Source: Acidilobaceae archaeon (lineage in GTDB: Archaea; Thermoproteota; Thermoprotei_A; Sulfolobales; Acidilobaceae). From it: a DNA stretch of 64,000 bases. The notes beneath the pieces are model-generated. The model searched no databases and was not told the DNA's origin. It was given only the letters and a program-made list of their open reading frames with translations. Numbering within the stretch: position 1 is the first letter of the stretch; each line of letters begins with the position of its first letter. The DNA lies in NCBI GenBank assembly GCA_027037535.1, contig JALVZQ010000007.1, positions 62,001-126,000 of the forward strand, given 5' to 3'. Below, one piece after another: positions 1-64,000 of the stretch. The position numbers and the translations under genes were made by a program.

Positions 1-358
1 TCTCAGCCTCAGGCATAGACTCGGGGACATCTGATTCTCCAGGAACACTCTCATCCTCGACTTGCTTAATCTCTCCCTTATATCCAACATTAATCTGGAC
101 CTTGCCACGGTACTGTGTAGTCCAAGCACCACTAATCTCGACTGCATCACCCTTTTTCAGCGTACCAGCATGCTTACCCCATAAAGTAAGCTTTATCCTT
201 CCAGTCTCGTCACCAACAATAGCCTCACTTATAGTCTTAGGACCCTTACGAGTCTGTATAACCTTCGGATCAGACGTTTCCAGTACACGGACACGAACCT
301 TAACGTTGTTCTCTCCCTCTTTTAGGTCGAGAACTTTCCTCTCTTGCTCTTCGCTCAA
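1..358 (-). CDS. ssb: Single-stranded DNA-binding protein, crenarchaeal OB-fold type (C-terminus outside window)
   Basis: Binds single-stranded DNA in replication and repair. About 119 residues are visible. They match the Sulfolobus-type SSB: an N-terminal OB fold with the family block ISEAIVGDETGRIKLTLWGK, then a WTTQYRGKVQINVG-like strand and the start of an acidic, Pro/Glu-rich tail. The C-terminal tail lies beyond the left edge. The start is a TTG behind the purine-rich site GAGGAAGAAG; there is no in-frame ATG or GTG close upstream. The Sulfolobus SSB ends in a flexible Gly/Arg-rich and acidic tail, so the acidic run at the edge fits. The gene is transcribed away from the cytidine deaminase region on the same strand. 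Confidence 0.85.
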   Translation of the reverse strand, partial: MSEEQERKVLDLKEGENNVKVRVRVLETSDPKVIQTRKGPKTISEAIVGDETGRIKLTLWGKHAGTLKKGDAVEISGAWTTQYRGKVQINVGYKGEIKQVEDESVPGESDVPESMPEAE

Positions 359-547
359 GATTCTTCTTCCTCTTCCTCTTCTCGATTGCAGTGAAACAAT
401 GACACTAATAGGGATAATAAATGTATTGGACGAGAAAATACGCAAAGGAATATCAAATTCCCCGGAACAAACCTATGAAAGAGGGCGGGATGATAACAAC
501 GGTTTCAGCTGTATAGTGCATGATGAGAGGTTACTCCATTGACCGCC

Positions 548-946
548 TCACTCATAAAGCCTGAACCTATAAGGGAGAAGATCCTTTAACCTAAAACAAC
601 GATACTCGCCCGTCTCAAGAGCAACAATATAAAACAAGGTATTATCATTCCCGAACTCGGAGACTACCTGGAGACAAGCGCCACAAGGATACGGCAGGAC
701 CTTATCTGAAGCAACTAGAACCTCCACAATACTCCTCTCCCCGTTTAAAACAGCATTAAACACAGCGACACGTTCAGCACAAATAGTCAATCCATAAGAT
801 GAATTCTCTACATTCACCCCTGGATAAAGCCTCCCAGAACCAGCCCTCACAACAGACACAACTCTAAACTTAGAATAAGGAGAATACGAGTTCTCAATAA
901 AAGATCTAGCCATTAAAAGCATATCACGAGGAACACTACACTCCAA
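548..946 (-). CDS. cdd: Cytidine deaminase
   Basis: Deaminates cytidine and deoxycytidine to uridine in pyrimidine salvage; zinc enzyme of the cytosol. 132 residues from a TTG start, the usual length of the homotetrameric class. The zinc site is visible as CAE (residues 56-58, Glu57-58 region as proton shuttle) and PCGAC (87-91), with the substrate-loop block NVENSSYG (45-52) before it. The reading frame is open far upstream, but the TTG at 946 has a GGGGGT ribosome binding site five bases ahead and the longer versions would overlap the divergent MoxR gene, so the short form is preferred. Stands alone; divergent from the MoxR-VWA pair with 61 bases between the starts. Confidence 0.92.
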   Translation of the reverse strand: MECSVPRDMLLMARSFIENSYSPYSKFRVVSVVRAGSGRLYPGVNVENSSYGLTICAERVAVFNAVLNGERSIVEVLVASDKVLPYPCGACLQVVSEFGNDNTLFYIVALETGEYRCFRLKDLLPYRFRLYE

Positions 947-1007
947 TATGTACCCCCTGCATAATATCATTAACTTTGAAACGTTTAAGACTTGAAGGGG
1001 GAACAAG

Positions 1008-2141
1008 TTGCAGAACCAAACAACAAGACTACAAGAACTCATAAACAGTCTCGCAGAACCATTCGTGGGGAGAAGAGAAGAAGCACTACTACTAGTAATG
1101 GGAGTCATAACAAAAGAACACGTCCTACTAATAGGAGAACCAGGAACAGGAAAAAGCGCCCTAGCAAGAAGACTAGCTAGCCTAATAGACGCGAAATACT
1201 TCAAATATCTACTAACAAAATTTACAGAGCCAAGCGAACTACTGGGCCCAATAGACATCAATGCCCTAAAAGAAGGACGATACAAGCGTATAACACGTGG
1301 CAAACTCCCAGAAGCAGAAATAGCATTCCTAGACGAGATATTCAACGCAAACAGCGCAGTATTAAACTCTCTACTAAGCGTCATGCAGGAAAGAATAGTA
1401 TACGACGGATACGGAGAAATCAAAACAAACCTCTGGACAATCATAGGAGCATCAAACACCACTCCAACAGAACCAGAACTAGAAGCACTCTACGATAGAT
1501 TCCTCTATAGACACATAGTAAACCCACTAGACTCAGAATATTGGGACACACTACTAGACAAGGCATGGCTAATAGAGAAAAACGGCTACACATCCCCAAC
1601 ACCTCTCATAAACATCAAAGAACTAGAAGAATACAGTAAGAAGATATACGACATAAATATACAACCAATAAAGAGCAAGCTAATCAAACTATACCTAGCA
1701 CTCGAAGAAAAAGGCCTACATATCACAGATAGAAGAAAAGGAAAAATCCTCAAAGCAATCGCAGCCCACGCACTAATACATGGTAGAAGAAACGCTGCAA
1801 TGGACGACCTTTACGTCCTCAAGTATACAGTGCCACGTGACCCCGAGGAATTCGAAAAAATAAAAATAATATTATTCGAAGAATTAAAAACAAGCGACAG
1901 AGTCCTCAGAGAATTCGAAGATCTCCAAGCCAGTCTCGAAACTATGGCAACAGAAATAAACAAGCTACAGTCTTTTGATCCACGACTCATAGACTACTAT
2001 AGAACCCTTAAGTCACTGAAAGAAAAAGTAAAAGCACTAGCATCAGATATAGAAGACGACAAAGTAATAACATCAGCAACAGAGCTTCTAGAAGAAATAG
2101 ATAACCTCATAAACCTCGTTATGATGAAGCTAAACATGTAA
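1008..2141 (+). CDS. MoxR-family AAA+ ATPase (RavA-like)
   Basis: AAA+ ATPase of the MoxR family, which usually acts as a chaperone with a von Willebrand factor A (VWA) partner to insert metals or remodel complexes. 377 residues. Walker A GEPGTGKS at 43-50, Walker B IAFLDE at 105-110, and the typical MoxR stretch LNSLLSVMQER after it; the C-terminal third is helical and coiled-coil-like. TTG start with GGGGG six bases upstream. The VWA gene follows after 35 bases on the same strand, giving the classical MoxR-VWA pair. The client protein is not evident from the neighbours. Confidence 0.9.
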   Translation: MQNQTTRLQELINSLAEPFVGRREEALLLVMGVITKEHVLLIGEPGTGKSALARRLASLIDAKYFKYLLTKFTEPSELLGPIDINALKEGRYKRITRGKLPEAEIAFLDEIFNANSAVLNSLLSVMQERIVYDGYGEIKTNLWTIIGASNTTPTEPELEALYDRFLYRHIVNPLDSEYWDTLLDKAWLIEKNGYTSPTPLINIKELEEYSKKIYDINIQPIKSKLIKLYLALEEKGLHITDRRKGKILKAIAAHALIHGRRNAAMDDLYVLKYTVPRDPEEFEKIKIILFEELKTSDRVLREFEDLQASLETMATEINKLQSFDPRLIDYYRTLKSLKEKVKALASDIEDDKVITSATELLEEIDNLINLVMMKLNM

Positions 2142-2176
2142 GCGAGCTAAGACAATCGTAATATGCTAATGCTAAG

Positions 2177-3463
2177 ATGCTACGGGGACAAATATTGGAA
2201 AAGAAAAGCCTAATCGAGGGAATAACAACAGACATCGTATACGAATACAGAGGAGAACAAGTACTCCACTATACAATAAAACTACTAGGAAAAAAGAAAA
2301 TAAGACACAACCTTATGAACCAGCAATTCGCGGCAGACCTATTCTACACGTTCTATCTACCCTATCCTAGACTACGTAGAAATATCCTAGAACAATACAT
2401 AGAACAGTATTCAATACTCCAAGCAATGCTAAGAGAACCAGCAATATGGAAAGTAAAACCCCTCACAGTAGCCGACAAGACAATAAGCACCATTGCAGCA
2501 AGCGTCTTCCTCGAACGACTTATACGAGAACTCTCAATGCCACGTAAGAACTCGAGGGATAGAAGTGGCAGTGGGAAAGAGAAGCTGAAAGAAGCCGTTT
2601 CAAGAGCAATGGTAGATACATCGAAGATAGCAAGAAATGCCTCCAATATTAAACAACTACTAGCAAAAACGGGAGCAGGAAGAGCATCAACATTGCAATT
2701 CGAAAACGTACTTGAGGAAATACTGGAGCTCGCTAGGAACACAGACATAGCAAAGATACTCGAACTACTTAGAAGTATCGAGGTATCGAAAATATCTACG
2801 AGACACACAGTAAGGGCATCGAGAGGATGGATAACGAGTCTAGAAATAGGAGGCGATCTAGAACGAGTACACCCCTCCAGACTAGCATTTCCAGAGATCT
2901 TATTTTTAGTAGAACTTGTAAACTCACGCCTCCTACTCTATCGAAAAGAACTACCGGGATCCCATGGCTCCATATATGTTCTCCTGGATAAAAGCGGAAG
3001 CATGTCAGGTACAAAAATGGACTGGGCTAGGGCAGTGGCCCTGGCGCTATTTATCAAGTCTCGGGGCCAAGGTAGGAACTTCTATGCTAGGTTCTTCGAC
3101 TCAATAGTATATGATAGAATTAACATCCCATACACAATGTATCAACGTAAGGCAATTGATCTAATCAAATACTTAGGTACTGTAAAAGCAGGAGGCGGGA
3201 CAGACATAGTAAAAGCATTGGCTACAGCATCATCTGATCTCCTATCCTCCTCTGTCAAAGGAGTATCAGACGTCGTACTAATCACTGACGGAGAAGACAA
3301 ACTATCAAAACACATCTTAAAAGGAATCATATCAAGAGGAGGATTCAGACTTCATACCGTAATGATACAAGGAGATAATCCTGTGCTAAGAGAAGTGTCT
3401 CACAGTTATATGATTGCCGAGAAGCTAGATGAAAAAGAAGTGCTCAGAGTCGTAATGTTCTAA
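2177..3463 (+). CDS. VWA-domain protein, partner of MoxR ATPase
   Basis: Metal-binding VWA protein expected to work with the MoxR ATPase just upstream. 428 residues: a helical N-terminal part of about 260 residues, then a VWA domain with a MIDAS motif DKSGSMSG starting at D271, a GGGTD loop near residue 342 and TDGED near 375. The layout resembles ViaA/CoxE-type proteins, where the VWA domain is C-terminal. The ATG at 2177 has no clear ribosome binding site; an in-frame TTG at 2195 has GGGGA six bases ahead and is a real alternative start. Ends eight bases before the convergent TatD-like gene. Confidence 0.88.
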   Translation: MLRGQILEKKSLIEGITTDIVYEYRGEQVLHYTIKLLGKKKIRHNLMNQQFAADLFYTFYLPYPRLRRNILEQYIEQYSILQAMLREPAIWKVKPLTVADKTISTIAASVFLERLIRELSMPRKNSRDRSGSGKEKLKEAVSRAMVDTSKIARNASNIKQLLAKTGAGRASTLQFENVLEEILELARNTDIAKILELLRSIEVSKISTRHTVRASRGWITSLEIGGDLERVHPSRLAFPEILFLVELVNSRLLLYRKELPGSHGSIYVLLDKSGSMSGTKMDWARAVALALFIKSRGQGRNFYARFFDSIVYDRINIPYTMYQRKAIDLIKYLGTVKAGGGTDIVKALATASSDLLSSSVKGVSDVVLITDGEDKLSKHILKGIISRGGFRLHTVMIQGDNPVLREVSHSYMIAEKLDEKEVLRVVMF

Positions 3464-3471
3464 GAGTCTTA

Positions 3472-4356
3472 CTAGCCCCGATAAACTACACCATAAATCT
3501 TCTCGACGTTATCCACATTAATTCTATACAAATATTCTTCATCCACCGAACGATGAGCAACAAGCCTCTGCACAGTATCAGCCATTATCCATGGATAAAC
3601 TACTGCTCCAGGCCTAGCCGGATCATCGATAAAATCGCTTTCAAGAACGAACACCGGCTCAATTTTCCCCAGTACCCTTGTAGTTAACTGAGGAGTGCCG
3701 GAAACGGTACTGCTATAACCATACCTACTGGCTAGAAGAGCAAGACTCGGCTTCGAGTGGTGGAAAACTATTCGTCTCTTCGCTTCAGAAGATAATCCTA
3801 TCTTCGTAACCGGCATATCAACTAGTCTAAGCGTCGTTTCACCCTCTTGCTCTAGATGGAGATGGACCACGCAACCATGATCACGGGCAAGCTCTAAGGC
3901 ATATTCCATAAGATACTGAGAAATAACAGCCCTATAGCTAAACGTCTTATAATGCTGTCTCCCCACCTCGCCTATACCGTCGAGAACCCCCTCATCACAC
4001 AAAGAAGCAACATATTCTAGCACGCTTTTGCCAAGCTCAAGCACGTCGATAGGCTTCATTCTATACTTATCAATTAACTTATCTACATCGGCAGGATGAA
4101 AACCTGCTAGACAAGCCGTCTCGAGACCTGCCTTACTAGCATTCATACATTCTCTGATATGTATCTCGATCATTTCCTTATATGAATCCAGACCAGTAAA
4201 CTCTATACTATAGGCCCACGGTGACAGTGCTACGAGTGCAATAAACCATCCTCCCTGAGCGCGAAACCGCTCCGCTACCTTTTCGGCGCCCATACCCCTG
4301 ACAGGATTTGTATGGCAATGACCATCAGCTATTGGCACAAGCTTTCCATTACTCAT
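3472..4356 (-). CDS. TatD-related metal-dependent hydrolase (archaeal COG1831 type)
   Basis: Predicted metal-dependent hydrolase of the amidohydrolase/TatD superfamily, archaeal subgroup annotated as urease-superfamily hydrolase; substrate unknown. 294 residues. Metal ligands visible: HCH at 13-15 in DGHCHTNP, a GIGEVGRQHY strand near 142, HLHLEQEG near 174, HHSKPS near 203 and VLESDFIDD near 243. The start codon overlaps the last codons of leuS by 8 bases and its site GGTGAT lies inside leuS, so the two genes are translationally coupled and probably share a transcript. Confidence 0.85.
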   Translation of the reverse strand: MSNGKLVPIADGHCHTNPVRGMGAEKVAERFRAQGGWFIALVALSPWAYSIEFTGLDSYKEMIEIHIRECMNASKAGLETACLAGFHPADVDKLIDKYRMKPIDVLELGKSVLEYVASLCDEGVLDGIGEVGRQHYKTFSYRAVISQYLMEYALELARDHGCVVHLHLEQEGETTLRLVDMPVTKIGLSSEAKRRIVFHHSKPSLALLASRYGYSSTVSGTPQLTTRVLGKIEPVFVLESDFIDDPARPGAVVYPWIMADTVQRLVAHRSVDEEYLYRINVDNVEKIYGVVYRG

Positions 4357-7279
4357 TCACATCACCTGTCTCAACGTAAATCGCAGGCTTAGCAGGCATT
4401 GCAAGAGAACTCTTAGGAATATCCTTAGCATCTTTTTCTAATAACACAACTACCTCTATTCCTAGTTCTCTTTTTAGGAAATCTTTAGCAGAGCCTAATA
4501 CGTTTAGCTCGGTATCTCTATTGACGAATCTAGTTAGTATTTCTGGATTCCGAGTAATTAGTTGAATTATTTTACCGATGAGCTTCTTATCCGGTACCTC
4601 GACTTCCCTAATAGCAGTTCTTACAGCCTCTCTTAACTTCATGCCGGAGTCTCGATAATCCTTTACCTTCTTGAGTAGGTCATATTTCCAGTCGTCGGCG
4701 ATAACAATATAGATTTGCTTAGCATGTTTTACTAGTCTTAGTATTTCTTTCACATCTTCGAGGAGGCTCTGGACAATCATTTCAGCTTTCTCCATATCCT
4801 CGTTAATCTTTTCAATATCTGGCTCAGGCCACTTCTCAAGAACAATAAATGTATCCTTACCTATAGCACGCCATATTTCTTCGGCTACATGAGGTGCAAA
4901 CGGGGCAATCAGGAGCGTCTGAACCTCAATGAACCGCTTTAGGACTTCTTTCTGCGGAGTTCCAGCCCTTCTCAGGTACCATTTAAACTGCGATTGCAGA
5001 TTATAGTATCCCTCCACTAAAGCAGTCTTGTACTTCGTCTGATCCATCAATTCTGATACCTTAATTATAGCTCTATTAAGGACGCTCTCGAACCACTCGT
5101 CAATAGGGGCTCTCTCGTCCCTTCCCTTTCCATAATTATTGATAGCATAGTTCATCCAGCCGATAAGCTCTTCTACGGCATTGTCTGCCACCTCGGGCTC
5201 GAAATTGGCATCGTCTAGTCCTGGATCAGCACCTGCAAGTGTCTCAGCCCATCTTGTAGCATCCGCACCCCATGCTTCTAAAGCATCGCGTAGCAGTATG
5301 AAGTTCCCCTTGCTCTTCGCCATTTTTTCTCCGCGTACAAGTACCCATCCGTTAAGACCTATTCCACGAGGCCAGTAGGCTTCGGGGAATATCGCGGTAT
5401 GATGGAATATAAAGAATACTAAATGATTCTGCATTAAATCCTTACCACTGATCCTAAGGTCGACAGGATACCAATAAGTGAATTCTCTCCGCATCGCCTC
5501 TAGCAGATGAACAGGTATACCCGATTTCTCCGACACAGTTTTTGGATCTCCTCGCCCTAGGAAGATATAGTCGAACACCTCAGGGATTAACTGCTCGGGC
5601 TTAATACCATATACCTCTGGATGCTGGAGATACTTTGCCACAGTATAATAGGCCATATATATCGTAGAGTCCGAAAGGCTCTCAACAACCCAATCGGGAT
5701 CCCAGGGAAGAGGCGTGCCTAGTTCTCGTTGATGCGTAAATGCCCAGTCTTTATACCAGTCGATGATCCTGTGGAACCATTCTCTTGCCTGCTCAGGATA
5801 GAAGTTCATCCTGTCTACAGCTTTATGGGCAAGCTCCTTCCACTTCTTATTGCTATAAAGTAGGAACCATTGATCTGATACAAGTTTAACATGCGTTCTA
5901 GCACCACACCTACAATATACCTTTTCCGGAAGAGTATAGATGCGTAGGGCTAATCCTTCTTCGACAAGCCAACTAGTTATATCATCCTTAGCTTCAGAGA
6001 CAAGTTTACCGGACCATCTCCCAGTTATATCTAAGAGTACACCTTTATGGAATTCTACTGTATAGATTTCTTTAGTGGCTTTATCGAGCTTCTCCTTATC
6101 TTTCTGGCTAACAACACCATATTTCTTAACAGCGTCTCTTGCAGGAACAGATGAATATCCCTCAACCTTGATCAGCGGGATAGGTTCTAGAGAGGCTACA
6201 ATAGAAGGATCAATACCGAACTCTTCAAGAATCTCTGGAGACTTCTTAAGATCTTCTAATGCAACAAGATCAAATGGAGCATGAGCCGGTACACTCATAA
6301 CTATACCTGTACCTATATCTGGGTCGACGAAGCTAGCGGGAAGCACCGGAACCCATTTATCCTGGACAGGCGACTTAACTGTTCTACCAATAAGTTCTCT
6401 GCCGGAGATTCTTCCAATCATCTTCACAGCATGCTTCTGATCGGCCAGCTCATGAGCCATATATTCGCTTACATACCAGGTCTCTCCATCAACTTCTGCT
6501 ATAAGATACTCAGCATCCGGATTAACCCAGATATTCGTGACCCCAAATACTGTTTCTGGCCTATAGGTAAGCGCAGGATACACGTATCCATCTACATCTT
6601 TAAACTTGATAATAACAGCCTCAACAGGACTAATACCAGCATACTCGTCTGGACGATCATGATCTCCTACAACCTTTTTCTCGCGAGGACACCAAACAAC
6701 AGGATGTTCTCCTTTTGCAACTAGTCCCTTCTCCTTAAGCTTATAATACTGCCATTCGATAAACTTACTATAGAATGGATTCAGCATAGTAGTATAGAAT
6801 TCTCTCCTCCAATCAATACTCATTCCATAACGGGAGAGGTCTCTTCTCCATCCCTTAGAGAAGTATCTAACCCATTCTGCGGGATCAGTAAATTTATCTA
6901 TCTCACTCTCAGGAACACCCATCATTAAAAGAAGTCGTCTAATCTTCTCGTCTCCTTCCCTAAGACGAAGAGCGTTTGCAACGATAGGGCCTCCGGTCGC
7001 ATGCCAGCCCTGAGGGAATAGGACATTATATCCTCTCATACGCTTGTAACGAGCAGTAACATCAACCCTGAGAACGGTGAACGCGCTCCCGAGGTGAGGA
7101 AACGCGTTTACATATGGATACGGGAACGTTACAAAGAACTTCTTTTTTGACTCGTCTGGATCAGCCTCGTAGACTTTATGTCTCTGCCACTCCTTTTGCC
7201 ATTTTTCTTCTATCTTCTTGAGTCTTTCAACCAGTTCCGGATTTACACGTGAGAGCCTATTAGCCAACTCTTCCCACAC
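4349..7279 (-). CDS. leuS: Leucyl-tRNA synthetase
   Basis: Charges tRNA-Leu with leucine. Class I synthetase of 976 residues, normal for the archaeal form: Rossmann catalytic core, editing domain inserted at roughly 190-420, KMSKS loop as KMAKS near residue 650, then an anticodon-binding helical domain and a C-terminal extension. The HIGH-equivalent motif near residue 61 reads PHLGS, so the second His is replaced by Ser. The GWHATGGPI block supports leucine rather than isoleucine or valine specificity. GTG start without a clear ribosome binding site; a weak AT-rich element about 30 bases upstream suggests a leaderless transcript. Followed by the overlapping TatD-like gene. Confidence 0.93.
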   Translation of the reverse strand: MWEELANRLSRVNPELVERLKKIEEKWQKEWQRHKVYEADPDESKKKFFVTFPYPYVNAFPHLGSAFTVLRVDVTARYKRMRGYNVLFPQGWHATGGPIVANALRLREGDEKIRRLLLMMGVPESEIDKFTDPAEWVRYFSKGWRRDLSRYGMSIDWRREFYTTMLNPFYSKFIEWQYYKLKEKGLVAKGEHPVVWCPREKKVVGDHDRPDEYAGISPVEAVIIKFKDVDGYVYPALTYRPETVFGVTNIWVNPDAEYLIAEVDGETWYVSEYMAHELADQKHAVKMIGRISGRELIGRTVKSPVQDKWVPVLPASFVDPDIGTGIVMSVPAHAPFDLVALEDLKKSPEILEEFGIDPSIVASLEPIPLIKVEGYSSVPARDAVKKYGVVSQKDKEKLDKATKEIYTVEFHKGVLLDITGRWSGKLVSEAKDDITSWLVEEGLALRIYTLPEKVYCRCGARTHVKLVSDQWFLLYSNKKWKELAHKAVDRMNFYPEQAREWFHRIIDWYKDWAFTHQRELGTPLPWDPDWVVESLSDSTIYMAYYTVAKYLQHPEVYGIKPEQLIPEVFDYIFLGRGDPKTVSEKSGIPVHLLEAMRREFTYWYPVDLRISGKDLMQNHLVFFIFHHTAIFPEAYWPRGIGLNGWVLVRGEKMAKSKGNFILLRDALEAWGADATRWAETLAGADPGLDDANFEPEVADNAVEELIGWMNYAINNYGKGRDERAPIDEWFESVLNRAIIKVSELMDQTKYKTALVEGYYNLQSQFKWYLRRAGTPQKEVLKRFIEVQTLLIAPFAPHVAEEIWRAIGKDTFIVLEKWPEPDIEKINEDMEKAEMIVQSLLEDVKEILRLVKHAKQIYIVIADDWKYDLLKKVKDYRDSGMKLREAVRTAIREVEVPDKKLIGKIIQLITRNPEILTRFVNRDTELNVLGSAKDFLKRELGIEVVVLLEKDAKDIPKSSLAMPAKPAIYVETGDVNE

Positions 7280-7392
7280 CCAGAAAGTAGAGTGAAAACA
7301 CTATGTGATAAGTATTAGGTCTCAGCCCACCCAGTAGTTCCTAAGAGAATAATAGTGTGGAAACCACCACTCTCATGAAAGGGAGAACAAGA

Positions 7393-7716
7393 ATGGACGA
7401 AGGAATAAAGAAAGAGTTCCGAGGAGAAGCGCGCATAGGACGAGTAATGAAAAACATAGCTGCAATATCATTGAAACCAGAGGACCTAAGCAACCCCATA
7501 GCAATGCAGATGGCCTTCTCAAGAATATACGAAGCTATGATGAAGATAATAGAAGAGGGAGGACCTAAGCCTACATACGTCGCAGAGATCAGATTCACCG
7601 ACGATCTAGGCAATAACGTCGTATTCGCTGTCGATCTAGGTAGCGAGCTGCCACCGTTTTCAAGGGATAAAGTAAAAGCAAGGATAATTGTCGAAGTATT
7701 CGAAGAAGAAGACTAA
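7393..7716 (+). CDS. Conserved hypothetical protein, 107 aa
   Basis: I do not recognise this family. The 107-residue acidic protein has an N-terminal amphipathic helical part, including the block AMQMAFSRIYEAMMKIIEEG, and a C-terminal beta-rich half (TYVAEIRFTDDLGNNVVF, then ARIIVEVFEEED). No cysteines, membrane segment or known motif. The frame is open from GTG 7357 and ATG 7375, but only ATG 7393 has a well-placed site (GGGAG seven bases ahead), so that start is used. Divergent from leuS; the next gene converges on it. Confidence 0.7.
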   Translation: MDEGIKKEFRGEARIGRVMKNIAAISLKPEDLSNPIAMQMAFSRIYEAMMKIIEEGGPKPTYVAEIRFTDDLGNNVVFAVDLGSELPPFSRDKVKARIIVEVFEEED

Positions 7717-7793
7717 GACAAAAAACAATAGGGAAAAGAGCCTGAATTATTAGAAAAGAAGTAAACAAAGTAGACTATGATATCCTGCTATTG

Positions 7794-8960
7794 TTACCTC
7801 TTTCTCCGCTTCTTTCCAGGCTTGACCTCTTCCTCAGACTCGTAGATTATCAAGCCCGAATTGAATACTTTCCTAAAGAAGTACTCCATGAACTTGGCAT
7901 AGTATCCTTTCTGGCCAACCATCGGACCTAACTCTCCCTTCTTAACAACTACGACTATATCACTACCGGCTATGTCTGTTCGTAGAATATGCTTATGAAT
8001 CCAGGAAACAGGATGTATGGCTCTAAAGTATACTTTAAAGTCAAGCGAGAGCTCCACAGCTCGAAGATTTAACCCAGTATCCTCTTCGACAGATTCTATT
8101 CTTTTACCCTGAGTCCCAATAGCACGGCCTAGATGGCCAGGTTTAACAATTACAAGAGCATCAGGTACATGTTCTTGATCGATCCCATAGGTTTTCTTTG
8201 CATCGATTAAGTTTACAACTGTTATTATATCGGCGTCAGGTGCGTGGATTCTGAAGGAGTCAATTATCCTTGACTCGATATCGTCTAGAGTTCTTTTCCT
8301 CATAAGTAGCTCTATTAGTAATCTAACTCCTCTCCGAGCACCGGGCCTCACTATATCGTTGAGTCCTAGATCAACTACTACTGCACCATTCCCCTCACCC
8401 TTAAGAATATTTCGTGCTAAGACAGCGCCATTCTGTGGATTATGGGCTTGGAATACGGGATCGCCTGCAATTACTAGTTTACTTGAACGGCCTAGCCTTG
8501 TTATAACCTCGACAACTATTTCCGGATCCAAGTTCTGGACATCGTCTAATACAACATATGCCGAGTCGAATGAGCGTCCTCGTATATGATATGGACTGGC
8601 TATAATGATTTTCTCCAAGGACACGAATTCATCTATAATCCCGGTACTCTCAGGGTCAACAGATACGACTAAATCCTTCAGATAATCAATTACAATCCTA
8701 CGATAAGCGTCTATTTCATATCGGGATCGGCTATTGTCGATAGATCTCAGTGATTCGACAGGCTTGGTTATGACTAGTCTCTCGTATTTTCCTCTCTCAA
8801 CCAGGCTTAGACCAGTGATAACTGATAAAAGGCTCTTTCCTGTGCCAGTAGGCCCGAAGACACCGACTATTTCTTTGCTTGTATCCAGCAAGGCTCCAAG
8901 TAATAATTTCTGGCCTTGGCTCTCAGGCTTAATCTTATCTAGTAGCTTGGCTTTCTCCAT
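7794..8960 (-). CDS. PhoH-like ATPase fused to KH-type RNA-binding domains
   Basis: Probable RNA-dependent ATPase. Residues 1-215 are a PhoH P-loop domain: Walker A GPTGTGKS (36-43), the PhoH signature around YHIRGRSFDSAYVVLDD (Walker B at 136-140), a GDPVF strand (166-170). Residues about 265-325 form a KH-type module with the loop GTQG (282-285) in VIVKPGHLGRAIGTQGKR. A second, more diverged copy follows with LGPMVGQKG (344-352). The tail is very basic (GKKRRKR). PhoH proteins elsewhere are linked to RNA helicase and RNase functions, and the KH modules make an RNA substrate likely here. ATG start with GGTGA six bases ahead. Monocistronic as far as can be seen. Confidence 0.87.
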   Translation of the reverse strand: MEKAKLLDKIKPESQGQKLLLGALLDTSKEIVGVFGPTGTGKSLLSVITGLSLVERGKYERLVITKPVESLRSIDNSRSRYEIDAYRRIVIDYLKDLVVSVDPESTGIIDEFVSLEKIIIASPYHIRGRSFDSAYVVLDDVQNLDPEIVVEVITRLGRSSKLVIAGDPVFQAHNPQNGAVLARNILKGEGNGAVVVDLGLNDIVRPGARRGVRLLIELLMRKRTLDDIESRIIDSFRIHAPDADIITVVNLIDAKKTYGIDQEHVPDALVIVKPGHLGRAIGTQGKRIESVEEDTGLNLRAVELSLDFKVYFRAIHPVSWIHKHILRTDIAGSDIVVVVKKGELGPMVGQKGYYAKFMEYFFRKVFNSGLIIYESEEEVKPGKKRRKR

Positions 8961-9009
8961 ACCTTGTCACCATTAACGGATATCAGTCTAAAACGAGGGA
9001 AATTATACT

Positions 9010-9816
9010 TCATTCGCTCATCAATACTTCTTTAAGATCCCTGTAAAAACGAGATAGCTTGTTTACAATATCATCGTAGAAAGCCCATCTTTTCCTCTGC
9101 TCCAATATCTCGGATCTATTCAGACTAGTAACATATACAGTAGACGAAGATCCAGCAATCTCTCCTTTTTTCGAGCCTGGTGATATTATGATACTTCTCC
9201 CAGGCGTTAATCTTCCATCAGGATAAACATTTCCCACACCATTAACACCAATTGTATACACAATATTTTCAGAAGCCCTAGTCTTTAGCACCGAGTGCCA
9301 CAGATCTATTCTATCAAGGGGTATCGACGCTGGATTGTAGATAATATTAGCTCCATCAACGACAAGCAATCTACTAGTTTCCGGATAAAATACGTCGACA
9401 CATGCAACACATCCAACTCTCCAGAACTCATCTATTTCTATAGGAGGATGATATCTCCCACTAACAATAAGGCCTCTCTCGCCTACGGCCTTTGAGGGAA
9501 AAATCTTCTCACAGACAATGTTGTGCTTACCCTCTACAGAAGCTATGCCGAGGCTAAGAACGCCTTTCTCTACCCGCACATATGATAAACCAACAAATAC
9601 TATTGGAGCATACCTAGAAAGCACGTCTCCCACATAATAATAGTCTTCTAAAAAGATAGGTTTTCTAGACAACCAGTTCTCAGGAAAAAACAATACATCA
9701 ACATCAGAGAGATCCCTAACACTATCTAATAATGAGACTACATTATTCAGCGAGTCTCTCCAAGATCCACCTCTACGGCCCACTTGCACAATACCTATAG
9801 TTAACCTATCAGCCAA
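9010..9816 (-). CDS. Carbon-nitrogen hydrolase (nitrilase superfamily)
   Basis: Amidohydrolase of the nitrilase fold; hydrolyses a C-N bond, substrate unknown. 268 residues from TTG. The catalytic triad is visible: Glu46 in FFPENW, Lys104 in CEKIFP, Cys139 in ACVDVFYPE. The TTG at 9816 overlaps the stop of the upstream glycosyltransferase gene and is preceded by GGGTGG, so it is preferred to an upstream ATG at 9843. Overlap of 8 bases indicates an operon with the glycosyltransferase. Confidence 0.87.
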   Translation of the reverse strand: MADRLTIGIVQVGRRGGSWRDSLNNVVSLLDSVRDLSDVDVLFFPENWLSRKPIFLEDYYYVGDVLSRYAPIVFVGLSYVRVEKGVLSLGIASVEGKHNIVCEKIFPSKAVGERGLIVSGRYHPPIEIDEFWRVGCVACVDVFYPETSRLLVVDGANIIYNPASIPLDRIDLWHSVLKTRASENIVYTIGVNGVGNVYPDGRLTPGRSIIISPGSKKGEIAGSSSTVYVTSLNRSEILEQRKRWAFYDDIVNKLSRFYRDLKEVLMSE

Positions 9817-11005
9817 ATTCACCACCCATAAAACGAGAAGCAAGCAAGAAGAATTCTGCTAGAGCCATAGCAGACAAGGGAGCAAGCTGAACAGCATAAA
9901 AACTATAAAACGTATGGTTACCTAACACCCAGATCACACCATACATTGCAAATACAAGCAGCAACGTATATCCACCAGGGGCATTGACGAATCGTTTCTT
10001 CCATATAGCACTAATTAATGTAATTATAACACTAATACCGGCAGATATTACTCCGAATAACTCTATAATAGTCGTAGTGGCAGCGGCTGCATCAACAAGT
10101 GAAAAAGAGAAAAAGAACGGGTTCGAGTTAAAGATCCAACCTATAGGAGTAGAAGTAGGAGGCCCCTCTGGTCTCGAGGAAGTATGCCATCTGAGAGCGG
10201 CAAGTGTTTCTTTTATGATTTCACCGGGTCCAAAATAATTAATGAGTGGAAGATAAAGAACAAGCGAAACAACTATAACGATGAATATAACGGAGAACCA
10301 GCGCTTTATTATATCAAGATAATTTCTTTGAGCGACACCACGTATAAACACATAAAAGAGGACACCGCCTATAGCTGCTAACCCACTCATCTTGACCATA
10401 AATGCAAGCGCTGACGAAATACTCGCAGGAATTAAACGATCTCTCGCTAAAAAGAATACTGTCAACGCTGTGAAAAACGCCAGGTGTATATCAAGCAATG
10501 CAACACTTGCGTCTCGATAAATTATCCGATCACTACCCACAGCGACCGCCGCTATTACACCGGCAGCAATATATCTAGTAGAGGATTCATGCTTAGCCCC
10601 AAACTTAATGAACGCGAGATAAAGAAGTACGGGGATTAATCCTGCTTCAACTATGCCGGGAAGCCTCCAACAGAGAGGACGGTCTCCACAAATAACCATT
10701 GATAACGCTATTATATACTTGCCGAGGGGAGGATGTTCGAGGTTAAAATAGTCATCTCTAGTCTTGCCACTCATATCATAATAATTAATATTGACATGAA
10801 ATATATCGATGAGATATCTTCTAGCAACATCAACATAGTATATCTCATCACTTACATAACTTCTTCCATGAGCAATATATCCCGTAGCCAGCTCATAAGC
10901 TCTATACGCCTGAAAGGCACCAGCAATAACAGCCAAGATTAAGCCAGCTATCGCTAATACAGTTATCAAATGATTCTTTAAGACATCCATTATTCCTCTA
11001 CTCAC
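9809..11005 (-). CDS. GT-C family membrane glycosyltransferase (PMT/ArnT-like)
   Basis: Polytopic membrane protein of 398 residues with roughly nine hydrophobic segments, resembling the GT39/GT83 glycosyltransferases that use lipid-linked sugars. The GT-C hallmark acidic pair is present in the first outside loop (SDEIYYVD, D53-E54), followed by the EHPPLGKY motif near residue 90 that is typical of the PMT/ArnT group. Likely role in protein or lipid glycosylation at the outer face of the membrane; the acceptor is unknown. Start GTG with GGT eight bases ahead; ATG at 10990 is an alternative. Translationally coupled to the nitrilase gene. Confidence 0.83.
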   Translation of the reverse strand: MSRGIMDVLKNHLITVLAIAGLILAVIAGAFQAYRAYELATGYIAHGRSYVSDEIYYVDVARRYLIDIFHVNINYYDMSGKTRDDYFNLEHPPLGKYIIALSMVICGDRPLCWRLPGIVEAGLIPVLLYLAFIKFGAKHESSTRYIAAGVIAAVAVGSDRIIYRDASVALLDIHLAFFTALTVFFLARDRLIPASISSALAFMVKMSGLAAIGGVLFYVFIRGVAQRNYLDIIKRWFSVIFIVIVVSLVLYLPLINYFGPGEIIKETLAALRWHTSSRPEGPPTSTPIGWIFNSNPFFFSFSLVDAAAATTTIIELFGVISAGISVIITLISAIWKKRFVNAPGGYTLLLVFAMYGVIWVLGNHTFYSFYAVQLAPLSAMALAEFFLLASRFMGGEFG

Positions 11006-11089
11006 GGTTCATTACCATGCAAGACCCAACTACTATAAAGTGTTTCAATACCCACAGCGCCTTCAATTAATCTAATAGAGTGGGCAACA

Positions 11090-11098
11090 ACATATAAG
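11090..11098 (+). promoter_or_regulatory. TATA-like promoter element
   Basis: The element CATATAAG lies about 45 bases upstream of the TRAM-domain start, compatible with a start of transcription near 11120. It is flanked by GAGTGG (11078-11083) and its complement CCACTC (11110-11115), which could be a weak operator. Confidence 0.4.
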
Positions 11099-11140
11099 TC
11101 GTGAAACAACCACTCCAGTAATTGCACAGCGGGGATAGGT

Positions 11141-11434
11141 TTGGTGCGAGCAAGAAAAAGAAAAAGAAGCGATGTTTACCAGACAGATATGAATAGACTA
11201 AGCGTTTATCCATCCTTCCGTAAACCAAAAGAAAACATGGGAAGGAGACACATGCGAGTAGGGGACATAGTAAAAATCAGAATAACCGGTGTCGACGATG
11301 ACGGAAACCCGATAGGAGTATATCAAGGCTATACGGTTGTTATAACAGACTCATACTTTGAGCCAGGACAAGAAGTCACAGCGCGAATAACAGAGGTTCA
11401 TGGAAGAATACTTTACGCCGAAAAAGTCGAGTAG
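11141..11434 (+). CDS. TRAM-domain protein
   Basis: Small RNA-binding protein of 97 residues. The N-terminal 35 residues are very basic (RARKRKRS). Residues 38-97 form a TRAM beta-barrel: MRVGDIVKIRITGVDDDGNP, then PGQEVTARITEVHGRILYAE. Stand-alone archaeal TRAM proteins have been proposed to act as RNA chaperones, a role often attributed to cold-shock proteins elsewhere; that is inference here. TTG start with GGGGATAGGT upstream. Monocistronic with its own promoter. Confidence 0.82.
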   Translation: MVRARKRKRSDVYQTDMNRLSVYPSFRKPKENMGRRHMRVGDIVKIRITGVDDDGNPIGVYQGYTVVITDSYFEPGQEVTARITEVHGRILYAEKVE

Positions 11435-11517
11435 AATTAGAAAGATGCCGATCATCCATATAATATAGACTTTTAGAGCTTGATTCGACTGAAAATAGAC
11501 AAAATGGTGTTATCAAG

Positions 11518-12123
11518 GTGACAGTGGTTCAGCAAACAAACGGGGTAGAGGAGTGCTACGTAAAAAAAGACTTCATCAGAAATATTGCGAACAAGATACT
11601 TGCTGAGGCACTAGAAAAAATCCCGGCATCCGCGATGAGCGAGTTAAGAAAACAGCTAGGAAGGGCAGAAGACAAATACAGGTTCACTGTATACGGTGGC
11701 GATCCTAGAAATCTAGTAAAGTACTTGGAGAGTAATGACTGGCGAGAACTCGTAGAATACGCCGAGAAATCAAATATCTTATGGGTTCTAGAAAAAATAC
11801 TAGCAAAACTAATAGAGGAATACAACAATACATGCCCTGAAGTAGTAGAACATGCGAGAAAAGAACTAAAGAAGCTACAGGATAAGACTAGCGGAAAGAA
11901 AATAGAGGATATCTCTATAGATGTAATATATCGGACATTGAAGTTCGCCGGATACAAGGTAGAATACATAGATGCTGAAGATGCTGTAGAGGTGAAAGAG
12001 CCCTACCTAACAGTTAGAATATATGTAAAAGAGGGGAAAATCGAATACACAATATGTAAGTCAGGAAAAGCTTCTACTCTCGAAGGAATAATTGTAAAAA
12101 TAAACAAAATACGTGAACTATAA
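11518..12123 (+). CDS. Hypothetical protein, 201 aa
   Basis: Not recognised. The 201-residue soluble, Lys/Glu-rich protein has a helical N-terminal two-thirds and a C-terminal beta-rich part from about residue 140 (ISIDVIYRTLKFAGYKVEYI, then YLTVRIYVKEGKIEYTICKS). Two or three cysteines, no recognisable metal site. GTG start with GGTG eight bases ahead; TATA-like sequence ATATAATATAG around 11458-11468. It precedes the b-heme/ferritin-like cluster by 39 bases, so co-transcription with it is possible but not shown. Confidence 0.65.
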   Translation: MTVVQQTNGVEECYVKKDFIRNIANKILAEALEKIPASAMSELRKQLGRAEDKYRFTVYGGDPRNLVKYLESNDWRELVEYAEKSNILWVLEKILAKLIEEYNNTCPEVVEHARKELKKLQDKTSGKKIEDISIDVIYRTLKFAGYKVEYIDAEDAVEVKEPYLTVRIYVKEGKIEYTICKSGKASTLEGIIVKINKIREL

Positions 12124-12137
12124 AATATCTAGGAATT

Positions 12138-12161
12138 AGGTATTTCCCAAAGGAGATACCT
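12138..12161 (+). promoter_or_regulatory. Hairpin covering the ribosome binding site of the next gene
   Basis: Left arm AGGTATTTCC (12138-12147), loop CAAA, right arm GGAGATACCT (12152-12161): ten pairs with a single U-G wobble. The right arm contains the Shine-Dalgarno GGAG, and the ATG follows two bases later. As RNA it would hide the ribosome binding site; as DNA it is an imperfect 24-bp palindrome that could be an operator. Confidence 0.6.
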
Positions 12162-12162
12162 T

Positions 12163-12666
12163 ATGAAGATGCAGCAAATAGCACTAGTAATAATTATAAT
12201 GCTTATAATTACGATACTCGCCCTATCACTAAATACAAAAGCAGATGATAATGAATACTACGAAGAATACAATGAAAACGAAGGTGAAGAAACACTAGGA
12301 TCGATAGGCTTCTACGGAGGCTTATTCGCTACATTAATCTATATCATACCAAAATATACAAGACAATATCTAGGAATATCACTTCCACCAAAAATCTACA
12401 AATACACTCTAGACATACATAGCATAGGAAACCTAATCGCAGCAACAGCCGCATTTATTCACGGATACATAAACATACAATATGCTACAACACTCGAATA
12501 TGTAATAGTTGCTCTCATAATATTCCTAACAATTTCAGGCTTGATAATGAGATACGCAAAATCAAGGAAAATAAAACTAGCAATGAGACTAATACATTCA
12601 CAAAGAATACTCGCAATAATTCTACTCGTACTCGTTCTACTACATCAGGGTTTAGCAGAAGACTAA
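12163..12666 (+). CDS. Predicted membrane b-type cytochrome (four His, two helices)
   Basis: Membrane protein of 167 residues. Residues 6-26 are a signal or anchor helix, then a very acidic outside loop (DDNEYYEEYNENEGEE), then four hydrophobic helices near 48-65, 84-104, 112-130 and 143-162. Two helices each carry a His pair: H86/H100 in the second (DIHSIG...FIHGY) and H145/H161 in the fourth (LIHSQR...LLHQ). Spacings of 14 and 16 residues are those of bis-His heme ligands on opposite membrane faces, as in cytochrome b561 or ferric reductase-like proteins. I infer two b hemes and transmembrane electron transfer; the partner is unknown, but the downstream diiron-like protein is a candidate. 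Confidence 0.65.
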   Translation: MKMQQIALVIIIMLIITILALSLNTKADDNEYYEEYNENEGEETLGSIGFYGGLFATLIYIIPKYTRQYLGISLPPKIYKYTLDIHSIGNLIAATAAFIHGYINIQYATTLEYVIVALIIFLTISGLIMRYAKSRKIKLAMRLIHSQRILAIILLVLVLLHQGLAED

Positions 12667-12726
12667 ACCCCATTATCACTATCCTTTATTTTCGCTAAAC
12701 CTAACAATGTTTTAATTCTGGAAACT

Positions 12727-12755
12727 TCACAAATTGTGAGTCCGCGATTTTAAAG
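12727..12755 (+). promoter_or_regulatory. Operator-like palindrome and TATA box of the DUF2202 gene
   Basis: The 13-bp perfect inverted repeat TCACAAATTGTGA (12727-12739) sits eight bases upstream of a TATA-like TTTTAAAG (12748-12755). The position, just ahead of where the BRE and TATA box lie, suits a regulator that blocks or helps TBP/TFB binding. The winged-helix gene at 14988 is the obvious candidate regulator. Confidence 0.5.
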
Positions 12756-12806
12756 CTACTAGCAGCACTCCTAAACAGAACCAAAAGAAATATAGGTGAT
12801 ATGGAA

Positions 12807-13526
12807 ATGAAGTATGAGATCATACTCGGAATAATAATCGTATCAGTAGTGGCGGGAGCCTTTACTCTAAACCAAAGCTACCTAGACATGGTGACAACTA
12901 CTGTAACAAACGAAACCGATATAACTACCGAAACCACAACAGAGCTGACTACAACCACTGATACAACAGTAAACTATACGCTATCACAGGAAGAAATAGA
13001 TAGCATACTCTTCATGAGAGAAGAAGAGAAACTAGCCAGAGACGTATATCTAACACTATACGACATGTACGGAGTTCAAATATTCCAAAACATAGCTAGA
13101 AGCGAACAAAACCACATGGACGCTGTACTAACACTAATCGAGAAGTATAATCTAACAGATCCCGTAATAGACGAAGTAGGAGTATTCACTAATGAGACAC
13201 TACAGGAACTATACAACCAGCTAATCGAGCAAGGAAGCCAGAGTCTAACCGACGCAATACTAGTAGGAGCTCTAATAGAAGAAAAAGACATAATTGATAT
13301 AAATAACTTGATAAATGCAACTGATAATCCAGATATAATACAGGTCTTCAGCAACCTAGTCAACGGAAGCGCTCACCACTTAAAGGCGTTTTCAAGCGAA
13401 TACGAACAGATAACAGGAGAACCATACCAGCCACAGCTACTAACACCGGAACAATACGAAGCAACAATCTCTAGTGTAGCGATGGGTCCAGCAAATGCAC
13501 ATGGACCCGTTTGGGGTCAAGGTTAA
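12807..13526 (+). CDS. Secreted ferritin-like DUF2202 protein
   Basis: 239 residues. An N-terminal hydrophobic anchor (about 5-24) and a Thr-rich linker are followed by a DUF2202 ferritin-like four-helix domain: FMREEEKLARDVYLTLYD, IARSEQNHMDAVLTLIEKY, a third helix with LIEEKDIIDI, and NGSAHHLKAF in the fourth. The Glu and His residues at these places are those expected to bind a diiron centre. Six N-x-S/T sequons support surface exposure and N-glycosylation. Start ATG 12807 is chosen because GGTGAT ends seven bases before it; the ATG at 12801 touches that site. Likely extracytoplasmic oxidoreductase or metal-binding protein linked to the b-heme proteins around it. Confidence 0.82.
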   Translation: MKYEIILGIIIVSVVAGAFTLNQSYLDMVTTTVTNETDITTETTTELTTTTDTTVNYTLSQEEIDSILFMREEEKLARDVYLTLYDMYGVQIFQNIARSEQNHMDAVLTLIEKYNLTDPVIDEVGVFTNETLQELYNQLIEQGSQSLTDAILVGALIEEKDIIDINNLINATDNPDIIQVFSNLVNGSAHHLKAFSSEYEQITGEPYQPQLLTPEQYEATISSVAMGPANAHGPVWGQG

Positions 13527-13539
13527 TCTTTCCTTAATT

Positions 13540-13576
13540 AACAAATATTGTTTTTATTATTGATATAATTAAATTA
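13540..13576 (+). promoter_or_regulatory. Inverted repeat and AT-rich promoter
   Basis: AACAA-ATA-TTGTT (13540-13552) is a 5-3-5 inverted repeat sharing the ACAA...TTGT core with the palindrome upstream of the DUF2202 gene. An AT-rich TATA candidate ATAATTAAATTA follows at 13565-13576, then the GGTGA of the next gene. T-runs between 13529 and 13557 may also end the DUF2202 transcript. Confidence 0.4.
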
Positions 13577-13597
13577 TTTGAATAAAGGTGAGCAGCT

Positions 13598-13987
13598 ATG
13601 GGCTACAAGCTCGGTCTAGCAATCTCAATAATAATAGGAGTACTAGTTGCAACGTTTCCGCTGTATTCAGATAACATATCAGGCTACATATGGAACCTAA
13701 ATACAAGCTCATCTAGTGAAGGATCAGAAACGACTTACACTCTTCAGGGAACAGTAGAAGAAGTAGACGTCAACGAATCAATAATAGTAGTAAACGGTGT
13801 CGAGATCAAGGTGTTGGGTGCATGGATAACGCCAAATGGCACCGAGATAGAATCACAAGACCTACTTAAACTAATTAAACCAGGAGACCAGGTAACAGTA
13901 GTATACAGCCAACGCGGAAAATGGAGCTACAAACTCGAGGAAATAACAATAGAACCTACCGGAGAGCATTACGTAAAATCATCATAA
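13598..13987 (+). CDS. Secreted OB-like hypothetical protein
   Basis: 129 residues: N-terminal hydrophobic anchor (about 5-22), a short Ser-rich linker, then a beta-rich domain of about 75 residues (TYTLQGTVEEVDVNESIIVV, then KPGDQVTVVYSQRGKWSYKL) that looks like a small OB-like barrel of the DUF5666 kind. Three N-x-S/T sequons fit an outside location. No cysteines or His cluster, so a metal role is not evident. GGTGA six bases before the ATG. Only 17 bases separate it from the next b-heme-like gene, so they are co-transcribed. Confidence 0.65.
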   Translation: MGYKLGLAISIIIGVLVATFPLYSDNISGYIWNLNTSSSSEGSETTYTLQGTVEEVDVNESIIVVNGVEIKVLGAWITPNGTEIESQDLLKLIKPGDQVTVVYSQRGKWSYKLEEITIEPTGEHYVKSS

Positions 13988-14004
13988 TGAGGAGGTGAGC
14001 GATA

Positions 14005-14301
14005 ATGGGGAAAAACCTCATACTTGAGGCGAGAAGAGCAACAGTCATAATATTCGTAGCACTGGGACTCATAATACTAATATCAGGCATGATGCTAGAA
14101 ACAGCTCCCACCGGGCCTGGAAGCGGAGAGGCCACAGCACTAGGCATATCAAAGGAGACATGGGAAGACATCCACATCTATGCAAGCTTCATAGCTGCTG
14201 GAGCCGCAATAGTACACGCGTATACCAACTATAGAGGCATACTATATCATCTAGGACTGCTAAGACTCAAAAGAAGAAAGAAGGCAAATAAAAAACCGTG
14301 A
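14005..14301 (+). CDS. Small DUF4405-like membrane protein with His pair
   Basis: 98 residues, two hydrophobic helices (about 13-31 and 57-75) and a basic C-terminal tail (LKRRKKANKK) that places the C-terminus inside. The second helix has H57 and H71, 14 residues apart, and H82 follows in the loop. This resembles DUF4405/cytochrome b561-type heme helices. The stretch DIHIYASFIAAGAAIVHAY is close to the heme-helix stretch of the protein at 12163. Ribosome binding site GGAGGTGA before the ATG. A two-helix protein would need to dimerise or pair with another membrane protein to make a heme pocket. Confidence 0.65.
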   Translation: MGKNLILEARRATVIIFVALGLIILISGMMLETAPTGPGSGEATALGISKETWEDIHIYASFIAAGAAIVHAYTNYRGILYHLGLLRLKRRKKANKKP

Positions 14302-14338
14302 GATGTTACCAATAGAATCTTTGGCACGGGGAAAATAA

Positions 14339-14971
14339 ATGGACTCTCAAACATTCATTTTACTCTCAGCAGTAATCGCATATTCAGGAGCATTTACAAG
14401 CCTCTATATTAGCCTATCATTATTCAAGCTAGGGGAAGTCATAAAAGACAAAGGACTAACACTTTCAGCTATAGCAATGACTATATTTGGTATCTCACTG
14501 CTTATTGAGGCTACCGTGAATATCATGGCACCAACATATATTAGCGGTCCCGGAAGAAGACCCCAAGAACTCTTATCTATTCTAGTCAATCGAGGAACAC
14601 TCATAGCCATACCATTATACACGATTTCCTATGTGCTCATGGCATCTTCACACTATGTATCAGGAGTATCGTTAAGGGAAACGGCAATTCCCCCCAAAGA
14701 GTTCTCCGTTATACCATTATTCGTAATAATGTTTATAGACTACAACGTCATAGACTTAATCGTACTGATAGTTGCAGCTATAATAGTCCTAGGAAAATAT
14801 GGTTCGGCGAGACTGCCAACAGTAGTATTCTATATAGTTCTAGGAATTAGTCATCTCGTACCGGTAATGCTCTTATTTGCAAGCTCATCTTGGTGGATTG
14901 TACCGTTATCGACACTGTTACGAGGTCTTGCACCCCTGATACTGTTCGCATCGTCGTTATTGAAAGAGTAG
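14339..14971 (+). CDS. Polytopic membrane protein, about seven helices
   Basis: Not recognised. The 210-residue protein is almost entirely hydrophobic, with about seven membrane segments and short loops; one outside loop contains SGPGRRPQE. Two His residues (SSHYVSG and GISHLVP) are not arranged as an obvious heme pair. It sits in the middle of the b-heme/DUF2202 cluster, 37 bases after the DUF4405-like gene, with GGGG before the ATG, and is followed by the regulator. It may be the membrane partner or quinone-side subunit of this cluster; that is inference from position only. Confidence 0.6.
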   Translation: MDSQTFILLSAVIAYSGAFTSLYISLSLFKLGEVIKDKGLTLSAIAMTIFGISLLIEATVNIMAPTYISGPGRRPQELLSILVNRGTLIAIPLYTISYVLMASSHYVSGVSLRETAIPPKEFSVIPLFVIMFIDYNVIDLIVLIVAAIIVLGKYGSARLPTVVFYIVLGISHLVPVMLLFASSSWWIVPLSTLLRGLAPLILFASSLLKE

Positions 14972-14980
14972 GAGGCGATA

Positions 14981-14994
14981 GCACCCGATGGTGC
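14981..14994 (+). promoter_or_regulatory. Hairpin spanning the start codon of the winged-helix gene
   Basis: GCACC (14981-14985), loop CGAT, GGTGC (14990-14994). The start codon ATG (14988-14990) straddles loop and stem, so folding would compete with translation initiation of the regulator. Five GC-rich pairs. Confidence 0.35.
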
Positions 14995-15257
14995 GTAGAA
15001 AATATAGAAGTCAGGCAGGGATAGTCCACGACATACTCGAGGTACTGCAACGGGAAGGAGCCATGCCAGCCACGAGAATCGCCACATACGCTAATCTTCC
15101 CTATGATAGACTAAAACTAATCCTACTCTCTCTGGAAGAAAGTGGCCTGGTAATAAAAACCAAAGAGGGATACGATATTACCGAGAAAGGCCTAGAGGCA
15201 CTTAATACTCTAAGAAGAAGCAGGAAACTTCTAGAATCGCTAGGTTTCAGGCTGTGA
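14988..15257 (+). CDS. Winged-helix transcriptional regulator
   Basis: 89-residue archaeal winged-helix protein of the short predicted-regulator type (COG3432-like). Helices RSQAGIVHDILEVLQREG and MPATRIATYANLPYDRLKLI form the HTH, followed by a wing LVIKTKEGYDITEKGLEAL and a C-terminal helix for dimerisation. GGAGGCGA precedes the ATG by nine bases. Overlaps nothing but follows the membrane gene by 16 bases, so it closes the cluster and is likely its local regulator, possibly binding the ACAA...TTGT palindromes at 12727 and 13540. Confidence 0.8.
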   Translation: MVRRKYRSQAGIVHDILEVLQREGAMPATRIATYANLPYDRLKLILLSLEESGLVIKTKEGYDITEKGLEALNTLRRSRKLLESLGFRL

Positions 15258-15394
15258 GGATTATGCAAGTGAATCGAGTTTCAAATTTGTAGACAGCTTT
15301 TTAGTTTTACGTTATTAGTATAAGGCTATAGAAGTAAGGATTTAATCTTAGCACGATGTATTTCTAAGAACAAGAAATCGTATCGGTGCTTGCT

Positions 15395-16072
15395 ATGACT
15401 GCAATAACAAAAGTCAATCAAAAGAACAGTATGTTGGCTCTGGTAGGAAAAACTATGGTTCTTTCAACTAGTGGCGCTCTTAGCCCTGGGCCTCTTTCGG
15501 CGTCAGCACTTGCTCTCGGAGCCATATATGGATGGATGGGTGGAATTCTACTCGCGTTAGGTCATACAATAGCAGAACTGCCTTACGTTATACTATTATT
15601 TGTAGCAATGGAGCGGGTCTCCAGAAGATTAAAGAAGTATGATAACATAATGTCTTTTCTAATAGGCGTATTTATGTTATTTTTTGCAGTAGGAGTTCTT
15701 ACTCTAGGAGTCAAGGGCTCAGAGATCTCAGCTTCAGGATCCATTACGGGAACTTCTCTATTATTTGCGGTGATAGTAGGAGCATCGTTAACCATATTAA
15801 ATCCCTACTTTCTTGGGTGGTGGTTGACTGTAGGAGAGCCGATTATTAAAAGCTCAGTAGGACATGGTAGAAAAGGCCTCGCAATAATGTATGTGAGTCA
15901 TGTATGGATGGACTATGCCTGGCTCACATTTCTTGCAGTCATAGGGACAGGCGCAGTTCTAAGCATGACGGTATACCGAGTAGTAATGATAGGAGTAGGG
16001 GTAATCCTAGTATATTACGGTATTAAATACGTCGCACATTCTCTAAACACAACTTTACGCAGAAAGAGCTAA
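15395..16072 (+). CDS. LysE/RhtB-type exporter
   Basis: 225-residue membrane protein with about six helices and the LysE-family start SPGPLSASALALGAIYGWMGG, including the conserved SPGP and the polar face of helix 1. LysE proteins export amino acids or small cationic compounds; the substrate is unknown. A mid-protein block TILNPYFLGWWLTVG also fits the family (NP motif in helix 4). Start ATG 15395 is chosen with GGTG six bases ahead; the GTG at 15386 lies within that site. Has its own 137-base upstream region, so it is probably not part of the preceding cluster. Confidence 0.82.
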   Translation: MTAITKVNQKNSMLALVGKTMVLSTSGALSPGPLSASALALGAIYGWMGGILLALGHTIAELPYVILLFVAMERVSRRLKKYDNIMSFLIGVFMLFFAVGVLTLGVKGSEISASGSITGTSLLFAVIVGASLTILNPYFLGWWLTVGEPIIKSSVGHGRKGLAIMYVSHVWMDYAWLTFLAVIGTGAVLSMTVYRVVMIGVGVILVYYGIKYVAHSLNTTLRRKS

Positions 16073-16144
16073 TACATGACTCATTGCACAAACTTATTCA
16101 ATTCAAACCACACTATAATTATTCACGAACGGGGGTAGAGGCAA

Positions 16145-16633
16145 ATGGTAAATATTATAGCGGTAGAAATCCCTGTTCCAGATGGAACCAACGTCATTAT
16201 TGGTAAATCGCATTTCATAAAGACAGTAGAAGATCTCTACGAGACACTAGTTACTGCATCAACATCTATTAAATTCGGCCTTGCATTTTGCGAGGCCAGC
16301 GGTAAAAGACTAATAAGATGGGATGGCAACGATAAAGAACTAATCGACTTAGCAATCGAGGCCTGCAAAAGAATCTCCGCCGGCCACGTATTCGTGATAT
16401 ACATTAAAAATGCCTGGCCAATAAACGTCCTGAACAGGATAAAGAGTGTAATGGAAGTAGTCAACATCGAGGCTGCGACCGCAAATCCTGTAAAAGCGAT
16501 TATCGCAGACCTAGGCGATCAAAGAGCGCTACTAGGTATAGCTGATGGGTTCACACCTCTAGGAGTGGAAACAGAGAAAGACCAGAAGGAGAGAATAGAG
16601 TTCCTTAGAAAAATAGGATATAAACGTGGCTAG
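16145..16633 (+). CDS. DUF355 / adenosine-specific kinase family protein
   Basis: 162 residues matching the archaeal-bacterial COG1839 family (Pfam Adenosine_kin), crystallised from other thermophiles and proposed to bind adenosine or ADP. Typical blocks: [40 protein letters not shown] and [12 protein letters not shown], then the C-terminal [12 protein letters not shown]. The biochemical role is uncertain, and the kinase name is inherited. GGGGGTAGAGG precedes the ATG. Ends in a 4-base convergent overlap with the flavoprotein gene. Confidence 0.88.
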
Positions 16634-17700
16634 AGTATATATCGTAGAAGACCTGGATTCTTCAATACAATTTTTACTAGATACCTCATCGTTATTCTAC
16701 TCTGTAGATATGTATGCCAGAACTCTTCAGGTAGGGACCTAGAGAATTCATAGAATCTACTACCAAGCCTAATGGCGAGCTTTAAAGCATGCCTCGACGC
16801 CTTGGCTTCAGATACGAGTGTCTTTACCCTACGGAGATAGCCTTGAGCAATTTCTTTAGGGGATTCACTATCTATTATCGCATTATATAGTGCTTCCGCT
16901 GATTCAAGGCCAGGTCGATTACCCTCTCCAGCCGTTGATATAATAAAACCAGCGGATTCTCCGATCCTGAGTTTTTGAATCTTTCCTGATTTTTTCTCCA
17001 AAGGCCTTATAGGAGAGAACACGGCGATGGGAGATGCTCTCTTATCAAGCAAATCATAATTATCTAGGAGATCCTTGACGTATTTCTTAACGAACGCTTC
17101 AGTATAGTTTACAGGTCTGTTCAGAAATCCTCCACCGAAATTAACAACACCTTCCCGGACACTACCCGGAAACACCCAGAATAGCCCTCCATGTCTTGGA
17201 TAGAAGTCTAGTAAAGCATGCGACATGTCCCAGTCTGCTCTAGCAAGATATCTTATGGCGACAACGTATTTTGTTGTTTTAACATGTGAAAACGGCCCCC
17301 GGGCATCGACTATAATACAGTCTCTCGACCTATTGCATGAGTATTTCTCTACATTATGTGGGCTTGTATACTCTATTCTGGCACCATTGTTCGCTGCAAG
17401 AAAGCGTAGCTTTTCGACTAGTAATGGTTTATCGACAATGTACCAGTACGGTTTTTTTAGCGATACTTCGAATACAGTTTTTCCCTCGACTTTAACAGTG
17501 TATTTTGTTACAGACGCTCGCACTACCTCTAGCTCCTCTAAGAGATCACGTATCCAGGGCCTAAGAGTAACGGCATCTCCACAAGGTTTAGCATACCTTT
17601 TGGAGATATCATAGCCGGATACTTCGATATTTGACTCGCGTGATAGTCTATATAGTAGGTATGATCCTGAGACTCCCAGCCCTTTTACTACTATCTTCAC
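16630..17700 (-). CDS. Geranylgeranyl reductase-like FAD-dependent oxidoreductase
   Basis: 356 residues from a GTG at 17700 preceded by GGGG six bases ahead; the frame is open further up but the first 42 codons encode a spurious hydrophobic stretch that would run into the divergent gene. N-terminal FAD-binding GxGxxG as GLGVSGSY (7-14), the DARGPF strand near 136, and a C-terminal [18 protein letters not shown] block that binds the FAD phosphates. This is the family that saturates geranylgeranyl chains of archaeal ether lipids, although paralogues reduce other isoprenoids, so the exact substrate is unsure. Confidence 0.85.
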
Positions 17701-17815
17701 CCTCTTCCCCGCAAGGTTAATAGCCTGACAAAGAATAAGAATTACGATAAAAACATCAAGTAGGAGGGGACAGATCCTAGGGACAAAACCTTCGCAGAGG
17801 CGAGTGGGACCAATC

Positions 17816-18235
17816 ATGAGACTCATAATTGAGGCGTCTAAGAGTAGAACTGGTAAGCATGCATCGAGGAAGCTCGCTGTAGTGTACTACAAGAACCGTA
17901 AGGAAGTAATCACTAAGCCGACCGGTCCAAGAACAAAACAAGAACATACACGAACAGTGTATGCTCGGGGACAGAGCGTCATAACAGAACTAGAAGACCC
18001 CGACATAGAGTATATTGTATATGTTGAGCTGATCAGAAATCTACGGGGACATGTAAAAGGGTATCTATACGTCTATGATAGAGAGGGCAGACTTCTTTAT
18101 GAAGCGGTTTTAAGGAAGAGAAAGATTAGGAGAGTATCCGGGAACAAACAATATTCATGGCTAGTAGAAGACGCGATTAAATCTATAGGACTAGAAGGTT
18201 ATGTTAGACGATATAACCACGATACAGGTGCTTAA
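17816..18235 (+). CDS. Hypothetical basic protein, 139 aa
   Basis: Not recognised. The 139-residue, strongly basic protein has a beta-rich centre (DIEYIVYVELIRNLRGHVKG, then YLYVYDREGRLLYEAVLRKR) and many Arg/Lys residues, so nucleic-acid binding is plausible but unproven. Start ATG 17816 is chosen over GTG 17804 on spacing from the GGG upstream. Five bases separate it from the helicase gene, so the two form an operon, which favours a role with that helicase. Confidence 0.7.
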   Translation: MRLIIEASKSRTGKHASRKLAVVYYKNRKEVITKPTGPRTKQEHTRTVYARGQSVITELEDPDIEYIVYVELIRNLRGHVKGYLYVYDREGRLLYEAVLRKRKIRRVSGNKQYSWLVEDAIKSIGLEGYVRRYNHDTGA

Positions 18236-18240
18236 CTATA

Positions 18241-20526
18241 ATGAAAAGCAATAACAACAAACGGCTAAAGAATATAGTCATATCGCTCAAAAAGCTTCTC
18301 AAACAGTATGGTGCGTCGATATCCTATATTTATAAAGAAAAGCAAGGAGATCCAGAGCCAGGTCCGAGTATAGGAGAAATAGGGCTAAGCAGATATCTTG
18401 AGGATGCTTTAAGAAACTATGGCATATCAAGACTTCACTTATTCCAGTATGAAGCCTATAGACTATACATGGAAGGAAAAAGCCAGGTAATAGTCGCCGG
18501 AACAGGTACCGGTAAGACAGAGGCTTTCATAATACCTATACTTGATGATATCATAAAGCGAGGACCGTCTGTAGGGAAACCCTATGCAATCATCATGTAT
18601 CCGACTAAGGCTCTTGCAAGAGACCAGCTTTACCGCTTCAAGCTCCTAGCCGAAGGAAAACTCGGAATAAGGGTTGCAGTTCTAGACGGTGATACTCCTA
18701 GAGACGAGAGAACAAAAATATATGCAGACCCTCCTCATATACTCGTTACAAACCCCGACATGATGCATTATGGTCTAGCGTTTTCGGATAGAATAAGGAG
18801 ACTTGTAAGCGGAGTCAAAGTATTGGTCTTGGACGAGATGCATGTATACCGGGGAGTATTTGGCACACACGTTAAGTGGGTCATTGAAAGACTCAAACAC
18901 TATGCAGACGACAATATGCTCATTATAGGAGCAGGAGCAACCATAGGTAACCCGGGAGAGCTAGGAGAAAAACTCTTCGGCCAGAACCCACAAGTAGTTA
19001 GAGGACCGTCTAGGAGAAAAGGAACAGCCTACCACGTATTTGTATCGTATGGGACCACCAGTAGATGGACGATAGCATCATTTATTCTCTCGTTCCTCGT
19101 AAAAAACAGTTTAAAGACTTTGTGCTTTGTAGACTCGCAACAGATGAGCGAGCTTATAGCTAGGATAGCACGTAGAAGCTATGGCGCTAACGTAGCAGTA
19201 CATAGAGCGGGCCTCGAGCCTAGCTATAGGAGAAAAGTTGAGGAAGACTTCAGGGAAGGGAGAATTAATGGAATAGTAGCGACTCCAACGATGGAGCTCG
19301 GAATAGATCTAGGAGATCTCGACGCAATTATAATGGCTACACTTCCAAGAAGCATCTCAAGCTATCTTCAAAGAGCAGGTCGAGCCGGCAGAAGAGATAA
19401 TCCGGGAATAATATTCACTATTCTAGGAGATGATCCAATAGAACAATATTTCTTAAGAAAACCTCAGGAATTCTTTAAACAGGAACCTGACCCGTCCTAT
19501 ATCGAGCCCGACAACATGGAGATAGCAAGAATACACGCAGCAGCAATATTATTAGAAAGAGGTCTTGTAGAAGCATCGATGCTTCCCATTCCAATTAGAC
19601 GTGCGCTCGAGGAATTATCTACTATTGGTTATGCTAAGAAGATTGATGGAAAATTCTATCCTGATTGGCGGAGAGTTAGAGAGATAGTGAAAGGAAGCGG
19701 TCTGAGGTCTGCAGGTCCCCAAGTATCAATCGTAGAAGATGGGCAAAAGAAGATCGGTTCGAGAGAGCTCCCGCAGGCACTCTACGACTTATATCCAGGA
19801 GCGATTTATTATCATGCAGGCAGATCCTATCTAGTTACAAGCCTCGAACTCAACAATTATACCGCGGTAGTAAAGAGAGTCGGAGCAGATGTGAGATTCT
19901 ACACGAAACCACTCTATACGGTTGATGTAGCGGGTATAACTCCGCTTGAAAGAAGAAAACTCTCATCAATTACTCTGACCTATGCAGAAGTCGATCTTCT
20001 AATAACGGTAACGGGATACGTCATAAGGGAGGAATATACTGGTAGGAAGCTAGGAGAAGTATTCTATGACGATCCCATAACTTGGAAAATGAGGACAAAG
20101 GCCCTAGTAACACAATATCCAAATCCAGGCATAAAGGATGCCATACGCCTAATAAGCGGCTATCACGCATTAGAGCATGCACTCATATCAGCGTCTAAGC
20201 CTGTAGTAGGAGCCTCAGACACAGATCTTGGAGGAATAAGTTACCCAAGCGGCCACATCATAATATACGATTCAACTCCAGGAGGAAACGGTGCATCGAG
20301 ACTCATATACGAAAGACTAGAAAAGGTACACGATATAGCTGAAAACATTCTTGCTTCATGCGACTGCGAAGACGGATGTCCTAAATGCGTATACTCGCCG
20401 TACTGTGGTAACAACAATCAGTTTCTATCTAGGAGGGAAGCATACAAGATACTGCAGGCGGTCTATAAGCTACCGATTGCTAGGCCTATAAAAGATAAGG
20501 GAATCGAAGGAAAACCACTGGTATAA
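18241..20526 (+). CDS. DEAD/DEAH helicase with C-terminal MZB/DUF1998 zinc domain (Hrq1-like)
   Basis: 761-residue superfamily 2 helicase. Walker A GTGTGKT at 87-93, motif II DEMH near 198, TPTMELGIDLGDLDA near 345, QRAGRAGRRD (motif VI) near 378. The C-terminus has the MZB/DUF1998 zinc module with Cys residues in CDCEDGCPKC and YCG between about 706 and 722. This is the architecture of Hrq1/RecQ4-related helicases that act in DNA repair. It starts five bases after the small basic protein. A tRNA gene on the other strand follows. Confidence 0.92.
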   Translation: MKSNNNKRLKNIVISLKKLLKQYGASISYIYKEKQGDPEPGPSIGEIGLSRYLEDALRNYGISRLHLFQYEAYRLYMEGKSQVIVAGTGTGKTEAFIIPILDDIIKRGPSVGKPYAIIMYPTKALARDQLYRFKLLAEGKLGIRVAVLDGDTPRDERTKIYADPPHILVTNPDMMHYGLAFSDRIRRLVSGVKVLVLDEMHVYRGVFGTHVKWVIERLKHYADDNMLIIGAGATIGNPGELGEKLFGQNPQVVRGPSRRKGTAYHVFVSYGTTSRWTIASFILSFLVKNSLKTLCFVDSQQMSELIARIARRSYGANVAVHRAGLEPSYRRKVEEDFREGRINGIVATPTMELGIDLGDLDAIIMATLPRSISSYLQRAGRAGRRDNPGIIFTILGDDPIEQYFLRKPQEFFKQEPDPSYIEPDNMEIARIHAAAILLERGLVEASMLPIPIRRALEELSTIGYAKKIDGKFYPDWRRVREIVKGSGLRSAGPQVSIVEDGQKKIGSRELPQALYDLYPGAIYYHAGRSYLVTSLELNNYTAVVKRVGADVRFYTKPLYTVDVAGITPLERRKLSSITLTYAEVDLLITVTGYVIREEYTGRKLGEVFYDDPITWKMRTKALVTQYPNPGIKDAIRLISGYHALEHALISASKPVVGASDTDLGGISYPSGHIIIYDSTPGGNGASRLIYERLEKVHDIAENILASCDCEDGCPKCVYSPYCGNNNQFLSRREAYKILQAVYKLPIARPIKDKGIEGKPLV

Positions 20527-20596
20527 GGGTTCTTCCGGAGATTAGTAGTTATTTCTAATCGTACTCTACACTACTAGATAGAATATTAAGTAGTTA

Positions 20597-20675
20597 TGGT
20601 GCGGCGGCCGGGATTTGAACCCGGGACCTCCGGCTTGGCAGGCCGGCGTCCTAGTCCAGGCTAGACGACCGCCGC
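20597..20675 (-). tRNA. tRNA-Gly (GCC), CCA encoded
   Basis: Full cloverleaf on the minus strand: acceptor GCGGCGG pairs with CCGCCGC, anticodon arm GCCGG...CCGG(C) with loop CTGCCAA giving anticodon GCC, T arm with GGTTCAAAT, discriminator A at 20600, then encoded CCA (20599-20597). No intron in the anticodon loop. Anticodon GCC and A73 agree with glycine. It lies between the helicase and peroxiredoxin genes, antisense to both. Confidence 0.96.
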
Positions 20676-20750
20676 ATCCCCAGACTCTGGTGTATATAGT
20701 GTGATGGATAAAAAGATTAGTGTGGTCTGTTTGGCAAGTATATGTTAAGA

Positions 20751-20758
20751 CTTAAATA
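20751..20758 (+). promoter_or_regulatory. TATA box of the peroxiredoxin gene
   Basis: CTTAAATA about 45 bases upstream of the start codon is a good match to the crenarchaeal TATA element. The expected transcription start is near 20781, giving a short leader with GGTGA. Confidence 0.6.
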
Positions 20759-20802
20759 GTAATTTCTACATGAAAATAACTTAGAAAAAGTAGGTGATAG
20801 AA

Positions 20803-21504
20803 ATGCCCGGACAAATACCTCTAATAGGAGAAAAATTCCCCCAGATGACAGTGGCCACGGATCATGGTCCGATAACGCTTCCCGATGACTTTGCAGGGAA
20901 ATGGTTCGTCTTATTTAGTCACCCTGCAGACTTCACACCAGTATGTACAACAGAGTTCTATGCATTCGCAAAAAGATACGAGGACTTCAAGAAACTCAAC
21001 ACAGAGCTAATAGGACTAAGCGTAGACAGTACATTCAGCCACATCAAATGGAAGGAGTGGATAGAGAATGAACTCAACATGAAAATACCATTCCCAATAA
21101 TAGCAGACCCACAAGGAAAAGTAGCAGAAAAGCTAGGTCTATTACATGCAGAGAGCGCAACACACACAGTAAGAGCAGTATTCATAGTTGACGATAAAGG
21201 AACCATAAGAGCAATACTCTACTATCCATTAGAGCTAGGAAGATTAATAGACGAAATACTAAGAATGGTCCTAGCGTTACAGGTAGGCGACAAATATGGA
21301 AGAGCAGTACCAGCAAACTGGCCAAACAATGAGTTAATAGGTGACAAGCTGATAGTACCACCAGCATCGACATATGAAGAAGCAATGAAGAGAAAGGAAC
21401 AGTACAAGTGCTACGACTGGTGGTTCTGTTACGACGACAATGCGTCCGAAGAGGAGAAGAAGCAGGCTCAAGAATTCCTAAACAGGGCTTGTTCGAAACA
21501 ATAA
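20803..21504 (+). CDS. Peroxiredoxin (archaeal Prx6-type thioredoxin peroxidase)
   Basis: Reduces hydrogen and alkyl peroxides with thioredoxin-like donors; cytosolic, ring-forming in relatives. 233 residues. The peroxidatic Cys48 is in [12 protein letters not shown], the C-terminal arm carries C203 and C209 in CYDWWFC, and C230 is near the end. This Cys arrangement is that of the Aeropyrum pernix thioredoxin peroxidase, where the C-terminal pair resolves the active Cys. The start ATG 20803 follows GGTGA; the GTG at 20794 lies inside that site. Monocistronic with a clear TATA box. Confidence 0.94.
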
Positions 21505-21513
21505 AGCCCATAA

Positions 21514-21530
21514 TTATTTTTATCTTAATT
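21514..21530 (+). terminator. T-rich terminator after peroxiredoxin gene
   Basis: ATTATTTTTATCTTAATT starts about ten bases after the stop codon. Archaeal termination uses T-runs without needing a hairpin; this run fits. Confidence 0.45.
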
Positions 21531-21581
21531 ATATTAGAAGAATGCAGGGAAAATGTTTATATATTGTAAGTTAACTATATA

Positions 21582-21602
21582 GAATATAATATGGAATATA
21601 AT
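21582..21602 (+). repeat. Tandem-spaced direct repeat GAATATAAT
   Basis: Two exact copies of GAATATAAT at 21582-21590 and 21594-21602, 12 bases apart from start to start, in the AT-rich region upstream of the KaiC-like gene. Possibly a regulator site; chance is not excluded at this AT content. Confidence 0.3.
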
Positions 21603-21682
21603 CAATATGTTAATAGATTCGTTAGTAAGATAATTATTTAATAAACAGATTGTTGTTTATACGGTATTTAATTGTGGTAACT

Positions 21683-21718
21683 CCTTTTTATATAAAAGGA
21701 CGAAATAGATATTTAAGA
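21683..21718 (+). promoter_or_regulatory. Operator-like palindrome and TATA box of the KaiC-like gene
   Basis: CCTTTT-TATAT-AAAAGG (21683-21699) is a 6-5-6 inverted repeat, followed after 11 bases by the TATA-like ATTTAAGA (21711-21718). The start codon is at 21746 with GGTG upstream. The region from 21505 to 21745 holds no gene; besides the T-rich terminator and these elements I see only AT-rich sequence. Confidence 0.45.
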
Positions 21719-21745
21719 TAGTCGGATATTGCGGTGTAATGAAAA

Positions 21746-23170
21746 ATGGAGTACAGGTTCAAAACAGGTATAAAAAGCATTGATGAGGAGCTATTGAAAG
21801 GTGGATTCTATAAAGAATCCCTAGTGACAATAGGAGGACATCCAGGAGCTGGAAAAACGACATTTGCAGCTATGATAGCGTATCACAATGGTCTAGAAGG
21901 GAAAAGAACACTCTATGTATCTTTTCAAGAGAACAAAAAGAAATTCTACAGGCATATGAAAAACTTTGGGATGGATCTAGAAGCGCTTGAAAGAGAAGGC
22001 AGATTCATGTATGTAAAATTGCCACTGGTGGCTACCCAAGAAGGAGCAGAAGAGGTCGTGGCTAAAATCTCTGGAATGATTTATGAATTAGACGCTGATA
22101 TAATAATAGTAGACTCTATTAATCCGTTAATCGAGGCATATACGCCGGATGTAAGTAGAAGAGCAGTGGTACAGAACTTCTTTTATACACTTCCAGAGCT
22201 AACAGGAGGTCTTGGTGTATTAATAGCTGAAATACCGTTTGGCCAAAGAGAACAGCCAATACTAGGTAGTGTTGATTTTGTCGCGGATGCGGTCTTTATA
22301 CTTTATCATTATATTGAACAAGGCCAGATAGTTAGAGAGATGGAAATAAGAAAATTACGAGGCTACCCGCTGAATTATGCTAGGTTACCATTCTTTATAA
22401 GATCCGGAAAAGGAATAGTTGTATGGACGCCACCTAGACTGGAACTAGTGCCAGGTATAGACTCGGCCAAGTTTTTGTACCCGCCATGCTCAGTGATGGA
22501 AAATTACTTCGGAAAACTCTATAAAGGAGAAATCATTCTATTATCATTCCCCTCCGACGCTCGACCAGTTCGACCCATAACCTATACATTCGCAGTAACT
22601 CTAATAAATAATGCGAAAACTCTAATACTTTCGTATGACATGTCTCCAGACGAAATAAAAAAGATACTTGAGATACAACTAGCAGAATCCTTCAACTATG
22701 ACAGTAAAGTAATTAACAAACTAATGGAGATATTCGAAAAACAAGTAGAAATTATGGGAATAAATCCCGCGGCGTATAGTGCTCAGGAACTATATTCATT
22801 ATTTATGGATATTATTACAGAAAAAAAGCCTGACGTCCTACTCGTGTTAGGGGTGCATAGACTTCTTAGAAAAATGATATTCAAAGAAGCAGGCGATATT
22901 AAACTGTTTGATAATATAATACTATCGTTAAAAGCTCAAGGTATATTTACAATGCTCGCTGCCGCTACCTCAGATCCATACGAATATAATGTTTTATCGG
23001 AACTGGCTGATGGAATCCTAAAGTATAATTATATAATGAGAGGAGACGAGATAAGAAAATATATATATGTATGGATGAAAGGAAAAGACCCAGCAATATT
23101 TGATACTGATGTGTCTATAAATTGTTGTAACGAAATAATAGAGAAAATCAACGAACTACTAAGGCTATAA
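21746..23170 (+). CDS. KaiC/RadA-superfamily ATPase
   Basis: 474 residues. Residues 1-235 are a KaiC-type RecA-fold ATPase: Walker A GHPGAGKT (31-38), catalytic Glu region FQENKKKF, Walker B DIIIVDSINPL (about 114-124). The C-terminal half (about 250-460) looks like a second, degenerate KaiC-like domain without a Walker A motif but with a DVLLVLGVHRLL strand. Archaeal KaiC-like proteins are thought to be signalling ATPases, often with regulatory partners; no partner is adjacent here. Long AT-rich promoter region with a palindrome suggests regulated expression. Confidence 0.85.
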   Translation: MEYRFKTGIKSIDEELLKGGFYKESLVTIGGHPGAGKTTFAAMIAYHNGLEGKRTLYVSFQENKKKFYRHMKNFGMDLEALEREGRFMYVKLPLVATQEGAEEVVAKISGMIYELDADIIIVDSINPLIEAYTPDVSRRAVVQNFFYTLPELTGGLGVLIAEIPFGQREQPILGSVDFVADAVFILYHYIEQGQIVREMEIRKLRGYPLNYARLPFFIRSGKGIVVWTPPRLELVPGIDSAKFLYPPCSVMENYFGKLYKGEIILLSFPSDARPVRPITYTFAVTLINNAKTLILSYDMSPDEIKKILEIQLAESFNYDSKVINKLMEIFEKQVEIMGINPAAYSAQELYSLFMDIITEKKPDVLLVLGVHRLLRKMIFKEAGDIKLFDNIILSLKAQGIFTMLAAATSDPYEYNVLSELADGILKYNYIMRGDEIRKYIYVWMKGKDPAIFDTDVSINCCNEIIEKINELLRL

Positions 23171-23181
23171 AACAAAGTTAT

Positions 23182-23913
23182 CTATATGATAAGGTCTATG
23201 GAACGAGTTGTAATATGGAGATTAAGATCTCTATTTATAATAATACCGTACAATCTATATGATAAGAGGGATATACCCTTTCTCCTAAGCATCGGAACAA
23301 TATCTTTGAGGCGTGGATCAACTGAGTAATTTGGACTAAATCGTATGACCTTGGGAAGACCTGCGATAAAAATAAGGTAGGTTCTATAACCTTTGGAGAC
23401 AAGGTCTAGTAAAAGTAGCATATGTTTAATTCCTCTATCGCTTGGTGTATCAGGGTAAAGGGCGGTAATCTGGTCAGAACCCCTCATCACGGCGCTTTTA
23501 AGTTCAACGTAGGCATATTCTCCGTGGCATTCTAGGAGAAAGTCAAGCCGTGATTTATCGTTTATTTTAGGATTGCGTCCGATTACACTGCATCCTTGTA
23601 GTTCTCTTAGGATATTGTTCTCTACCGATTTTTGAAATATTTTCTCCTGGAGATTAGTGTCTACAATAGCAATCAAATCATCGAGGTCAACTACTCCTAC
23701 TAGGTTTAATTGAGTCTTACCCTCCTTTTTTCTGAGACATACTGCTTTCTTGCCGGGCTCAATTATTCCGCGAAGTTTCCCGGTATTTCTCAAGAGGGCT
23801 CTGTAAACATGCTCGTTATTCTTAACTAGTACAACGAACCTGTTTTCTCTCCTTAATATTAGACAGTTTTCGACGTTGCTGATTGTTGCTATGGTTTTTT
23901 CATTGTAAGTCAA
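23182..23913 (-). CDS. sfsA: SfsA family nuclease-like protein
   Basis: 243-residue member of the SfsA family (OB fold followed by a nuclease-like domain; the E. coli protein was named for sugar fermentation stimulation and binds DNA). The signature region is clear: SRLDFLLECHGEYAYVELKS, then ITALYPDTPSDRGIKHMLLL, with the Asp/Glu/Lys of a PD-(D/E)xK-like site (D138, E152, K154 approximately). TTG start with only a weak site upstream. Convergent with the KaiC-like gene, 11 bases apart. Confidence 0.85.
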   Translation of the reverse strand: MTYNEKTIATISNVENCLILRRENRFVVLVKNNEHVYRALLRNTGKLRGIIEPGKKAVCLRKKEGKTQLNLVGVVDLDDLIAIVDTNLQEKIFQKSVENNILRELQGCSVIGRNPKINDKSRLDFLLECHGEYAYVELKSAVMRGSDQITALYPDTPSDRGIKHMLLLLDLVSKGYRTYLIFIAGLPKVIRFSPNYSVDPRLKDIVPMLRRKGISLLSYRLYGIIINRDLNLHITTRSIDLII

Positions 23914-24015
23914 GTTCAGGGCCCGATTATTAATGAAAGTAAGTGTCAGAATTTAATGGCAAGCCTTATATGGTGACTTGTATTATCCACTATGTGGGTG
24001 TCGAGGGAGGAAAAT

Positions 24016-24474
24016 ATGAACAAGAAAAGAAATAAGGGCAAATCAGAATCCACGAGGCCTGCTCGTCCAGTACCACCAGCTTGGCTCGTATATAGTCCAG
24101 AAGACATAGAACTCATAATAGAAGAGCTAGCAAAGAAAGGTTATGGGCCCAGCATGATAGGTATAATTCTTAGAGACCAACTAGGAATTCCTCTTGTAAA
24201 GCCAATCCTAGGAAAATCAATAACACAGGTACTAAAAGAAAAGGGTCTAGCACCACCGTTACCGGAAGATCTAATGACTCTAATAAGAAAAGCTGTAAAC
24301 CTTAGAAGACATCTTAGCGAGCATCCGAAGGATCTACATGCGAAGAAAGGTCTAATGGATCTCGAGTCTAAGATACGACGCCTAGTCAAATATTATAAGA
24401 GAGAGGGAGTTCTGCCACCGGATTGGAAATATAGTCCAGAGCAGGCAAAGCTTCTCGTCGCAGAGTATGGTTAG
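24016..24474 (+). CDS. rps15: 30S ribosomal protein S15 (uS15)
   Basis: 152 residues, archaeal length with an extra N-terminal domain ([20 protein letters not shown]) ahead of the bacterial-like S15 core ([20 protein letters not shown], then [13 protein letters not shown]). The ATG at 24016 follows GGGAGG; the longer form from 23992 would include this site. A TATA-like ATTTAAT lies at about 23951. Followed by the RecJ-like, Pcc1-like and S3Ae genes in the order seen in other archaea. Confidence 0.95.
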
Positions 24475-24630
24475 TTGTAGAACAACTCTCTTTCCTCCTC
24501 ATAATTCTCATAGGCCTCCGATAATGCCATAATTTGGTATTGCTTCTTCTAAGTATTTTAGGGCTTCAAAGTCTACATTGATCCTATAAATTCGCTTCTA
24601 CTTTCTATAATATATTGCGGTGTGAGTATT

Positions 24631-25917
24631 TTGTTAAAGCTAAGACTGGAGCTAGGGGAGAGTCTAGATAGGCATCTTGATGCGGCGTCTCGTCATCTAT
24701 CCAAGCTGTTGGAAAAGTCTGTGAGCTCTGGTTACTTGCGTATCTGGAGCTATCCTAGATTCGATTCTGTGCTTGCAGCATCTGTACTATATAGCGTTTC
24801 AGCCTCTTTAGGTACAAGGCCTGTTTTCAAGACGTCTATTACGCCTCCAAGCAAGATAGAGATTCCAACGATACTTCTCGGATATCAGCAAGTAGATTAT
24901 GGAACTAGCCAGGTAGAGGCTCCTCTATTTGCGGTAGCCAGACGAATATCGTCGAGCCCTCCGCCTGACGCGGTATTTTTGGACGGAGACGGGAGCGTTC
25001 CAGGCATGGTCTCGCTGCTACTTTTATCGATGGGAGGTATATTCACGAGAAGAGAGCTTCTGGCTCTTCTTCTCTCCGCAATGTATAAGGGAGATAATAT
25101 TGATCCCAGGGGGCGGTTCTACGGAGTGGATGCTGTAGCAGTTGACCGGATGCTTCCAACTGATAGGCTAGACTTAGATTCTATAACTACTCTCAAGGCA
25201 TATCTACCACACGAATTAACGATCTGTGAAAGTATATCCATAACCGTGAATCCGTACTATCCGACTTTTACCGGTAACAAAGAAGAGTGTGAGAGGTTTC
25301 TTCAGGCTTCCGGTCTCGGAAAGATATCGGATAAGACATTAGAGACAATCTCGAAACAGGATCTTGAGAGCCTCGCGGTATCACTATTGTCCAGGATAAA
25401 AGAGTATTCTTCTCTGACAGAACTCGACGCTTCATATTATCTAGGATCCATCCTTGTCTCGCGAAATACTACCGGACACATAAAGGACTATCGTCTCGCG
25501 AGCGACGCTCTTTTATACGCCTCTGAGACGTTTAAATCACCCGCACCTCTCCTAGCAAGCTCGCTTGACTATGAAAACGAATACAGGATTATAGAACACA
25601 TGCTAGTATCATACTCGAGAGAATTTCCAAGGCAGCTATCCGAAGCTATGCCCAAAAGAATAAAGAAAATAACTTGGGCAAGAACCTACCTGGTAACACT
25701 AGCTAGGCCGACATCACTAACACTATTATGGAAGGCTCTCTCATTCCTAAAGAAGATAGATAGAGAATCTATACTGGTTCTAGAGAGCGATGGAGAGTAT
25801 ATAGCATCGTCGTATCAGATAGAGTATGCTCTTGGTGAAGGATCACTGAAAAGACTAAAGGACGCTAAAGTTCTAGAAGGTGATGGAGTATTAGTAAAGA
25901 TCAGCGCGGAGAGATAA
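24631..25917 (+). CDS. Degenerate RecJ/Cdc45-like DHH-superfamily protein
   Basis: 428 residues. Position between rps15 and a Pcc1/S3Ae pair, and an overall N-terminal alpha/beta domain followed by a DHHA1-like C-terminal part, suggest an archaeal RecJ relative. The motif I region that should read HxDxDG reads YPRFDSVLAASVLY (41-54), and no DHH triad is visible, so phosphoesterase activity is unlikely. Crenarchaeal RecJ-like proteins without activity bind GINS and are Cdc45 counterparts in the replicative CMG helicase; I infer that role with moderate confidence. TTG 24631 is chosen because GGTG lies eight bases ahead; GTG 24622 is part of that site. Ends overlapping the Pcc1-like ATG by one base. 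Confidence 0.6.
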   Translation: MLKLRLELGESLDRHLDAASRHLSKLLEKSVSSGYLRIWSYPRFDSVLAASVLYSVSASLGTRPVFKTSITPPSKIEIPTILLGYQQVDYGTSQVEAPLFAVARRISSSPPPDAVFLDGDGSVPGMVSLLLLSMGGIFTRRELLALLLSAMYKGDNIDPRGRFYGVDAVAVDRMLPTDRLDLDSITTLKAYLPHELTICESISITVNPYYPTFTGNKEECERFLQASGLGKISDKTLETISKQDLESLAVSLLSRIKEYSSLTELDASYYLGSILVSRNTTGHIKDYRLASDALLYASETFKSPAPLLASSLDYENEYRIIEHMLVSYSREFPRQLSEAMPKRIKKITWARTYLVTLARPTSLTLLWKALSFLKKIDRESILVLESDGEYIASSYQIEYALGEGSLKRLKDAKVLEGDGVLVKISAER

Positions 25918-26192
25918 TGAAGTGTAAAGCTAAGATAGAGATTACAACACGATATCCAAGAAATGTACTAGAGTCGATCGAGCCAGATAATCTCGTATCG
26001 CCTCGACACGTATCCATAGAGTGTAGGGAAACAAGTAGAGGAATCGAATGCAAGATAATAGTGAGAGGATGTGAGGATCCTAAACGGATCCTTACGTTAC
26101 GTAACACTATAGATGATCTTCTTATGGCTCTCAAGGCATCGTTATCAGTTATAGATAAAATAGATAGTTTAAATGCTAGAAAAGATCTTTAA
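25917..26192 (+). CDS. Pcc1-family KEOPS subunit (paralogue A)
   Basis: 91-residue member of the Pcc1 fold: two-strand start KCKAKIEITTRYPRNVLESI, a central strand SIECRETSRGIECKIIVRG and a C-terminal helical hairpin TLRNTIDDLLMALKASLSVI. Pcc1 dimerises and supports the KEOPS complex that makes t6A37 in tRNA. A second Pcc1-like gene lies at 38475, so one of the two is probably Pcc1 and the other Pcc2, the archaeal fifth KEOPS subunit. Start ATG overlaps the previous stop by one base (coupled translation). Confidence 0.78.
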   Translation: MKCKAKIEITTRYPRNVLESIEPDNLVSPRHVSIECRETSRGIECKIIVRGCEDPKRILTLRNTIDDLLMALKASLSVIDKIDSLNARKDL

Positions 26193-26265
26193 ACTCTATA
26201 AGCTGGCAACACTCTAGAGGAGGATGTGGTAGGATTAACGAGGTTAGGAAAGGTAGGTGAAAGGC

Positions 26266-26919
26266 TTGGCGAGGAGAAGACGCAGTAGAGTAACAGGAGA
26301 CAAATGGAGAATAAAGAAATGGTACACGGTTATAGCACCCCCTGTCTTCGGAGAGATTCCTCTAGGAACTACTCCAGCCGATGACCCGCTTAAACTGATT
26401 GGACGTGTAATGGAAACAACACTCTTCGATATCACAGGGGACTTTGCACATGTACACATCAAACTCTACTTCCAGATCATCAACGTAGACGGTGATAAAG
26501 CGTACACAAGGTTCAAAGGACACGAACTACTGAGAGACTATATGAGGTCTCTCACGAGGAGGAAGAGCAGCAAGATAACAGGTATATTCGATGTGTGGAC
26601 AAAGGATGGGTATGGTCTCCGAGTAACAGCGGTTGTATTCACTAGATATAGATGCAACACTAGCCACAAACGTTTGATAAGAAAGAGAATGAAAGAAGTA
26701 ATAGAAAAGAGAGCGTCGGAAAGCACATTGGACGAGTTCATCCAGGCAATGGTATTCAGTGACCAGGAGGGAAGCTTAGCACTAGACATAGAGCAAGCAG
26801 CTAGAAAGATATATGCTATAAGGAAAGTCGAGATCGCGAAATCAAAGCTGTTATGGGTTCCTGGCCCCAATGGCCCCGAGAAGGCAGTTGTTATATCACC
26901 ATTGCAGAAAGGAGCCTAA
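26266..26919 (+). CDS. rps3ae: 30S ribosomal protein S3Ae (eS1)
   Basis: 217 residues, standard length. Starts MARRRRSRVTGDKWRIKKWY, then the family block APPVFGEIPLGTTPADDP and RFKGHELLRDYMRSL. The TTG at 26266 is used because GGTGA ends five bases before; the GTG at 26257 belongs to that site. A TATA-like GTTTAAATG within the end of the Pcc1-like gene (about 26167-26175) may give it its own promoter. Sits on the platform of the small subunit near the mRNA exit. Confidence 0.96.
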   Translation: MARRRRSRVTGDKWRIKKWYTVIAPPVFGEIPLGTTPADDPLKLIGRVMETTLFDITGDFAHVHIKLYFQIINVDGDKAYTRFKGHELLRDYMRSLTRRKSSKITGIFDVWTKDGYGLRVTAVVFTRYRCNTSHKRLIRKRMKEVIEKRASESTLDEFIQAMVFSDQEGSLALDIEQAARKIYAIRKVEIAKSKLLWVPGPNGPEKAVVISPLQKGA

Positions 26920-27032
26920 AATAGTAGCATTGTTTTATTAATCTCTCAAATTTTCTTCTTATATAATAATTATGAATTCAGAGAATTTCTTAAACTAGTG
27001 TGTTTATATGTGCTAGTAAAAGGGTGCTCCGG

Positions 27033-28124
27033 TTGCAAAGATCCACTGAAAATCCATGCCTCCTGATAAAAACTCCGCTAAACATGGAGAAGATAGCGTC
27101 CACACTTATCACGGAGAAATTACCATGGCTCAAGGCGATACCCGAGCCAGGAGGCTACAAGGGCCTGGTCCTCGTCTATGGATGTAAGGATCGGGAAAAA
27201 GAAGCTTCGATTATATCACACGAGATACCGGAAGCAGACAGAATAATATTGATCGAGGGCGTAGCCGAGGCTGATCCACAGAAAATAGCGGAGATAGCTT
27301 CAATAGTTTCGAGAAATAAGATAAATAGAAAAGAGTGTTTTGCAGTTCGAACGGTTAGAAGAGGAAAACACAACTTTACAAGTATTGATGTAAACATAGT
27401 CGTAGGCGATGCAGTAAGAAGAGAGACAGGAGCTTGCGTAAATCTCTCTAACCCAGACAAAATAGTATTAGTAGAGATCATAAGAGATAAAGTCTATATC
27501 TCGATTGTACCAGGAAACTTCATGCTTAGAAAACTTCCACCAGGCAAGAAGCCTGTGCACAGGATTCTTCGAAAAATAAGAGTAGTACAGATGCCTTACC
27601 TAGGCCCTCTTGATGCATGTAAGAATATGGGTATCCGTGTAGGTAGAGAAATTCAGAACTTCGAAGTCGGAGAACTCGTAATCGCCCCGATAGGAAAGGT
27701 GCCCGCAGACGAGCTCGAAACTTTTCTAAGAGGATTAAGAGAAGGAATAGAGTCAAGATATAGAATACAGAAAAAATCCTATAACAATAGGAAACCATGG
27801 AAAGTCCCGGTTTATATACAGGATCTCTACGAATTCGTTAGAGCACATAGCAACGAGCCAATAATTGTTCTGGAGCCAGAAGGAAAACCTGTATCAGAGG
27901 TGGGAGAAGAGCTCAGAGAGATATTCGCTAAGCCGGGAAAAATAAACATCCTAGCAGGATCAAGAGAAGGCATTCCTTTAGGAGTCTATAGGTTCGCTGA
28001 TCTAGTAATTGATATAGCCCCTGGAATAACATTATCAACCGAATACGCAGTTTCAAGCGCACTCATCGCGATAATCACAATGCTATATGATGAAATCAAT
28101 GCTAACAATGGGGTAATGGATTGA
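27033..28124 (+). CDS. THUMP-domain SPOUT-type RNA methyltransferase, predicted
   Basis: 363 residues. The N-terminal half has a THUMP RNA-binding domain with the typical strand CFAVRTVRRGKHNFTSIDVN and VVGDAV. The C-terminal quarter looks like a SPOUT fold: IIVLEPEGKPVSEVGEEL, then NILAGSREGIPLGVYRFADL and DIAPGITLSTEYAVS, which forms the knot and cofactor site in this superfamily. Probable tRNA or rRNA methylase; target nucleotide unknown. TTG 27033 is used because GGGTG is six bases ahead. Its stop overlaps the start of the radical SAM gene. Confidence 0.75.
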   Translation: MQRSTENPCLLIKTPLNMEKIASTLITEKLPWLKAIPEPGGYKGLVLVYGCKDREKEASIISHEIPEADRIILIEGVAEADPQKIAEIASIVSRNKINRKECFAVRTVRRGKHNFTSIDVNIVVGDAVRRETGACVNLSNPDKIVLVEIIRDKVYISIVPGNFMLRKLPPGKKPVHRILRKIRVVQMPYLGPLDACKNMGIRVGREIQNFEVGELVIAPIGKVPADELETFLRGLREGIESRYRIQKKSYNNRKPWKVPVYIQDLYEFVRAHSNEPIIVLEPEGKPVSEVGEELREIFAKPGKINILAGSREGIPLGVYRFADLVIDIAPGITLSTEYAVSSALIAIITMLYDEINANNGVMD

Positions 28125-29668
28125 GTAGACGGATCGGTATAGGCTATCTGGCTCCAAGAAACGTAGCATATTCGAGTTTATTCTTTAGGTTTCTAAAACA
28201 TATGCTGAGAGTAAACAATGTATATGCTGGAACTTATTTTCTAGACGATGACATCGAACTAGAAGACACACGTTCATCTCCCACAAAGCTTGACGCTCTT
28301 TTTGTAAGCTTACCATACGAGATCATGTATCGTGACCTAGTAGAATTCTATAATAAGACGTCAATAATATCCTACCGGTCGAAGGCAGATGATAGTCTTA
28401 TAGTGATAGGAGGAGGCCCAGCAGTAACCGCTAATCCTCTCCCCGTACTAGACTTTTTAGACGTGATCCTAGTAGGGGAGATAGAAGAAGTTTTTGACGA
28501 TATAATATCGATACTATCCGAGAAAGCTCCGAAGACAACTAAGCTGAAGAGACTAGCAGAGCTAAGGGGAGTTATAGTTCCAAGACTAGAAATAGAGAAA
28601 CAAGTAGAGAGAATCTACACACGCGACTTGGATAAGCACACGGTGATATTTGACCAAAAGATTCCACCGGGAGTAGAACCGGTTTGGGGACGAAGCTATG
28701 CTATAGAATCTAGCCGAGGATGCGGGCGCGGATGCAGATTCTGTATGGAGGGCTTTATATTTCGGCCGAAACGCGATAGGAGCTTCCATATATTAAAAAA
28801 CCTAATAGATAACGCTAGAGAACAAGGATACAACAAAATTAGCTTCTATAGCTTAGCCTTTTTCGACAACCCGGATGCAGAGAAGGCGTTGGAACACGCG
28901 GTATCTATGGGGTACGAGGTATCTGTGCCAAGCATACGTGCAGAAACGCTTACTGAGAGAAGACTGAAACTGATTATGGAAGGAGGACAAAAGACCCTAA
29001 CAATTGCACCGGAGACTGCTAGCTGTAGATTATGTAACGCAATAAATAAACGAATAGGGAAGGATCTCGTATTAGAAATAATCGAAAAAATGCTTGGAGT
29101 AGGCCTCCGGCAAGTAAAAATGTATATCATGGTAGGTTTTCCAGGAGAAACAGAGGATGACATAAGTGAAAATATAAGTCTGATACGAGAATCGTCGATG
29201 CTACTAGCAAAAGCTGGCGGGAAACTCAAAATTTCCATTAACCAGTTTATGCCAAAACCCGTAACTCCATTACAATGGGCGCCTCTAAAAGACTATCTTG
29301 CTGCACGGAAGATAATTAGGCTAGTAGGGAAAGAAGCGAGGAAGGTAGGAGCAGAGGCGTCATGGTATGATCCAAGATGGGCGAGAATACAAACTATATT
29401 GTCTAGGGGAGATAGAGAGGTTTCTAAGATAATCTACTTCTGGGCACGCCACGGGAAGGGCTTGGGAGCGTTTAGACGGGCGGTTAGAGAGTCAGGCATT
29501 GATTCTGAGAAATATCTAGTAGAGTGGCCGGCCACATTCGATCCGCCTTGGCATAAGATAATACGTCATCCGTATGCAAGTCTTAAACTTCTTCGAAGAG
29601 AGTATGAGATATTCCAAGATATTATCTCGCAGAATAATGGATCCTCCCTAAGACTCTTGAAACGTTAG
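28121..29668 (+). CDS. Radical SAM protein with N-terminal B12-binding-like domain
   Basis: 515 residues. The N-terminal 180 residues form a Rossmann-like domain of the B12-binding type, without an obvious cobalamin His motif. The radical SAM core has CxxxCxxC in RGCGRGCRFC near 200-208, binding a [4Fe-4S] cluster and S-adenosylmethionine, then TIAPETAS and VGFPGETEDD strands. The family is conserved in archaea, substrate unknown. TTG start overlaps the stop of the THUMP-SPOUT gene, so an operon; the 3' end overlaps the convergent Rpp30 gene by 47 bases. Confidence 0.87.
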   Translation: MSRRIGIGYLAPRNVAYSSLFFRFLKHMLRVNNVYAGTYFLDDDIELEDTRSSPTKLDALFVSLPYEIMYRDLVEFYNKTSIISYRSKADDSLIVIGGGPAVTANPLPVLDFLDVILVGEIEEVFDDIISILSEKAPKTTKLKRLAELRGVIVPRLEIEKQVERIYTRDLDKHTVIFDQKIPPGVEPVWGRSYAIESSRGCGRGCRFCMEGFIFRPKRDRSFHILKNLIDNAREQGYNKISFYSLAFFDNPDAEKALEHAVSMGYEVSVPSIRAETLTERRLKLIMEGGQKTLTIAPETASCRLCNAINKRIGKDLVLEIIEKMLGVGLRQVKMYIMVGFPGETEDDISENISLIRESSMLLAKAGGKLKISINQFMPKPVTPLQWAPLKDYLAARKIIRLVGKEARKVGAEASWYDPRWARIQTILSRGDREVSKIIYFWARHGKGLGAFRRAVRESGIDSEKYLVEWPATFDPPWHKIIRHPYASLKLLRREYEIFQDIISQNNGSSLRLLKR

Positions 29669-30302
29669 TTATCCAAGACCTGGTAATCTCCATTGGAACA
29701 TCGAATAGCGAGGCAAAACCCACTATCTGCATAGGATGCCATAACTCGAAAACACTCTCAGCACAGCTAGATACTGTAGCCGGAATCATGTATCCTGCAG
29801 CCCTTCTTAAGCTTTGATAATAATACTTCCAGACGCGTATATGCGATCTATTCTCCTTATTCCTTGTAATATATGATAAGACGATCTCGATCCCGCCAAA
29901 ACCCTTCTGAGAAAGCAGGATTCTAGTACTTTTGTCCACGGCTTTTTCCAAGCCAGGAACTAATGTAAGTAAGTCTACCTTCTTCGAGACAGCGGCTAAT
30001 CGTGCAACCTCTAGTGATCTGGTTTCAACCGATACAATAATATTATTATTGATAAGCTTCTTCGAGACTACACGATTAAACTCTTTCTTATTATTGACTC
30101 TTAGCGTGATCCTTTGCAGGATTCCCTCTCCAAATTCTTTTCTAAGAGACCCGATATCGATATCGTTTCGAGCTTCAACACCTATTATTCGATACCCAAA
30201 GCCTATTAGGGTTCTAATCATGTGGACTGCTTCCTTATGGGAGGCAGGACGAATACAAAGATCGACGAAAAACCTAGGAGTCTTTCTTTCTTTTTTCTGC
30301 AC
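29622..30302 (-). CDS. rnp3: RNase P protein component 3 (Rpp30)
   Basis: Protein subunit of RNase P, which trims the 5' leader of pre-tRNA; binds Pop5 in the complex. 226 residues in a TIM-barrel-like fold. Conserved pieces seen: FFVDLCIRP at the start, VSVETRSLEVARLAAVSKKV, DLLTLVPGLEKA, and GGIEIVLSYI. GTG start at 30302 lies inside the upstream gene (29-base overlap) with GGAGG ten bases ahead. Overlaps the radical SAM gene tail-to-tail by 47 bases. Its partner Pop5 is at 32970. Confidence 0.9.
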   Translation of the reverse strand: MQKKERKTPRFFVDLCIRPASHKEAVHMIRTLIGFGYRIIGVEARNDIDIGSLRKEFGEGILQRITLRVNNKKEFNRVVSKKLINNNIIVSVETRSLEVARLAAVSKKVDLLTLVPGLEKAVDKSTRILLSQKGFGGIEIVLSYITRNKENRSHIRVWKYYYQSLRRAAGYMIPATVSSCAESVFELWHPMQIVGFASLFDVPMEITRSWITNVSRVLGRIHYSAR

Positions 30303-30732
30303 CCTCCAACATCCTCCTGTAGTACTGGATGGCGTCCTTTCTTTTCCCACTAAATCCTATAGATACCCTGATGACATCGTCGGTCTCATAGATCGTTATC
30401 GATCCCATGTACGCGTCTTGCTTACTGATTCTGAAGAAAAGCGAACCTCCCTTGTCAACGCGGTCCTCGAGACTAGAGGATAATATGAGTCTACCTGATG
30501 CCCCTAATTTTTCGAGGAGATAATTGAGAGCTTCTTCAGCTAATCTCGGGTTATTGATCGTGACTGTAATCACGGTTATTGGATTTCCATAATGTCCGTG
30601 ATAGGTCTCTTTTGTGATCTTAGCCTCTCGTAGAACCTCTTCTGGCAAGGAATTCTTTATGCTCTGAAGCACTTTTTCCTCGTCTTCAGTAGCGTGAACA
30701 TATACTCTTAGTTGGGCATGTTTAATCGGCAA
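30274..30732 (-). CDS. RNA-binding protein, COG1325 family (predicted exosome-associated)
   Basis: 152 residues of the archaeal COG1325 family, annotated as predicted exosome subunit or RNA-binding domain. Two alpha/beta halves: LRVYVHATEDEEKVLQSIKN with KETYHGHYGNPITVITVTI, and FFRISKQDAYMGSITIYETD with VIRVSIGFSG. TTG start with GGGTGG seven bases ahead. It lies between L15e and Rpp30, a conserved archaeal order, and overlaps rnp3 by 29 bases. Confidence 0.8.
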   Translation of the reverse strand: MPIKHAQLRVYVHATEDEEKVLQSIKNSLPEEVLREAKITKETYHGHYGNPITVITVTINNPRLAEEALNYLLEKLGASGRLILSSSLEDRVDKGGSLFFRISKQDAYMGSITIYETDDVIRVSIGFSGKRKDAIQYYRRMLEGAEKRKKDS

Positions 30733-30878
30733 TACTTATCCACCCACTCTACCAACTATCTATCGTTTCGCAGAGTATTCTAATTTTATACGAGGATTCT
30801 CTGACGGTGACGGTATAGCTACTTCTATGATATGGTGGAGACTAAGAGATTTTTCAGTAGAGGAAAATTATGGGGGGC

Positions 30879-31556
30879 CTACTGGAGGTCTCCCTTATGG
30901 TATTTCTCTCTTATGTAGTCGGGTTCAATGAGTCTTGCGCCGCGGCTTGCCTCATGCCTCTTCTTTAGTTTCCTCTCCTTCGCCTTCTTCTTCCACTTGT
31001 ACTTGTGTGTTCCTCTTAGTCCCCTGCTCTTCCTCAGACCTCTCATCTTCTTTCCAGCACTTGTTAGTCCTCTGAAGGGCCTGCCCTTATGCTTGCCGGA
31101 AGCTACCCATGAGAGCTCAGGGTCGGATCTTATGGCTGGATGATGTGGGTCTACAAGGACTACCTCGTACCATTTATAGAGACCGTCTTCTCCGACATAG
31201 TAGCTGTTTAGAACTATCATGTTGGGGTATTTGCGCTGAGCCCTCTCCTCGGCTATAAGCCTTATACTCTTAGCAGGTGCAAATCCATAGACGCCCATCC
31301 TTTTAGGTCTTCGACCCTTGTTTGGCCTGGGCTTCCTCCTGCCTCCCTTCCTTACCCTCACTCTTACGACAATTACTCCTTGTTTAGCCTTGTAACCGAG
31401 GTTTCTTGCCCTATCAAGCCTTGTGGGTTTATCAACTCGGATTATAGCAGGCTGCCTACGCCACAGGATTAGCCGCTGCTTCATCAGCATACCGTGGACT
31501 CCGTCGTACGGCCTCCTCCAGGCTTCGGCTATATAGTGGTACATCGACTTTGCCAT
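30879..31556 (-). CDS. rpl15e: 50S ribosomal protein L15e (eL15)
   Basis: 225 residues, very basic; family average is near 190-200, so the C-terminus here has an extra tail ([18 protein letters not shown]). Conserved start [16 protein letters not shown] and the block [20 protein letters not shown], then [13 protein letters not shown]. First gene of the minus-strand unit with the COG1325 protein and Rpp30, separated from them by 146 bases that show no other gene. Confidence 0.96.
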
Positions 31557-31737
31557 CTTTCACCATCCCTCTTCTCAAATCGGATAGGCCAAGGTTTTAA
31601 CTCTTATACCTGTCCTAGTCCACGAAGTAATACAGGAGAAATAAAATCTTGTCTATCGAACTATCTAATATAGGCGTAGAGATTAATGCAAACGTTATAC
31701 CTGGACCGGTATATGGTTGATGACGAGGAGTCAGGTC

Positions 31738-32958
31738 ATGGAGCCTAGCAATATACTGATAGGAATTGTAGGTAAAACTAACGTAGGAAAATCAACATTC
31801 TTTGCGGCGGCGACAGAAACAACCGTCGAAATAGGCAATAGGCCATTCGTAACAATTGATCCAAATATAGGTGTCGCATATCTTAGAAAAAGATGCGTAC
31901 ATGTTGAACTAGGATTAGAGAAATGCGACGCATCAAACAGCATATGTCTCATGGGCTGGCGCTTTATACCTGTAAAGGTCATGGATGTAGCCGGCCTTGT
32001 CCCAGGAGCTCATCAGGGTAGAGGTCTTGGAAACAGATTCCTTGATAACCTTAGGAGAGCAGATGTTCTTCTTCTTATAGTTGATGCAAGTGGATCAACT
32101 GATCCCGAAGGAGTCCCTGTAAAACCGGGAACCTATGATCCGGTAACGGAGGTAAAGCAAATTATCTATGAAATAGATGAATGGATGTATTCTATAATAG
32201 AGAAAGATTGGGACAAGGTTGCCAGGACGATAGACGCCAGTAAAACCCTCGATATAGCAGGAGCACTGGCGCAGAGACTAAGCGGATTAAGTATAACCAA
32301 ACCACATGTCGCCGAGGCTCTCGAGAAAACAGGTTTAATAGACAAGAAACTAACGAATTGGACAAAAGAAGAACTCAGAGAATTCATGCAAGTACTAAGG
32401 AAAATATCCAAACCAATAGTAATTATTGCGAATAAAATTGATTTACCTAAGGCTGATGAGAACTATGAAAGAATGAAAATAGAATTCCCAGATTACAAGA
32501 TCATACCGACAAGTGCAGCAGCAGAATTACTTTTAAGAAAACTAGCAAAAGAAGGAAAGATCAAGTACATTCCCGGAGACGACTCATTCGAGATAGTTGG
32601 AGAACTAGACTCTAAAACGACTAGAGTTCTTGAAATGATAAAGAAGAATATATTGAAAAAATATGGAGGGACAGGTGTCCAGCAGGCTCTCAATACGGCT
32701 GTTTTCGATGTTTTAGAGATGATCACAGTGTATCCCGTGGATGACCCTAACAAGTTTACCGATAAACAGGGTAGAGTGCTCCCCGATGTTATTCTAGTAA
32801 GGAAGGGAACAACCGCTAGAGAACTCGCCTATAAAATACACACGGATCTAGGAAAAAGTTTCATCTATGCAGTGAACGCGAAGACAAAACAACGTATAGG
32901 AGAAAATTATCTCTTACAAGACGGAGACGTTATAAAGATAGTCGCCGCCAAAAGATAG
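31738..32958 (+). CDS. ychF: YchF/Obg-family nucleotide-binding protein with TGS domain
   Basis: 406 residues, archaeal YchF type. G1 loop GKTNVGKS (12-19), G3 DVAGLVPGAHQGRGLG, G4 as NKID near 238, then a TGS domain in the last 85 residues (DVILVRKGTTARELAYKIHT, then YLLQDGDVIKIVAAK). YchF proteins bind ATP rather than GTP and associate with ribosomes and the proteasome in other organisms; here the gene sits close to psmA. ATG 31738 has GAGGAGT seven bases ahead, so the upstream TTG at 31717 is not used. Confidence 0.9.
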   Translation: MEPSNILIGIVGKTNVGKSTFFAAATETTVEIGNRPFVTIDPNIGVAYLRKRCVHVELGLEKCDASNSICLMGWRFIPVKVMDVAGLVPGAHQGRGLGNRFLDNLRRADVLLLIVDASGSTDPEGVPVKPGTYDPVTEVKQIIYEIDEWMYSIIEKDWDKVARTIDASKTLDIAGALAQRLSGLSITKPHVAEALEKTGLIDKKLTNWTKEELREFMQVLRKISKPIVIIANKIDLPKADENYERMKIEFPDYKIIPTSAAAELLLRKLAKEGKIKYIPGDDSFEIVGELDSKTTRVLEMIKKNILKKYGGTGVQQALNTAVFDVLEMITVYPVDDPNKFTDKQGRVLPDVILVRKGTTARELAYKIHTDLGKSFIYAVNAKTKQRIGENYLLQDGDVIKIVAAKR

Positions 32959-32969
32959 ATCGCTTCGAG

Positions 32970-33452
32970 CTACTTTATATCAGCGATCTTCTTTGCCCGT
33001 TTTATTGTTCCACTAGTACCTAGAGGTGTAACCAGCACAGGGACACCCGAGATCTCTCTAAGCAAACCAAGCACACCTAGCGCTTTTAACTTATAGGGCT
33101 CTCTTACTCTTATGATGCCTCTATTCGTATTATTGTTAAAATAGACGAGTTGAAATCCGCTCTTTATAAAACCAGATTCTCCAAGCACATCCCTAGCTAG
33201 TTCATACAGGGATCGACGGATATCTGCTTCGTTCAGGTCTTGCTCGGATACGATCTCGAACACGACGTAACGTTTCCTAGGCCTCTCTGCTAGTTCAGAT
33301 AATCTTCGCTCCAGTTTTCTAGCATTCAAACCAAATGTCAGCGCCTCTATAGATCTCTCAAGGCTTCGAGTCTGCCGAAGTAAATAGATAGATACAATGA
33401 TCGAGGCTATTGACATAGTGATCGCGAGCATAGTCAATAATAGTATATTCAC
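32970..33452 (-). CDS. rnp2: RNase P protein component 2 (Pop5/Rnp2) with N-terminal membrane helix
   Basis: Residues 61-156 are a clear Pop5 domain (RYVVFEIVSEQDLNEADIRR, FQLVYFNNNTNRGIIRVREP, then VTPLGTSGTIKRAKKIA). Pop5 pairs with Rpp30 in RNase P. Unusually the protein starts with a hydrophobic helix (NILLLTMLAITMSIASIIVS, residues 2-21, continuing to 25) and a charged linker helix (about 28-57), giving 160 residues against a usual 110-130. The GTG start has GAGGGATG upstream, so the N-terminal part is probably translated. Convergent with ychF; its leader overlaps a C/D box sRNA candidate. Confidence 0.85.
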   Translation of the reverse strand: MNILLLTMLAITMSIASIIVSIYLLRQTRSLERSIEALTFGLNARKLERRLSELAERPRKRYVVFEIVSEQDLNEADIRRSLYELARDVLGESGFIKSGFQLVYFNNNTNRGIIRVREPYKLKALGVLGLLREISGVPVLVTPLGTSGTIKRAKKIADIK

Positions 33453-33458
33453 CTGGCA

Positions 33459-33519
33459 TCCCTCAGGGGAGAGATAGATTAATCATCTCACTCATTGGTC
33501 GGTCTCTTCATCATAGGGA
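33459..33519 (-). ncRNA. C/D box small guide RNA candidate
   Basis: On the minus strand the order is: stem TCCC, box C ATGATGA (33514-33508), 12-base guide AGAGACCGACCA, box D' ATGA (33495-33492), 5-base spacer, box C' ATGATTA (33486-33480), 13-base guide, box D CTGA (33466-33463), stem GGGA. C and D are perfect, D' and C' each differ at one base, and guide lengths match archaeal C/D sRNAs that direct 2'-O-methylation. The targets are not identified. It ends six bases before the rnp2 start codon, so it may be made from the rnp2 leader. Confidence 0.72.
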
Positions 33520-33534
33520 CCATGAGGAAAGAAT

Positions 33535-33560
33535 AGTTTTCTAGAAACTATTAAAATAGT
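33535..33560. promoter_or_regulatory. Overlapping palindromes with TATA-like core (rnp2/sRNA promoter)
   Basis: AGTTT-TCTAG-AAACT (33535-33549) overlaps ACTATT-AA-AATAGT (33547-33560). Read on the minus strand the second contains TTTTAATA, about 30-35 bases ahead of the sRNA 5' end, a fair TATA position for the sRNA/rnp2 transcript. Confidence 0.4.
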
Positions 33561-33594
33561 ATTTGTCAAGGAAGGGCAGAGTATTTGAATAGAT

Positions 33595-33601
33595 CTAAAT
33601 A
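33595..33601 (+). promoter_or_regulatory. TATA-like element of the proteasome-exosome operon
   Basis: CTAAATA, about 50 bases upstream of the psmA start and 42 bases from its GGTGA, is the best TATA candidate for the large downstream operon. Confidence 0.4.
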
Positions 33602-33648
33602 GCCTGCAATACACCACGAGACATGGCGGTAAAACTAGGTGACAAAGA

Positions 33649-34419
33649 GTGGCACTAGGAGCACCACCAACGGCATACGATAGGGCTACAACAATCTTCT
33701 CTCCCGAGGGAGACCTATACCAGGTAAAATACGCGTTCGAAGCAGTAAGGAAGGGATGGACGAGTCTAGGAATAAGAAGCAAAGAAGCAGTTATTATTGC
33801 TGCAGAAAAAAGACAGATAACGAGGCTCCTAGACCTAGAGAGCATCGAGAAAATCTATCTAGTAGACGACCATATAGGCGTAGCGTTCGCAGGCATGGGA
33901 AGCGACGGCAGAATACTTATTGACCAAGCGAGACTAGTCGCAGTAAGACACAGGCTCCTTTACGGAGAAAAGGCAAGTGTCGACTATGTTGCCCGAGCAA
34001 TAGCAGACATAAAGCAGGCATATACACAGCACGCAGGCGTTAGACCCTTTGGTGTTTCATTAATTTTCGGTGGAATAAACCCGGAAGGAGACACACGACT
34101 AATTAAAACAGATCCAGGAGGACAATTCTTTAGTTACTATGCAGTAGCGATAGGAATGGGAGAAAGATACGCTACGGAGGTTCTAGAGAAAGAATACAAC
34201 AAGGAATTAGACTTCGAGGGACTAGTTAAACTAGCTCTCAAAGCATTGTTCAAGGCAAGAATAGAGACTAGCGAAGAACAGTCCGCCTCGTTAGTAGGAG
34301 AGTTCCATAACTTCGTGGAGCTTGGATACATAACAGTTGAAAAACCTGTCTTCAGGAAGATGAGTGCTGACGAGATACGGAGATATGTTAACGAGGTTAG
34401 CGGTGAGCTAACTAAGTAA
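33649..34419 (+). CDS. psmA: Proteasome alpha subunit
   Basis: Forms the outer rings of the 20S proteasome and its gate. 256 residues. Typical alpha N-terminus AYDRATTIFSPEGDLYQVKY with the YDR gate motif, then EAVRKGWTSLGIRSKEAVII; no N-terminal Thr nucleophile, as expected for alpha. GTG start with GGTGA six bases ahead. First gene of the superoperon with SBDS and the exosome; about 100 bases with a T-run separate it from SBDS. Confidence 0.96.
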   Translation: MALGAPPTAYDRATTIFSPEGDLYQVKYAFEAVRKGWTSLGIRSKEAVIIAAEKRQITRLLDLESIEKIYLVDDHIGVAFAGMGSDGRILIDQARLVAVRHRLLYGEKASVDYVARAIADIKQAYTQHAGVRPFGVSLIFGGINPEGDTRLIKTDPGGQFFSYYAVAIGMGERYATEVLEKEYNKELDFEGLVKLALKALFKARIETSEEQSASLVGEFHNFVELGYITVEKPVFRKMSADEIRRYVNEVSGELTK

Positions 34420-34434
34420 CTCTTATAACGCAAT

Positions 34435-34453
34435 TATTTTAATATTATTTTTA
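34435..34453 (+). terminator. T-rich stretch after psmA
   Basis: ATTATTTTAATATTATTTTT just after the stop codon is a plausible full or partial terminator between psmA and the SBDS-exosome genes. Confidence 0.35.
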
Positions 34454-34522
34454 GTATGAGATCCGAAATTAATTCTCTAAAATTTAACTGTAAACAATAT
34501 CAGATAATCCTGGGGCCAGAAT

Positions 34523-35224
34523 ATGGGAAGAAAACAAGACTATATAGTTGCATGGACAACGATCAAAGGAAAAAGATTCGAAATTCTGGTAAGGCCAGAT
34601 CCAGCCTTTAAATTCAAAGAAGGCGAAAAAGTCGACTTAGACGACGTCCTATGGACAGATACAATATATCGGGACGTTAAAAAAGGACTGAAGGCGAGCC
34701 CCGAAGAAGTCAAAAAAGCCTTTGGAACAGACGACGTCAAGAAAATCGCGGTAAAAATCCTAAAAGAAGGCGAAATACAGCTTACAGAAGATCAACGCCG
34801 GAAACTAATAGAAGCCAAAAAACGCCAGATAATCACATACATAGCCCGTAACGCGATCGACCCCAAAACAGGAAAACCCATACCAGAGGCAAGGATAGAG
34901 ACCGCGTTCGAGCAGCTAAGGATAGGTGTAGATCCATTTAAAAGCGCGGAGAGCCAAGCCCTCGAAGCAGTACGCCAAATAGCCAGACTGATGCCTATAC
35001 GCATAGCGAAGGCACTCGTACGAGCCCTTGTCCCCGCCCAGTATTCTGGCAGAGTATACAAAGAGCTCCGCAGACTAGGCGAGGTAAAAAGAACGGACTG
35101 GCAAACAGATGGAAGCCTACTAGTAGAACTTGAAATACCCGCAGGATCCCAAATCGATGTAGTATCGAGACTTCAAAACCTAACACGGGGATCCGCGAAG
35201 ATCGATGTAAAGGTGGTAAAATAA
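34523..35224 (+). CDS. sdo1: Ribosome maturation protein SBDS homologue
   Basis: Helps large-subunit maturation by releasing the anti-association factor aIF6 together with an EF-2-like GTPase in eukaryotes. 233 residues with the three SBDS domains: N-terminal FYSH-like domain (IVAWTTIKGKRFEILVRPDP), a central helical domain and a C-terminal ferredoxin-like domain (TDGSLLVELEIPAGSQIDVV). Immediately precedes rrp4, the conserved archaeal order; stop and start overlap by one base. Confidence 0.95.
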   Translation: MGRKQDYIVAWTTIKGKRFEILVRPDPAFKFKEGEKVDLDDVLWTDTIYRDVKKGLKASPEEVKKAFGTDDVKKIAVKILKEGEIQLTEDQRRKLIEAKKRQIITYIARNAIDPKTGKPIPEARIETAFEQLRIGVDPFKSAESQALEAVRQIARLMPIRIAKALVRALVPAQYSGRVYKELRRLGEVKRTDWQTDGSLLVELEIPAGSQIDVVSRLQNLTRGSAKIDVKVVK

Positions 35225-35913
35225 TGGACAAGCGAAGGATAGTGGTGCCTGGAGAGAGGCTACCGCCGGAAACTATTGTTAGAGACCCGAATTACGTGTA
35301 CGAGTACAATGGCGAGAAGATAGCGGCTGTAGTGGGCCTCCTAGATGAACGAGAGAAGCCAGTGTTCCTACCGCTTCAAACAGTATATGTTCCAAGGCCG
35401 GGCGACGTCATAATAGGACTCGTAAGTAGTGTGGCAATAATGAACTGGTATGTCGATATTAACAGTCCATATGTGGCAGTGCTCACAGCACAAGACTTCC
35501 TAGGGAGACCATTCAATCCCCAACAAGACGAGCTCTCTAGATACCTTCAAGTAGGAGACTACATCAAGGCAAAAGTCGTCTCGTTCGACAGAGCAAGGAA
35601 CCCGCTACTAACAGTCAGGGAAGAGGGTCTAGGAAAGATAAACACCGGTAAAATCATAGAAATACAGCCTGCAAAGATTCCTAGAGTAGTAGGAAAGAAA
35701 GGTAGCATGTTAGAGATGCTTAAATCTCAGACTGGATGCGAGATATTTGCAGCTGTAAACGGCAGGATCCACATTCAATGTAAAAACCCCGAGATGGAGC
35801 CCATACTAGTATTGGCTATAAAGATGATAGAGGAGCAGGCCCATCTCACAGGTCTCACGGACCGAGTAAAGAAATACATAGAAGAACTCAAAGTAGTAAG
35901 AGGTGTAGAGTAA
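35224..35913 (+). CDS. rrp4: Exosome RNA-binding subunit Rrp4
   Basis: Cap protein of the archaeal exosome. 229 residues: N-terminal domain ([18 protein letters not shown]), an S1 domain ([20 protein letters not shown]), and a KH domain with [15 protein letters not shown] (GKKG loop). Captures RNA, prefers poly(A)-rich substrates in relatives. Overlaps SBDS by one base and rrp41 by one base. Confidence 0.96.
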
Positions 35914-36644
35914 TGGGTAAACAGCCAGGCGTAAAACTAATAAGAGAAGACGGCTTAAGGCACGACGGCCGAAAACCCGACGAAATGAGACCCATCAAGA
36001 TGGACGTAGGAGTACTCAATAACAGCGACGGCTCCGCACTAGTCGAGTTCGGTAGAACAAGGGTTGTAGCAGCGGTATACGGTCCTAAAGAACCAATACA
36101 AAGATTCGTATTGCTCCCCGACAGGGCAGTTCTAAGAGTAAGATATCACATGGCACCCTTCTCCACTACAGATAGGAAGAGTCCAGCTCCTAGCAGGAGA
36201 GAAGTAGAATTATCAAAAGTTATACGAGAAGCCCTAGAAAGCATTGTCCTAACAGAGAAATTCCCGAGGACAAGCATAGATATATTCATAGAGGTTCTCC
36301 AGGCAGACGGAGGTACAAGGACAGCTGCAATAACAGCAGCAAGCCTAGCCCTAGCAGATGCAGGTATACCTATGAAAGCCCTAGTAGGAGGAGTTGCAGT
36401 CGGAAAAGTCGAAGGCATACTAGTACTAGACGTTGACGAGCTTGAGGACGGAAATGGTGAAGCAGACATGCCAGTAGCCGCAGCCCCTGACATAGGAGAG
36501 ATTACTCTATTCCAGCTCAACGGTGTCCTAAGCAGAGAAGAACTAGAGCAGGCCCTTGAAATGGCCTTGAAAGGAATAGAGAAAATTGTCGAGCTCGAGA
36601 AGGACGCGCTTAAAAGGAAATATGAAAGGATAGAGGTGGAGTAA
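35913..36644 (+). CDS. rrp41: Exosome catalytic subunit Rrp41
   Basis: RNase PH-like phosphorolytic 3'-5' exoribonuclease; three copies alternate with Rrp42 in the ring. 243 residues. Start RLDGR-equivalent as [20 protein letters not shown]; the active-site region [20 protein letters not shown] and the catalytic Asp block [16 protein letters not shown] are intact, so it should be active. Confidence 0.96.
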
Positions 36645-36646
36645 TC

Positions 36647-37504
36647 ATGAGTCTCACACCGTATAGGATACCTATTGTCTCAGAGATAAGGAAACAAACC
36701 ATCTATTCCCTACTCAAGAAGGGCCTAAGAGACGATGAGAGAGACCTGTATACGCCGAGAAGAATCGAGATACAGCTCGGCGTAATAGAAAAGGCCGAAG
36801 GATCAGCCCTAGTAAAACTAGGAAACACGCAAGTACTCGCAGGAGTAAAAGTCGAGGTAGGAAGCCCCTTCAGAGATACTCCGGACGAAGGAGTGTTAAC
36901 TGTTAACGCAGAATTCGTTCCGCTAGCCTCTCCGTATTTCGAGCCGGGGCCGCCGGACGAGAACGCTGTGGAGCTTGCGAGAGTTGTTGATAGGAGTCTT
37001 AGAGAGGTCATGGCTGTTGACAGAAAGAGTCTAGTTCTGATACCCGGGGAAAAAGTATGGGTTGTCTTCGTAGATCTCTACATATTAGATCATGACGGGA
37101 ACTTATTCGACGCCAGCATGCTAGCAGCAATGGCAGCGCTACTAAACACTAGATTACCCGAATACGAAGAGCTTGAAACCGGGGAAATCCAACTAAACAA
37201 AGATAACAAGAAGGATCCCTTAAAGATAAACCATATAGTGGTATCGTCAACGGTCGCCAGGATAGGCGACGTATACGTGGTCGACCCCAACCTAGACGAA
37301 GAAGTAGTAGCGGATGCAAGACTCTTCATGGCCTTTGACGAGCAAGGAAGAGTTGTAGGAATCCAAAAAGTAGGTACAGGAGGCCTTAAGCCAGACGAAA
37401 TATTAAAGATAATAGACATAGGCAGGAATTCGGCAAGCGTATACTTTAAAGCCCTACAGGAGGCATTCTCCGATACAGGGCTACCCGTGGAGATACGACT
37501 GTAA
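36647..37504 (+). CDS. rrp42: Exosome ring subunit Rrp42
   Basis: Structural partner of Rrp41 in the hexameric exosome ring. 285 residues with the RNase PH fold (LRDDERDLYTPRRIEIQLGV; EFVPLASPYFEPGPPDENAV). Catalytic residues of Rrp41 are not conserved, as is normal for Rrp42. Two bases after rrp41. Confidence 0.95.
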   Translation: MSLTPYRIPIVSEIRKQTIYSLLKKGLRDDERDLYTPRRIEIQLGVIEKAEGSALVKLGNTQVLAGVKVEVGSPFRDTPDEGVLTVNAEFVPLASPYFEPGPPDENAVELARVVDRSLREVMAVDRKSLVLIPGEKVWVVFVDLYILDHDGNLFDASMLAAMAALLNTRLPEYEELETGEIQLNKDNKKDPLKINHIVVSSTVARIGDVYVVDPNLDEEVVADARLFMAFDEQGRVVGIQKVGTGGLKPDEILKIIDIGRNSASVYFKALQEAFSDTGLPVEIRL

Positions 37505-37521
37505 GGAAGGTGGTGATAGGA

Positions 37522-37788
37522 TTGGCGAGAAGAACAAAGATAGTGGGCCCGGTGGGAAGATACGGTCCAAGATACGGAGTCAGAGTGAGAAAGAGAGTAA
37601 GAGACATACTTCTAAAAAAACAGGGACCACATACCTGTCCATTCTGCGGAGCACAAGGAACAGTTTACAGGGTCTCAGTAGGAATATGGTCCTGTAGAAA
37701 ATGCGGCAACACATGGGCGGGAGCAGCATATACGCCTAGGTCAGACCTAGCAGCATACTTCAAAAAATACGTTGTCAAAAACTACTAA
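37522..37788 (+). CDS. rpl37ae: 50S ribosomal protein L37Ae (eL43)
   Basis: 88 residues with one zinc ribbon: C39 and C42 in CPFC, C58 and C61 in CRKC. TTG start at 37522 preceded by GGTGGTGA; the upstream GTG at 37510 is part of this site. In many archaea rpoP follows, but the 105 bases after this gene contain no zinc-ribbon frame. Confidence 0.95.
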   Translation: MARRTKIVGPVGRYGPRYGVRVRKRVRDILLKKQGPHTCPFCGAQGTVYRVSVGIWSCRKCGNTWAGAAYTPRSDLAAYFKKYVVKNY

Positions 37789-37893
37789 AAACGAGTTCAA
37801 TTCTAAGATCAACAACTCTCATAGATATTTTCTAAAATATTCCTCTACTAGACTATTATGATATATCAACTATTGTGAATAGGAGGAGCCATT

Positions 37894-38478
37894 ATGAGAA
37901 ACATAATAATAACAACAAGCAGGAGGCCAAACAGAAGGATAAGATCGTTCATAAAAGACTTCGAACTAGTCATACCGAGAGCAATTAGGCTCGCCAGGGG
38001 CCACTTGTCGATGAAGGATCTTTACTTCGAAGCGTTAAACCTGAATGCAGACAGAGTAATAATAGTATCAGACAGACGGGGAAACCCCGGCATAATACGT
38101 ATCTATAAGCCTGAGAATGAGAACCTAGTAAACATCGTTTCATTTATAGTTAAAGGCATCGCACTGTCCCGGGAAAGAAAAGCACCACAAACAACTGACG
38201 TTGACAAGGATAAACTCAGACTTATCGCGAAACCAGTCTCCGGGGAAAAGATAGAATTAGAGTTTGCTGAGGCATTCAGAATAGGCTTACATGCGCAACT
38301 ATACTATAAAGAAGACTATGAGTCGATTATCTCAGAAATAAAAGCTATAAACGAGCGCGACGTCCAAGTCAAGTTTAAATACAAAGACAAGTCAATCGGT
38401 CCCAGAATAAAGCTAGGCGCACCACATAGAATGATCAAAATAAAACAAAACCCTTCCCAGAGGGATCCCGCAGGATGA
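37894..38478 (+). CDS. Brix-domain ribosome biogenesis protein
   Basis: 194-residue archaeal Brix protein, related to eukaryotic Imp4/Brx1. Start IIITTSRRPNRRIRSFIKDF, then LARGHLSMKDLYFEALNLNA, the sigma70-like Brix motifs. Probably binds rRNA precursors. GGAGGAG ahead of the ATG. Stop overlaps the next Pcc1-like gene by 4 bases. Confidence 0.9.
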   Translation: MRNIIITTSRRPNRRIRSFIKDFELVIPRAIRLARGHLSMKDLYFEALNLNADRVIIVSDRRGNPGIIRIYKPENENLVNIVSFIVKGIALSRERKAPQTTDVDKDKLRLIAKPVSGEKIELEFAEAFRIGLHAQLYYKEDYESIISEIKAINERDVQVKFKYKDKSIGPRIKLGAPHRMIKIKQNPSQRDPAG

Positions 38479-38723
38479 GAGCATTACTCGAATTCTGTCT
38501 AGGAAAATCCTCAGAAGCAGTCTATGAAGCTCTACTAGCCGAGGCAAACCAGCCTTCTCCAGGCAAGGGCGAAGCCCGGGTCTCAACGAGTAGTGACGAA
38601 TGCATTAGAATAGAGATAATAGCAAAAGATCTCTCAGGTCTAAGAGCCCTAGTAAATAGCTATCATCTCCTAGTATATGCCTCGTACTCCTCAATACAAA
38701 AAATAGAGGAGCTAGAGCGATAG
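38475..38723 (+). CDS. Pcc1-family KEOPS subunit (paralogue B)
   Basis: 82 residues. Pcc1 fold with the block IRIEIIAKDLSGLRALVNSY followed by a C-terminal helix LLVYASYSSIQKIEELE, closer to the textbook Pcc1 pattern than the paralogue at 25917. KEOPS makes threonylcarbamoyl-adenosine in tRNA. The gene is coupled to the Brix gene by a 4-base overlap, a common archaeal position for Pcc1. Confidence 0.8.
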   Translation: MRALLEFCLGKSSEAVYEALLAEANQPSPGKGEARVSTSSDECIRIEIIAKDLSGLRALVNSYHLLVYASYSSIQKIEELER

Positions 38724-38780
38724 GAACTAAACCAATAATAATCTCTGAGTTCTCCAAGGGTTATGGAGGCCGGATGAACT

Positions 38781-39149
38781 ATGGTAGAGAAAGTTTCCAG
38801 AGAAGCAGAAGCCAAGTATCTAAAATACATGAAGCTAAGAGAGACACTCGCAAAAATACTACAAGAAAAGGCTGTAGCACAGGGCGCACTAGAGGAAGTA
38901 GAGGCACTACTAGGACAACTAAAAGAACTATCAGAAGACACCGAGCTCTACAAGCTAACAGGATACGTTTTAATCAAAACAAAAAGGGATGATGTACTAA
39001 AAGAACTAGAAGAGAAAAAAGACGACCTCGAAATCAAACTCAAAGCCTTAGAATCACAGGAAAAGAAGCTTAGAGAAGATATCGAGAGACTAGCCGAAGA
39101 ATTAAAGAGAATGCTGGGAGGCGCGGGTGTCGCTTCAGTTGGAGGATAA
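38781..39149 (+). CDS. pfdB: Prefoldin beta subunit
   Basis: Chaperone subunit that hands unfolded proteins to the thermosome. 122 residues: two long coiled-coil helices (about 1-45 and 75-115) around a beta hairpin (LYKLTGYVLIKTKRDDVLKE). Family length is typical. Its 3' end overlaps the DUF3194 gene by 23 bases. Confidence 0.94.
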   Translation: MVEKVSREAEAKYLKYMKLRETLAKILQEKAVAQGALEEVEALLGQLKELSEDTELYKLTGYVLIKTKRDDVLKELEEKKDDLEIKLKALESQEKKLREDIERLAEELKRMLGGAGVASVGG

Positions 39150-39528
39150 CGATAAAATTACCCGCGCCATAGAAAAAACCCATGAATGGCTCATAGCATT
39201 TCTCGAAAGAAACCTTCCAGGAACCCTATCGTCATTTCTCATTACTCTCCACGCAGACTACGATGAGAAAGGAGTCATAAACATAGTAATAGATGTCCAG
39301 GCGTCAAGGCCAAGGACAAGAGTAATATCAGAGATAGTAGAGGAGGCGGTTGCAGGTGCACGAAGAATATTTGAGAAGGAAGCTGGAATACCAGCTCACG
39401 CTAGAATTCGATACGCTCCTACACAAGCTGGGAAAAAGAAACATTATTCTAGGACACGCAAACGCAGATCTAGACGCGGTAGGAGCGGCCATAGGTCTCG
39501 CAGAGATTCTGGAAACATACGGGGTTAG
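39127..39528 (+). CDS. DUF3194 family protein with long overlapped tail
   Basis: 133 residues. The first 88 or so match the small archaeal DUF3194 family that usually follows prefoldin beta (THEWLIAFLERNLPGTLSSF, then GVINIVIDVQASRPRTRVIS). Function unknown. The C-terminal 45 residues (SRTRKRRSRRGRSGHRSRRD) are Arg-rich because they are read from the alternative frame of the DHH gene, which begins at 39356. So 173 bases encode two proteins. GTG start inside pfdB. Confidence 0.75.
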   Translation: MSLQLEDNDKITRAIEKTHEWLIAFLERNLPGTLSSFLITLHADYDEKGVINIVIDVQASRPRTRVISEIVEEAVAGARRIFEKEAGIPAHARIRYAPTQAGKKKHYSRTRKRRSRRGRSGHRSRRDSGNIRG

Positions 39529-40411
39529 TTCAAAAATAGTATTCCCGGAGGGACCTTCTAGAGTTGCCCGCGAACTTCTCGCAAAACTCGATATAAAGTA
39601 TTCGTATTCGAGCAAGATAACACCAGGCGTTATAGACTCAGTAATTATAGTAGATACCGCTAATCCAGTCCAGCTTCATCCACACACCGAGATAATCGAT
39701 GACTCTGGTTATGCTGTAGTTATAGATCATCATAAAGAAGGAAAACTGAAGGATATAGTTGACACGGCTATCGTTTTACCAGAAGCTTCATCCACTAGCG
39801 AGATAATAGCTACTATAGCCAGAAACCTCTCTATACCACTAAACCCTAATGTCGCTACATTACTATATGCCGGTATAATTAGTGACACGGCAGGCCTCAG
39901 AAACCCAGGAGTTTTCACATTCAGGGCACTAGACTATCTATATGAGAATGGTGCTAATGTAAACGTTCTTAGAGAGCTCCAGGACACGAGACAACCAGAC
40001 CTCTCAGAAAGAATAGCCTTATTCAAAGCCCTCTCGAGACTATCATATGCAAGGATATGTAAGGATATAATTATTGCAATAACACATATTGGTAGCCATG
40101 AATCCCAGATCGCCAGAAAACTCATTGAATTATCGGGAGACGTCGCAGTAGTAGTCAAAGATACAGACATAGGAGTAAGGATAGCGATTAGGGTCTCAAA
40201 GAGAGCGTTAGAAAATGGTATTCGAGCAAACGAAATCGCTCTTTACATAGCAGAAAAATATAGTGGGGAAGGAGGAGGACACGACGCAGCGGCGATGACG
40301 ACAATTAAAACCATGGAGTTGACCGCTGAACGGTTATCCGAGCAACTTGGAAGAAGTCTTCCTGGAAAAATAGCCCGATTATGTACAGCGAGGAGGAAGA
40401 AACTTGAATGA
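39356..40411 (+). CDS. DHH-family phosphoesterase
   Basis: 351 residues; DHH/DHHA1 phosphoesterase of the archaeal NrnA-like type, likely oligoribonuclease or pAp phosphatase activity. Motif I GHANADLDA (33-41), DTANP near 97, DHH triad in VIDHHKEG near 123-125, GIISDTAG near 176, and the DHHA1 glycine-rich GGGHDAAAM near the end. GTG 39356 has GGAGG nine bases ahead, the spacing used by strong sites in this window. Overlaps DUF3194 by 173 bases and XPF by 8 bases. Confidence 0.9.
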   Translation: MHEEYLRRKLEYQLTLEFDTLLHKLGKRNIILGHANADLDAVGAAIGLAEILETYGVSSKIVFPEGPSRVARELLAKLDIKYSYSSKITPGVIDSVIIVDTANPVQLHPHTEIIDDSGYAVVIDHHKEGKLKDIVDTAIVLPEASSTSEIIATIARNLSIPLNPNVATLLYAGIISDTAGLRNPGVFTFRALDYLYENGANVNVLRELQDTRQPDLSERIALFKALSRLSYARICKDIIIAITHIGSHESQIARKLIELSGDVAVVVKDTDIGVRIAIRVSKRALENGIRANEIALYIAEKYSGEGGGHDAAAMTTIKTMELTAERLSEQLGRSLPGKIARLCTARRKKLE

Positions 40412-41147
40412 ATCAGAGAAACCATTGATCATATATGCAGATTATAGAGAGGAGAAAAGCGGTATTCCTCGGTTAATCGAAGAATCAGGACTAAGAGTTG
40501 TCAGAAAGAATCTCAGTATAGGAGACTATGTTATATCAAATGAGATCGTTGTCGAGAGAAAATCGGCCTATGACTTTGTCCACAGCTTGTTCGACGGAAG
40601 ATTATTCGACCAGGCGAGAAGGCTCCGGGAAGCCTATGGCTCTGCAATAATAATAATTGAGGGAAACCCTGTAAGATTAAGACGCTATAGAAGGATGACA
40701 AAACAGATATATGCTGCGATCTCATCACTCCTAGTCGACTACGATATTAAGATAATATATAGTGATAACGTAGAGCACACAGCGATAATAATAGAGTCAC
40801 TCGCGAGAAGACTTCTAAAGAGTAGGAGAACAGCTGTAGTCCTACATAAAAAGCCCAAACTGGAAACAATCCAAGAACAACAACTATACATTATCCAATC
40901 ATTTCCCTCGATCGGAGCTAAAACCGCCGAGAAGATATTAGAATACTTTGGTTCACTAAGAGAATTCTGCAATGCATCAATCTCAGATCTATCACGAGTC
41001 GAAGGCATAGGTGCAAAGAAAGCCGAGCAGATCTACAAGATACTTAACTCAAGTTACGTTGGGAAGACAAGGCAGGGACGAAAACGTAGAAGAACACTTA
41101 CAGATTATTATGTAGAGGAACAAAATAGCTCGGCTCATGACGAGTAA
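40404..41147 (+). CDS. xpf: XPF/Mus81-type structure-specific endonuclease, short crenarchaeal form
   Basis: 247 residues: nuclease domain with D13 in YADYRE, GDY (40-42) and the signature ERKSAYD (51-57), then tandem helix-hairpin-helix motifs (FPSIGAKTAEKILEYFGS and RVEGIGAKKAEQIYKIL). Cuts flaps and branched DNA. No helicase domain, as in other Crenarchaea, where the nuclease works with PCNA. The C-terminal TLTDYY resembles a PCNA-binding (PIP-like) motif. TTG start with GGAGG seven bases ahead. Confidence 0.93.
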   Translation: MNESEKPLIIYADYREEKSGIPRLIEESGLRVVRKNLSIGDYVISNEIVVERKSAYDFVHSLFDGRLFDQARRLREAYGSAIIIIEGNPVRLRRYRRMTKQIYAAISSLLVDYDIKIIYSDNVEHTAIIIESLARRLLKSRRTAVVLHKKPKLETIQEQQLYIIQSFPSIGAKTAEKILEYFGSLREFCNASISDLSRVEGIGAKKAEQIYKILNSSYVGKTRQGRKRRRTLTDYYVEEQNSSAHDE

Positions 41148-41152
41148 GCAAG

Positions 41153-41166
41153 CATATTTATTTTAT
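41153..41166 (+). promoter_or_regulatory. TATA-like promoter of the EF-2 gene
   Basis: The AT-rich CATATTTATTTTAT lies about 55 bases upstream of the TTG start, consistent with transcription starting near 41190. It overlaps a T-run that may end the upstream XPF transcript. Confidence 0.45.
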
Positions 41167-41217
41167 AACCCTACATGGACCGCCCTTCTTACTGGTGTAG
41201 TGTGATAGGTGATCTAG

Positions 41218-43431
41218 TTGGGAGCACGAGTAAAGGTAGTATCTGAAATAGAGAAAATAATGGGCAACATCGAACAGATACGGAACATCGGTATAATTGC
41301 CCACGTCGACCACGGAAAAACCACTCTAAGCGACTCGCTACTAGCGGCTGCAGGTATTATCTCGGAGAGAATCGCGGGAGACGCTCTAGTACTAGACTTC
41401 CTAAGCGTAGAAAAGCAGAGAGGAATAACAGTCAAGTCCGCAAACATAAGCCTCTACCACGAATACAACGGTAAACCGTATGTAATCAACCTCATCGATA
41501 CTCCTGGACACGTAGACTTCTCAGGTAAAGTAACAAGAAGCCTTAGAGTTCTCGACGGAGCGATCGTAGTAGTAGACGCAGTAGAAGGAGTGATGACACA
41601 GACAGAGACCGTGATTAGACAAGCACTGGAGGAGAGGGTCAGACCATTACTCTATATCAACAAGGTAGACAGATTAATCAAAGAGCTAAAACTTCCACCG
41701 GACAAGATTATGGAGAGATTTATCGAAATAATACGTGACGTAAATAACTTAATAGACCTATATGGAGAACCAGAGTTCCGCAAGAAGTGGAAACTCAATC
41801 CTGCAGACGGAACAGTAGCATTTGGTAGCGCAAAGGACAGATGGGGAATCAGTATACCGATGGTCAAGAAGAAAGGAATAACGTTCCAAGAAATAATCAA
41901 AGCCTATGAGACGGAGGATAAAGCAGAGATCGCCCGACTAGCAAAACTAATGCCCGTGCACGAAACAATACTAGACATGGTAGTCAGATTCGTTCCCAAC
42001 CCAAGAGAAGCCCAGAGATACAGAATACCGAAGATCTGGAAGGGAGACATAAATTCAGAGCTAGGAAAAGCCCTCTTAGAAGCAGACCCCGAAGGCCCCC
42101 TAGTATTCTTCGTAAACGACGTAAGAGTGGAGAAAACGGGACTAGTAGCAACAGGAAGAGTATTCTCAGGAAAACTAGAGCCTGGAAAAGAAGTATATCT
42201 ATTGACAGCAGGCAAGAAAGCCAGAATACTTCAAGTAAGCCTTTACATGGGACCATTTAGGGAGATCACTAAGATCATACCAGCAGGAAACATAGGTGCA
42301 GTAATGGGATTAGAAGATGTAAGAGCCGGAGAAACAGTCGTTGCACCAGACGCAATTGAACAAGCAGCACCCTTCGAGCAGCTAAGATACGTAAGCGAGC
42401 CAGTAGTAACAATAGCAGTAGAGCCCACCAAGATACAAGATCTACCGAAGATGATCGAGGCACTAAGAAAACTCACAATAGAGGATCCCAACCTTGTAGT
42501 AAAGATCAACGAAGAAACAGGAGAATACCTAATATCAGGTATGGGACCCCTCCATCTTGAAATAGCGCTAACACTGCTCAAAGAGAGATTCGGCATAGAG
42601 GTAAAGGCCAGCCCACCAATAGTAGTATACAGAGAAACGGTCAGGACAGAAAGCCAGGTATTCGAAGGAAAGAGCCCCAACAAACACAATAAATTCTATA
42701 TTAGCGTCGCACCTCTAAATGAAGAAACCATCGAGCTAATACAGAAGGGAATAGTCTCGGAGAACCAAGATCCCAAAGAAAGAGCAAAGATACTGAGAGA
42801 CAAGGCTGGATGGGACTACGATGAAGCAAGGAAAATCTGGGCAATCGACGAAGGAATCAATGTCTTCGTCGACAAGACCAGCGGTGTACAGCACCTAAGA
42901 GAAGTAAAAGACACTATACTAGCAGCATTCAGACTGGCTACAAAAGAGGGACCACTAGCAGCAGAGCCAGTGAGAGGAATCAAGGTAATCCTACATGACG
43001 CAACAATACACGAAGACCCTGTCCATAGAGGACCAGGACAGATCTATCCAGCAGTAAAGAACGCTATATGGGCCGGGATGCTTACAGCAAGACCTACCTT
43101 ACTAGAGCCGCTACAGAAACTCGACATTAGAACACCGATGGACTATGTGAGCCAGATAGCAAGCGTGATTGCGAGAAAACGTGGACGAATACTAGAAGTA
43201 TTAAGCCAAGGCATGCTAGCTAGAGTAATCGCAGAAGTACCAGTGTCCGAGAGCTTCGATCTAGCAGCAGAGCTTAGAAGCGCTACTGCTGGACGAGCCT
43301 TCTGGGGCGTAGAATTCAGCAGATGGGCACCAGTACCCGATGCTATGCTCGAGGAACTAATTAGGAAGATAAGGCAGAGAAAGGGTCTGCCACCATCGCC
43401 TCCTAAGTTAAACGACTTAATCGGTCCATAA
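41218..43431 (+). CDS. fusA: Elongation factor 2
   Basis: Ribosomal translocase GTPase. 737 residues, normal for archaeal EF-2. G1 AHVDHGKTT (28-36), G2 [11 protein letters not shown]3 DTPGHVDF, G4 NKVD near 145. Domain IV carries [14 protein letters not shown]; the His in VHRGPGQ (about 603) is the diphthamide site. TTG start with GGTGA five bases ahead. Monocistronic, followed by T-rich sequence. Confidence 0.97.
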
Positions 43432-43440
43432 TACGACTAA

Positions 43441-43471
43441 TTTCTTTATTTATAATTTATAATTATTTTAT
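43441..43471 (+). terminator. T-rich terminator of the EF-2 gene
   Basis: TTTCTTTATTTATAATTTAT and ATTATTTTATCC follow the stop codon within ten bases; repeated T-runs without a stem are the usual archaeal terminator. Confidence 0.5.
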
Positions 43472-43547
43472 CCTAATAGTATCGTATATCTCCATATAAT
43501 AATATATTCTAATACTTTTATCTTAAAGGTAAAACTTTTCTGAAACA

Positions 43548-43556
43548 GTTTAAGTA
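43548..43556 (+). promoter_or_regulatory. TATA box of the complex I-like operon
   Basis: GTTTAAGTA is the best TATA match upstream of nuoA; transcription would start near 43580, leaving a leader of about 95 bases. Confidence 0.5.
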
Positions 43557-43578
43557 GCGATAAAATAAATGGTATATA

Positions 43579-43626
43579 CAACTTATCCCTATCTACTGAT
43601 AAGTTGACTAAGCTTCTTTTATTTTT
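43579..43626 (+). promoter_or_regulatory. Hairpin followed by T-run in the complex I operon leader (attenuator-like)
   Basis: CAACTTATC (43579-43587) and GATAAGTTG (43598-43606) form a perfect 9-bp inverted repeat around a 10-base loop. Seven bases later a T-rich run TTCTTTTATTTTT follows (43614-43626). In a nascent RNA this is terminator-like; as DNA the palindrome could be an operator at the transcription start. Confidence 0.5.
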
Positions 43627-43636
43627 AACAGATGAG

Positions 43637-43669
43637 GGCAGGTAACACCCCTGCCAGCCGGCTGGTGAT
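43637..43669 (+). promoter_or_regulatory. GC-rich, mutually exclusive hairpins over the nuoA ribosome binding site
   Basis: GGCAGG (43637-43642) pairs with CCTGCC (43650-43655); the 12-bp palindrome CCAGCCGGCTGG (43654-43665) shares two bases with it and contains the GG of the Shine-Dalgarno GGTGAT (43664-43669). The two folds compete, so the leader could switch access to the ribosome. Strikingly GC-rich for this genome. Confidence 0.45.
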
Positions 43670-43674
43670 ATGGT

Positions 43675-44085
43675 ATGTTAGAACTGCTAGGAGATAGCCT
43701 AGTAAAAGCAGGAACAGCACTAGTGGTTCTGCCAATAATTCTCATAGCTGTTATGGGCTTAGTCGTAGTCATTCTAATACAGCTTACAAAGGCGAGACAG
43801 GATATTATTGAGAAAGAGCCATGGAAGTATGAGAGATACGAGGCAGCAAACCCGCTAAAATACAAGGAGGCCAGGACAAAGGTCTCGATGCAGTATCTAG
43901 GGTACTTAATAATGTTCCTCGCAGTAGAACCAGCAGTAGTCCTACTTGCCATACTAATGACGGCCCCACGAGACCTCCTGGGAAGCATGCTTATAATATA
44001 TGGAGTATTCCTAGCAGTGTACGCTCCTCTCCTCGCGTATGCGGTAAGGGAAGCTAGGAGAATACAGTCCTGGATGTTGGACTGA
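43675..44085 (+). CDS. nuoA: Complex I-like subunit NuoA
   Basis: First gene of the 11-gene operon. 136 residues with three membrane helices and the NuoA acidic loop between helix 1 and 2 (KYERYEAANPLKYKEARTKV, equivalent to the cysteine-bearing loop in bacteria). Part of the junction between membrane arm and quinone site. ATG five bases after GGTGAT. Confidence 0.88.
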   Translation: MLELLGDSLVKAGTALVVLPIILIAVMGLVVVILIQLTKARQDIIEKEPWKYERYEAANPLKYKEARTKVSMQYLGYLIMFLAVEPAVVLLAILMTAPRDLLGSMLIIYGVFLAVYAPLLAYAVREARRIQSWMLD

Positions 44086-44101
44086 ATTTAGGGTGATGAT
44101 T

Positions 44102-44701
44102 ATGGATGGAAACGGAAATGGAGAGGGCAAGGTATACGTAGGGAATATAAATGTTTCTGCTAGAAAAGCCAGAAAACTGTTAATGAGCGATCTGAAACTA
44201 GGCAAACTTGTAGATTGGGGAACTGCTTTCTCTCTATGGCCAATACACTTGACAACAAGCTGTTGTGGATGCGAATTCGCAGCAGCGTGGAGTCCTCGCT
44301 ACGATAACGAGCAACACGGTGCTCTGCCATGGATTGGTCCTAGACAGACTAACATGATTATCATAGAAGGAACCGTGACGAAAAAAATGGCATGCGCGGT
44401 CAGAATTGTATGGGAACAAATGCCCCAGCCTAAATTCGCTATTGCAATGGGTGCATGTGCACTCGACGGAGGCATATTCTACAATAGTTATAACATAGTA
44501 AGGCCTTGGCAGATTGTTCCTGTGGATGTGTATATACCAGGGTGCCCCCCTAGACCAGAGTCCGTAGCGAAATCAATCATCATGCTTCAAAAGAAGATCA
44601 GAGAGAAACAGGTAGCATCAAAATTCGTCGAGGAGGGATGGCGTCCCGACAAGGAGTACGTTATACCAAAAGAAGACCTGTGCTCGTGGTGGAGGGGATA
44701 A
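44102..44701 (+). CDS. nuoB: Complex I-like subunit NuoB (N2 cluster)
   Basis: Carries the terminal [4Fe-4S] cluster N2 that reduces quinone. 199 residues. Ligands C54-C55 in TSCCGCEF, C119 in MGACALDG, C148 in PGCPPRPE. The ATG at 44102 follows GGTGA; the GTG at 44093 lies inside that site. N-terminal 20 residues are Gly/Asn-rich. Confidence 0.96.
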   Translation: MDGNGNGEGKVYVGNINVSARKARKLLMSDLKLGKLVDWGTAFSLWPIHLTTSCCGCEFAAAWSPRYDNEQHGALPWIGPRQTNMIIIEGTVTKKMACAVRIVWEQMPQPKFAIAMGACALDGGIFYNSYNIVRPWQIVPVDVYIPGCPPRPESVAKSIIMLQKKIREKQVASKFVEEGWRPDKEYVIPKEDLCSWWRG

Positions 44702-44705
44702 AGGA

Positions 44706-45194
44706 ATGGGTCCAGAAGAACTAGTAGAGAGAATAAAGTCATTGCTCGGAGACTTTGCAAAAGACATCAAGATATGGAAAAACGACTATATTGAGGTTGA
44801 AGTAGACAAGGAGAATATAGAAGAAGTCGCTAAGAGAATGAAAGAATTCGGTTTTGATCATGTCAAAGACTTAACAGTAGTAGACTATATGAAAGAGGGA
44901 TTCTTCCGCATAATATACAATCTAGGAAGCTATGACAACTTTGAATTATCCTATTACATAGTAGGAATCGCGTACAATATACCCAGAGACAAGCCAGTCA
45001 CCAAGACACTCTATTACATCTACACCTCGGCGGACTTCCAAGAGAGAGAAGCATATGAAGCATTTGGAATAACCTTCGAGGGACACCCAGATCTAAGACC
45101 AGTACTGCTTTCCCCTCCAGTAGCAGAGCTAAAGCCTCTCAGAAAGGATTTCGTCGTTAAAGAAGATCCTGAAATCATCACGAAGAAGAAATAA
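44706..45194 (+). CDS. nuoC: Complex I-like subunit NuoC
   Basis: Peripheral-arm 30-kDa subunit, 162 residues; separate from NuoD as in most archaea. Family block ADFQEREAYEAFGITFEGHP followed by LRPVLLSPP. Helps bind NuoD and the cluster N2 module. Four bases after nuoB. Confidence 0.93.
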   Translation: MGPEELVERIKSLLGDFAKDIKIWKNDYIEVEVDKENIEEVAKRMKEFGFDHVKDLTVVDYMKEGFFRIIYNLGSYDNFELSYYIVGIAYNIPRDKPVTKTLYYIYTSADFQEREAYEAFGITFEGHPDLRPVLLSPPVAELKPLRKDFVVKEDPEIITKKK

Positions 45195-45207
45195 GGAGGT
45201 GAATGAG

Positions 45208-46458
45208 ATGAGCGGTATTATTAGGACTCAGGGAGCACAGGTAGGATTCAATGACCTGAAACTTCCCGGAATGTGGAGTAGAAAGATAGGAAAAGACCTC
45301 TACGAGATCTTCATAGGACCACAACACCCTGGAAGCGGACACATGAGAATAGTCATAAGGATAGATGGAGACGTAATAGTAGAAGCAGATCCAGACATGG
45401 GATATGTCCACAGGACAATGGAAAAACTATCAGAGGTAAGAACCTGGATCAAAGGAATCCCATTATTTGAGAGAATGGCCATACACGACGCATGTAATGT
45501 AACCCTCCCGTATGTCAGGGCTGTCGAGAAGCTGATGGATATAGAGGCCCCAGAGAGGGCCAAGTATCTAAGAGTCCTACTATGCGAGATCAACAGGATA
45601 GCCGCATTCCTATACGGTTTCGGTATATTTGGAGTATTCCTCGGGCACTCTACCATGTACATGTGGCCTTTCGGCGATAGAGAAGTATGGGTAGAGCTCG
45701 CCGAATGGCTTACAGGAGCCAGACTCACACACTCTTATCCAGTATTTGGAGGAGTTAGACGCGATGTACCGGCAGGCTTCACAGACGCTCTCAGGAAAGC
45801 TATTAGGTATATGAGAAAGCGTCTTGAAGACTACAGAAAGATATTCGTAGATAACCCCGTTATACGTGCTAGACTAGAGGACGTCGGAGTCATACCAAAG
45901 AACTTAGCAATCGAGCTCGGAATAACTGGTCCAAACCTGAGAGCAAGCGGCGTAAAATATGATGTAAGGCTGAATCATCCATACGAGGTATATGACCAGC
46001 TAGACTTCGAGATACCTGTATTCCAGGAAGGAGACGCCTATGCTAGAGTATGGCAGAGAGTAGAAGAAATAAAACAGAGCCTCAATATCCTAGAACAAGT
46101 AGCAGACTGGCTAGACAAGCATCCAAGAACACCTATTCTACACGACAAGTTCTGGAAGACTGCTCCACCCCTCTACAAGAAGATCTTCGAGGAGACAGGA
46201 AGAGCCAAACTAGGAGCAGTATACGCCATAATGAAGGTTCCAGCTGGAAAAGCCTATGAGAGGGCGGAAACAGCAAGAGGAGAGATTTCCTACTATGTTG
46301 AGAGCAACGGAGGAAACAAGCCATATAGGATAAGGATACACTCGGCATCTGCGAGAAACGCGCTCGTCTACAAGTACATAGTCCCGGGACACAGGGTCAT
46401 GGATCTCCCAGCAATCTATGGAAGCATAGACTACTTCCCGCCCGAAGCAGATAGGTAG
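45208..46458 (+). CDS. nuoD: Complex I-like subunit NuoD
   Basis: 49-kDa quinone-site subunit, 416 residues. FIGPQHPGSGHMRIVIRIDG and DPDMGYVHRTMEKLSE are the standard NuoD motifs; the His in GPQHPG and Tyr deeper in the protein line the quinone pocket in relatives. The CxxC pairs of NiFe-hydrogenase large subunits are absent, so this is complex I-type, not a membrane hydrogenase. ATG 45208 follows GGAGGTGA; GTG 45199 is inside it. Confidence 0.95.
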   Translation: MSGIIRTQGAQVGFNDLKLPGMWSRKIGKDLYEIFIGPQHPGSGHMRIVIRIDGDVIVEADPDMGYVHRTMEKLSEVRTWIKGIPLFERMAIHDACNVTLPYVRAVEKLMDIEAPERAKYLRVLLCEINRIAAFLYGFGIFGVFLGHSTMYMWPFGDREVWVELAEWLTGARLTHSYPVFGGVRRDVPAGFTDALRKAIRYMRKRLEDYRKIFVDNPVIRARLEDVGVIPKNLAIELGITGPNLRASGVKYDVRLNHPYEVYDQLDFEIPVFQEGDAYARVWQRVEEIKQSLNILEQVADWLDKHPRTPILHDKFWKTAPPLYKKIFEETGRAKLGAVYAIMKVPAGKAYERAETARGEISYYVESNGGNKPYRIRIHSASARNALVYKYIVPGHRVMDLPAIYGSIDYFPPEADR

Positions 46459-46472
46459 GAGGGTGACGGTAT

Positions 46473-47501
46473 ATGAGTGGAATACTCGATGCAATAATTA
46501 AAATTATAACTTGGCCTCCCCTCTGGCAGCTCGTCGTATTGGGACTACTCGTCCCATTAGGAGTAGTAATATTCATACTATGGTTCGAAAGAAAAACAGC
46601 TGCAAGAGTCCAGAGAAGAATAGGACCCTATCATGTATCCCCTAAGATCGCCGGTGGCCTACAGCTAATAGCAGACCTTATGCGTTACATGTTCCAAGAA
46701 GTAATAATTCCAAAAACAGTTGATAAGTTCCCATTCATAGTGGCTCCACTAGCTGCACTAATACTATCAATTGTCCCGGTAGTAGCCATACCGTTTACGT
46801 CGATCAAAGCATACTTCCCAATAGACATGTCATATAGCCTTATAATATCGCTCGCATTACTAACACTCTCGCCCCTCTTCATAATTCTAAGCGGATGGGC
46901 GAGCAACAACAAGTTCTCGATAATAGGTGGTATGAGAGAAGCATACCTTATAACAGCTTATGAGCTAGTAGCAGTACTAGCATTTCTCTCAGCAGGAGCA
47001 ATTACGGGAAGCTTTAACCTAGTCGATATCGTTGAAGCTCAAAGTGGTGTAAAATGGTTCATAATACTTAATCCACTAGCATTTGCCGCAGCATTCATAG
47101 GAGTTCTACTATCGACAAGCGGATTCCCATTCGAGATCGCCGAGTCAGAGCACGAAGTGGTAGCGGGTGCCTTTACAGAATACTCCGGCCTCGTATACGG
47201 AATGAACATGGGAGCAGCATACCTGAAAAGAATGATATTCTCTATAATGATAACTGTGGTATTCCTAGGAGGATGGCAACCATATACTCCCGGAGAAGGA
47301 TTCATAGCCGGCTACCTTGTGCCGAGCATAGTAATACTTGTAAAAGCAACAATACTTATGATGATATTCAGCTTCTTCAGAGCAGTATACGGACGCTACA
47401 GGCTCGACCAAGCCCTCGATATCGCCTGGAAAATACTATTCCCTCTAGCAGTGCTAGGATTCGGGCTAGGCCTCCTCGAGGCCTATCTCGGGATTATTTA
47501 G
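46473..47501 (+). CDS. nuoH: Complex I-like subunit NuoH
   Basis: 342-residue membrane subunit with about eight helices that forms the quinone entry and links to the pump modules. Signature VQRRIGPYHVSPKIAGGLQL near the start and FPFEIAESEHEVVAGAFTEY near residue 210. GGAGGGTGA precedes the ATG. Confidence 0.95.
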   Translation: MSGILDAIIKIITWPPLWQLVVLGLLVPLGVVIFILWFERKTAARVQRRIGPYHVSPKIAGGLQLIADLMRYMFQEVIIPKTVDKFPFIVAPLAALILSIVPVVAIPFTSIKAYFPIDMSYSLIISLALLTLSPLFIILSGWASNNKFSIIGGMREAYLITAYELVAVLAFLSAGAITGSFNLVDIVEAQSGVKWFIILNPLAFAAAFIGVLLSTSGFPFEIAESEHEVVAGAFTEYSGLVYGMNMGAAYLKRMIFSIMITVVFLGGWQPYTPGEGFIAGYLVPSIVILVKATILMMIFSFFRAVYGRYRLDQALDIAWKILFPLAVLGFGLGLLEAYLGII

Positions 47502-47514
47502 GAGGTGGAAATGT

Positions 47515-48069
47515 ATGCCAGCTAAGCCTGTGAATAAACAGGTTCCGAGTAAAGGAGGGATATTCTCGAAGTTCAAGGGCAATATAGAAGCAATAGCAAT
47601 AGGTGTAAAATTCTTCTTCAATCCACAACGATTCACACTAATATATCCAAAGGAGTACATAAAGCTCAAAGAGGGTTATCGAGGCTTCATAGTACTTCGT
47701 AAAGATAAGTGCATAAACTGTGGATCCTGTGCGAGAATATGTCCTGCAGCAGCGATGAGACTCATAAGGCTACCGTTCACCGATCCAAAGACAGGCAAAA
47801 CAAGGATGAAGCTATGGCCCGTCATCAACTATAATAGATGTATATTCTGTGGCTACTGTGTAGACGTGTGCCCAACCGAGGCACTTTATCATGTACCCTA
47901 CCACGATGTAGTCTACGAGACAATGGACATCATGGATCTAGATCTTGAAATGTTCCAAAAGGAGCCTGAATGGGACACCGAGAAACTCGGTCTCCCCGTG
48001 AAGTATGTGGTAGACGAGAAAATGGGTCTTATCAAGGTCAAGATAAAGGAGGAAGGTGAGAAGCAATGA
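47515..48069 (+). CDS. nuoI: Complex I-like subunit NuoI (two [4Fe-4S] clusters)
   Basis: 184-residue ferredoxin-like subunit. Two CxxCxxCxxxC motifs: C66-C76 (CINCGSCARIC) and C109-C119 (CIFCGYCVDVC), for clusters N6a and N6b. In complexes without the NADH module, this subunit may accept electrons directly from ferredoxin. Stop overlaps nuoJ by 4 bases. Confidence 0.96.
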   Translation: MPAKPVNKQVPSKGGIFSKFKGNIEAIAIGVKFFFNPQRFTLIYPKEYIKLKEGYRGFIVLRKDKCINCGSCARICPAAAMRLIRLPFTDPKTGKTRMKLWPVINYNRCIFCGYCVDVCPTEALYHVPYHDVVYETMDIMDLDLEMFQKEPEWDTEKLGLPVKYVVDEKMGLIKVKIKEEGEKQ

Positions 48070-48548
48070 CGGGAGGAGCATTAACTATACTGGCAGCCAT
48101 AACAGGAGCTTTCATGTTATTCATATCTATACTGATAGTGAAAAGCAAAGATCTCGTATACGCCAGCAGCTCTCTCGCCATACTGGGAATATTGAATGCG
48201 ATAATGATAGCATTCCTCGGATACTATCTGGTAGCAGCGTTTCTGGTAGTGGTCTATGTAGGTGCAGCAGTCATGTTCATAATAATTACAGTATCGATGC
48301 TCGGAGGCAAAGCAAAAGAACCTGTAGACGAGTCCAAAGGATACTTTACAGCAGGAGCTGTAGGAGCCTCACTGTTTCTCTTAGTGACAGCAATGGCGGC
48401 ATATCTCGGATATGCTAGGCCCTCAAACATTAGTGTCACTGACGTATCGGCTTCAATTCTAGAAAGCCACTCTCTAGTCATTGGAATAATACTATTGGCG
48501 CTTGCAGCGACATTGATCGAGGCTATAGCTATAGCAAGGAGGGGGTGA
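48066..48548 (+). CDS. nuoJ: Complex I-like subunit NuoJ
   Basis: 160-residue membrane subunit, five helices. Conserved YLVAAFLVVVYVGAAVMFII in helix 3 (pi-bulge helix region, with the VYVGAV-type motif) identifies NuoJ. Coupled to nuoI by overlap. Confidence 0.92.
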   Translation: MTGGALTILAAITGAFMLFISILIVKSKDLVYASSSLAILGILNAIMIAFLGYYLVAAFLVVVYVGAAVMFIIITVSMLGGKAKEPVDESKGYFTAGAVGASLFLLVTAMAAYLGYARPSNISVTDVSASILESHSLVIGIILLALAATLIEAIAIARRG

Positions 48549-48554
48549 AGAGCC

Positions 48555-48869
48555 GTGGCGTTAGTTGATGTTACAATAGCAGGGATCGCTCTTATAACTT
48601 CCGCGTTCATGGCTGCAATAGCAGCGTATGGAATGACATATTCAAAGAGCTTTATACGACAGCTACTATCAATAGAGATATTGTTCAACGCTGTTCTCCT
48701 GGCAATAATTGTATTGTCAGCGCTAAGCCCGGCTAGTCTAGCTGCGTTCTCCATAATCTTAATATCAGTTGTTGCAGGAGAAGTCATCGTAATCGTTGCT
48801 GTGATAGCCGCATACTATAGAGTTGCGAAAGCATTGGACTCCTCAGCTCTTGAAGAGGAGGGGGTGTAA
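48555..48869 (+). CDS. nuoK: Complex I-like subunit NuoK
   Basis: 104-residue, three-helix membrane subunit. The helix-2 Glu (SIEILFNAVLLAIIV) and helix-3 Glu (SVVAGEVIVIVAVI) expected for ion translocation are present. GTG start with GGGGTGA six bases ahead. Confidence 0.92.
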   Translation: MALVDVTIAGIALITSAFMAAIAAYGMTYSKSFIRQLLSIEILFNAVLLAIIVLSALSPASLAAFSIILISVVAGEVIVIVAVIAAYYRVAKALDSSALEEEGV

Positions 48870-48872
48870 GGA

Positions 48873-50423
48873 GTGTACGCGAAGATACCTGTCTGGTACA
48901 TTAGTATTCTGCTTCCAGTCCTAGTCGGCGTGCTAGGACTAATCCTAGGAGAGAGAAAAGGATCACTAATAGCCAAATTATCAGCAATATCGCTGATAAT
49001 ACCCACGTTAGCGCTTGGACATTATTGGGCAAACGTTAACATTGCTGAAGGAGTAGTGGACCCAATAGTAGTAGACTTGACCAAATACAGGCTAGGCACC
49101 TTTGCCTTAGTTCTAGATGGTCTATCAGCTCCAATAGTACTCGGCATATCACTCGTAACGGCATTCGTAGCAATCTACGGGTACAAATATATGAGCGTCA
49201 GGATAGAGGAAATGCATAGTGAAGGAGAAAAAGCTCCCAGCATCGGAGCATACTACTTCCTATATAATGTATTCGCTGTCTCAATGCTCGGTATGGCTTT
49301 AGCCAACAACCTAATATTCTTCTACTTCTTCCTAGAAGTCAGCCTGATATCATCATTCTTGCTAATCGCTTACTATGGGTACGGAGACAGAAGAAAGATC
49401 TCGCTATTATACTTCATCTGGACACATGTAGCCGGAGCACTATTCATAGCCGGAGTATTATACTATGGAGTAAAAGCAGGCAGCTTCGACATACTCACAA
49501 TATCAAGTACAGGTATAATTTCATATATAGCGCCAGCAAGCACAACGATAGGATCAGCATACAAAATCGCTGCGGCGGCAATAATAATAGGTCTCTTCAT
49601 AAAGATGGCAGTCTTCGGCGTCCACATGTGGCTCCCCTACGCACACGCCGAAGCACCAACACCTGTATCAGCACTATTATCCCCGAACCTAATCGGTATA
49701 GCTGGATATGCATTCGTTAGATTCGCCTTCCCCTTATTTCCTGAAGTAATATACAAGATACACTACTATCTCCTCGGCCTAGCAATCATAACCATAATCT
49801 ACGGGGGACTAGTTGCACTAAGACAAACAGACTTCAAGAGATTCCTCGCGTATTCAAGCGTTAGCCAGATGGGCTACCTACTACTAGGAATAGCAACACT
49901 ATCCGCATACGGTATTGGAGGAGCAATACTGCATTACTTCACCCACGCAATAGGAAAAGCAGTCCTCTTCATGGTGGCGGGAGTCTTCATAACAGAGCTC
50001 CATGGTCTCCGAAACATAACTAAAATGGGAGGACTAGCCAGAGCATATCCTCTAACGGCGGCTGCAGCTCTACTAGGATTCATGCACCTTGTTGGAATGC
50101 CGCCTACGATAGGTATGTGGAGCGAGCTGCTCATAACCATAGGAGTAGTCAAAGCAATACCACTAACTACAGTAGACAACGTCATACTTGTGGCAACGAT
50201 ACTCATACTATCGTTCGGTATCAGCGCGGCCTACGCCTTCATAACAATGAGGAAGATATTCTACGGCCAGCTAAAAGAACAAGTACCCCAAGAAGTAATG
50301 GACGGCTTCAAATATGCAGTAGTAGTACTGGCGGTACTAGGCGTGGTCTTCTTCTTAATAGTAGCACCGCTTATGTCACCGCTCCAACAAGCATCCGAAC
50401 TAGTTGCCTCCCTCATAGGATAG
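48873..50423 (+). CDS. nuoM: Complex I-like antiporter subunit NuoM
   Basis: 516-residue Mrp-antiporter-like pump subunit with about 14 helices. Key residues: Glu in FYFFLEVSLISSFLL (helix 5), Lys in KMAVFGVHMWLPYAHAEAPT (helix 7) and the HxWLPxAHxEAPTPVSAL signature; further Lys in DFKRFLAYSSVSQMGYLL. GTG start. The order K-M-L-N places M before L, unlike the bacterial K-L-M-N order. Confidence 0.93.
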   Translation: MYAKIPVWYISILLPVLVGVLGLILGERKGSLIAKLSAISLIIPTLALGHYWANVNIAEGVVDPIVVDLTKYRLGTFALVLDGLSAPIVLGISLVTAFVAIYGYKYMSVRIEEMHSEGEKAPSIGAYYFLYNVFAVSMLGMALANNLIFFYFFLEVSLISSFLLIAYYGYGDRRKISLLYFIWTHVAGALFIAGVLYYGVKAGSFDILTISSTGIISYIAPASTTIGSAYKIAAAAIIIGLFIKMAVFGVHMWLPYAHAEAPTPVSALLSPNLIGIAGYAFVRFAFPLFPEVIYKIHYYLLGLAIITIIYGGLVALRQTDFKRFLAYSSVSQMGYLLLGIATLSAYGIGGAILHYFTHAIGKAVLFMVAGVFITELHGLRNITKMGGLARAYPLTAAAALLGFMHLVGMPPTIGMWSELLITIGVVKAIPLTTVDNVILVATILILSFGISAAYAFITMRKIFYGQLKEQVPQEVMDGFKYAVVVLAVLGVVFFLIVAPLMSPLQQASELVASLIG

Positions 50424-50436
50424 GAGGTGGGAGAAT

Positions 50437-52509
50437 ATGGAGTTTACAGGGACCGGATTAGTAGTTGAGCCGAACGCAAGCCTCATGCCCTGGGCCCTCA
50501 TATGGGGGTTCTCATATCTGGGAGCAGCTATACTTGCAATACTATACTTCATAGGGGTAAAGAACGAGAAAATCTATGGATGGGGAAGCGTCGCGTCAAT
50601 AGCGCTCTCAACAATAGTATCGTTCATGGCTCTAGGAAAGGTACTAGGCGGCCAAGTAATATATGCAGCCAGTAGTGTAACATGGGTGCCATGGATAAAC
50701 ATCGGAATAGGGGTCTACTTAGATGGTCTCGGAGCAATAATGGCAGTTATAGTCAGCTTCCTAAGCCTACTAATAGCAATATACAGCACCGAATATATGA
50801 AGGGCGACTGGGGAGTACAGAGATACTTCTTCTTCTTTACATTCTTCGTAGCAAGCATGCTACTCCTAGTAACCGCCGATAACCTAGTCTTGATGTTCAT
50901 CGGATGGGAGGGTACAGGAATAGCAAGCTACGCCCTAATAGGACACTGGTACACGGACGAAGAAGAATACTGGGTAGGAGTACCAGGCAGAAAAGCATTT
51001 GGAACACCAATGTACTTCGAGCCTAGCCACAGTGGAGTAAGAGCATTAATGTTCACAAGAATAGGAGACGTAGGGCTCCTCATAGGAATGGCTGCACTAT
51101 ACCTTCTCACAGGAACATTCAGTATACCCGAACTAGCCGCAGACACCGGATGGCTAGCAACACTAGCATCCAAGGGAGTACTAACAGCACTCCTCCTTGT
51201 ATTCACGCTTGGAGCACTCGCAAAGAGCGCCCAGTTCCCGTTCCAAGAATGGCTTGTAACAGCTATGACCGGCCCAACACCAGTATCAGCACTAATACAC
51301 GCGGCCACAATGGTGAAAGCAGGAGTATACTTCATGCTAAGAATGGCGCCAGTCTTCCTACTAGGCGCATCTCTCCCACTAGTAGCCTCACAGCTACAGA
51401 CCTACTTTGTAATAATAGCAGGCCTCGGAGCAATAACAGCTTTCATGATGGCAACGATGGCGCTAGTCTCCAACGAGCTCAAACTAATCCTAGCCTACTC
51501 TACTGCAAGCCAGCTAGGATACATGTTCATCGGAGTAGCCGCTGCAGGAGTACTAGTATCACAAGCACACGAGGCAGCAGCACTAGGAGTAGTAGCTGGA
51601 CTATCACACCTAATGAGCCACGCAATATTCAAAGCCGCACTCTTCCTAATAGCAGGCTGGCTCATACACGCCGCACACAGCAGATTCATAGACTACATGG
51701 GCGAATACGCGAAATACATGAAAGTTACAGCAATAGCAATGTGGCTAGCGGGCCTCAGCCTAATGGCAATACCTCCTCTAAGCGGCTTCTTCTCAAAGGA
51801 ACTAACACTCAAAGCAGCCGAAGAAGCCCACCTCGTATGGGTCTATGCTCTCGGAGTCATAACAGCAGGCCTCACAGCGGCCTACACTCTTAGAATGATT
51901 CTCAGAGTAATGCACCTGCCTCCGAAGAAAGAAGGACACGGACACCCACACGAAGCACCAATCCTTATGCTGGCTCCGTATACGCTCCTAGCAATACTAG
52001 CCCTAGTGATCGGACTAGCATGGACATGGGTCTATCCAGAACTAGCAAAGGGAATCTCTGAGACGCTAGGAATAGCGCTAGCAGTAGATGCCGTCAAAGA
52101 ACTATATCAGGTATCAATAGCTGCAACAGGAACAATCATAACATTAGGATGGGTTGCAGTGAACTTTATAGCCGTAGCAGCAATATACCTAGCCCTAAGG
52201 GTAGACTTCGACTCAATACTAGAAAAGAATACAATAGCAAGAGCTATTCACGACTTCCTATTCGACAGATGGTACATTAACGCACTAATATACATCGTAA
52301 TAGTAGGAGGATTTGCAGGACTATCAATGATACTAGCAGGCATAGACCACGTCATAGACCTAGCATATCATGCCGCCATACCAGCAGTATTCGCGCTAGG
52401 AGCAGCCGGTCTAAGAGCACTACACAGAGGAAAGACAGATTATTATCTGATGCTCTACATGTACTTCGTATCCATCATACTACTAGTACTCTACATAATA
52501 TGGGGGTGA
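50437..52509 (+). CDS. nuoL: Complex I-like antiporter subunit NuoL
   Basis: 690 residues, the largest pump subunit, with the extra C-terminal part that forms the lateral helix in complex I. Motifs: LMFIGWEGTGIASYALIGHW (Glu in helix 5), SAQFPFQEWLVTAMTGPTPV (Lys and the proline-rich loop) and KLILAYSTASQLGYMFIGVA. A His-rich cytosolic loop GHGHPHE is near residue 500. GGAGGTGG before the ATG. Confidence 0.94.
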   Translation: MEFTGTGLVVEPNASLMPWALIWGFSYLGAAILAILYFIGVKNEKIYGWGSVASIALSTIVSFMALGKVLGGQVIYAASSVTWVPWINIGIGVYLDGLGAIMAVIVSFLSLLIAIYSTEYMKGDWGVQRYFFFFTFFVASMLLLVTADNLVLMFIGWEGTGIASYALIGHWYTDEEEYWVGVPGRKAFGTPMYFEPSHSGVRALMFTRIGDVGLLIGMAALYLLTGTFSIPELAADTGWLATLASKGVLTALLLVFTLGALAKSAQFPFQEWLVTAMTGPTPVSALIHAATMVKAGVYFMLRMAPVFLLGASLPLVASQLQTYFVIIAGLGAITAFMMATMALVSNELKLILAYSTASQLGYMFIGVAAAGVLVSQAHEAAALGVVAGLSHLMSHAIFKAALFLIAGWLIHAAHSRFIDYMGEYAKYMKVTAIAMWLAGLSLMAIPPLSGFFSKELTLKAAEEAHLVWVYALGVITAGLTAAYTLRMILRVMHLPPKKEGHGHPHEAPILMLAPYTLLAILALVIGLAWTWVYPELAKGISETLGIALAVDAVKELYQVSIAATGTIITLGWVAVNFIAVAAIYLALRVDFDSILEKNTIARAIHDFLFDRWYINALIYIVIVGGFAGLSMILAGIDHVIDLAYHAAIPAVFALGAAGLRALHRGKTDYYLMLYMYFVSIILLVLYIIWG

Positions 52510-52515
52510 AGATCC

Positions 52516-53961
52516 ATGAATGATCCAGTATTATTAATTAACTATGCGATAGTCGCGATTGGCCTAATAATACCCGTAATAGCTGTCTACAAGAGCAGGA
52601 TATCAAAGCTAATCCCAGCTCTAGCATGGCTAAGCGTACTATTATCAGCGATAGGTTCAACAATACTGCTATACAATACGATGATTAAAGGACCAATTCA
52701 ATTCTATAACGGCTTACTTGTACACGATTCATTTACCGCATTCATATGGCTAGGAGCATCATTAACCGCGGCACTCTCCCTACTAGCAGCAGGCGAAGAC
52801 CCTCTAATATGGGAGAGCAGCCCAGGCTACTACAGTCTACTCCCATTCGTATTATTCGGTATATTCATAATAACAGGAGCAAATGATGCACTCCTAATAC
52901 TGGCCGCATGGCTACTAGTATCAGTGATAAGTTACGTGTACATAGCACTACCACCCGAAAAGAACAGCCGTGCCGCAGCAATACGATACATAATGATCGG
53001 AGCAGTCGCAACCCTATTCCTTGCAGTATGGATCGCAATCGACACAGCTCTTGCAAGCCAGCAAGGTCTAGGCTCATTCTCACTGGCACCCTTAACCCTC
53101 GACAAGATCTCGGGATTAGCACTAGCAACAATTATAGCCGCACTAGGTTTCAAGACAGGTATAGCACCCTTCCACTGGTGGGTCCCCAGCGTTTATGGAA
53201 GGGCTGATGGAAGAGTAGTATCAATAGTGGCTGGCGTAATAAAACTAGGATTCATAGGGCTCCTAGCAAAGATAACATATGCTCTCGCAGGAGGAACAAT
53301 AGTCTCCATGGGCACACCAATACTCCAAAGCCTACAGCCAGCTACAACACTGGCATACGTATTCGGAATCCTAGCTGTAGCAACAATGACCTATGGAAAC
53401 ATAGCAGCACTAACAACAAAAGACCTAAGAGCACTACTATCCTATAGTAGCATAGCACAAATAGGATATATACTCGCAGCACTCGCAGCGCTAGCTTACT
53501 TCTCACCAAGAGACGCGACATTAGCAAACTATGCCTTTGCCGCAATAGCCCTACAAGCAGTCGCATATGGCCTGGCAAAAGCACCACTCTTCTCGCTAAC
53601 ATCGGTAGAAACAAGCCAAGATCGTCTAAGAGGCCTATTATCATCAAATAAAATAGCAGGAGCAGCCGCAGGAGTACTATTATTCAGCCTTCTAGGAATG
53701 CCTCCAATGCTAGGATTCTGGGGCAAATTATACATGTTCATAGCAGTAGCAGGATTCTCAATCCTACTGGTAGTAGCGGCCATGATAAACAGCGCAATAA
53801 GTAGCGCATACTATGTTAAAATGGCAAGAGACATTGTATCCGAGGGAGAAAACGAAACACAAGTACCAAAACACATTGAAGCCGCCGTCATGCTATCAGC
53901 CATTATTATACTAGCATTCGGATTCATTGCACCTCTAATATTCTCGATACCCTTCCCATAA
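52516..53961 (+). CDS. nuoN: Complex I-like antiporter subunit NuoN
   Basis: 481-residue third antiporter-like subunit, last gene of the operon. About 14 helices; GFKTGIAPFHWWVPSVYGRA near 215 and DLRALLSYSSIAQIGYILAA near 310 carry the conserved Lys and His residues. Ends just before a T-rich terminator. With A, B, C, D, H, I, J, K, M and L it completes the 11-subunit core lacking NuoE, F and G. Confidence 0.94.
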   Translation: MNDPVLLINYAIVAIGLIIPVIAVYKSRISKLIPALAWLSVLLSAIGSTILLYNTMIKGPIQFYNGLLVHDSFTAFIWLGASLTAALSLLAAGEDPLIWESSPGYYSLLPFVLFGIFIITGANDALLILAAWLLVSVISYVYIALPPEKNSRAAAIRYIMIGAVATLFLAVWIAIDTALASQQGLGSFSLAPLTLDKISGLALATIIAALGFKTGIAPFHWWVPSVYGRADGRVVSIVAGVIKLGFIGLLAKITYALAGGTIVSMGTPILQSLQPATTLAYVFGILAVATMTYGNIAALTTKDLRALLSYSSIAQIGYILAALAALAYFSPRDATLANYAFAAIALQAVAYGLAKAPLFSLTSVETSQDRLRGLLSSNKIAGAAAGVLLFSLLGMPPMLGFWGKLYMFIAVAGFSILLVVAAMINSAISSAYYVKMARDIVSEGENETQVPKHIEAAVMLSAIIILAFGFIAPLIFSIPFP

Positions 53962-53969
53962 CATAATAC

Positions 53970-53993
53970 TTTTTCCCCGTTTTGCTTTCTTTA
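53970..53993 (+). terminator. T-rich terminator of the complex I operon
   Basis: TTTTTCCCCGTTTTGCTTTC begins within ten bases of the nuoN stop codon; several T-runs in a row. Confidence 0.55.
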
Positions 53994-54148
53994 TCTATTG
54001 TCTAAGTAATTAGCGGCTCGGGATATCTTCTTACTATCTTATAATAATATTATACTTAATATGAGTTTGGAGCATCAATGGTTTTACTAGGAAATCCCAC
54101 ATATGGAGGCATGAGGAAAAAGAACATGCAGGAGAATGGGCGACAAAG

Positions 54149-55237
54149 ATGGAAAGACGACACGGATGCCGCGAGATAAGAGTAATAGGCGGGATGATAG
54201 CAGACCCTCTTCCACCGGTCAGGGAAACGTGTAAGAAAAAGCTCCATACAAACTTAGGGGATCCAGAATCATATACTGGTCTAGAGGATAGTCTCGAAAA
54301 GCTGGTAAAGAGAGTATCATTAGATGTACTAGGATACAAGACACCGGGAATGATTACAAGTGGTGCAACTGAATCAAATATCCTATCGCTCTACTATTGG
54401 AGACAAAAAGGGAAGAAACGAGTCGTTGTTTTCGATACAGTCCATTATAGTGTTCTAAAAGCAGCAAAGCTTCTAGGACTGGAAATGCTTATTTTAAAGA
54501 CTAGAAAGGGATATGATCCTATTATAGAGGATCTTGAGCGGAATACAACGGAAAAAGATGTTATAGTTGCCACAATAGGCACAACAGAAACGGGCTACGT
54601 GGACCCTGTTAACGAGATCTACGAGATTGCCAAGCGGAAGGAGGCGGGACTGCATATAGATGCAGCATTCGCCGGCTATATTATGCGGTATCTGAGGATG
54701 CCGGTAAGAATAGAGCTTGATAATATTGCTTCGACACTAGCAGTGGATCTACACAAGATACCTGAAGCTCCTATTCCTGCAGGTGTCCTGCTGGTGTCTG
54801 ATAACGACGTGATAGAATCACTGTATTTCGAGAGCCCATATATACCTAGTAAAAGACAGTTTGGACTACTTGGTAGCCGGCCAGGATGCACGGTATTCGC
54901 CGCCAATATAGCTTTAGACATGTTGAAGACACGGTTTGGAGACGTTGAAAATCTCGCGAAAGAACTGCTGAGTTACACTGATAAGCTTGTCAGTATCCTA
55001 CAGGAATCAGGATATATGCCTATACATGAAGTTATGACACCTATAGTATGCCTAAGCCACGAAGCTTACGAGAAAATCCTTAAAGTAGCCAGTAATAAGT
55101 GTATCAGACTATATCAGTGTCCTAGGCATCGGGGAATAAGGTTGGCTATAATGCCACATATACTCTGGAATGATAAACTCGACATACCAGCAATATTAGA
55201 AAAGTTAGCTAACGAGAGGGGTAATCGCATTGGATAG
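54149..55237 (+). CDS. mfnA: MfnA-type PLP decarboxylase (aspartate or tyrosine), apparently 5'-frameshifted
   Basis: PLP-dependent group II decarboxylase of the MfnA family; in archaea without methanofuran it makes beta-alanine from aspartate for coenzyme A. 362 residues from the first in-frame ATG. TNLGDPE (34-40), GATES (72-76), the ASP pocket HIDAAFAG (169-176) and the PLP Lys203 in DLHKIPEAP are intact. The N-terminus is shorter than in relatives. A better start, ATG 54126 with GAGG nine bases ahead, lies in another frame and encodes MQENGRQRWKDDTDAAR before a stop at 54177. A one-base deletion, a sequencing error or a programmed -1 shift would join it to this frame. Confidence 0.85.
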   Translation: MERRHGCREIRVIGGMIADPLPPVRETCKKKLHTNLGDPESYTGLEDSLEKLVKRVSLDVLGYKTPGMITSGATESNILSLYYWRQKGKKRVVVFDTVHYSVLKAAKLLGLEMLILKTRKGYDPIIEDLERNTTEKDVIVATIGTTETGYVDPVNEIYEIAKRKEAGLHIDAAFAGYIMRYLRMPVRIELDNIASTLAVDLHKIPEAPIPAGVLLVSDNDVIESLYFESPYIPSKRQFGLLGSRPGCTVFAANIALDMLKTRFGDVENLAKELLSYTDKLVSILQESGYMPIHEVMTPIVCLSHEAYEKILKVASNKCIRLYQCPRHRGIRLAIMPHILWNDKLDIPAILEKLANERGNRIG

Positions 55238-55991
55238 CGAAGTGGAGAAGCTTAAGTCGGCTATATATAGATACAAGCACTTGCTAAAGGGAGGAACGAT
55301 AGATCTAGAAAAAACCCTGCAACTAGAAGAGATAGAACAAGAACTCATGAAAATGCTCAGGGACAAGTTAGCTAGCGAGAAAGTCTTGGACAAGGATCTA
55401 ATATCAATTATAGACACAATGTTTAGAGATAGCCTCCTAGCAGAATTAGTTAGCACTGCATCTCAAAAACTAGATACACCAGTCGATAATATTGAGCAAG
55501 CATACAAGGACTTCCTGACAGGAAACATTGAGAACAACGAGGCAAAAGTAGTATTTGTTGTGATACAGGCAATAGCCCGACTAAAGGCAGAGCACGAGGA
55601 GACCCGCCATGGAATAGTTGATATGATAACAGCTACATGCCCAGTATGTGGTGCTATAACAAGAACGATGACCCAGGAGAGCACAGGTTATTATATGGTT
55701 TGTCCCTTCTGCGGATACAAGTGGAGAGTCTCTAAGAGTGTTTTAACATGTCCCTTCTGCGGTAACAAGGATCCATTATCGCTAGGAGTATTCACAGGAA
55801 AGAAAGATAGGCGCCTCGGCCTTGCATGGTGCCAATCATGTGACATTACATGGAGAATTATACTAGACGAGAGAATAGTTAAAACTGTCCCCAGACTCTT
55901 CCTCCCGGTGATCTCGTTCGGCGCCGAGATTTATAGAGGCAGTATCGAGCCATATCGTGAGAAGCCCAGTAACTTCTCTAATGATACATGA
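55230..55991 (+). CDS. FdhE-like zinc-ribbon protein
   Basis: 253 residues. Helical N-terminal 130 residues, then four CxxC pairs: C137/C140, C158/C161, C174/C177 and C201/C204. The arrangement CPVCG...CPFCGYKWR...CPFCGN...CQSC resembles FdhE, the formate dehydrogenase accessory protein, which carries rubredoxin-like folds. No formate dehydrogenase genes are in this window. The TTG start lies in the end of mfnA (8-base overlap). Its last 43 codons overlap the opposite-strand membrane gene. Confidence 0.72.
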   Translation: MDSEVEKLKSAIYRYKHLLKGGTIDLEKTLQLEEIEQELMKMLRDKLASEKVLDKDLISIIDTMFRDSLLAELVSTASQKLDTPVDNIEQAYKDFLTGNIENNEAKVVFVVIQAIARLKAEHEETRHGIVDMITATCPVCGAITRTMTQESTGYYMVCPFCGYKWRVSKSVLTCPFCGNKDPLSLGVFTGKKDRRLGLAWCQSCDITWRIILDERIVKTVPRLFLPVISFGAEIYRGSIEPYREKPSNFSNDT

Positions 55992-56480
55992 CTGCACTCT
56001 ATATAATTCAATACCGAGCGTCACAATAACATCTAACAATCCTACTTCACAGGGACGGCGAAGTATCCTTTTCTCACGAGCGATTATCTCTGTAACACGT
56101 CTATTGATATTATGAGATAGAACAATTCCTATTCCAACAATATATAAGGATGTAATTAGGGCCGATTTTACAAAATCAGAGAAAGATAGTCTCTCACCCA
56201 AATATATTTTCAGGAATTTCCTGAGAGACAGCAAATAAGTATATTGTAGAAATCCTCCTATGAATGCTATTCCAACTGCTATGGCGCCTAGAACTAGAGA
56301 ATATACTTCGTGATTCATAACATAGGCCATGAAAAGGACAGGTAAGGAAAGGAATAACACTAAGGGTCCTTTAGCAGAGTGTTGTCCTAAACTGGTAAGC
56401 TGGTCTCTAAATAATTCTAGTTCCCTCTGGGATATTCCTTCGGGAAAACCTTTATCTCCAGTTACAGGGTTTGTCGCCAT
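55863..56480 (-). CDS. Membrane protein of unknown function, 205 aa
   Basis: Not recognised. About 205 residues with two strong hydrophobic helices near 39-55 and 60-85 and another near 118-135. An ATG at 56480 with GGAGG ten bases ahead is preferred over the ATG at 56516. The C-terminal 43 residues overlap the FdhE-like gene on the other strand (129 bases); which tail is functional is unclear. Follows the beta-CASP gene on the same strand after 16 bases, so probably the same transcript. Confidence 0.55.
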   Translation of the reverse strand: MATNPVTGDKGFPEGISQRELELFRDQLTSLGQHSAKGPLVLFLSLPVLFMAYVMNHEVYSLVLGAIAVGIAFIGGFLQYTYLLSLRKFLKIYLGERLSFSDFVKSALITSLYIVGIGIVLSHNINRRVTEIIAREKRILRRPCEVGLLDVIVTLGIELYRVQSCIIREVTGLLTIWLDTASINLGAERDHREEESGDSFNYSLV

Positions 56481-56496
56481 CGGAAACTTTCCTCCT

Positions 56497-57483
56497 TTAT
56501 GGTCTAACGGTGGCATTTATGCCAAGTATTTTCTCTATATACTTGGCTGTAAATATAGTATCTGTTCCTCTTGATCCGTCAATAACCACATGACGAGGCC
56601 TCGCTTCACGTACATATTCAATTATCTCTTTAAAAGTTGCATGATCACTGAAAGATACGTTAAACGTGTTCTTACCTGTTTGTACGAGGGGGGCTCTAAG
56701 CTCCCATCCCGTTAGAGTAATATGGATACCAGGATACTTTATATAGTATTTTTTCTTGCTAATCCTGAGAAATATCACGGATCCAGGCTCTAAGCTATCA
56801 GATACAAACGTATACAGTTTCCCAACTGTCTTTCCATAATGTTCAGAAGCTATTTCAGCTAGTTTCCTAGTTTTCTCATCCGCATAGAAAGGATACTCTA
56901 TACCCCTTGACCGGAGCTCGAACATTACTTCTTGGAGCTTCCCATTATAGCCATATATCCAAATAGGGCCTTCTTGGATTTTCTCATCGATTAACTGCTT
57001 CAAATAAGCTAGCGCCTCCCAATCACTCCACCTACGCTCTACTCGCGGACTCCCATACGTAGCATCGATTACTAGAACGTCTAGATCCTGTAGCGGAGGA
57101 GTTCCAGGAACCTTGAAATCACCGGTATAACCGACTCGATAATCTTGTCCTTCGACTACTACCTGGGCGCTACCGGGTATATGCCTGGCTGGATAGAGTG
57201 TAATTGTTTCACCATCTATTTCCACGGATTTACGGTAAGGAAGCTCGAGAATCTTCTCGCGGTATAATTTCCTACCGTAGATAGATAGGAATTTGAAAGT
57301 TGTAGGTGTCGCAATAACGAATAGACTGTATTTGAAACTTTGCCCTAGGCCCCGTATATGGTCGTGATGGGCGTGAGTAATTACTCTGATTAATCTTTGA
57401 TAGAATGCGTCGGCTACAACTTTCTTGCCCAGTAATATAGCTCCTGTATCCGTGACATCGGCGTAATTTAGCGCTCTCAGCAT
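56497..57483 (-). CDS. Beta-CASP metallo-beta-lactamase-fold nuclease
   Basis: 328 residues. Zinc site HAHHDH (37-42), a further His in ARHIPGSAQV near 99, GYTGDF near 118, and the later motif FSDHATFKEI near 290. Predicted RNA- or DNA-processing exonuclease of the archaeal COG1236-like or SNM1-like group; no KH domains, so not the CPSF-type aCPSF1. ATG 57483 has GGTG seven bases ahead and is preferred to ATG 57504. Confidence 0.82.
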   Translation of the reverse strand: MLRALNYADVTDTGAILLGKKVVADAFYQRLIRVITHAHHDHIRGLGQSFKYSLFVIATPTTFKFLSIYGRKLYREKILELPYRKSVEIDGETITLYPARHIPGSAQVVVEGQDYRVGYTGDFKVPGTPPLQDLDVLVIDATYGSPRVERRWSDWEALAYLKQLIDEKIQEGPIWIYGYNGKLQEVMFELRSRGIEYPFYADEKTRKLAEIASEHYGKTVGKLYTFVSDSLEPGSVIFLRISKKKYYIKYPGIHITLTGWELRAPLVQTGKNTFNVSFSDHATFKEIIEYVREARPRHVVIDGSRGTDTIFTAKYIEKILGINATVRP

Positions 57484-57597
57484 CCTAGTGCACCGGCTCC
57501 TCATGTTATACGCATTGTCCTAATTGATAAAACTACTAGGAGCATGTTCTTATAGATAAAAATATAAGATCTAGGGCAAAGGAAAGAATCGCCGCGC

Positions 57598-58128
57598 TTA
57601 TTTTGTGTTATATCTTTCTATCGCCTTTTTGATGATCTCTAATGCTTTTTCTTTACCTTCCCATCCCTTTACCTTGACCCATTTACCCGGCTCGAGCTCT
57701 TTATAGTGCTCGAAGAAGTGTTTGATCTTATTCTTTATGGCCTCGGGTATAGAGTCTACATCGGTCCAGTCCTTGTATAGTGGATCGAGCTTAGGTTTTG
57801 GAACTGCTACTATTTTCCAGTCAAGGCCCTCCTCGTCTTCCATGTTGAGCACTGCTATGGGCACTACCTCTATGAGGCTTCCCGGATATACTGGTTCCCT
57901 GCTAATAACAAGGATATCTACCGGGTCTCCATCTTCTTCTAGCGTCCCGGGTATAAAGCCATAGTTAAACGGATAAGACATGCTAGTGTACAGGAACCTA
58001 TCAACAGCAACAAGACACTTTTCCTTGTCAAACTCATACTTAACACTGCTATTCATCGGTATCTCGATAATAGCATTAACTATTTCGGGAGCCTTGTCTC
58101 CAGGACCTAGTCCCTCCAGACACGCCAA
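57598..58128 (-). CDS. ppa: Inorganic pyrophosphatase
   Basis: Family I soluble pyrophosphatase, 176 residues, hexameric in relatives. Signature [11 protein letters not shown] with the metal-binding Asp residues at 66, 68 and 71; [20 protein letters not shown] and WVKVKGWEG are also typical. Pulls biosynthetic reactions forward by hydrolysing PPi. TTG start at 58128 after GGGGTGA; the GTG at 58137 belongs to that site. Confidence 0.95.
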
Positions 58129-58170
58129 TAATATCACCCCTCCAAGTTCCCACTTAATGGCCGACAGCGA

Positions 58171-58180
58171 TATTTAAATA
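58171..58180. promoter_or_regulatory. Symmetric TATA box between ppa and L7Ae
   Basis: TATTTAAATA is a perfect palindrome and a strong crenarchaeal TATA box. It lies about 61 bases upstream of L7Ae and 43 bases upstream of ppa, so it could serve both directions; direction would then depend on the BRE on either side. Confidence 0.65.
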
Positions 58181-58240
58181 GTCGACAACGATACTAACAA
58201 GGTTCGAAGAGAGACGACCCGTTCGGGGAGGAGGATGAAT

Positions 58241-58624
58241 ATGAGCAAACCATTCTACGTGAGGTTCGAGGTTCCGGAGGAACTCGCGGAGAAAGTATAC
58301 GAAGCAGTAAGAAAGGCACGCGAAACAGGAAAAGTCAAGAAGGGAACAAACGAGACGACAAAAGCATGTGAGCGTGGAATAGCAAAACTAGTAATTATAG
58401 CAGAAGACGTTGATCCACCAGAGATAGTAGCACATCTACCAATACTATGCGACGAGAAGAAGATACCATATGTCTATGTACCAAGCAAAAAGAAACTAGG
58501 AGAAGCAGCAGGAATAGAGGTACAGGCGGCATCAGCAGCAATAATTGATCCAGGAGCAGCAGCATCGCTAGTAAACGAGATAGTCGAAAAGGTGAAGGAG
58601 CTACGCAGCAAAGCTGGAGTCTAA
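58241..58624 (+). CDS. rpl7ae: Ribosomal protein L7Ae
   Basis: Kink-turn-binding protein of ribosomes, C/D and H/ACA RNPs and archaeal RNase P. 127 residues. [20 protein letters not shown] and [20 protein letters not shown] are the family core. ATG 58241 has a GGGAGG nine bases ahead; ATG 58235 is an alternative. Relevant to the C/D sRNA candidate, since L7Ae binds its C/D motif. Confidence 0.96.
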
Positions 58625-58695
58625 CCATAGCCCTTTATTTCCCCTGGATATCAAAAAACCCACCAAGGTAGCTAGAGGTATGCGGGTGCAGACGA

Positions 58696-59148
58696 GTGGC
58701 TGAGAACAGACAGTTCAAATACATAGTCAGAATCGCTGGTACTGACATAAATGGAAAACTAAAACTCGTATACGGATTATCTGAAATAAAGGGAATCGGA
58801 TACGCTACGGCGCTTGCAATAACTAGGCTCTTGGGCATGGATCCATTTATGAGAACTGGATTCCTCACAGAGTCTGAGATAAGGAAACTAGAAGAAATAG
58901 TAAGAGACATTACACAACTCGGACTTCCAGCATGGATGTATAATCGTAGAAAAGATTATGAAACAGGAAAAGACAAGCACCTGATAGGATCCGAACTAAT
59001 ATTCCATGCGAGAAGAGACATAGAGAGAGAAATACGAATAGCTAGTTGGAGAGGCGTAAGACACAGAATCGGACTAAAGGTAAGAGGACAGAGAACTAGA
59101 ACAACAGGAAGACTAGGAATGACAGTAGGAGTAAAGAAGAAGAGGTGA
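58696..59148 (+). CDS. rps13: 30S ribosomal protein S13 (uS13)
   Basis: 150 residues. Start QFKYIVRIAGTDINGKLKLV; the C-terminal WRGVRHRIGLKVRGQRTRTT is typical. GTG start with GGGTG seven bases ahead. First gene of the S13-S4-S11-RpoD operon. Confidence 0.97.
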   Translation: MAENRQFKYIVRIAGTDINGKLKLVYGLSEIKGIGYATALAITRLLGMDPFMRTGFLTESEIRKLEEIVRDITQLGLPAWMYNRRKDYETGKDKHLIGSELIFHARRDIEREIRIASWRGVRHRIGLKVRGQRTRTTGRLGMTVGVKKKR

Positions 59149-59154
59149 TAAGAG

Positions 59155-59655
59155 ATGGGAGACCCTAGAAAGCCAAGGAAAAAATGGGAGGGACCAAAAC
59201 ATCCATGGATTAAAGAAAGACTCCTAAAAGAAATAGAGCTTGTCGGAAAATACGGGTTGAAGAACAAAAGAGAGCTTTGGAAAGCAGAGACTATGGCGAG
59301 AAAACTAAGGCACCGTGCAAGAAACCTGCTCGCTATACCTGAGGGAGAAAGAGAGAAAGCTACCAGAGTACTCCTAGAGAGGCTATACATAATGGGACTT
59401 ATAGAAAAAGATGCAACTCTAGACGAGATTCTAGGATTAACAGCAGAACACATACTAGAGAGAAGGCTACAGACAATCGTGTACAAGAAGGGGCTTGCCA
59501 AGTCAATATACCACGCAAGACAACTGATAGTCCACGGCCACATAGCCATTGGAGGCAGACGCATAACCAGCCCTGGATACCTAGTTAAAAGAGACGAAGA
59601 AGACCTCGTGGGATATGCTCCTGGAAGCCCATATAAAGAACAAGAAGCACAGTGA
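59155..59655 (+). CDS. rps4: 30S ribosomal protein S4 (uS4)
   Basis: 166 residues, archaeal S4 with the S4 RNA-binding domain at [20 protein letters not shown] and [18 protein letters not shown]. Binds 16S rRNA early in assembly. Six bases after rps13. Confidence 0.97.
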
Positions 59656-59677
59656 AGAGATCTAGGGGGAGAAGAAG

Positions 59678-60079
59678 ATGGCATTTGCTGGGAGAGACCT
59701 CAAGTGGGGCGTAGTCCATATCTACAGCAGCTTCAACAATACAATAGTACATATAACAGATCTAACCGGAGCAGAGACAGTTGCAAGAGTCTCGGGAGGC
59801 ATGGTCGTTAGAGCCGACAGAGAGAAGCCAAGTCCCTACGCTGCTATGATAGCTGCAAGCAGAGCGGCGCAACAGGCTATGGCAAGAGGAATAGTAGCTG
59901 TGCATATCAAAGTTAGGGCTCCAGGAGGACACGGTCCCAAGACTCCTGGCCCAGGAGCCCAAGCAGCTATAAGGGCTCTTGCCAGAGCAGGATTCATTAT
60001 CGGGAGGATCGAAGACGTAACACCGATACCGCATGATACAACGAGGAGGCCAGGCGGTAGAAGAGGTAGAAGAGTCTAG
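59678..60079 (+). CDS. rps11: 30S ribosomal protein S11 (uS11)
   Basis: 133 residues. [20 protein letters not shown], then [20 protein letters not shown] and [19 protein letters not shown] at the C-terminus, all standard. A short T-run (60084-60088) follows, then 50 bases before rpoD. Confidence 0.97.
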
Positions 60080-60147
60080 CCTAATTTTTATCAAAACAAA
60101 TCCAATTATTATCTTCCAATTAGAGTTATTCGTTGTGGTGGTTTCTG

Positions 60148-61011
60148 GTGGAAAAGAAAAGAAGCCTCGAAATACTGTCTCTAAACGAGCGAAGGATTAC
60201 ACTGTACGCTGAGGGCTATAGCCTATCTCTACTAAACGGTGTGCGCAGAACAGTCTTGTCTCATGTACCTACTGTGGCAATAGACTTCGCGTACTTTTAT
60301 GATAATAATACGGGTGTACCAGATGAAATAATCGCGCATAGACTTGGCCTCATAGTATTTGATTCCAACGAAGCAATAAAGAAGTATAAGAGCCCTGAGG
60401 AATGCAAGAATGCCGATGAAAAAGATTCGTCTTGTTTCGTTGAGATATTCTTGGAGAAATCGCTGAGCGATGATGCAGATACCGGCGTATACATAAAAGC
60501 TTCAAATCTAATTATAAGCGATCCAGACGTTAAACCCGTGTATCCAGAGACACCAATAGTATTCCTGGCTCCTGGTCAAAGGATTCATATGGTAGCATAC
60601 GCTAGGCTCGGAAGAGGAGCGGAACATGGAAAATGGATGCCGGCATCAGTCTCTATTGTTCAATACCTACCAAGAGTAGAATATGATGGATCAAAGGCAA
60701 GCGAGGAATGCATAAAGTGCGTCGAGGCTTATCCGGATCTCGCAGAGAAACTTTCTAGAGGAGAGAAAGGAGTTATCGAATATAAGAGAAACATCAATAC
60801 TAGCGCTTTACGATACTGTGCAGACTCGAAGGATATCTGTGGGGACGCGGTAAAATTATATTATGACGAAAATAGATTGTTACTCACAGTTGAAACCACA
60901 GGGGCCCTTCGCCCCGAGATAATAGTCGCAGAGTCTATTAATACCCTTGAGGTACGCGTTAAAAAGGTACTGGAGGCTGTGAAGAAAGCAGGAGTGGTGG
61001 AAAGGCAATGA
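60148..61011 (+). CDS. rpoD: RNA polymerase subunit D (Rpo3) with cysteine-rich domain
   Basis: Alpha-like assembly subunit of RNA polymerase. 287 residues. SLLNGVRRTVLSHVPTVAID is the dimerisation-domain signature. The inserted ferredoxin-like domain keeps four cysteines, C188/C191 and C224/C231, so it probably holds an iron-sulfur cluster as in Sulfolobus. GTG 60148 follows GGTGG; the frame is open from a TTG at 60133 that lies ahead of that site. Confidence 0.95.
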   Translation: MEKKRSLEILSLNERRITLYAEGYSLSLLNGVRRTVLSHVPTVAIDFAYFYDNNTGVPDEIIAHRLGLIVFDSNEAIKKYKSPEECKNADEKDSSCFVEIFLEKSLSDDADTGVYIKASNLIISDPDVKPVYPETPIVFLAPGQRIHMVAYARLGRGAEHGKWMPASVSIVQYLPRVEYDGSKASEECIKCVEAYPDLAEKLSRGEKGVIEYKRNINTSALRYCADSKDICGDAVKLYYDENRLLLTVETTGALRPEIIVAESINTLEVRVKKVLEAVKKAGVVERQ

Positions 61012-61370
61012 AGAGGACAGGGCCCACAAATATACTAGTTAGGAAAACGGCGGAGGACCTGAAGAAGACAGGGAAAAAAGAAAATTCAAATGCTTGGATA
61101 AAAGTAGCAGAACTACTACTCAAACCTACAAGACAGAGAGTAACAGTAAACTTGTCTAAGATCAATAGATATGCCGGAGAAGGAGAAATAGTGATAGTTC
61201 CAGGAAAAGTCCTAGGAGCCGGAAAACTAGAGAAAAAAGTAACAATTGCCGCATTGAGCTTCTCGAAGACGGCACTAGATAAAATAAAAATGGCTGGCGG
61301 CGAAGCCTTAACCCTACAAGAGGCTGCTCGAAAGTATCCAAAGGTATCGAATGCAAGAATAATAATCTAG
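61008..61370 (+). CDS. rpl18e: 50S ribosomal protein L18e (eL18)
   Basis: 120 residues. RTGPTNILVRKTAEDLKKTG at the start and VNLSKINRYAGEGEIVIVPG identify L18e. Overlaps rpoD by 4 bases. Confidence 0.96.
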   Translation: MKRTGPTNILVRKTAEDLKKTGKKENSNAWIKVAELLLKPTRQRVTVNLSKINRYAGEGEIVIVPGKVLGAGKLEKKVTIAALSFSKTALDKIKMAGGEALTLQEAARKYPKVSNARIII

Positions 61371-61383
61371 GAGGTGGAACCCT

Positions 61384-61848
61384 ATGAGTCAGCAAGCAGA
61401 GAAACAAAAAGTAATTGTAGTTGATGGAACAGGCCATATCCTAGGTAGGCTTGCAAGCATAATAGCTAAGAAACTCTTAAATGGAGAGAACATCGTGGTA
61501 GTAAACGTCGAGAAGGTTGTTGTAAGTGGGAAACCAAGTGAAGTCGTAAAACAGTATAAGCAGACGATTCTTCCAATTAGAAGCCACCACAAGCATAAGT
61601 GGAGGCCGAAACGTCCGCGTAGTCCGGTAAGACTATTCAAGAGTACAGTGAAGGGGATGCTTCCTAAGAATAACAAGAGGGGACGTGAAGCCTTCAAGAG
61701 ACTCAAGGTCTACATAGGGGTTCCCGACGAGTTTAAGAACAAGGAACTTGTAAGGTTTAAGGAGGCTGACGCCTCAAGACTAGCTAGGGGATACGTGGAA
61801 CTAGGTAGGATAGCAAAAGAGCTCGGATGGAAGGGTGAGGTGCAGTGA
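61384..61848 (+). CDS. rpl13: 50S ribosomal protein L13 (uL13)
   Basis: 154 residues. VVDGTGHILGRLASIIAKKL, then VKGMLPKNNKRGREAFKRLK. GGAGGTGG before the ATG. Confidence 0.97.
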   Translation: MSQQAEKQKVIVVDGTGHILGRLASIIAKKLLNGENIVVVNVEKVVVSGKPSEVVKQYKQTILPIRSHHKHKWRPKRPRSPVRLFKSTVKGMLPKNNKRGREAFKRLKVYIGVPDEFKNKELVRFKEADASRLARGYVELGRIAKELGWKGEVQ

Positions 61849-62294
61849 TCAAGAAAATCACGATATCTACGGGTAAGAGGAAGAGAGCTATAGCGACAGC
61901 GATTATTAGGCCAGGAAACGGAAAAGTCCATATAAACGGGATTCCAATAGAGCTATGGCCGATCGAGATGGCCAGACTCAAAATGATGGAGCCCCTATTA
62001 TTGGCCGGAGCAAAGATCAGGGGCCAGGTAGACATAAGGGTTAGAGTAAAAGGAGGAGGATTCATGGGCCAAGCCGACGCGGTGAGAATGGCTATAGCAA
62101 GAGGCCTTGTAGAACACTTTAGATGTGAGGGAGAAGACGAAGAATGCAAAAGAATGAATGCGCTTTCACAAGCACTAAAACAGATATTCGAAGAATACGA
62201 TAGAACAATGCTTGCTGGCGATCCAAGAAGAACCGAGCCAGAGAAATACATGAGATATAGTGCTCGTAGGAGATGGCAGAAGTCGTATAGGTGA
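61845..62294 (+). CDS. rps9: 30S ribosomal protein S9 (uS9)
   Basis: 149 residues. [20 protein letters not shown] near the start and the C-terminal RRWQKSYR that reaches the P-site tRNA. GTG start, 4-base overlap with rpl13. Confidence 0.97.
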
Positions 62295-62301
62295 TCAAAT
62301 T

Positions 62302-62535
62302 ATGCTTCCTCCAGTAAGATGTTTCACCTGTGGAGCCCCTCTAGGCCACGTATGGGAGGAGTTCAAAGCAAGAGTAGAAGCTGGAGAGGACCCGGAGAAG
62401 GTCCTCGACGACCTAAAGATATACAGGTATTGTTGCAGAAGGATGCTTTTCACATCCATAACCTACGTGGAAGAAATAGCCAAGTACTATACGCTTAGAG
62501 CTAAGAAGCTCAGAATAGTAGGTGGTGTGTCATGA
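62302..62535 (+). CDS. rpoN: RNA polymerase subunit N (Rpo10)
   Basis: 77 residues. Zinc ligands C7, C10, C44 and C45 in VRCFTCG and YRYCCRRML, as in eukaryotic Rpb10. The ATG at 62302 follows GGTGAT; a longer frame from 62260 would begin inside rps9 and is not supported. Confidence 0.97.
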
Positions 62536-63149
62536 GCGTGCAGGCAAGAGAACTACTTGTCCCGGCAGAACTCTATAGGAGAGCAGGAGTAGTATTCGGT
62601 ACACAGATCTGTACTAAATACATGAGACAGTTCACATACAAGATCCTTACAGATGGATTCTACCTACTCGATGTCCAGAAAATCGATGAGAGACTAAGGA
62701 TAGCCGCAAACTTTCTGTCAAAATTCGATCCACAAAAAATCGCTGTAGTATCTGTTAGACTCTACGGGCAAAAACCTGCTAGAATGATGTGCGAGCGTGT
62801 AGGATGCAAAGCGATAACAGGCAGAGTTATACCAGGAATATTTACAAACCCATATCTAGAACACTACATGGAGCCGGATGTGGTTCTTATAACGGATCCC
62901 AGAACAGATAGACAAGCCGTAGCAGAGGCCTCGAAGATAGGAATACCGGTAGTTGCATTTGCCGACACAGACAATAAGATAGAAAATATTGACCTAGTCA
63001 TTCCCGCAAACAATAAGGGTAGAAGAAGCCTAGCACTACTCTATTGGATAATGACAAGAGAAATACTCAGAAACCAGGGTAGAATAGGTCCAACAGACTC
63101 TCTTGACGTAGAATACGAAGCATTCATGGCTGGTAAAATAAGAAGGTAA
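62532..63149 (+). CDS. rps2: 30S ribosomal protein S2 (uS2)
   Basis: 205 residues. [20 protein letters not shown], then [20 protein letters not shown] and [20 protein letters not shown]. Overlaps rpoN by 4 bases. rpoK and enolase, often present in this operon, are not between rpoN and rps2 here. A T-run follows at 63167-63171. Confidence 0.97.
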
Positions 63150-63316
63150 CGATTAGTTCGAGAATCTTTTTCCGGAATCTAGACCAGAAAATCATTCTAT
63201 CTGATTCAATCACATACGCCTAAGTAGTCCCGAATATCAGAACGTCACTCCTCCTATAGCTCTTCAAACAAATTTCAAAGTCCAGCTACATATAGTGTAT
63301 AGGGTGCCGGGATACA

Positions 63317-64000
63317 ATGACGTACAAGCGTATAAGAAGACCTGCACACGCGGGAACCTTTTACCCAGCAACGAAAGAAGAACTAGTAAAGGCAATAGAA
63401 TACTCATTTATGCATCCACTAGGACCAGGAAAGTTGCCTATAAAAGAAGGAGATAGGATCGACAGAAAGAGTATCGGATTCATAGTCCCACACGCAGGAT
63501 ATATTTATAGTGGGCCGGTCGCGGCGCATGCATACTATAAATTGTCCCACGAGAAACCTCCCAGGACTATAGTGCTTGTAGGACCTAATCATAATGGCAT
63601 TGGGATCGGAGCGGCTGTGTACAAGGGCGATGCATGGAGAACACCACTGGGCGACGTAGAAGTTGATATGGAGATTGCAAGACTATTGGTTGAAAACAGC
63701 GAATATCTAGGATTCGACAACGATGCCCACATCTATGAACATAGTCTAGAGGTCCAGCTGCCTTTCTTACAATACATTTATGACGGGGAGTTTAAGATCG
63801 TGCCAGTAACAATATATGTTCAGACACTCGATGTAGCAAAAGACCTAGCATTAGCCCTAGCCAAAATCATAGAAGAGAACGATATAGATATAGTCTATAT
63901 TGCAAGCACCGATTTTAATCACTATGAATCCCACGAGATATCTGTTCAGAAAGATCTAATGGCAATAAACGCTATACTAGAACGAGACGAAGAAAAATTA
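63317..64000 (+). CDS. MEMO family protein (C-terminus outside window)
   Basis: 228 residues visible of about 280-290. MEMO-fold, related to extradiol dioxygenases; archaeal function unknown, often beside S2 and mevalonate kinase. Conserved: RPAHAGTFYPATKEELVKAI, VPHAGYIYSGPVAAHAYYK, GPNHNG, EHSLEVQLPF and STDFNHYE, with the His residues of the putative metal site. The 167 bases before it contain a T-run and otherwise nothing I recognise; GGGTG precedes the ATG. Confidence 0.92.
   Translation, partial: MTYKRIRRPAHAGTFYPATKEELVKAIEYSFMHPLGPGKLPIKEGDRIDRKSIGFIVPHAGYIYSGPVAAHAYYKLSHEKPPRTIVLVGPNHNGIGIGAAVYKGDAWRTPLGDVEVDMEIARLLVENSEYLGFDNDAHIYEHSLEVQLPFLQYIYDGEFKIVPVTIYVQTLDVAKDLALALAKIIEENDIDIVYIASTDFNHYESHEISVQKDLMAINAILERDEEKL

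Follow-up and report, generated by a model that had tools for sequence, protein, structure and literature searches.

A candidate surface redox unit in hyperthermophilic archaea, built on a DUF4405 cytochrome-type protein and an exchangeable anchored surface protein

Which of the neighbouring membrane and surface protein genes at this archaeal locus belong together, and could they form a system that carries electrons across the membrane to a metal site outside the cell? The window, that is, the whole stretch of 64,000 nucleotides analysed here, is part of contig 7 of an Acidilobaceae genome (1.65 Mb, 99.94% complete). The original prediction placed six adjacent plus-strand open reading frames in it, all of which are present where they were claimed to be, separated by gaps of 134, 71, 17, 37 and 16 bp in the order of the genes (named below by their first position, from 12163 to 14988). 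Among relatives, however, the neighbourhood is kept for only five of the six, and the conserved unit thus runs from 12,801 to 15,257, encoding in order a DUF2202 protein, an OB-domain protein, a DUF4405 protein, a multi-helix membrane protein (TM7) and a winged-helix protein. The earlier picture was right in outline, as regards the neighbourhood, the conservation of the histidines and the plausibility of a surface redox unit, but not in counting 12163 as a member; it is further corrected in that the OB and DUF4405 genes are the fixed core, while the surface protein is swappable. In our estimate, at a probability of roughly 0.5, the five genes form one operon that encodes a unit for outward electron transfer and a regulator of its own.

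The putative electron carrier is encoded at 14,005 to 14,301 (plus strand, 98 residues), where a heme-type membrane protein had been proposed from the residue pattern. Its two-helix product matches DUF4405 (PF14358) at an E-value of 7.7e-13, with 49.2 bits against a gathering score of 26.7, which agrees with that proposal. The two histidines, H57 and H71, lie 14 residues apart and are nearly invariant: H71 was found in all DUF4405 homologues read and H57 in all but one, so the pair is conserved and not a product of chance. In the exceptional locus (L009), the outer His is replaced by Arg and neither a DUF2202 gene nor the alternative surface gene described below precedes the OB gene, a single case that is suggestive of a link between the two losses. 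Heme b binding has been demonstrated on purified protein for a DUF4405 member from a bacterium and for the related FezC, which in a homodimer model forms sites like those of DUF4405 (PMC11334425). Since 14005 has two helices and one His pair, four ligands would require a homodimer, and by analogy with these proteins we infer that it binds heme b in this form. Judging by its basic N- and C-termini, the protein has its two ends inside; H71 would then lie at the inner face of the membrane, and H57, together with the conserved GPGSG loop, at the outer face.

The protein preceding this core in the window is a ferritin-like protein of the DUF2202 family, anchored in the membrane by its N-terminus (12,801 to 13,526, plus strand, 241 residues). 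Its proposed identity stands, with a match to PF09968 over the gathering score (E 7.7e-59, 198.5 bits, profile positions 1-161 of 162) and a match over the full-length DUF2202 domain to MJ0754 in the PDB (E 2.7e-49); the reading frame is the one originally proposed, although the start given there, 12,807, is the second in-frame ATG of an open reading frame that begins at 12,801. The Glu and His positions of the ferritin-like domain are conserved in the alignment, pointing to a putative diiron site. Between this gene and DUF4405 lies that of an anchored CusF-like OB-domain protein (13,598 to 13,987, plus strand, 129 residues), a constant neighbour of DUF4405 with one N-terminal helix and its domain outside. 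Its OB-like identity is also probable: the family profile matches CusF/SilF OB-fold chains in the PDB at E 1.6e-5, while the single-protein Pfam score for CusF (PF11604) is under the cut-off. Both proteins had been described as secreted, which is correct in that their domains lie outside, but they are better described as anchored by one N-terminal helix.

Downstream of the core, the gene at 14,339 to 14,971 (plus strand, 210 residues) encodes TM7, which travels with the winged-helix gene and is a putative sensor paired with its product. No family was found for it in the Pfam scan and family searches; its AlphaFold model (pLDDT 70.6) has six helices and one weak stretch, so that the seven helices originally assigned to it are plausible, and a fold search returned weak seven-helix resemblances (best E 0.12). 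The last gene (14,988 to 15,257, plus strand, 89 residues) encodes a winged-helix protein of the HTH_45 family (PF14947; E 2e-15, 57 bits against a gathering score of 25.5), in line with the regulator that had been proposed there and, by alignment too, a putative regulator of the operon. It resembles Sso10a, scoring 52.3 bits against the chromatin protein model NF053610, under the curated cut-off of 60.

The remaining gene, 12163 (12,163 to 12,666, plus strand, 167 residues), encodes what its sequence indicates is a genuine four-His cytochrome-b-type membrane protein. Each of two helices carries two of the four histidines, and all four are kept in 12 of 12 homologues, so the His pairs noticed originally are real and not due to chance; no Pfam match exceeds its cut-off, that to Cytochrome b561 (PF01292) reaching 17.4 bits against a gathering score of 30.1. 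Its membership of the unit was nevertheless rejected. The only places where it adjoins the cluster are the window's genome and one contig of about 90% identity assigned to another genome (G095), which is probably mis-binned and derived from the window's genus; in other genera its homologues are not adjacent, genes of this type lying elsewhere in the eleven other genomes whose loci were read. Moreover, a palindrome and a TATA-like box sit after 12163 and before 12801. Proteins of the 12163 type do correlate with the alternative surface protein (Fisher 3e-8 on genomes, uncorrected for shared ancestry).

A PHROGs search gave just weak or unassigned matches. Relatives matched by a DNA scan include an Acidilobaceae MAG (L077), two Pyrodictiaceae MAGs (L080, L081) and two Thermodiscus MAGs (L078, L079) of the same family as the window's genome, among others. 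The full order of five genes is intact in two of three same-family genomes (L007, L008) and runs to a contig edge in the third (L006). The last four genes recur together in L009, L036 and L083, and the OB-DUF4405 pair in L033, L034, L035/L082 and L037; an OB gene adjoins each close DUF4405 homologue examined, across several families. TM7 and the winged-helix gene are missing next door in L034 and L037, while in L033 a winged-helix gene and a divergent transmembrane protein lie on the other side, across a shared promoter region. In some families DUF4405 carries a partner other than DUF2202, and in three of them (f2, f3 and f9) it often comes after the gene of an anchored protein that carries an Ig-like HxQPCP domain, and in several loci (L040, L043, L044) this protein has an OB domain fused to it.

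That the surface-protein slot is exchangeable is seen directly in four loci (L033, L034, L036, L082), where the gene before OB encodes an unrelated alpha/beta protein in place of DUF2202. This alternative protein is anchored wherever its start is present, and four Cys and four His are conserved in an alignment of three full-length copies. No Pfam family was found for it, and plasmids gave no match. Its AlphaFold model, mostly at pLDDT 80-94, consists of two repeats, each of two strands with flanking helices, and a fold search gave a best E of 0.003 at low TM-score and no family. The alpha/beta model rules out a hidden ferritin or DUF2202 homologue as its identity. It also occurs as a solitary gene, including in the window's own genome (C3:326841).

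The five genes are preceded by a putative operator, the palindrome TTCACAAATTGTGAG (12,726 to 12,740; core ACRAWTYGT), which is the only site in the window within two mismatches, followed on the plus strand by the TATA-like box TTTTAAAG (12,748 to 12,755). The core is found before the first operon gene in the window and in L038, L007, L008, L009, L036, L033 and L034; as L038 is from the window's genus, these eight sites amount to seven independent loci, and a count of seven out of seven is somewhat flattering because these loci also served to define the pattern. In any single 250-bp upstream stretch, a match would arise by chance with a probability of about 0.01, and in five loci, L038 counted, the palindrome starts 20-22 bp before the start of a TATA-like box. 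Two related Pyrodictium-like genomes (L065, L066) also have it in front of their unlinked DUF2202 genes, and it precedes one solitary gene for the alternative protein (L112); it is absent from L037, where an ArsR-type gene is next door. Since the form CACRAWTYGTG occurs in two places in the whole genome, it is no general promoter element. The second of these (C8:7634) precedes a small membrane ORF without visible link to the operon; a reversed-pattern control gave an equal number of matches, so as a further operon-related target this site fits chance. The likely binder of the palindrome would be the operon's own winged-helix protein, with the observation that L034 has the palindrome and no winged-helix gene next door.

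Because the neighbourhood is kept, the histidines are conserved and heme b is documented in the literature for DUF4405 and FezC, a surface redox unit is well supported, whereas the passage of electrons to a diiron site, as originally proposed, is something we infer. The placement of the OB and DUF2202 proteins outside on single N-terminal helices, with H57 outer and H71 inner, fits a transfer from inside to outside towards the DUF2202 metal site. Electrons would enter from inside, from the quinol pool or a cytoplasmic donor, and pass through DUF4405 to the surface, the homodimer holding two b hemes stacked across the membrane, the outer on H57 and the inner on H71. The anchored OB protein may act as a fixed docking or tether partner, and anchored DUF2202 as an exchangeable terminal partner whose ferritin-like metal site is reduced and which could then reduce peroxide or another oxidant, or cycle iron outside the cell. 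TM7 would pair with the winged-helix protein as sensor and regulator, the pair acting on the palindrome. The direction of flow, the substrate and the presence of iron in these proteins are likewise presumed, and we lean towards a task in which the diiron site reduces an oxidant outside the cell or Fe(III). Heme use and a quinol pool are suggested by the genome's heme-copper-type oxidase/NO-reductase family protein (PF00115), whose N-terminus is, in our reading, similar to that of quinol nitric oxide reductases and whose gene adjoins that of a probable molybdopterin oxidoreductase; as a probe of heme-making capacity, the heme-synthase profile TIGR04545 gave radical-SAM cross-matches everywhere, none over the cut-off.

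One could also speculate that electron flow is just part of a signal, the surface protein, OB and DUF4405 sensing the outside redox state or a metal and TM7 relaying this to the winged-helix protein, which would control a target. The strong putative operator speaks for such a role, as does the fact that TM7 and the winged-helix gene are a mobile pair, occurring also alone, away from OB-DUF4405, and yet are kept beside the core in several families; but the core without the adjoining pair in L034 and L037 indicates that the redox part is not tied to it, and the genome has few other palindrome targets; we consider this explanation unlikely. It seems slightly less probable still that the unit handles copper, silver or iron outside the cell, with OB as a CusF-like chaperone, DUF2202 binding or storing the metal and DUF4405 adjusting its redox state. 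The CusF/SilF profile match would agree with this, and DUF4405-like FezC is located in iron-storing ferrosomes (PMC11334425); the unit, however, contains no pump or transporter, and the Cu/Ag ligand set of SilF/CusF (His and MxM) is absent from the OB alignment, in which only the Trp is shared.

The least probable of these explanations, in our estimate, is that DUF2202 stands outside the electron unit, as an independent surface ferritin-like gene that by chance lies upstream of the other four in one family. Its adjacency to OB-DUF4405 is indeed limited to family f1 and one contig resembling f1, it is separated from OB by the 71-bp gap, and in several families it is a solitary gene at a distance from DUF4405, located, for instance, next to moa genes. 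Against this, other families fill the same slot with another anchored surface protein, the palindrome precedes DUF2202 in the operon and also in two genomes where the gene is unlinked, and DUF2202 co-occurs with DUF4405 by genus. Within a set of 229 genomes from the class, 15 carry DUF2202, 22 carry DUF4405 homologues and 11 carry both; DUF4405 is present in 6 of 7 DUF2202 genera and in 14 of 87 genera in all (Fisher 3.8e-5, uncorrected for shared ancestry). In a sample of 280 genomes from the whole phylum, only four carry DUF2202, all of one order.

Taking the outward electron-transfer unit as the preferred reading, it is possible, if somewhat short of an even chance, that hyperthermophilic archaea possess an undescribed class of system made of a minimal homodimeric two-heme cytochrome, a fixed OB tether and a swappable surface protein, and turned on through its own membrane sensor and operator; with comparable reserve, the swappable slot would be filled by a DUF2202 diiron protein, by an Ig-like domain or by the alpha/beta protein rich in Cys and His. 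If true, DUF2202, which has a solved structure and is listed as an uncharacterised family, would gain a likely function and partners, the DUF4405 cytochromes, described from flavin-linked systems of bacteria, would come to include a flavin-free form in archaea, 14005 might be among the smallest natural transmembrane two-heme bundles, and Pyrodictium- and Pyrolobus-like hyperthermophiles would offer testable candidates for surface redox chemistry. For P. delaneyi, the reduction of iron oxide by contact through unusual proteins is known (PMC8105010); the passages of its proteomics paper that were read make no mention of the cluster genes.

Among known systems, DUF4405 cytochromes are already established as transmembrane electron carriers, and the archaeal unit is a variant of these. 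With the bacterial DUF4405 cytochromes of extracytosolic electron transfer (PF14358; Huang et al. 2024, PMC11334425), 14005 shares the same Pfam domain over the cut-off, conserved membrane histidines and gene neighbours acting outside the membrane. The bacterial form as described, however, has six helices and four His, with frequent links to ApbE and flavinylated proteins, whereas 14005 has two helices, one His pair, OB and ferritin-like partners and no flavin gene, a Pfam scan of ten cluster-region proteins having found no ApbE or flavin-carrying domain. FezC of ferrosomes (PMC11334425) is DUF4405-like, as 14005 is, and its heme b, homodimer model and association with iron match what is predicted for the archaeal unit, but no FezB-type ATPase or other ferrosome gene was found among the neighbours of 14005, whose partners are surface proteins. 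The family profile of the OB protein matches the periplasmic OB-fold metal chaperones CusF and SilF (PF11604; E 1.6e-5), from which the protein differs, besides the ligand set, in being membrane-anchored and paired with a cytochrome. Finally, MJ0754 of Methanocaldococcus jannaschii (PDB 3q4n, 3q4o, 3q4q, 3q4r), on which, as on DUF2202, our literature search found no paper, is labelled just "uncharacterized protein" in the PDB; it has the EEEK, SEQxH and xHxxAF motifs in common with 12801, which for its part is anchored outside the cell and encoded in an operon with a cytochrome.

Outside the cluster, the multi-helix membrane protein TM7 and its winged-helix partner are also encoded as a stand-alone gene pair in Pyrodictium-like genomes (loci L116:6505-7435, L117:6803-7734 and L118:6355-7355), and the pair is possibly a general archaeal membrane-sensor/regulator module. 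A multi-TM transporter-like gene lies close to the pairs of L116 and L117.

At three loci, a single anchored protein combines an Ig-like domain (motif HxQPCP...GCP) with the OB domain and is followed by DUF4405 (L040:2188-3042, L043:8267-9109 and L044:9650-10483); Pfam gave no match over the cut-off for these fusions. Lone DUF2202 genes in family f9 adjoin molybdopterin-synthesis-like (moa) genes (L068:6964-7746, L070:7366-8130 and L071:2973-3737). Contig L038 (G095:C22:1-4888) is binned in a family f9 genome, but it shares ~90% identity with the genus of the window, the cytochrome-b-type gene 12163 included, and is probably mis-binned in G095.

The window's own genome, G000, also encodes the alternative Cys/His surface protein, alone and distant from the cluster (C3:326841; L107:7797-8456). 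Elsewhere it carries a PF00115 protein with a qNOR-like N-terminus (C7:239647-241785; L146:3648-5786), whose neighbour is a probable Tat-type molybdopterin oxidoreductase, and the source organism may respire nitrate or NO.
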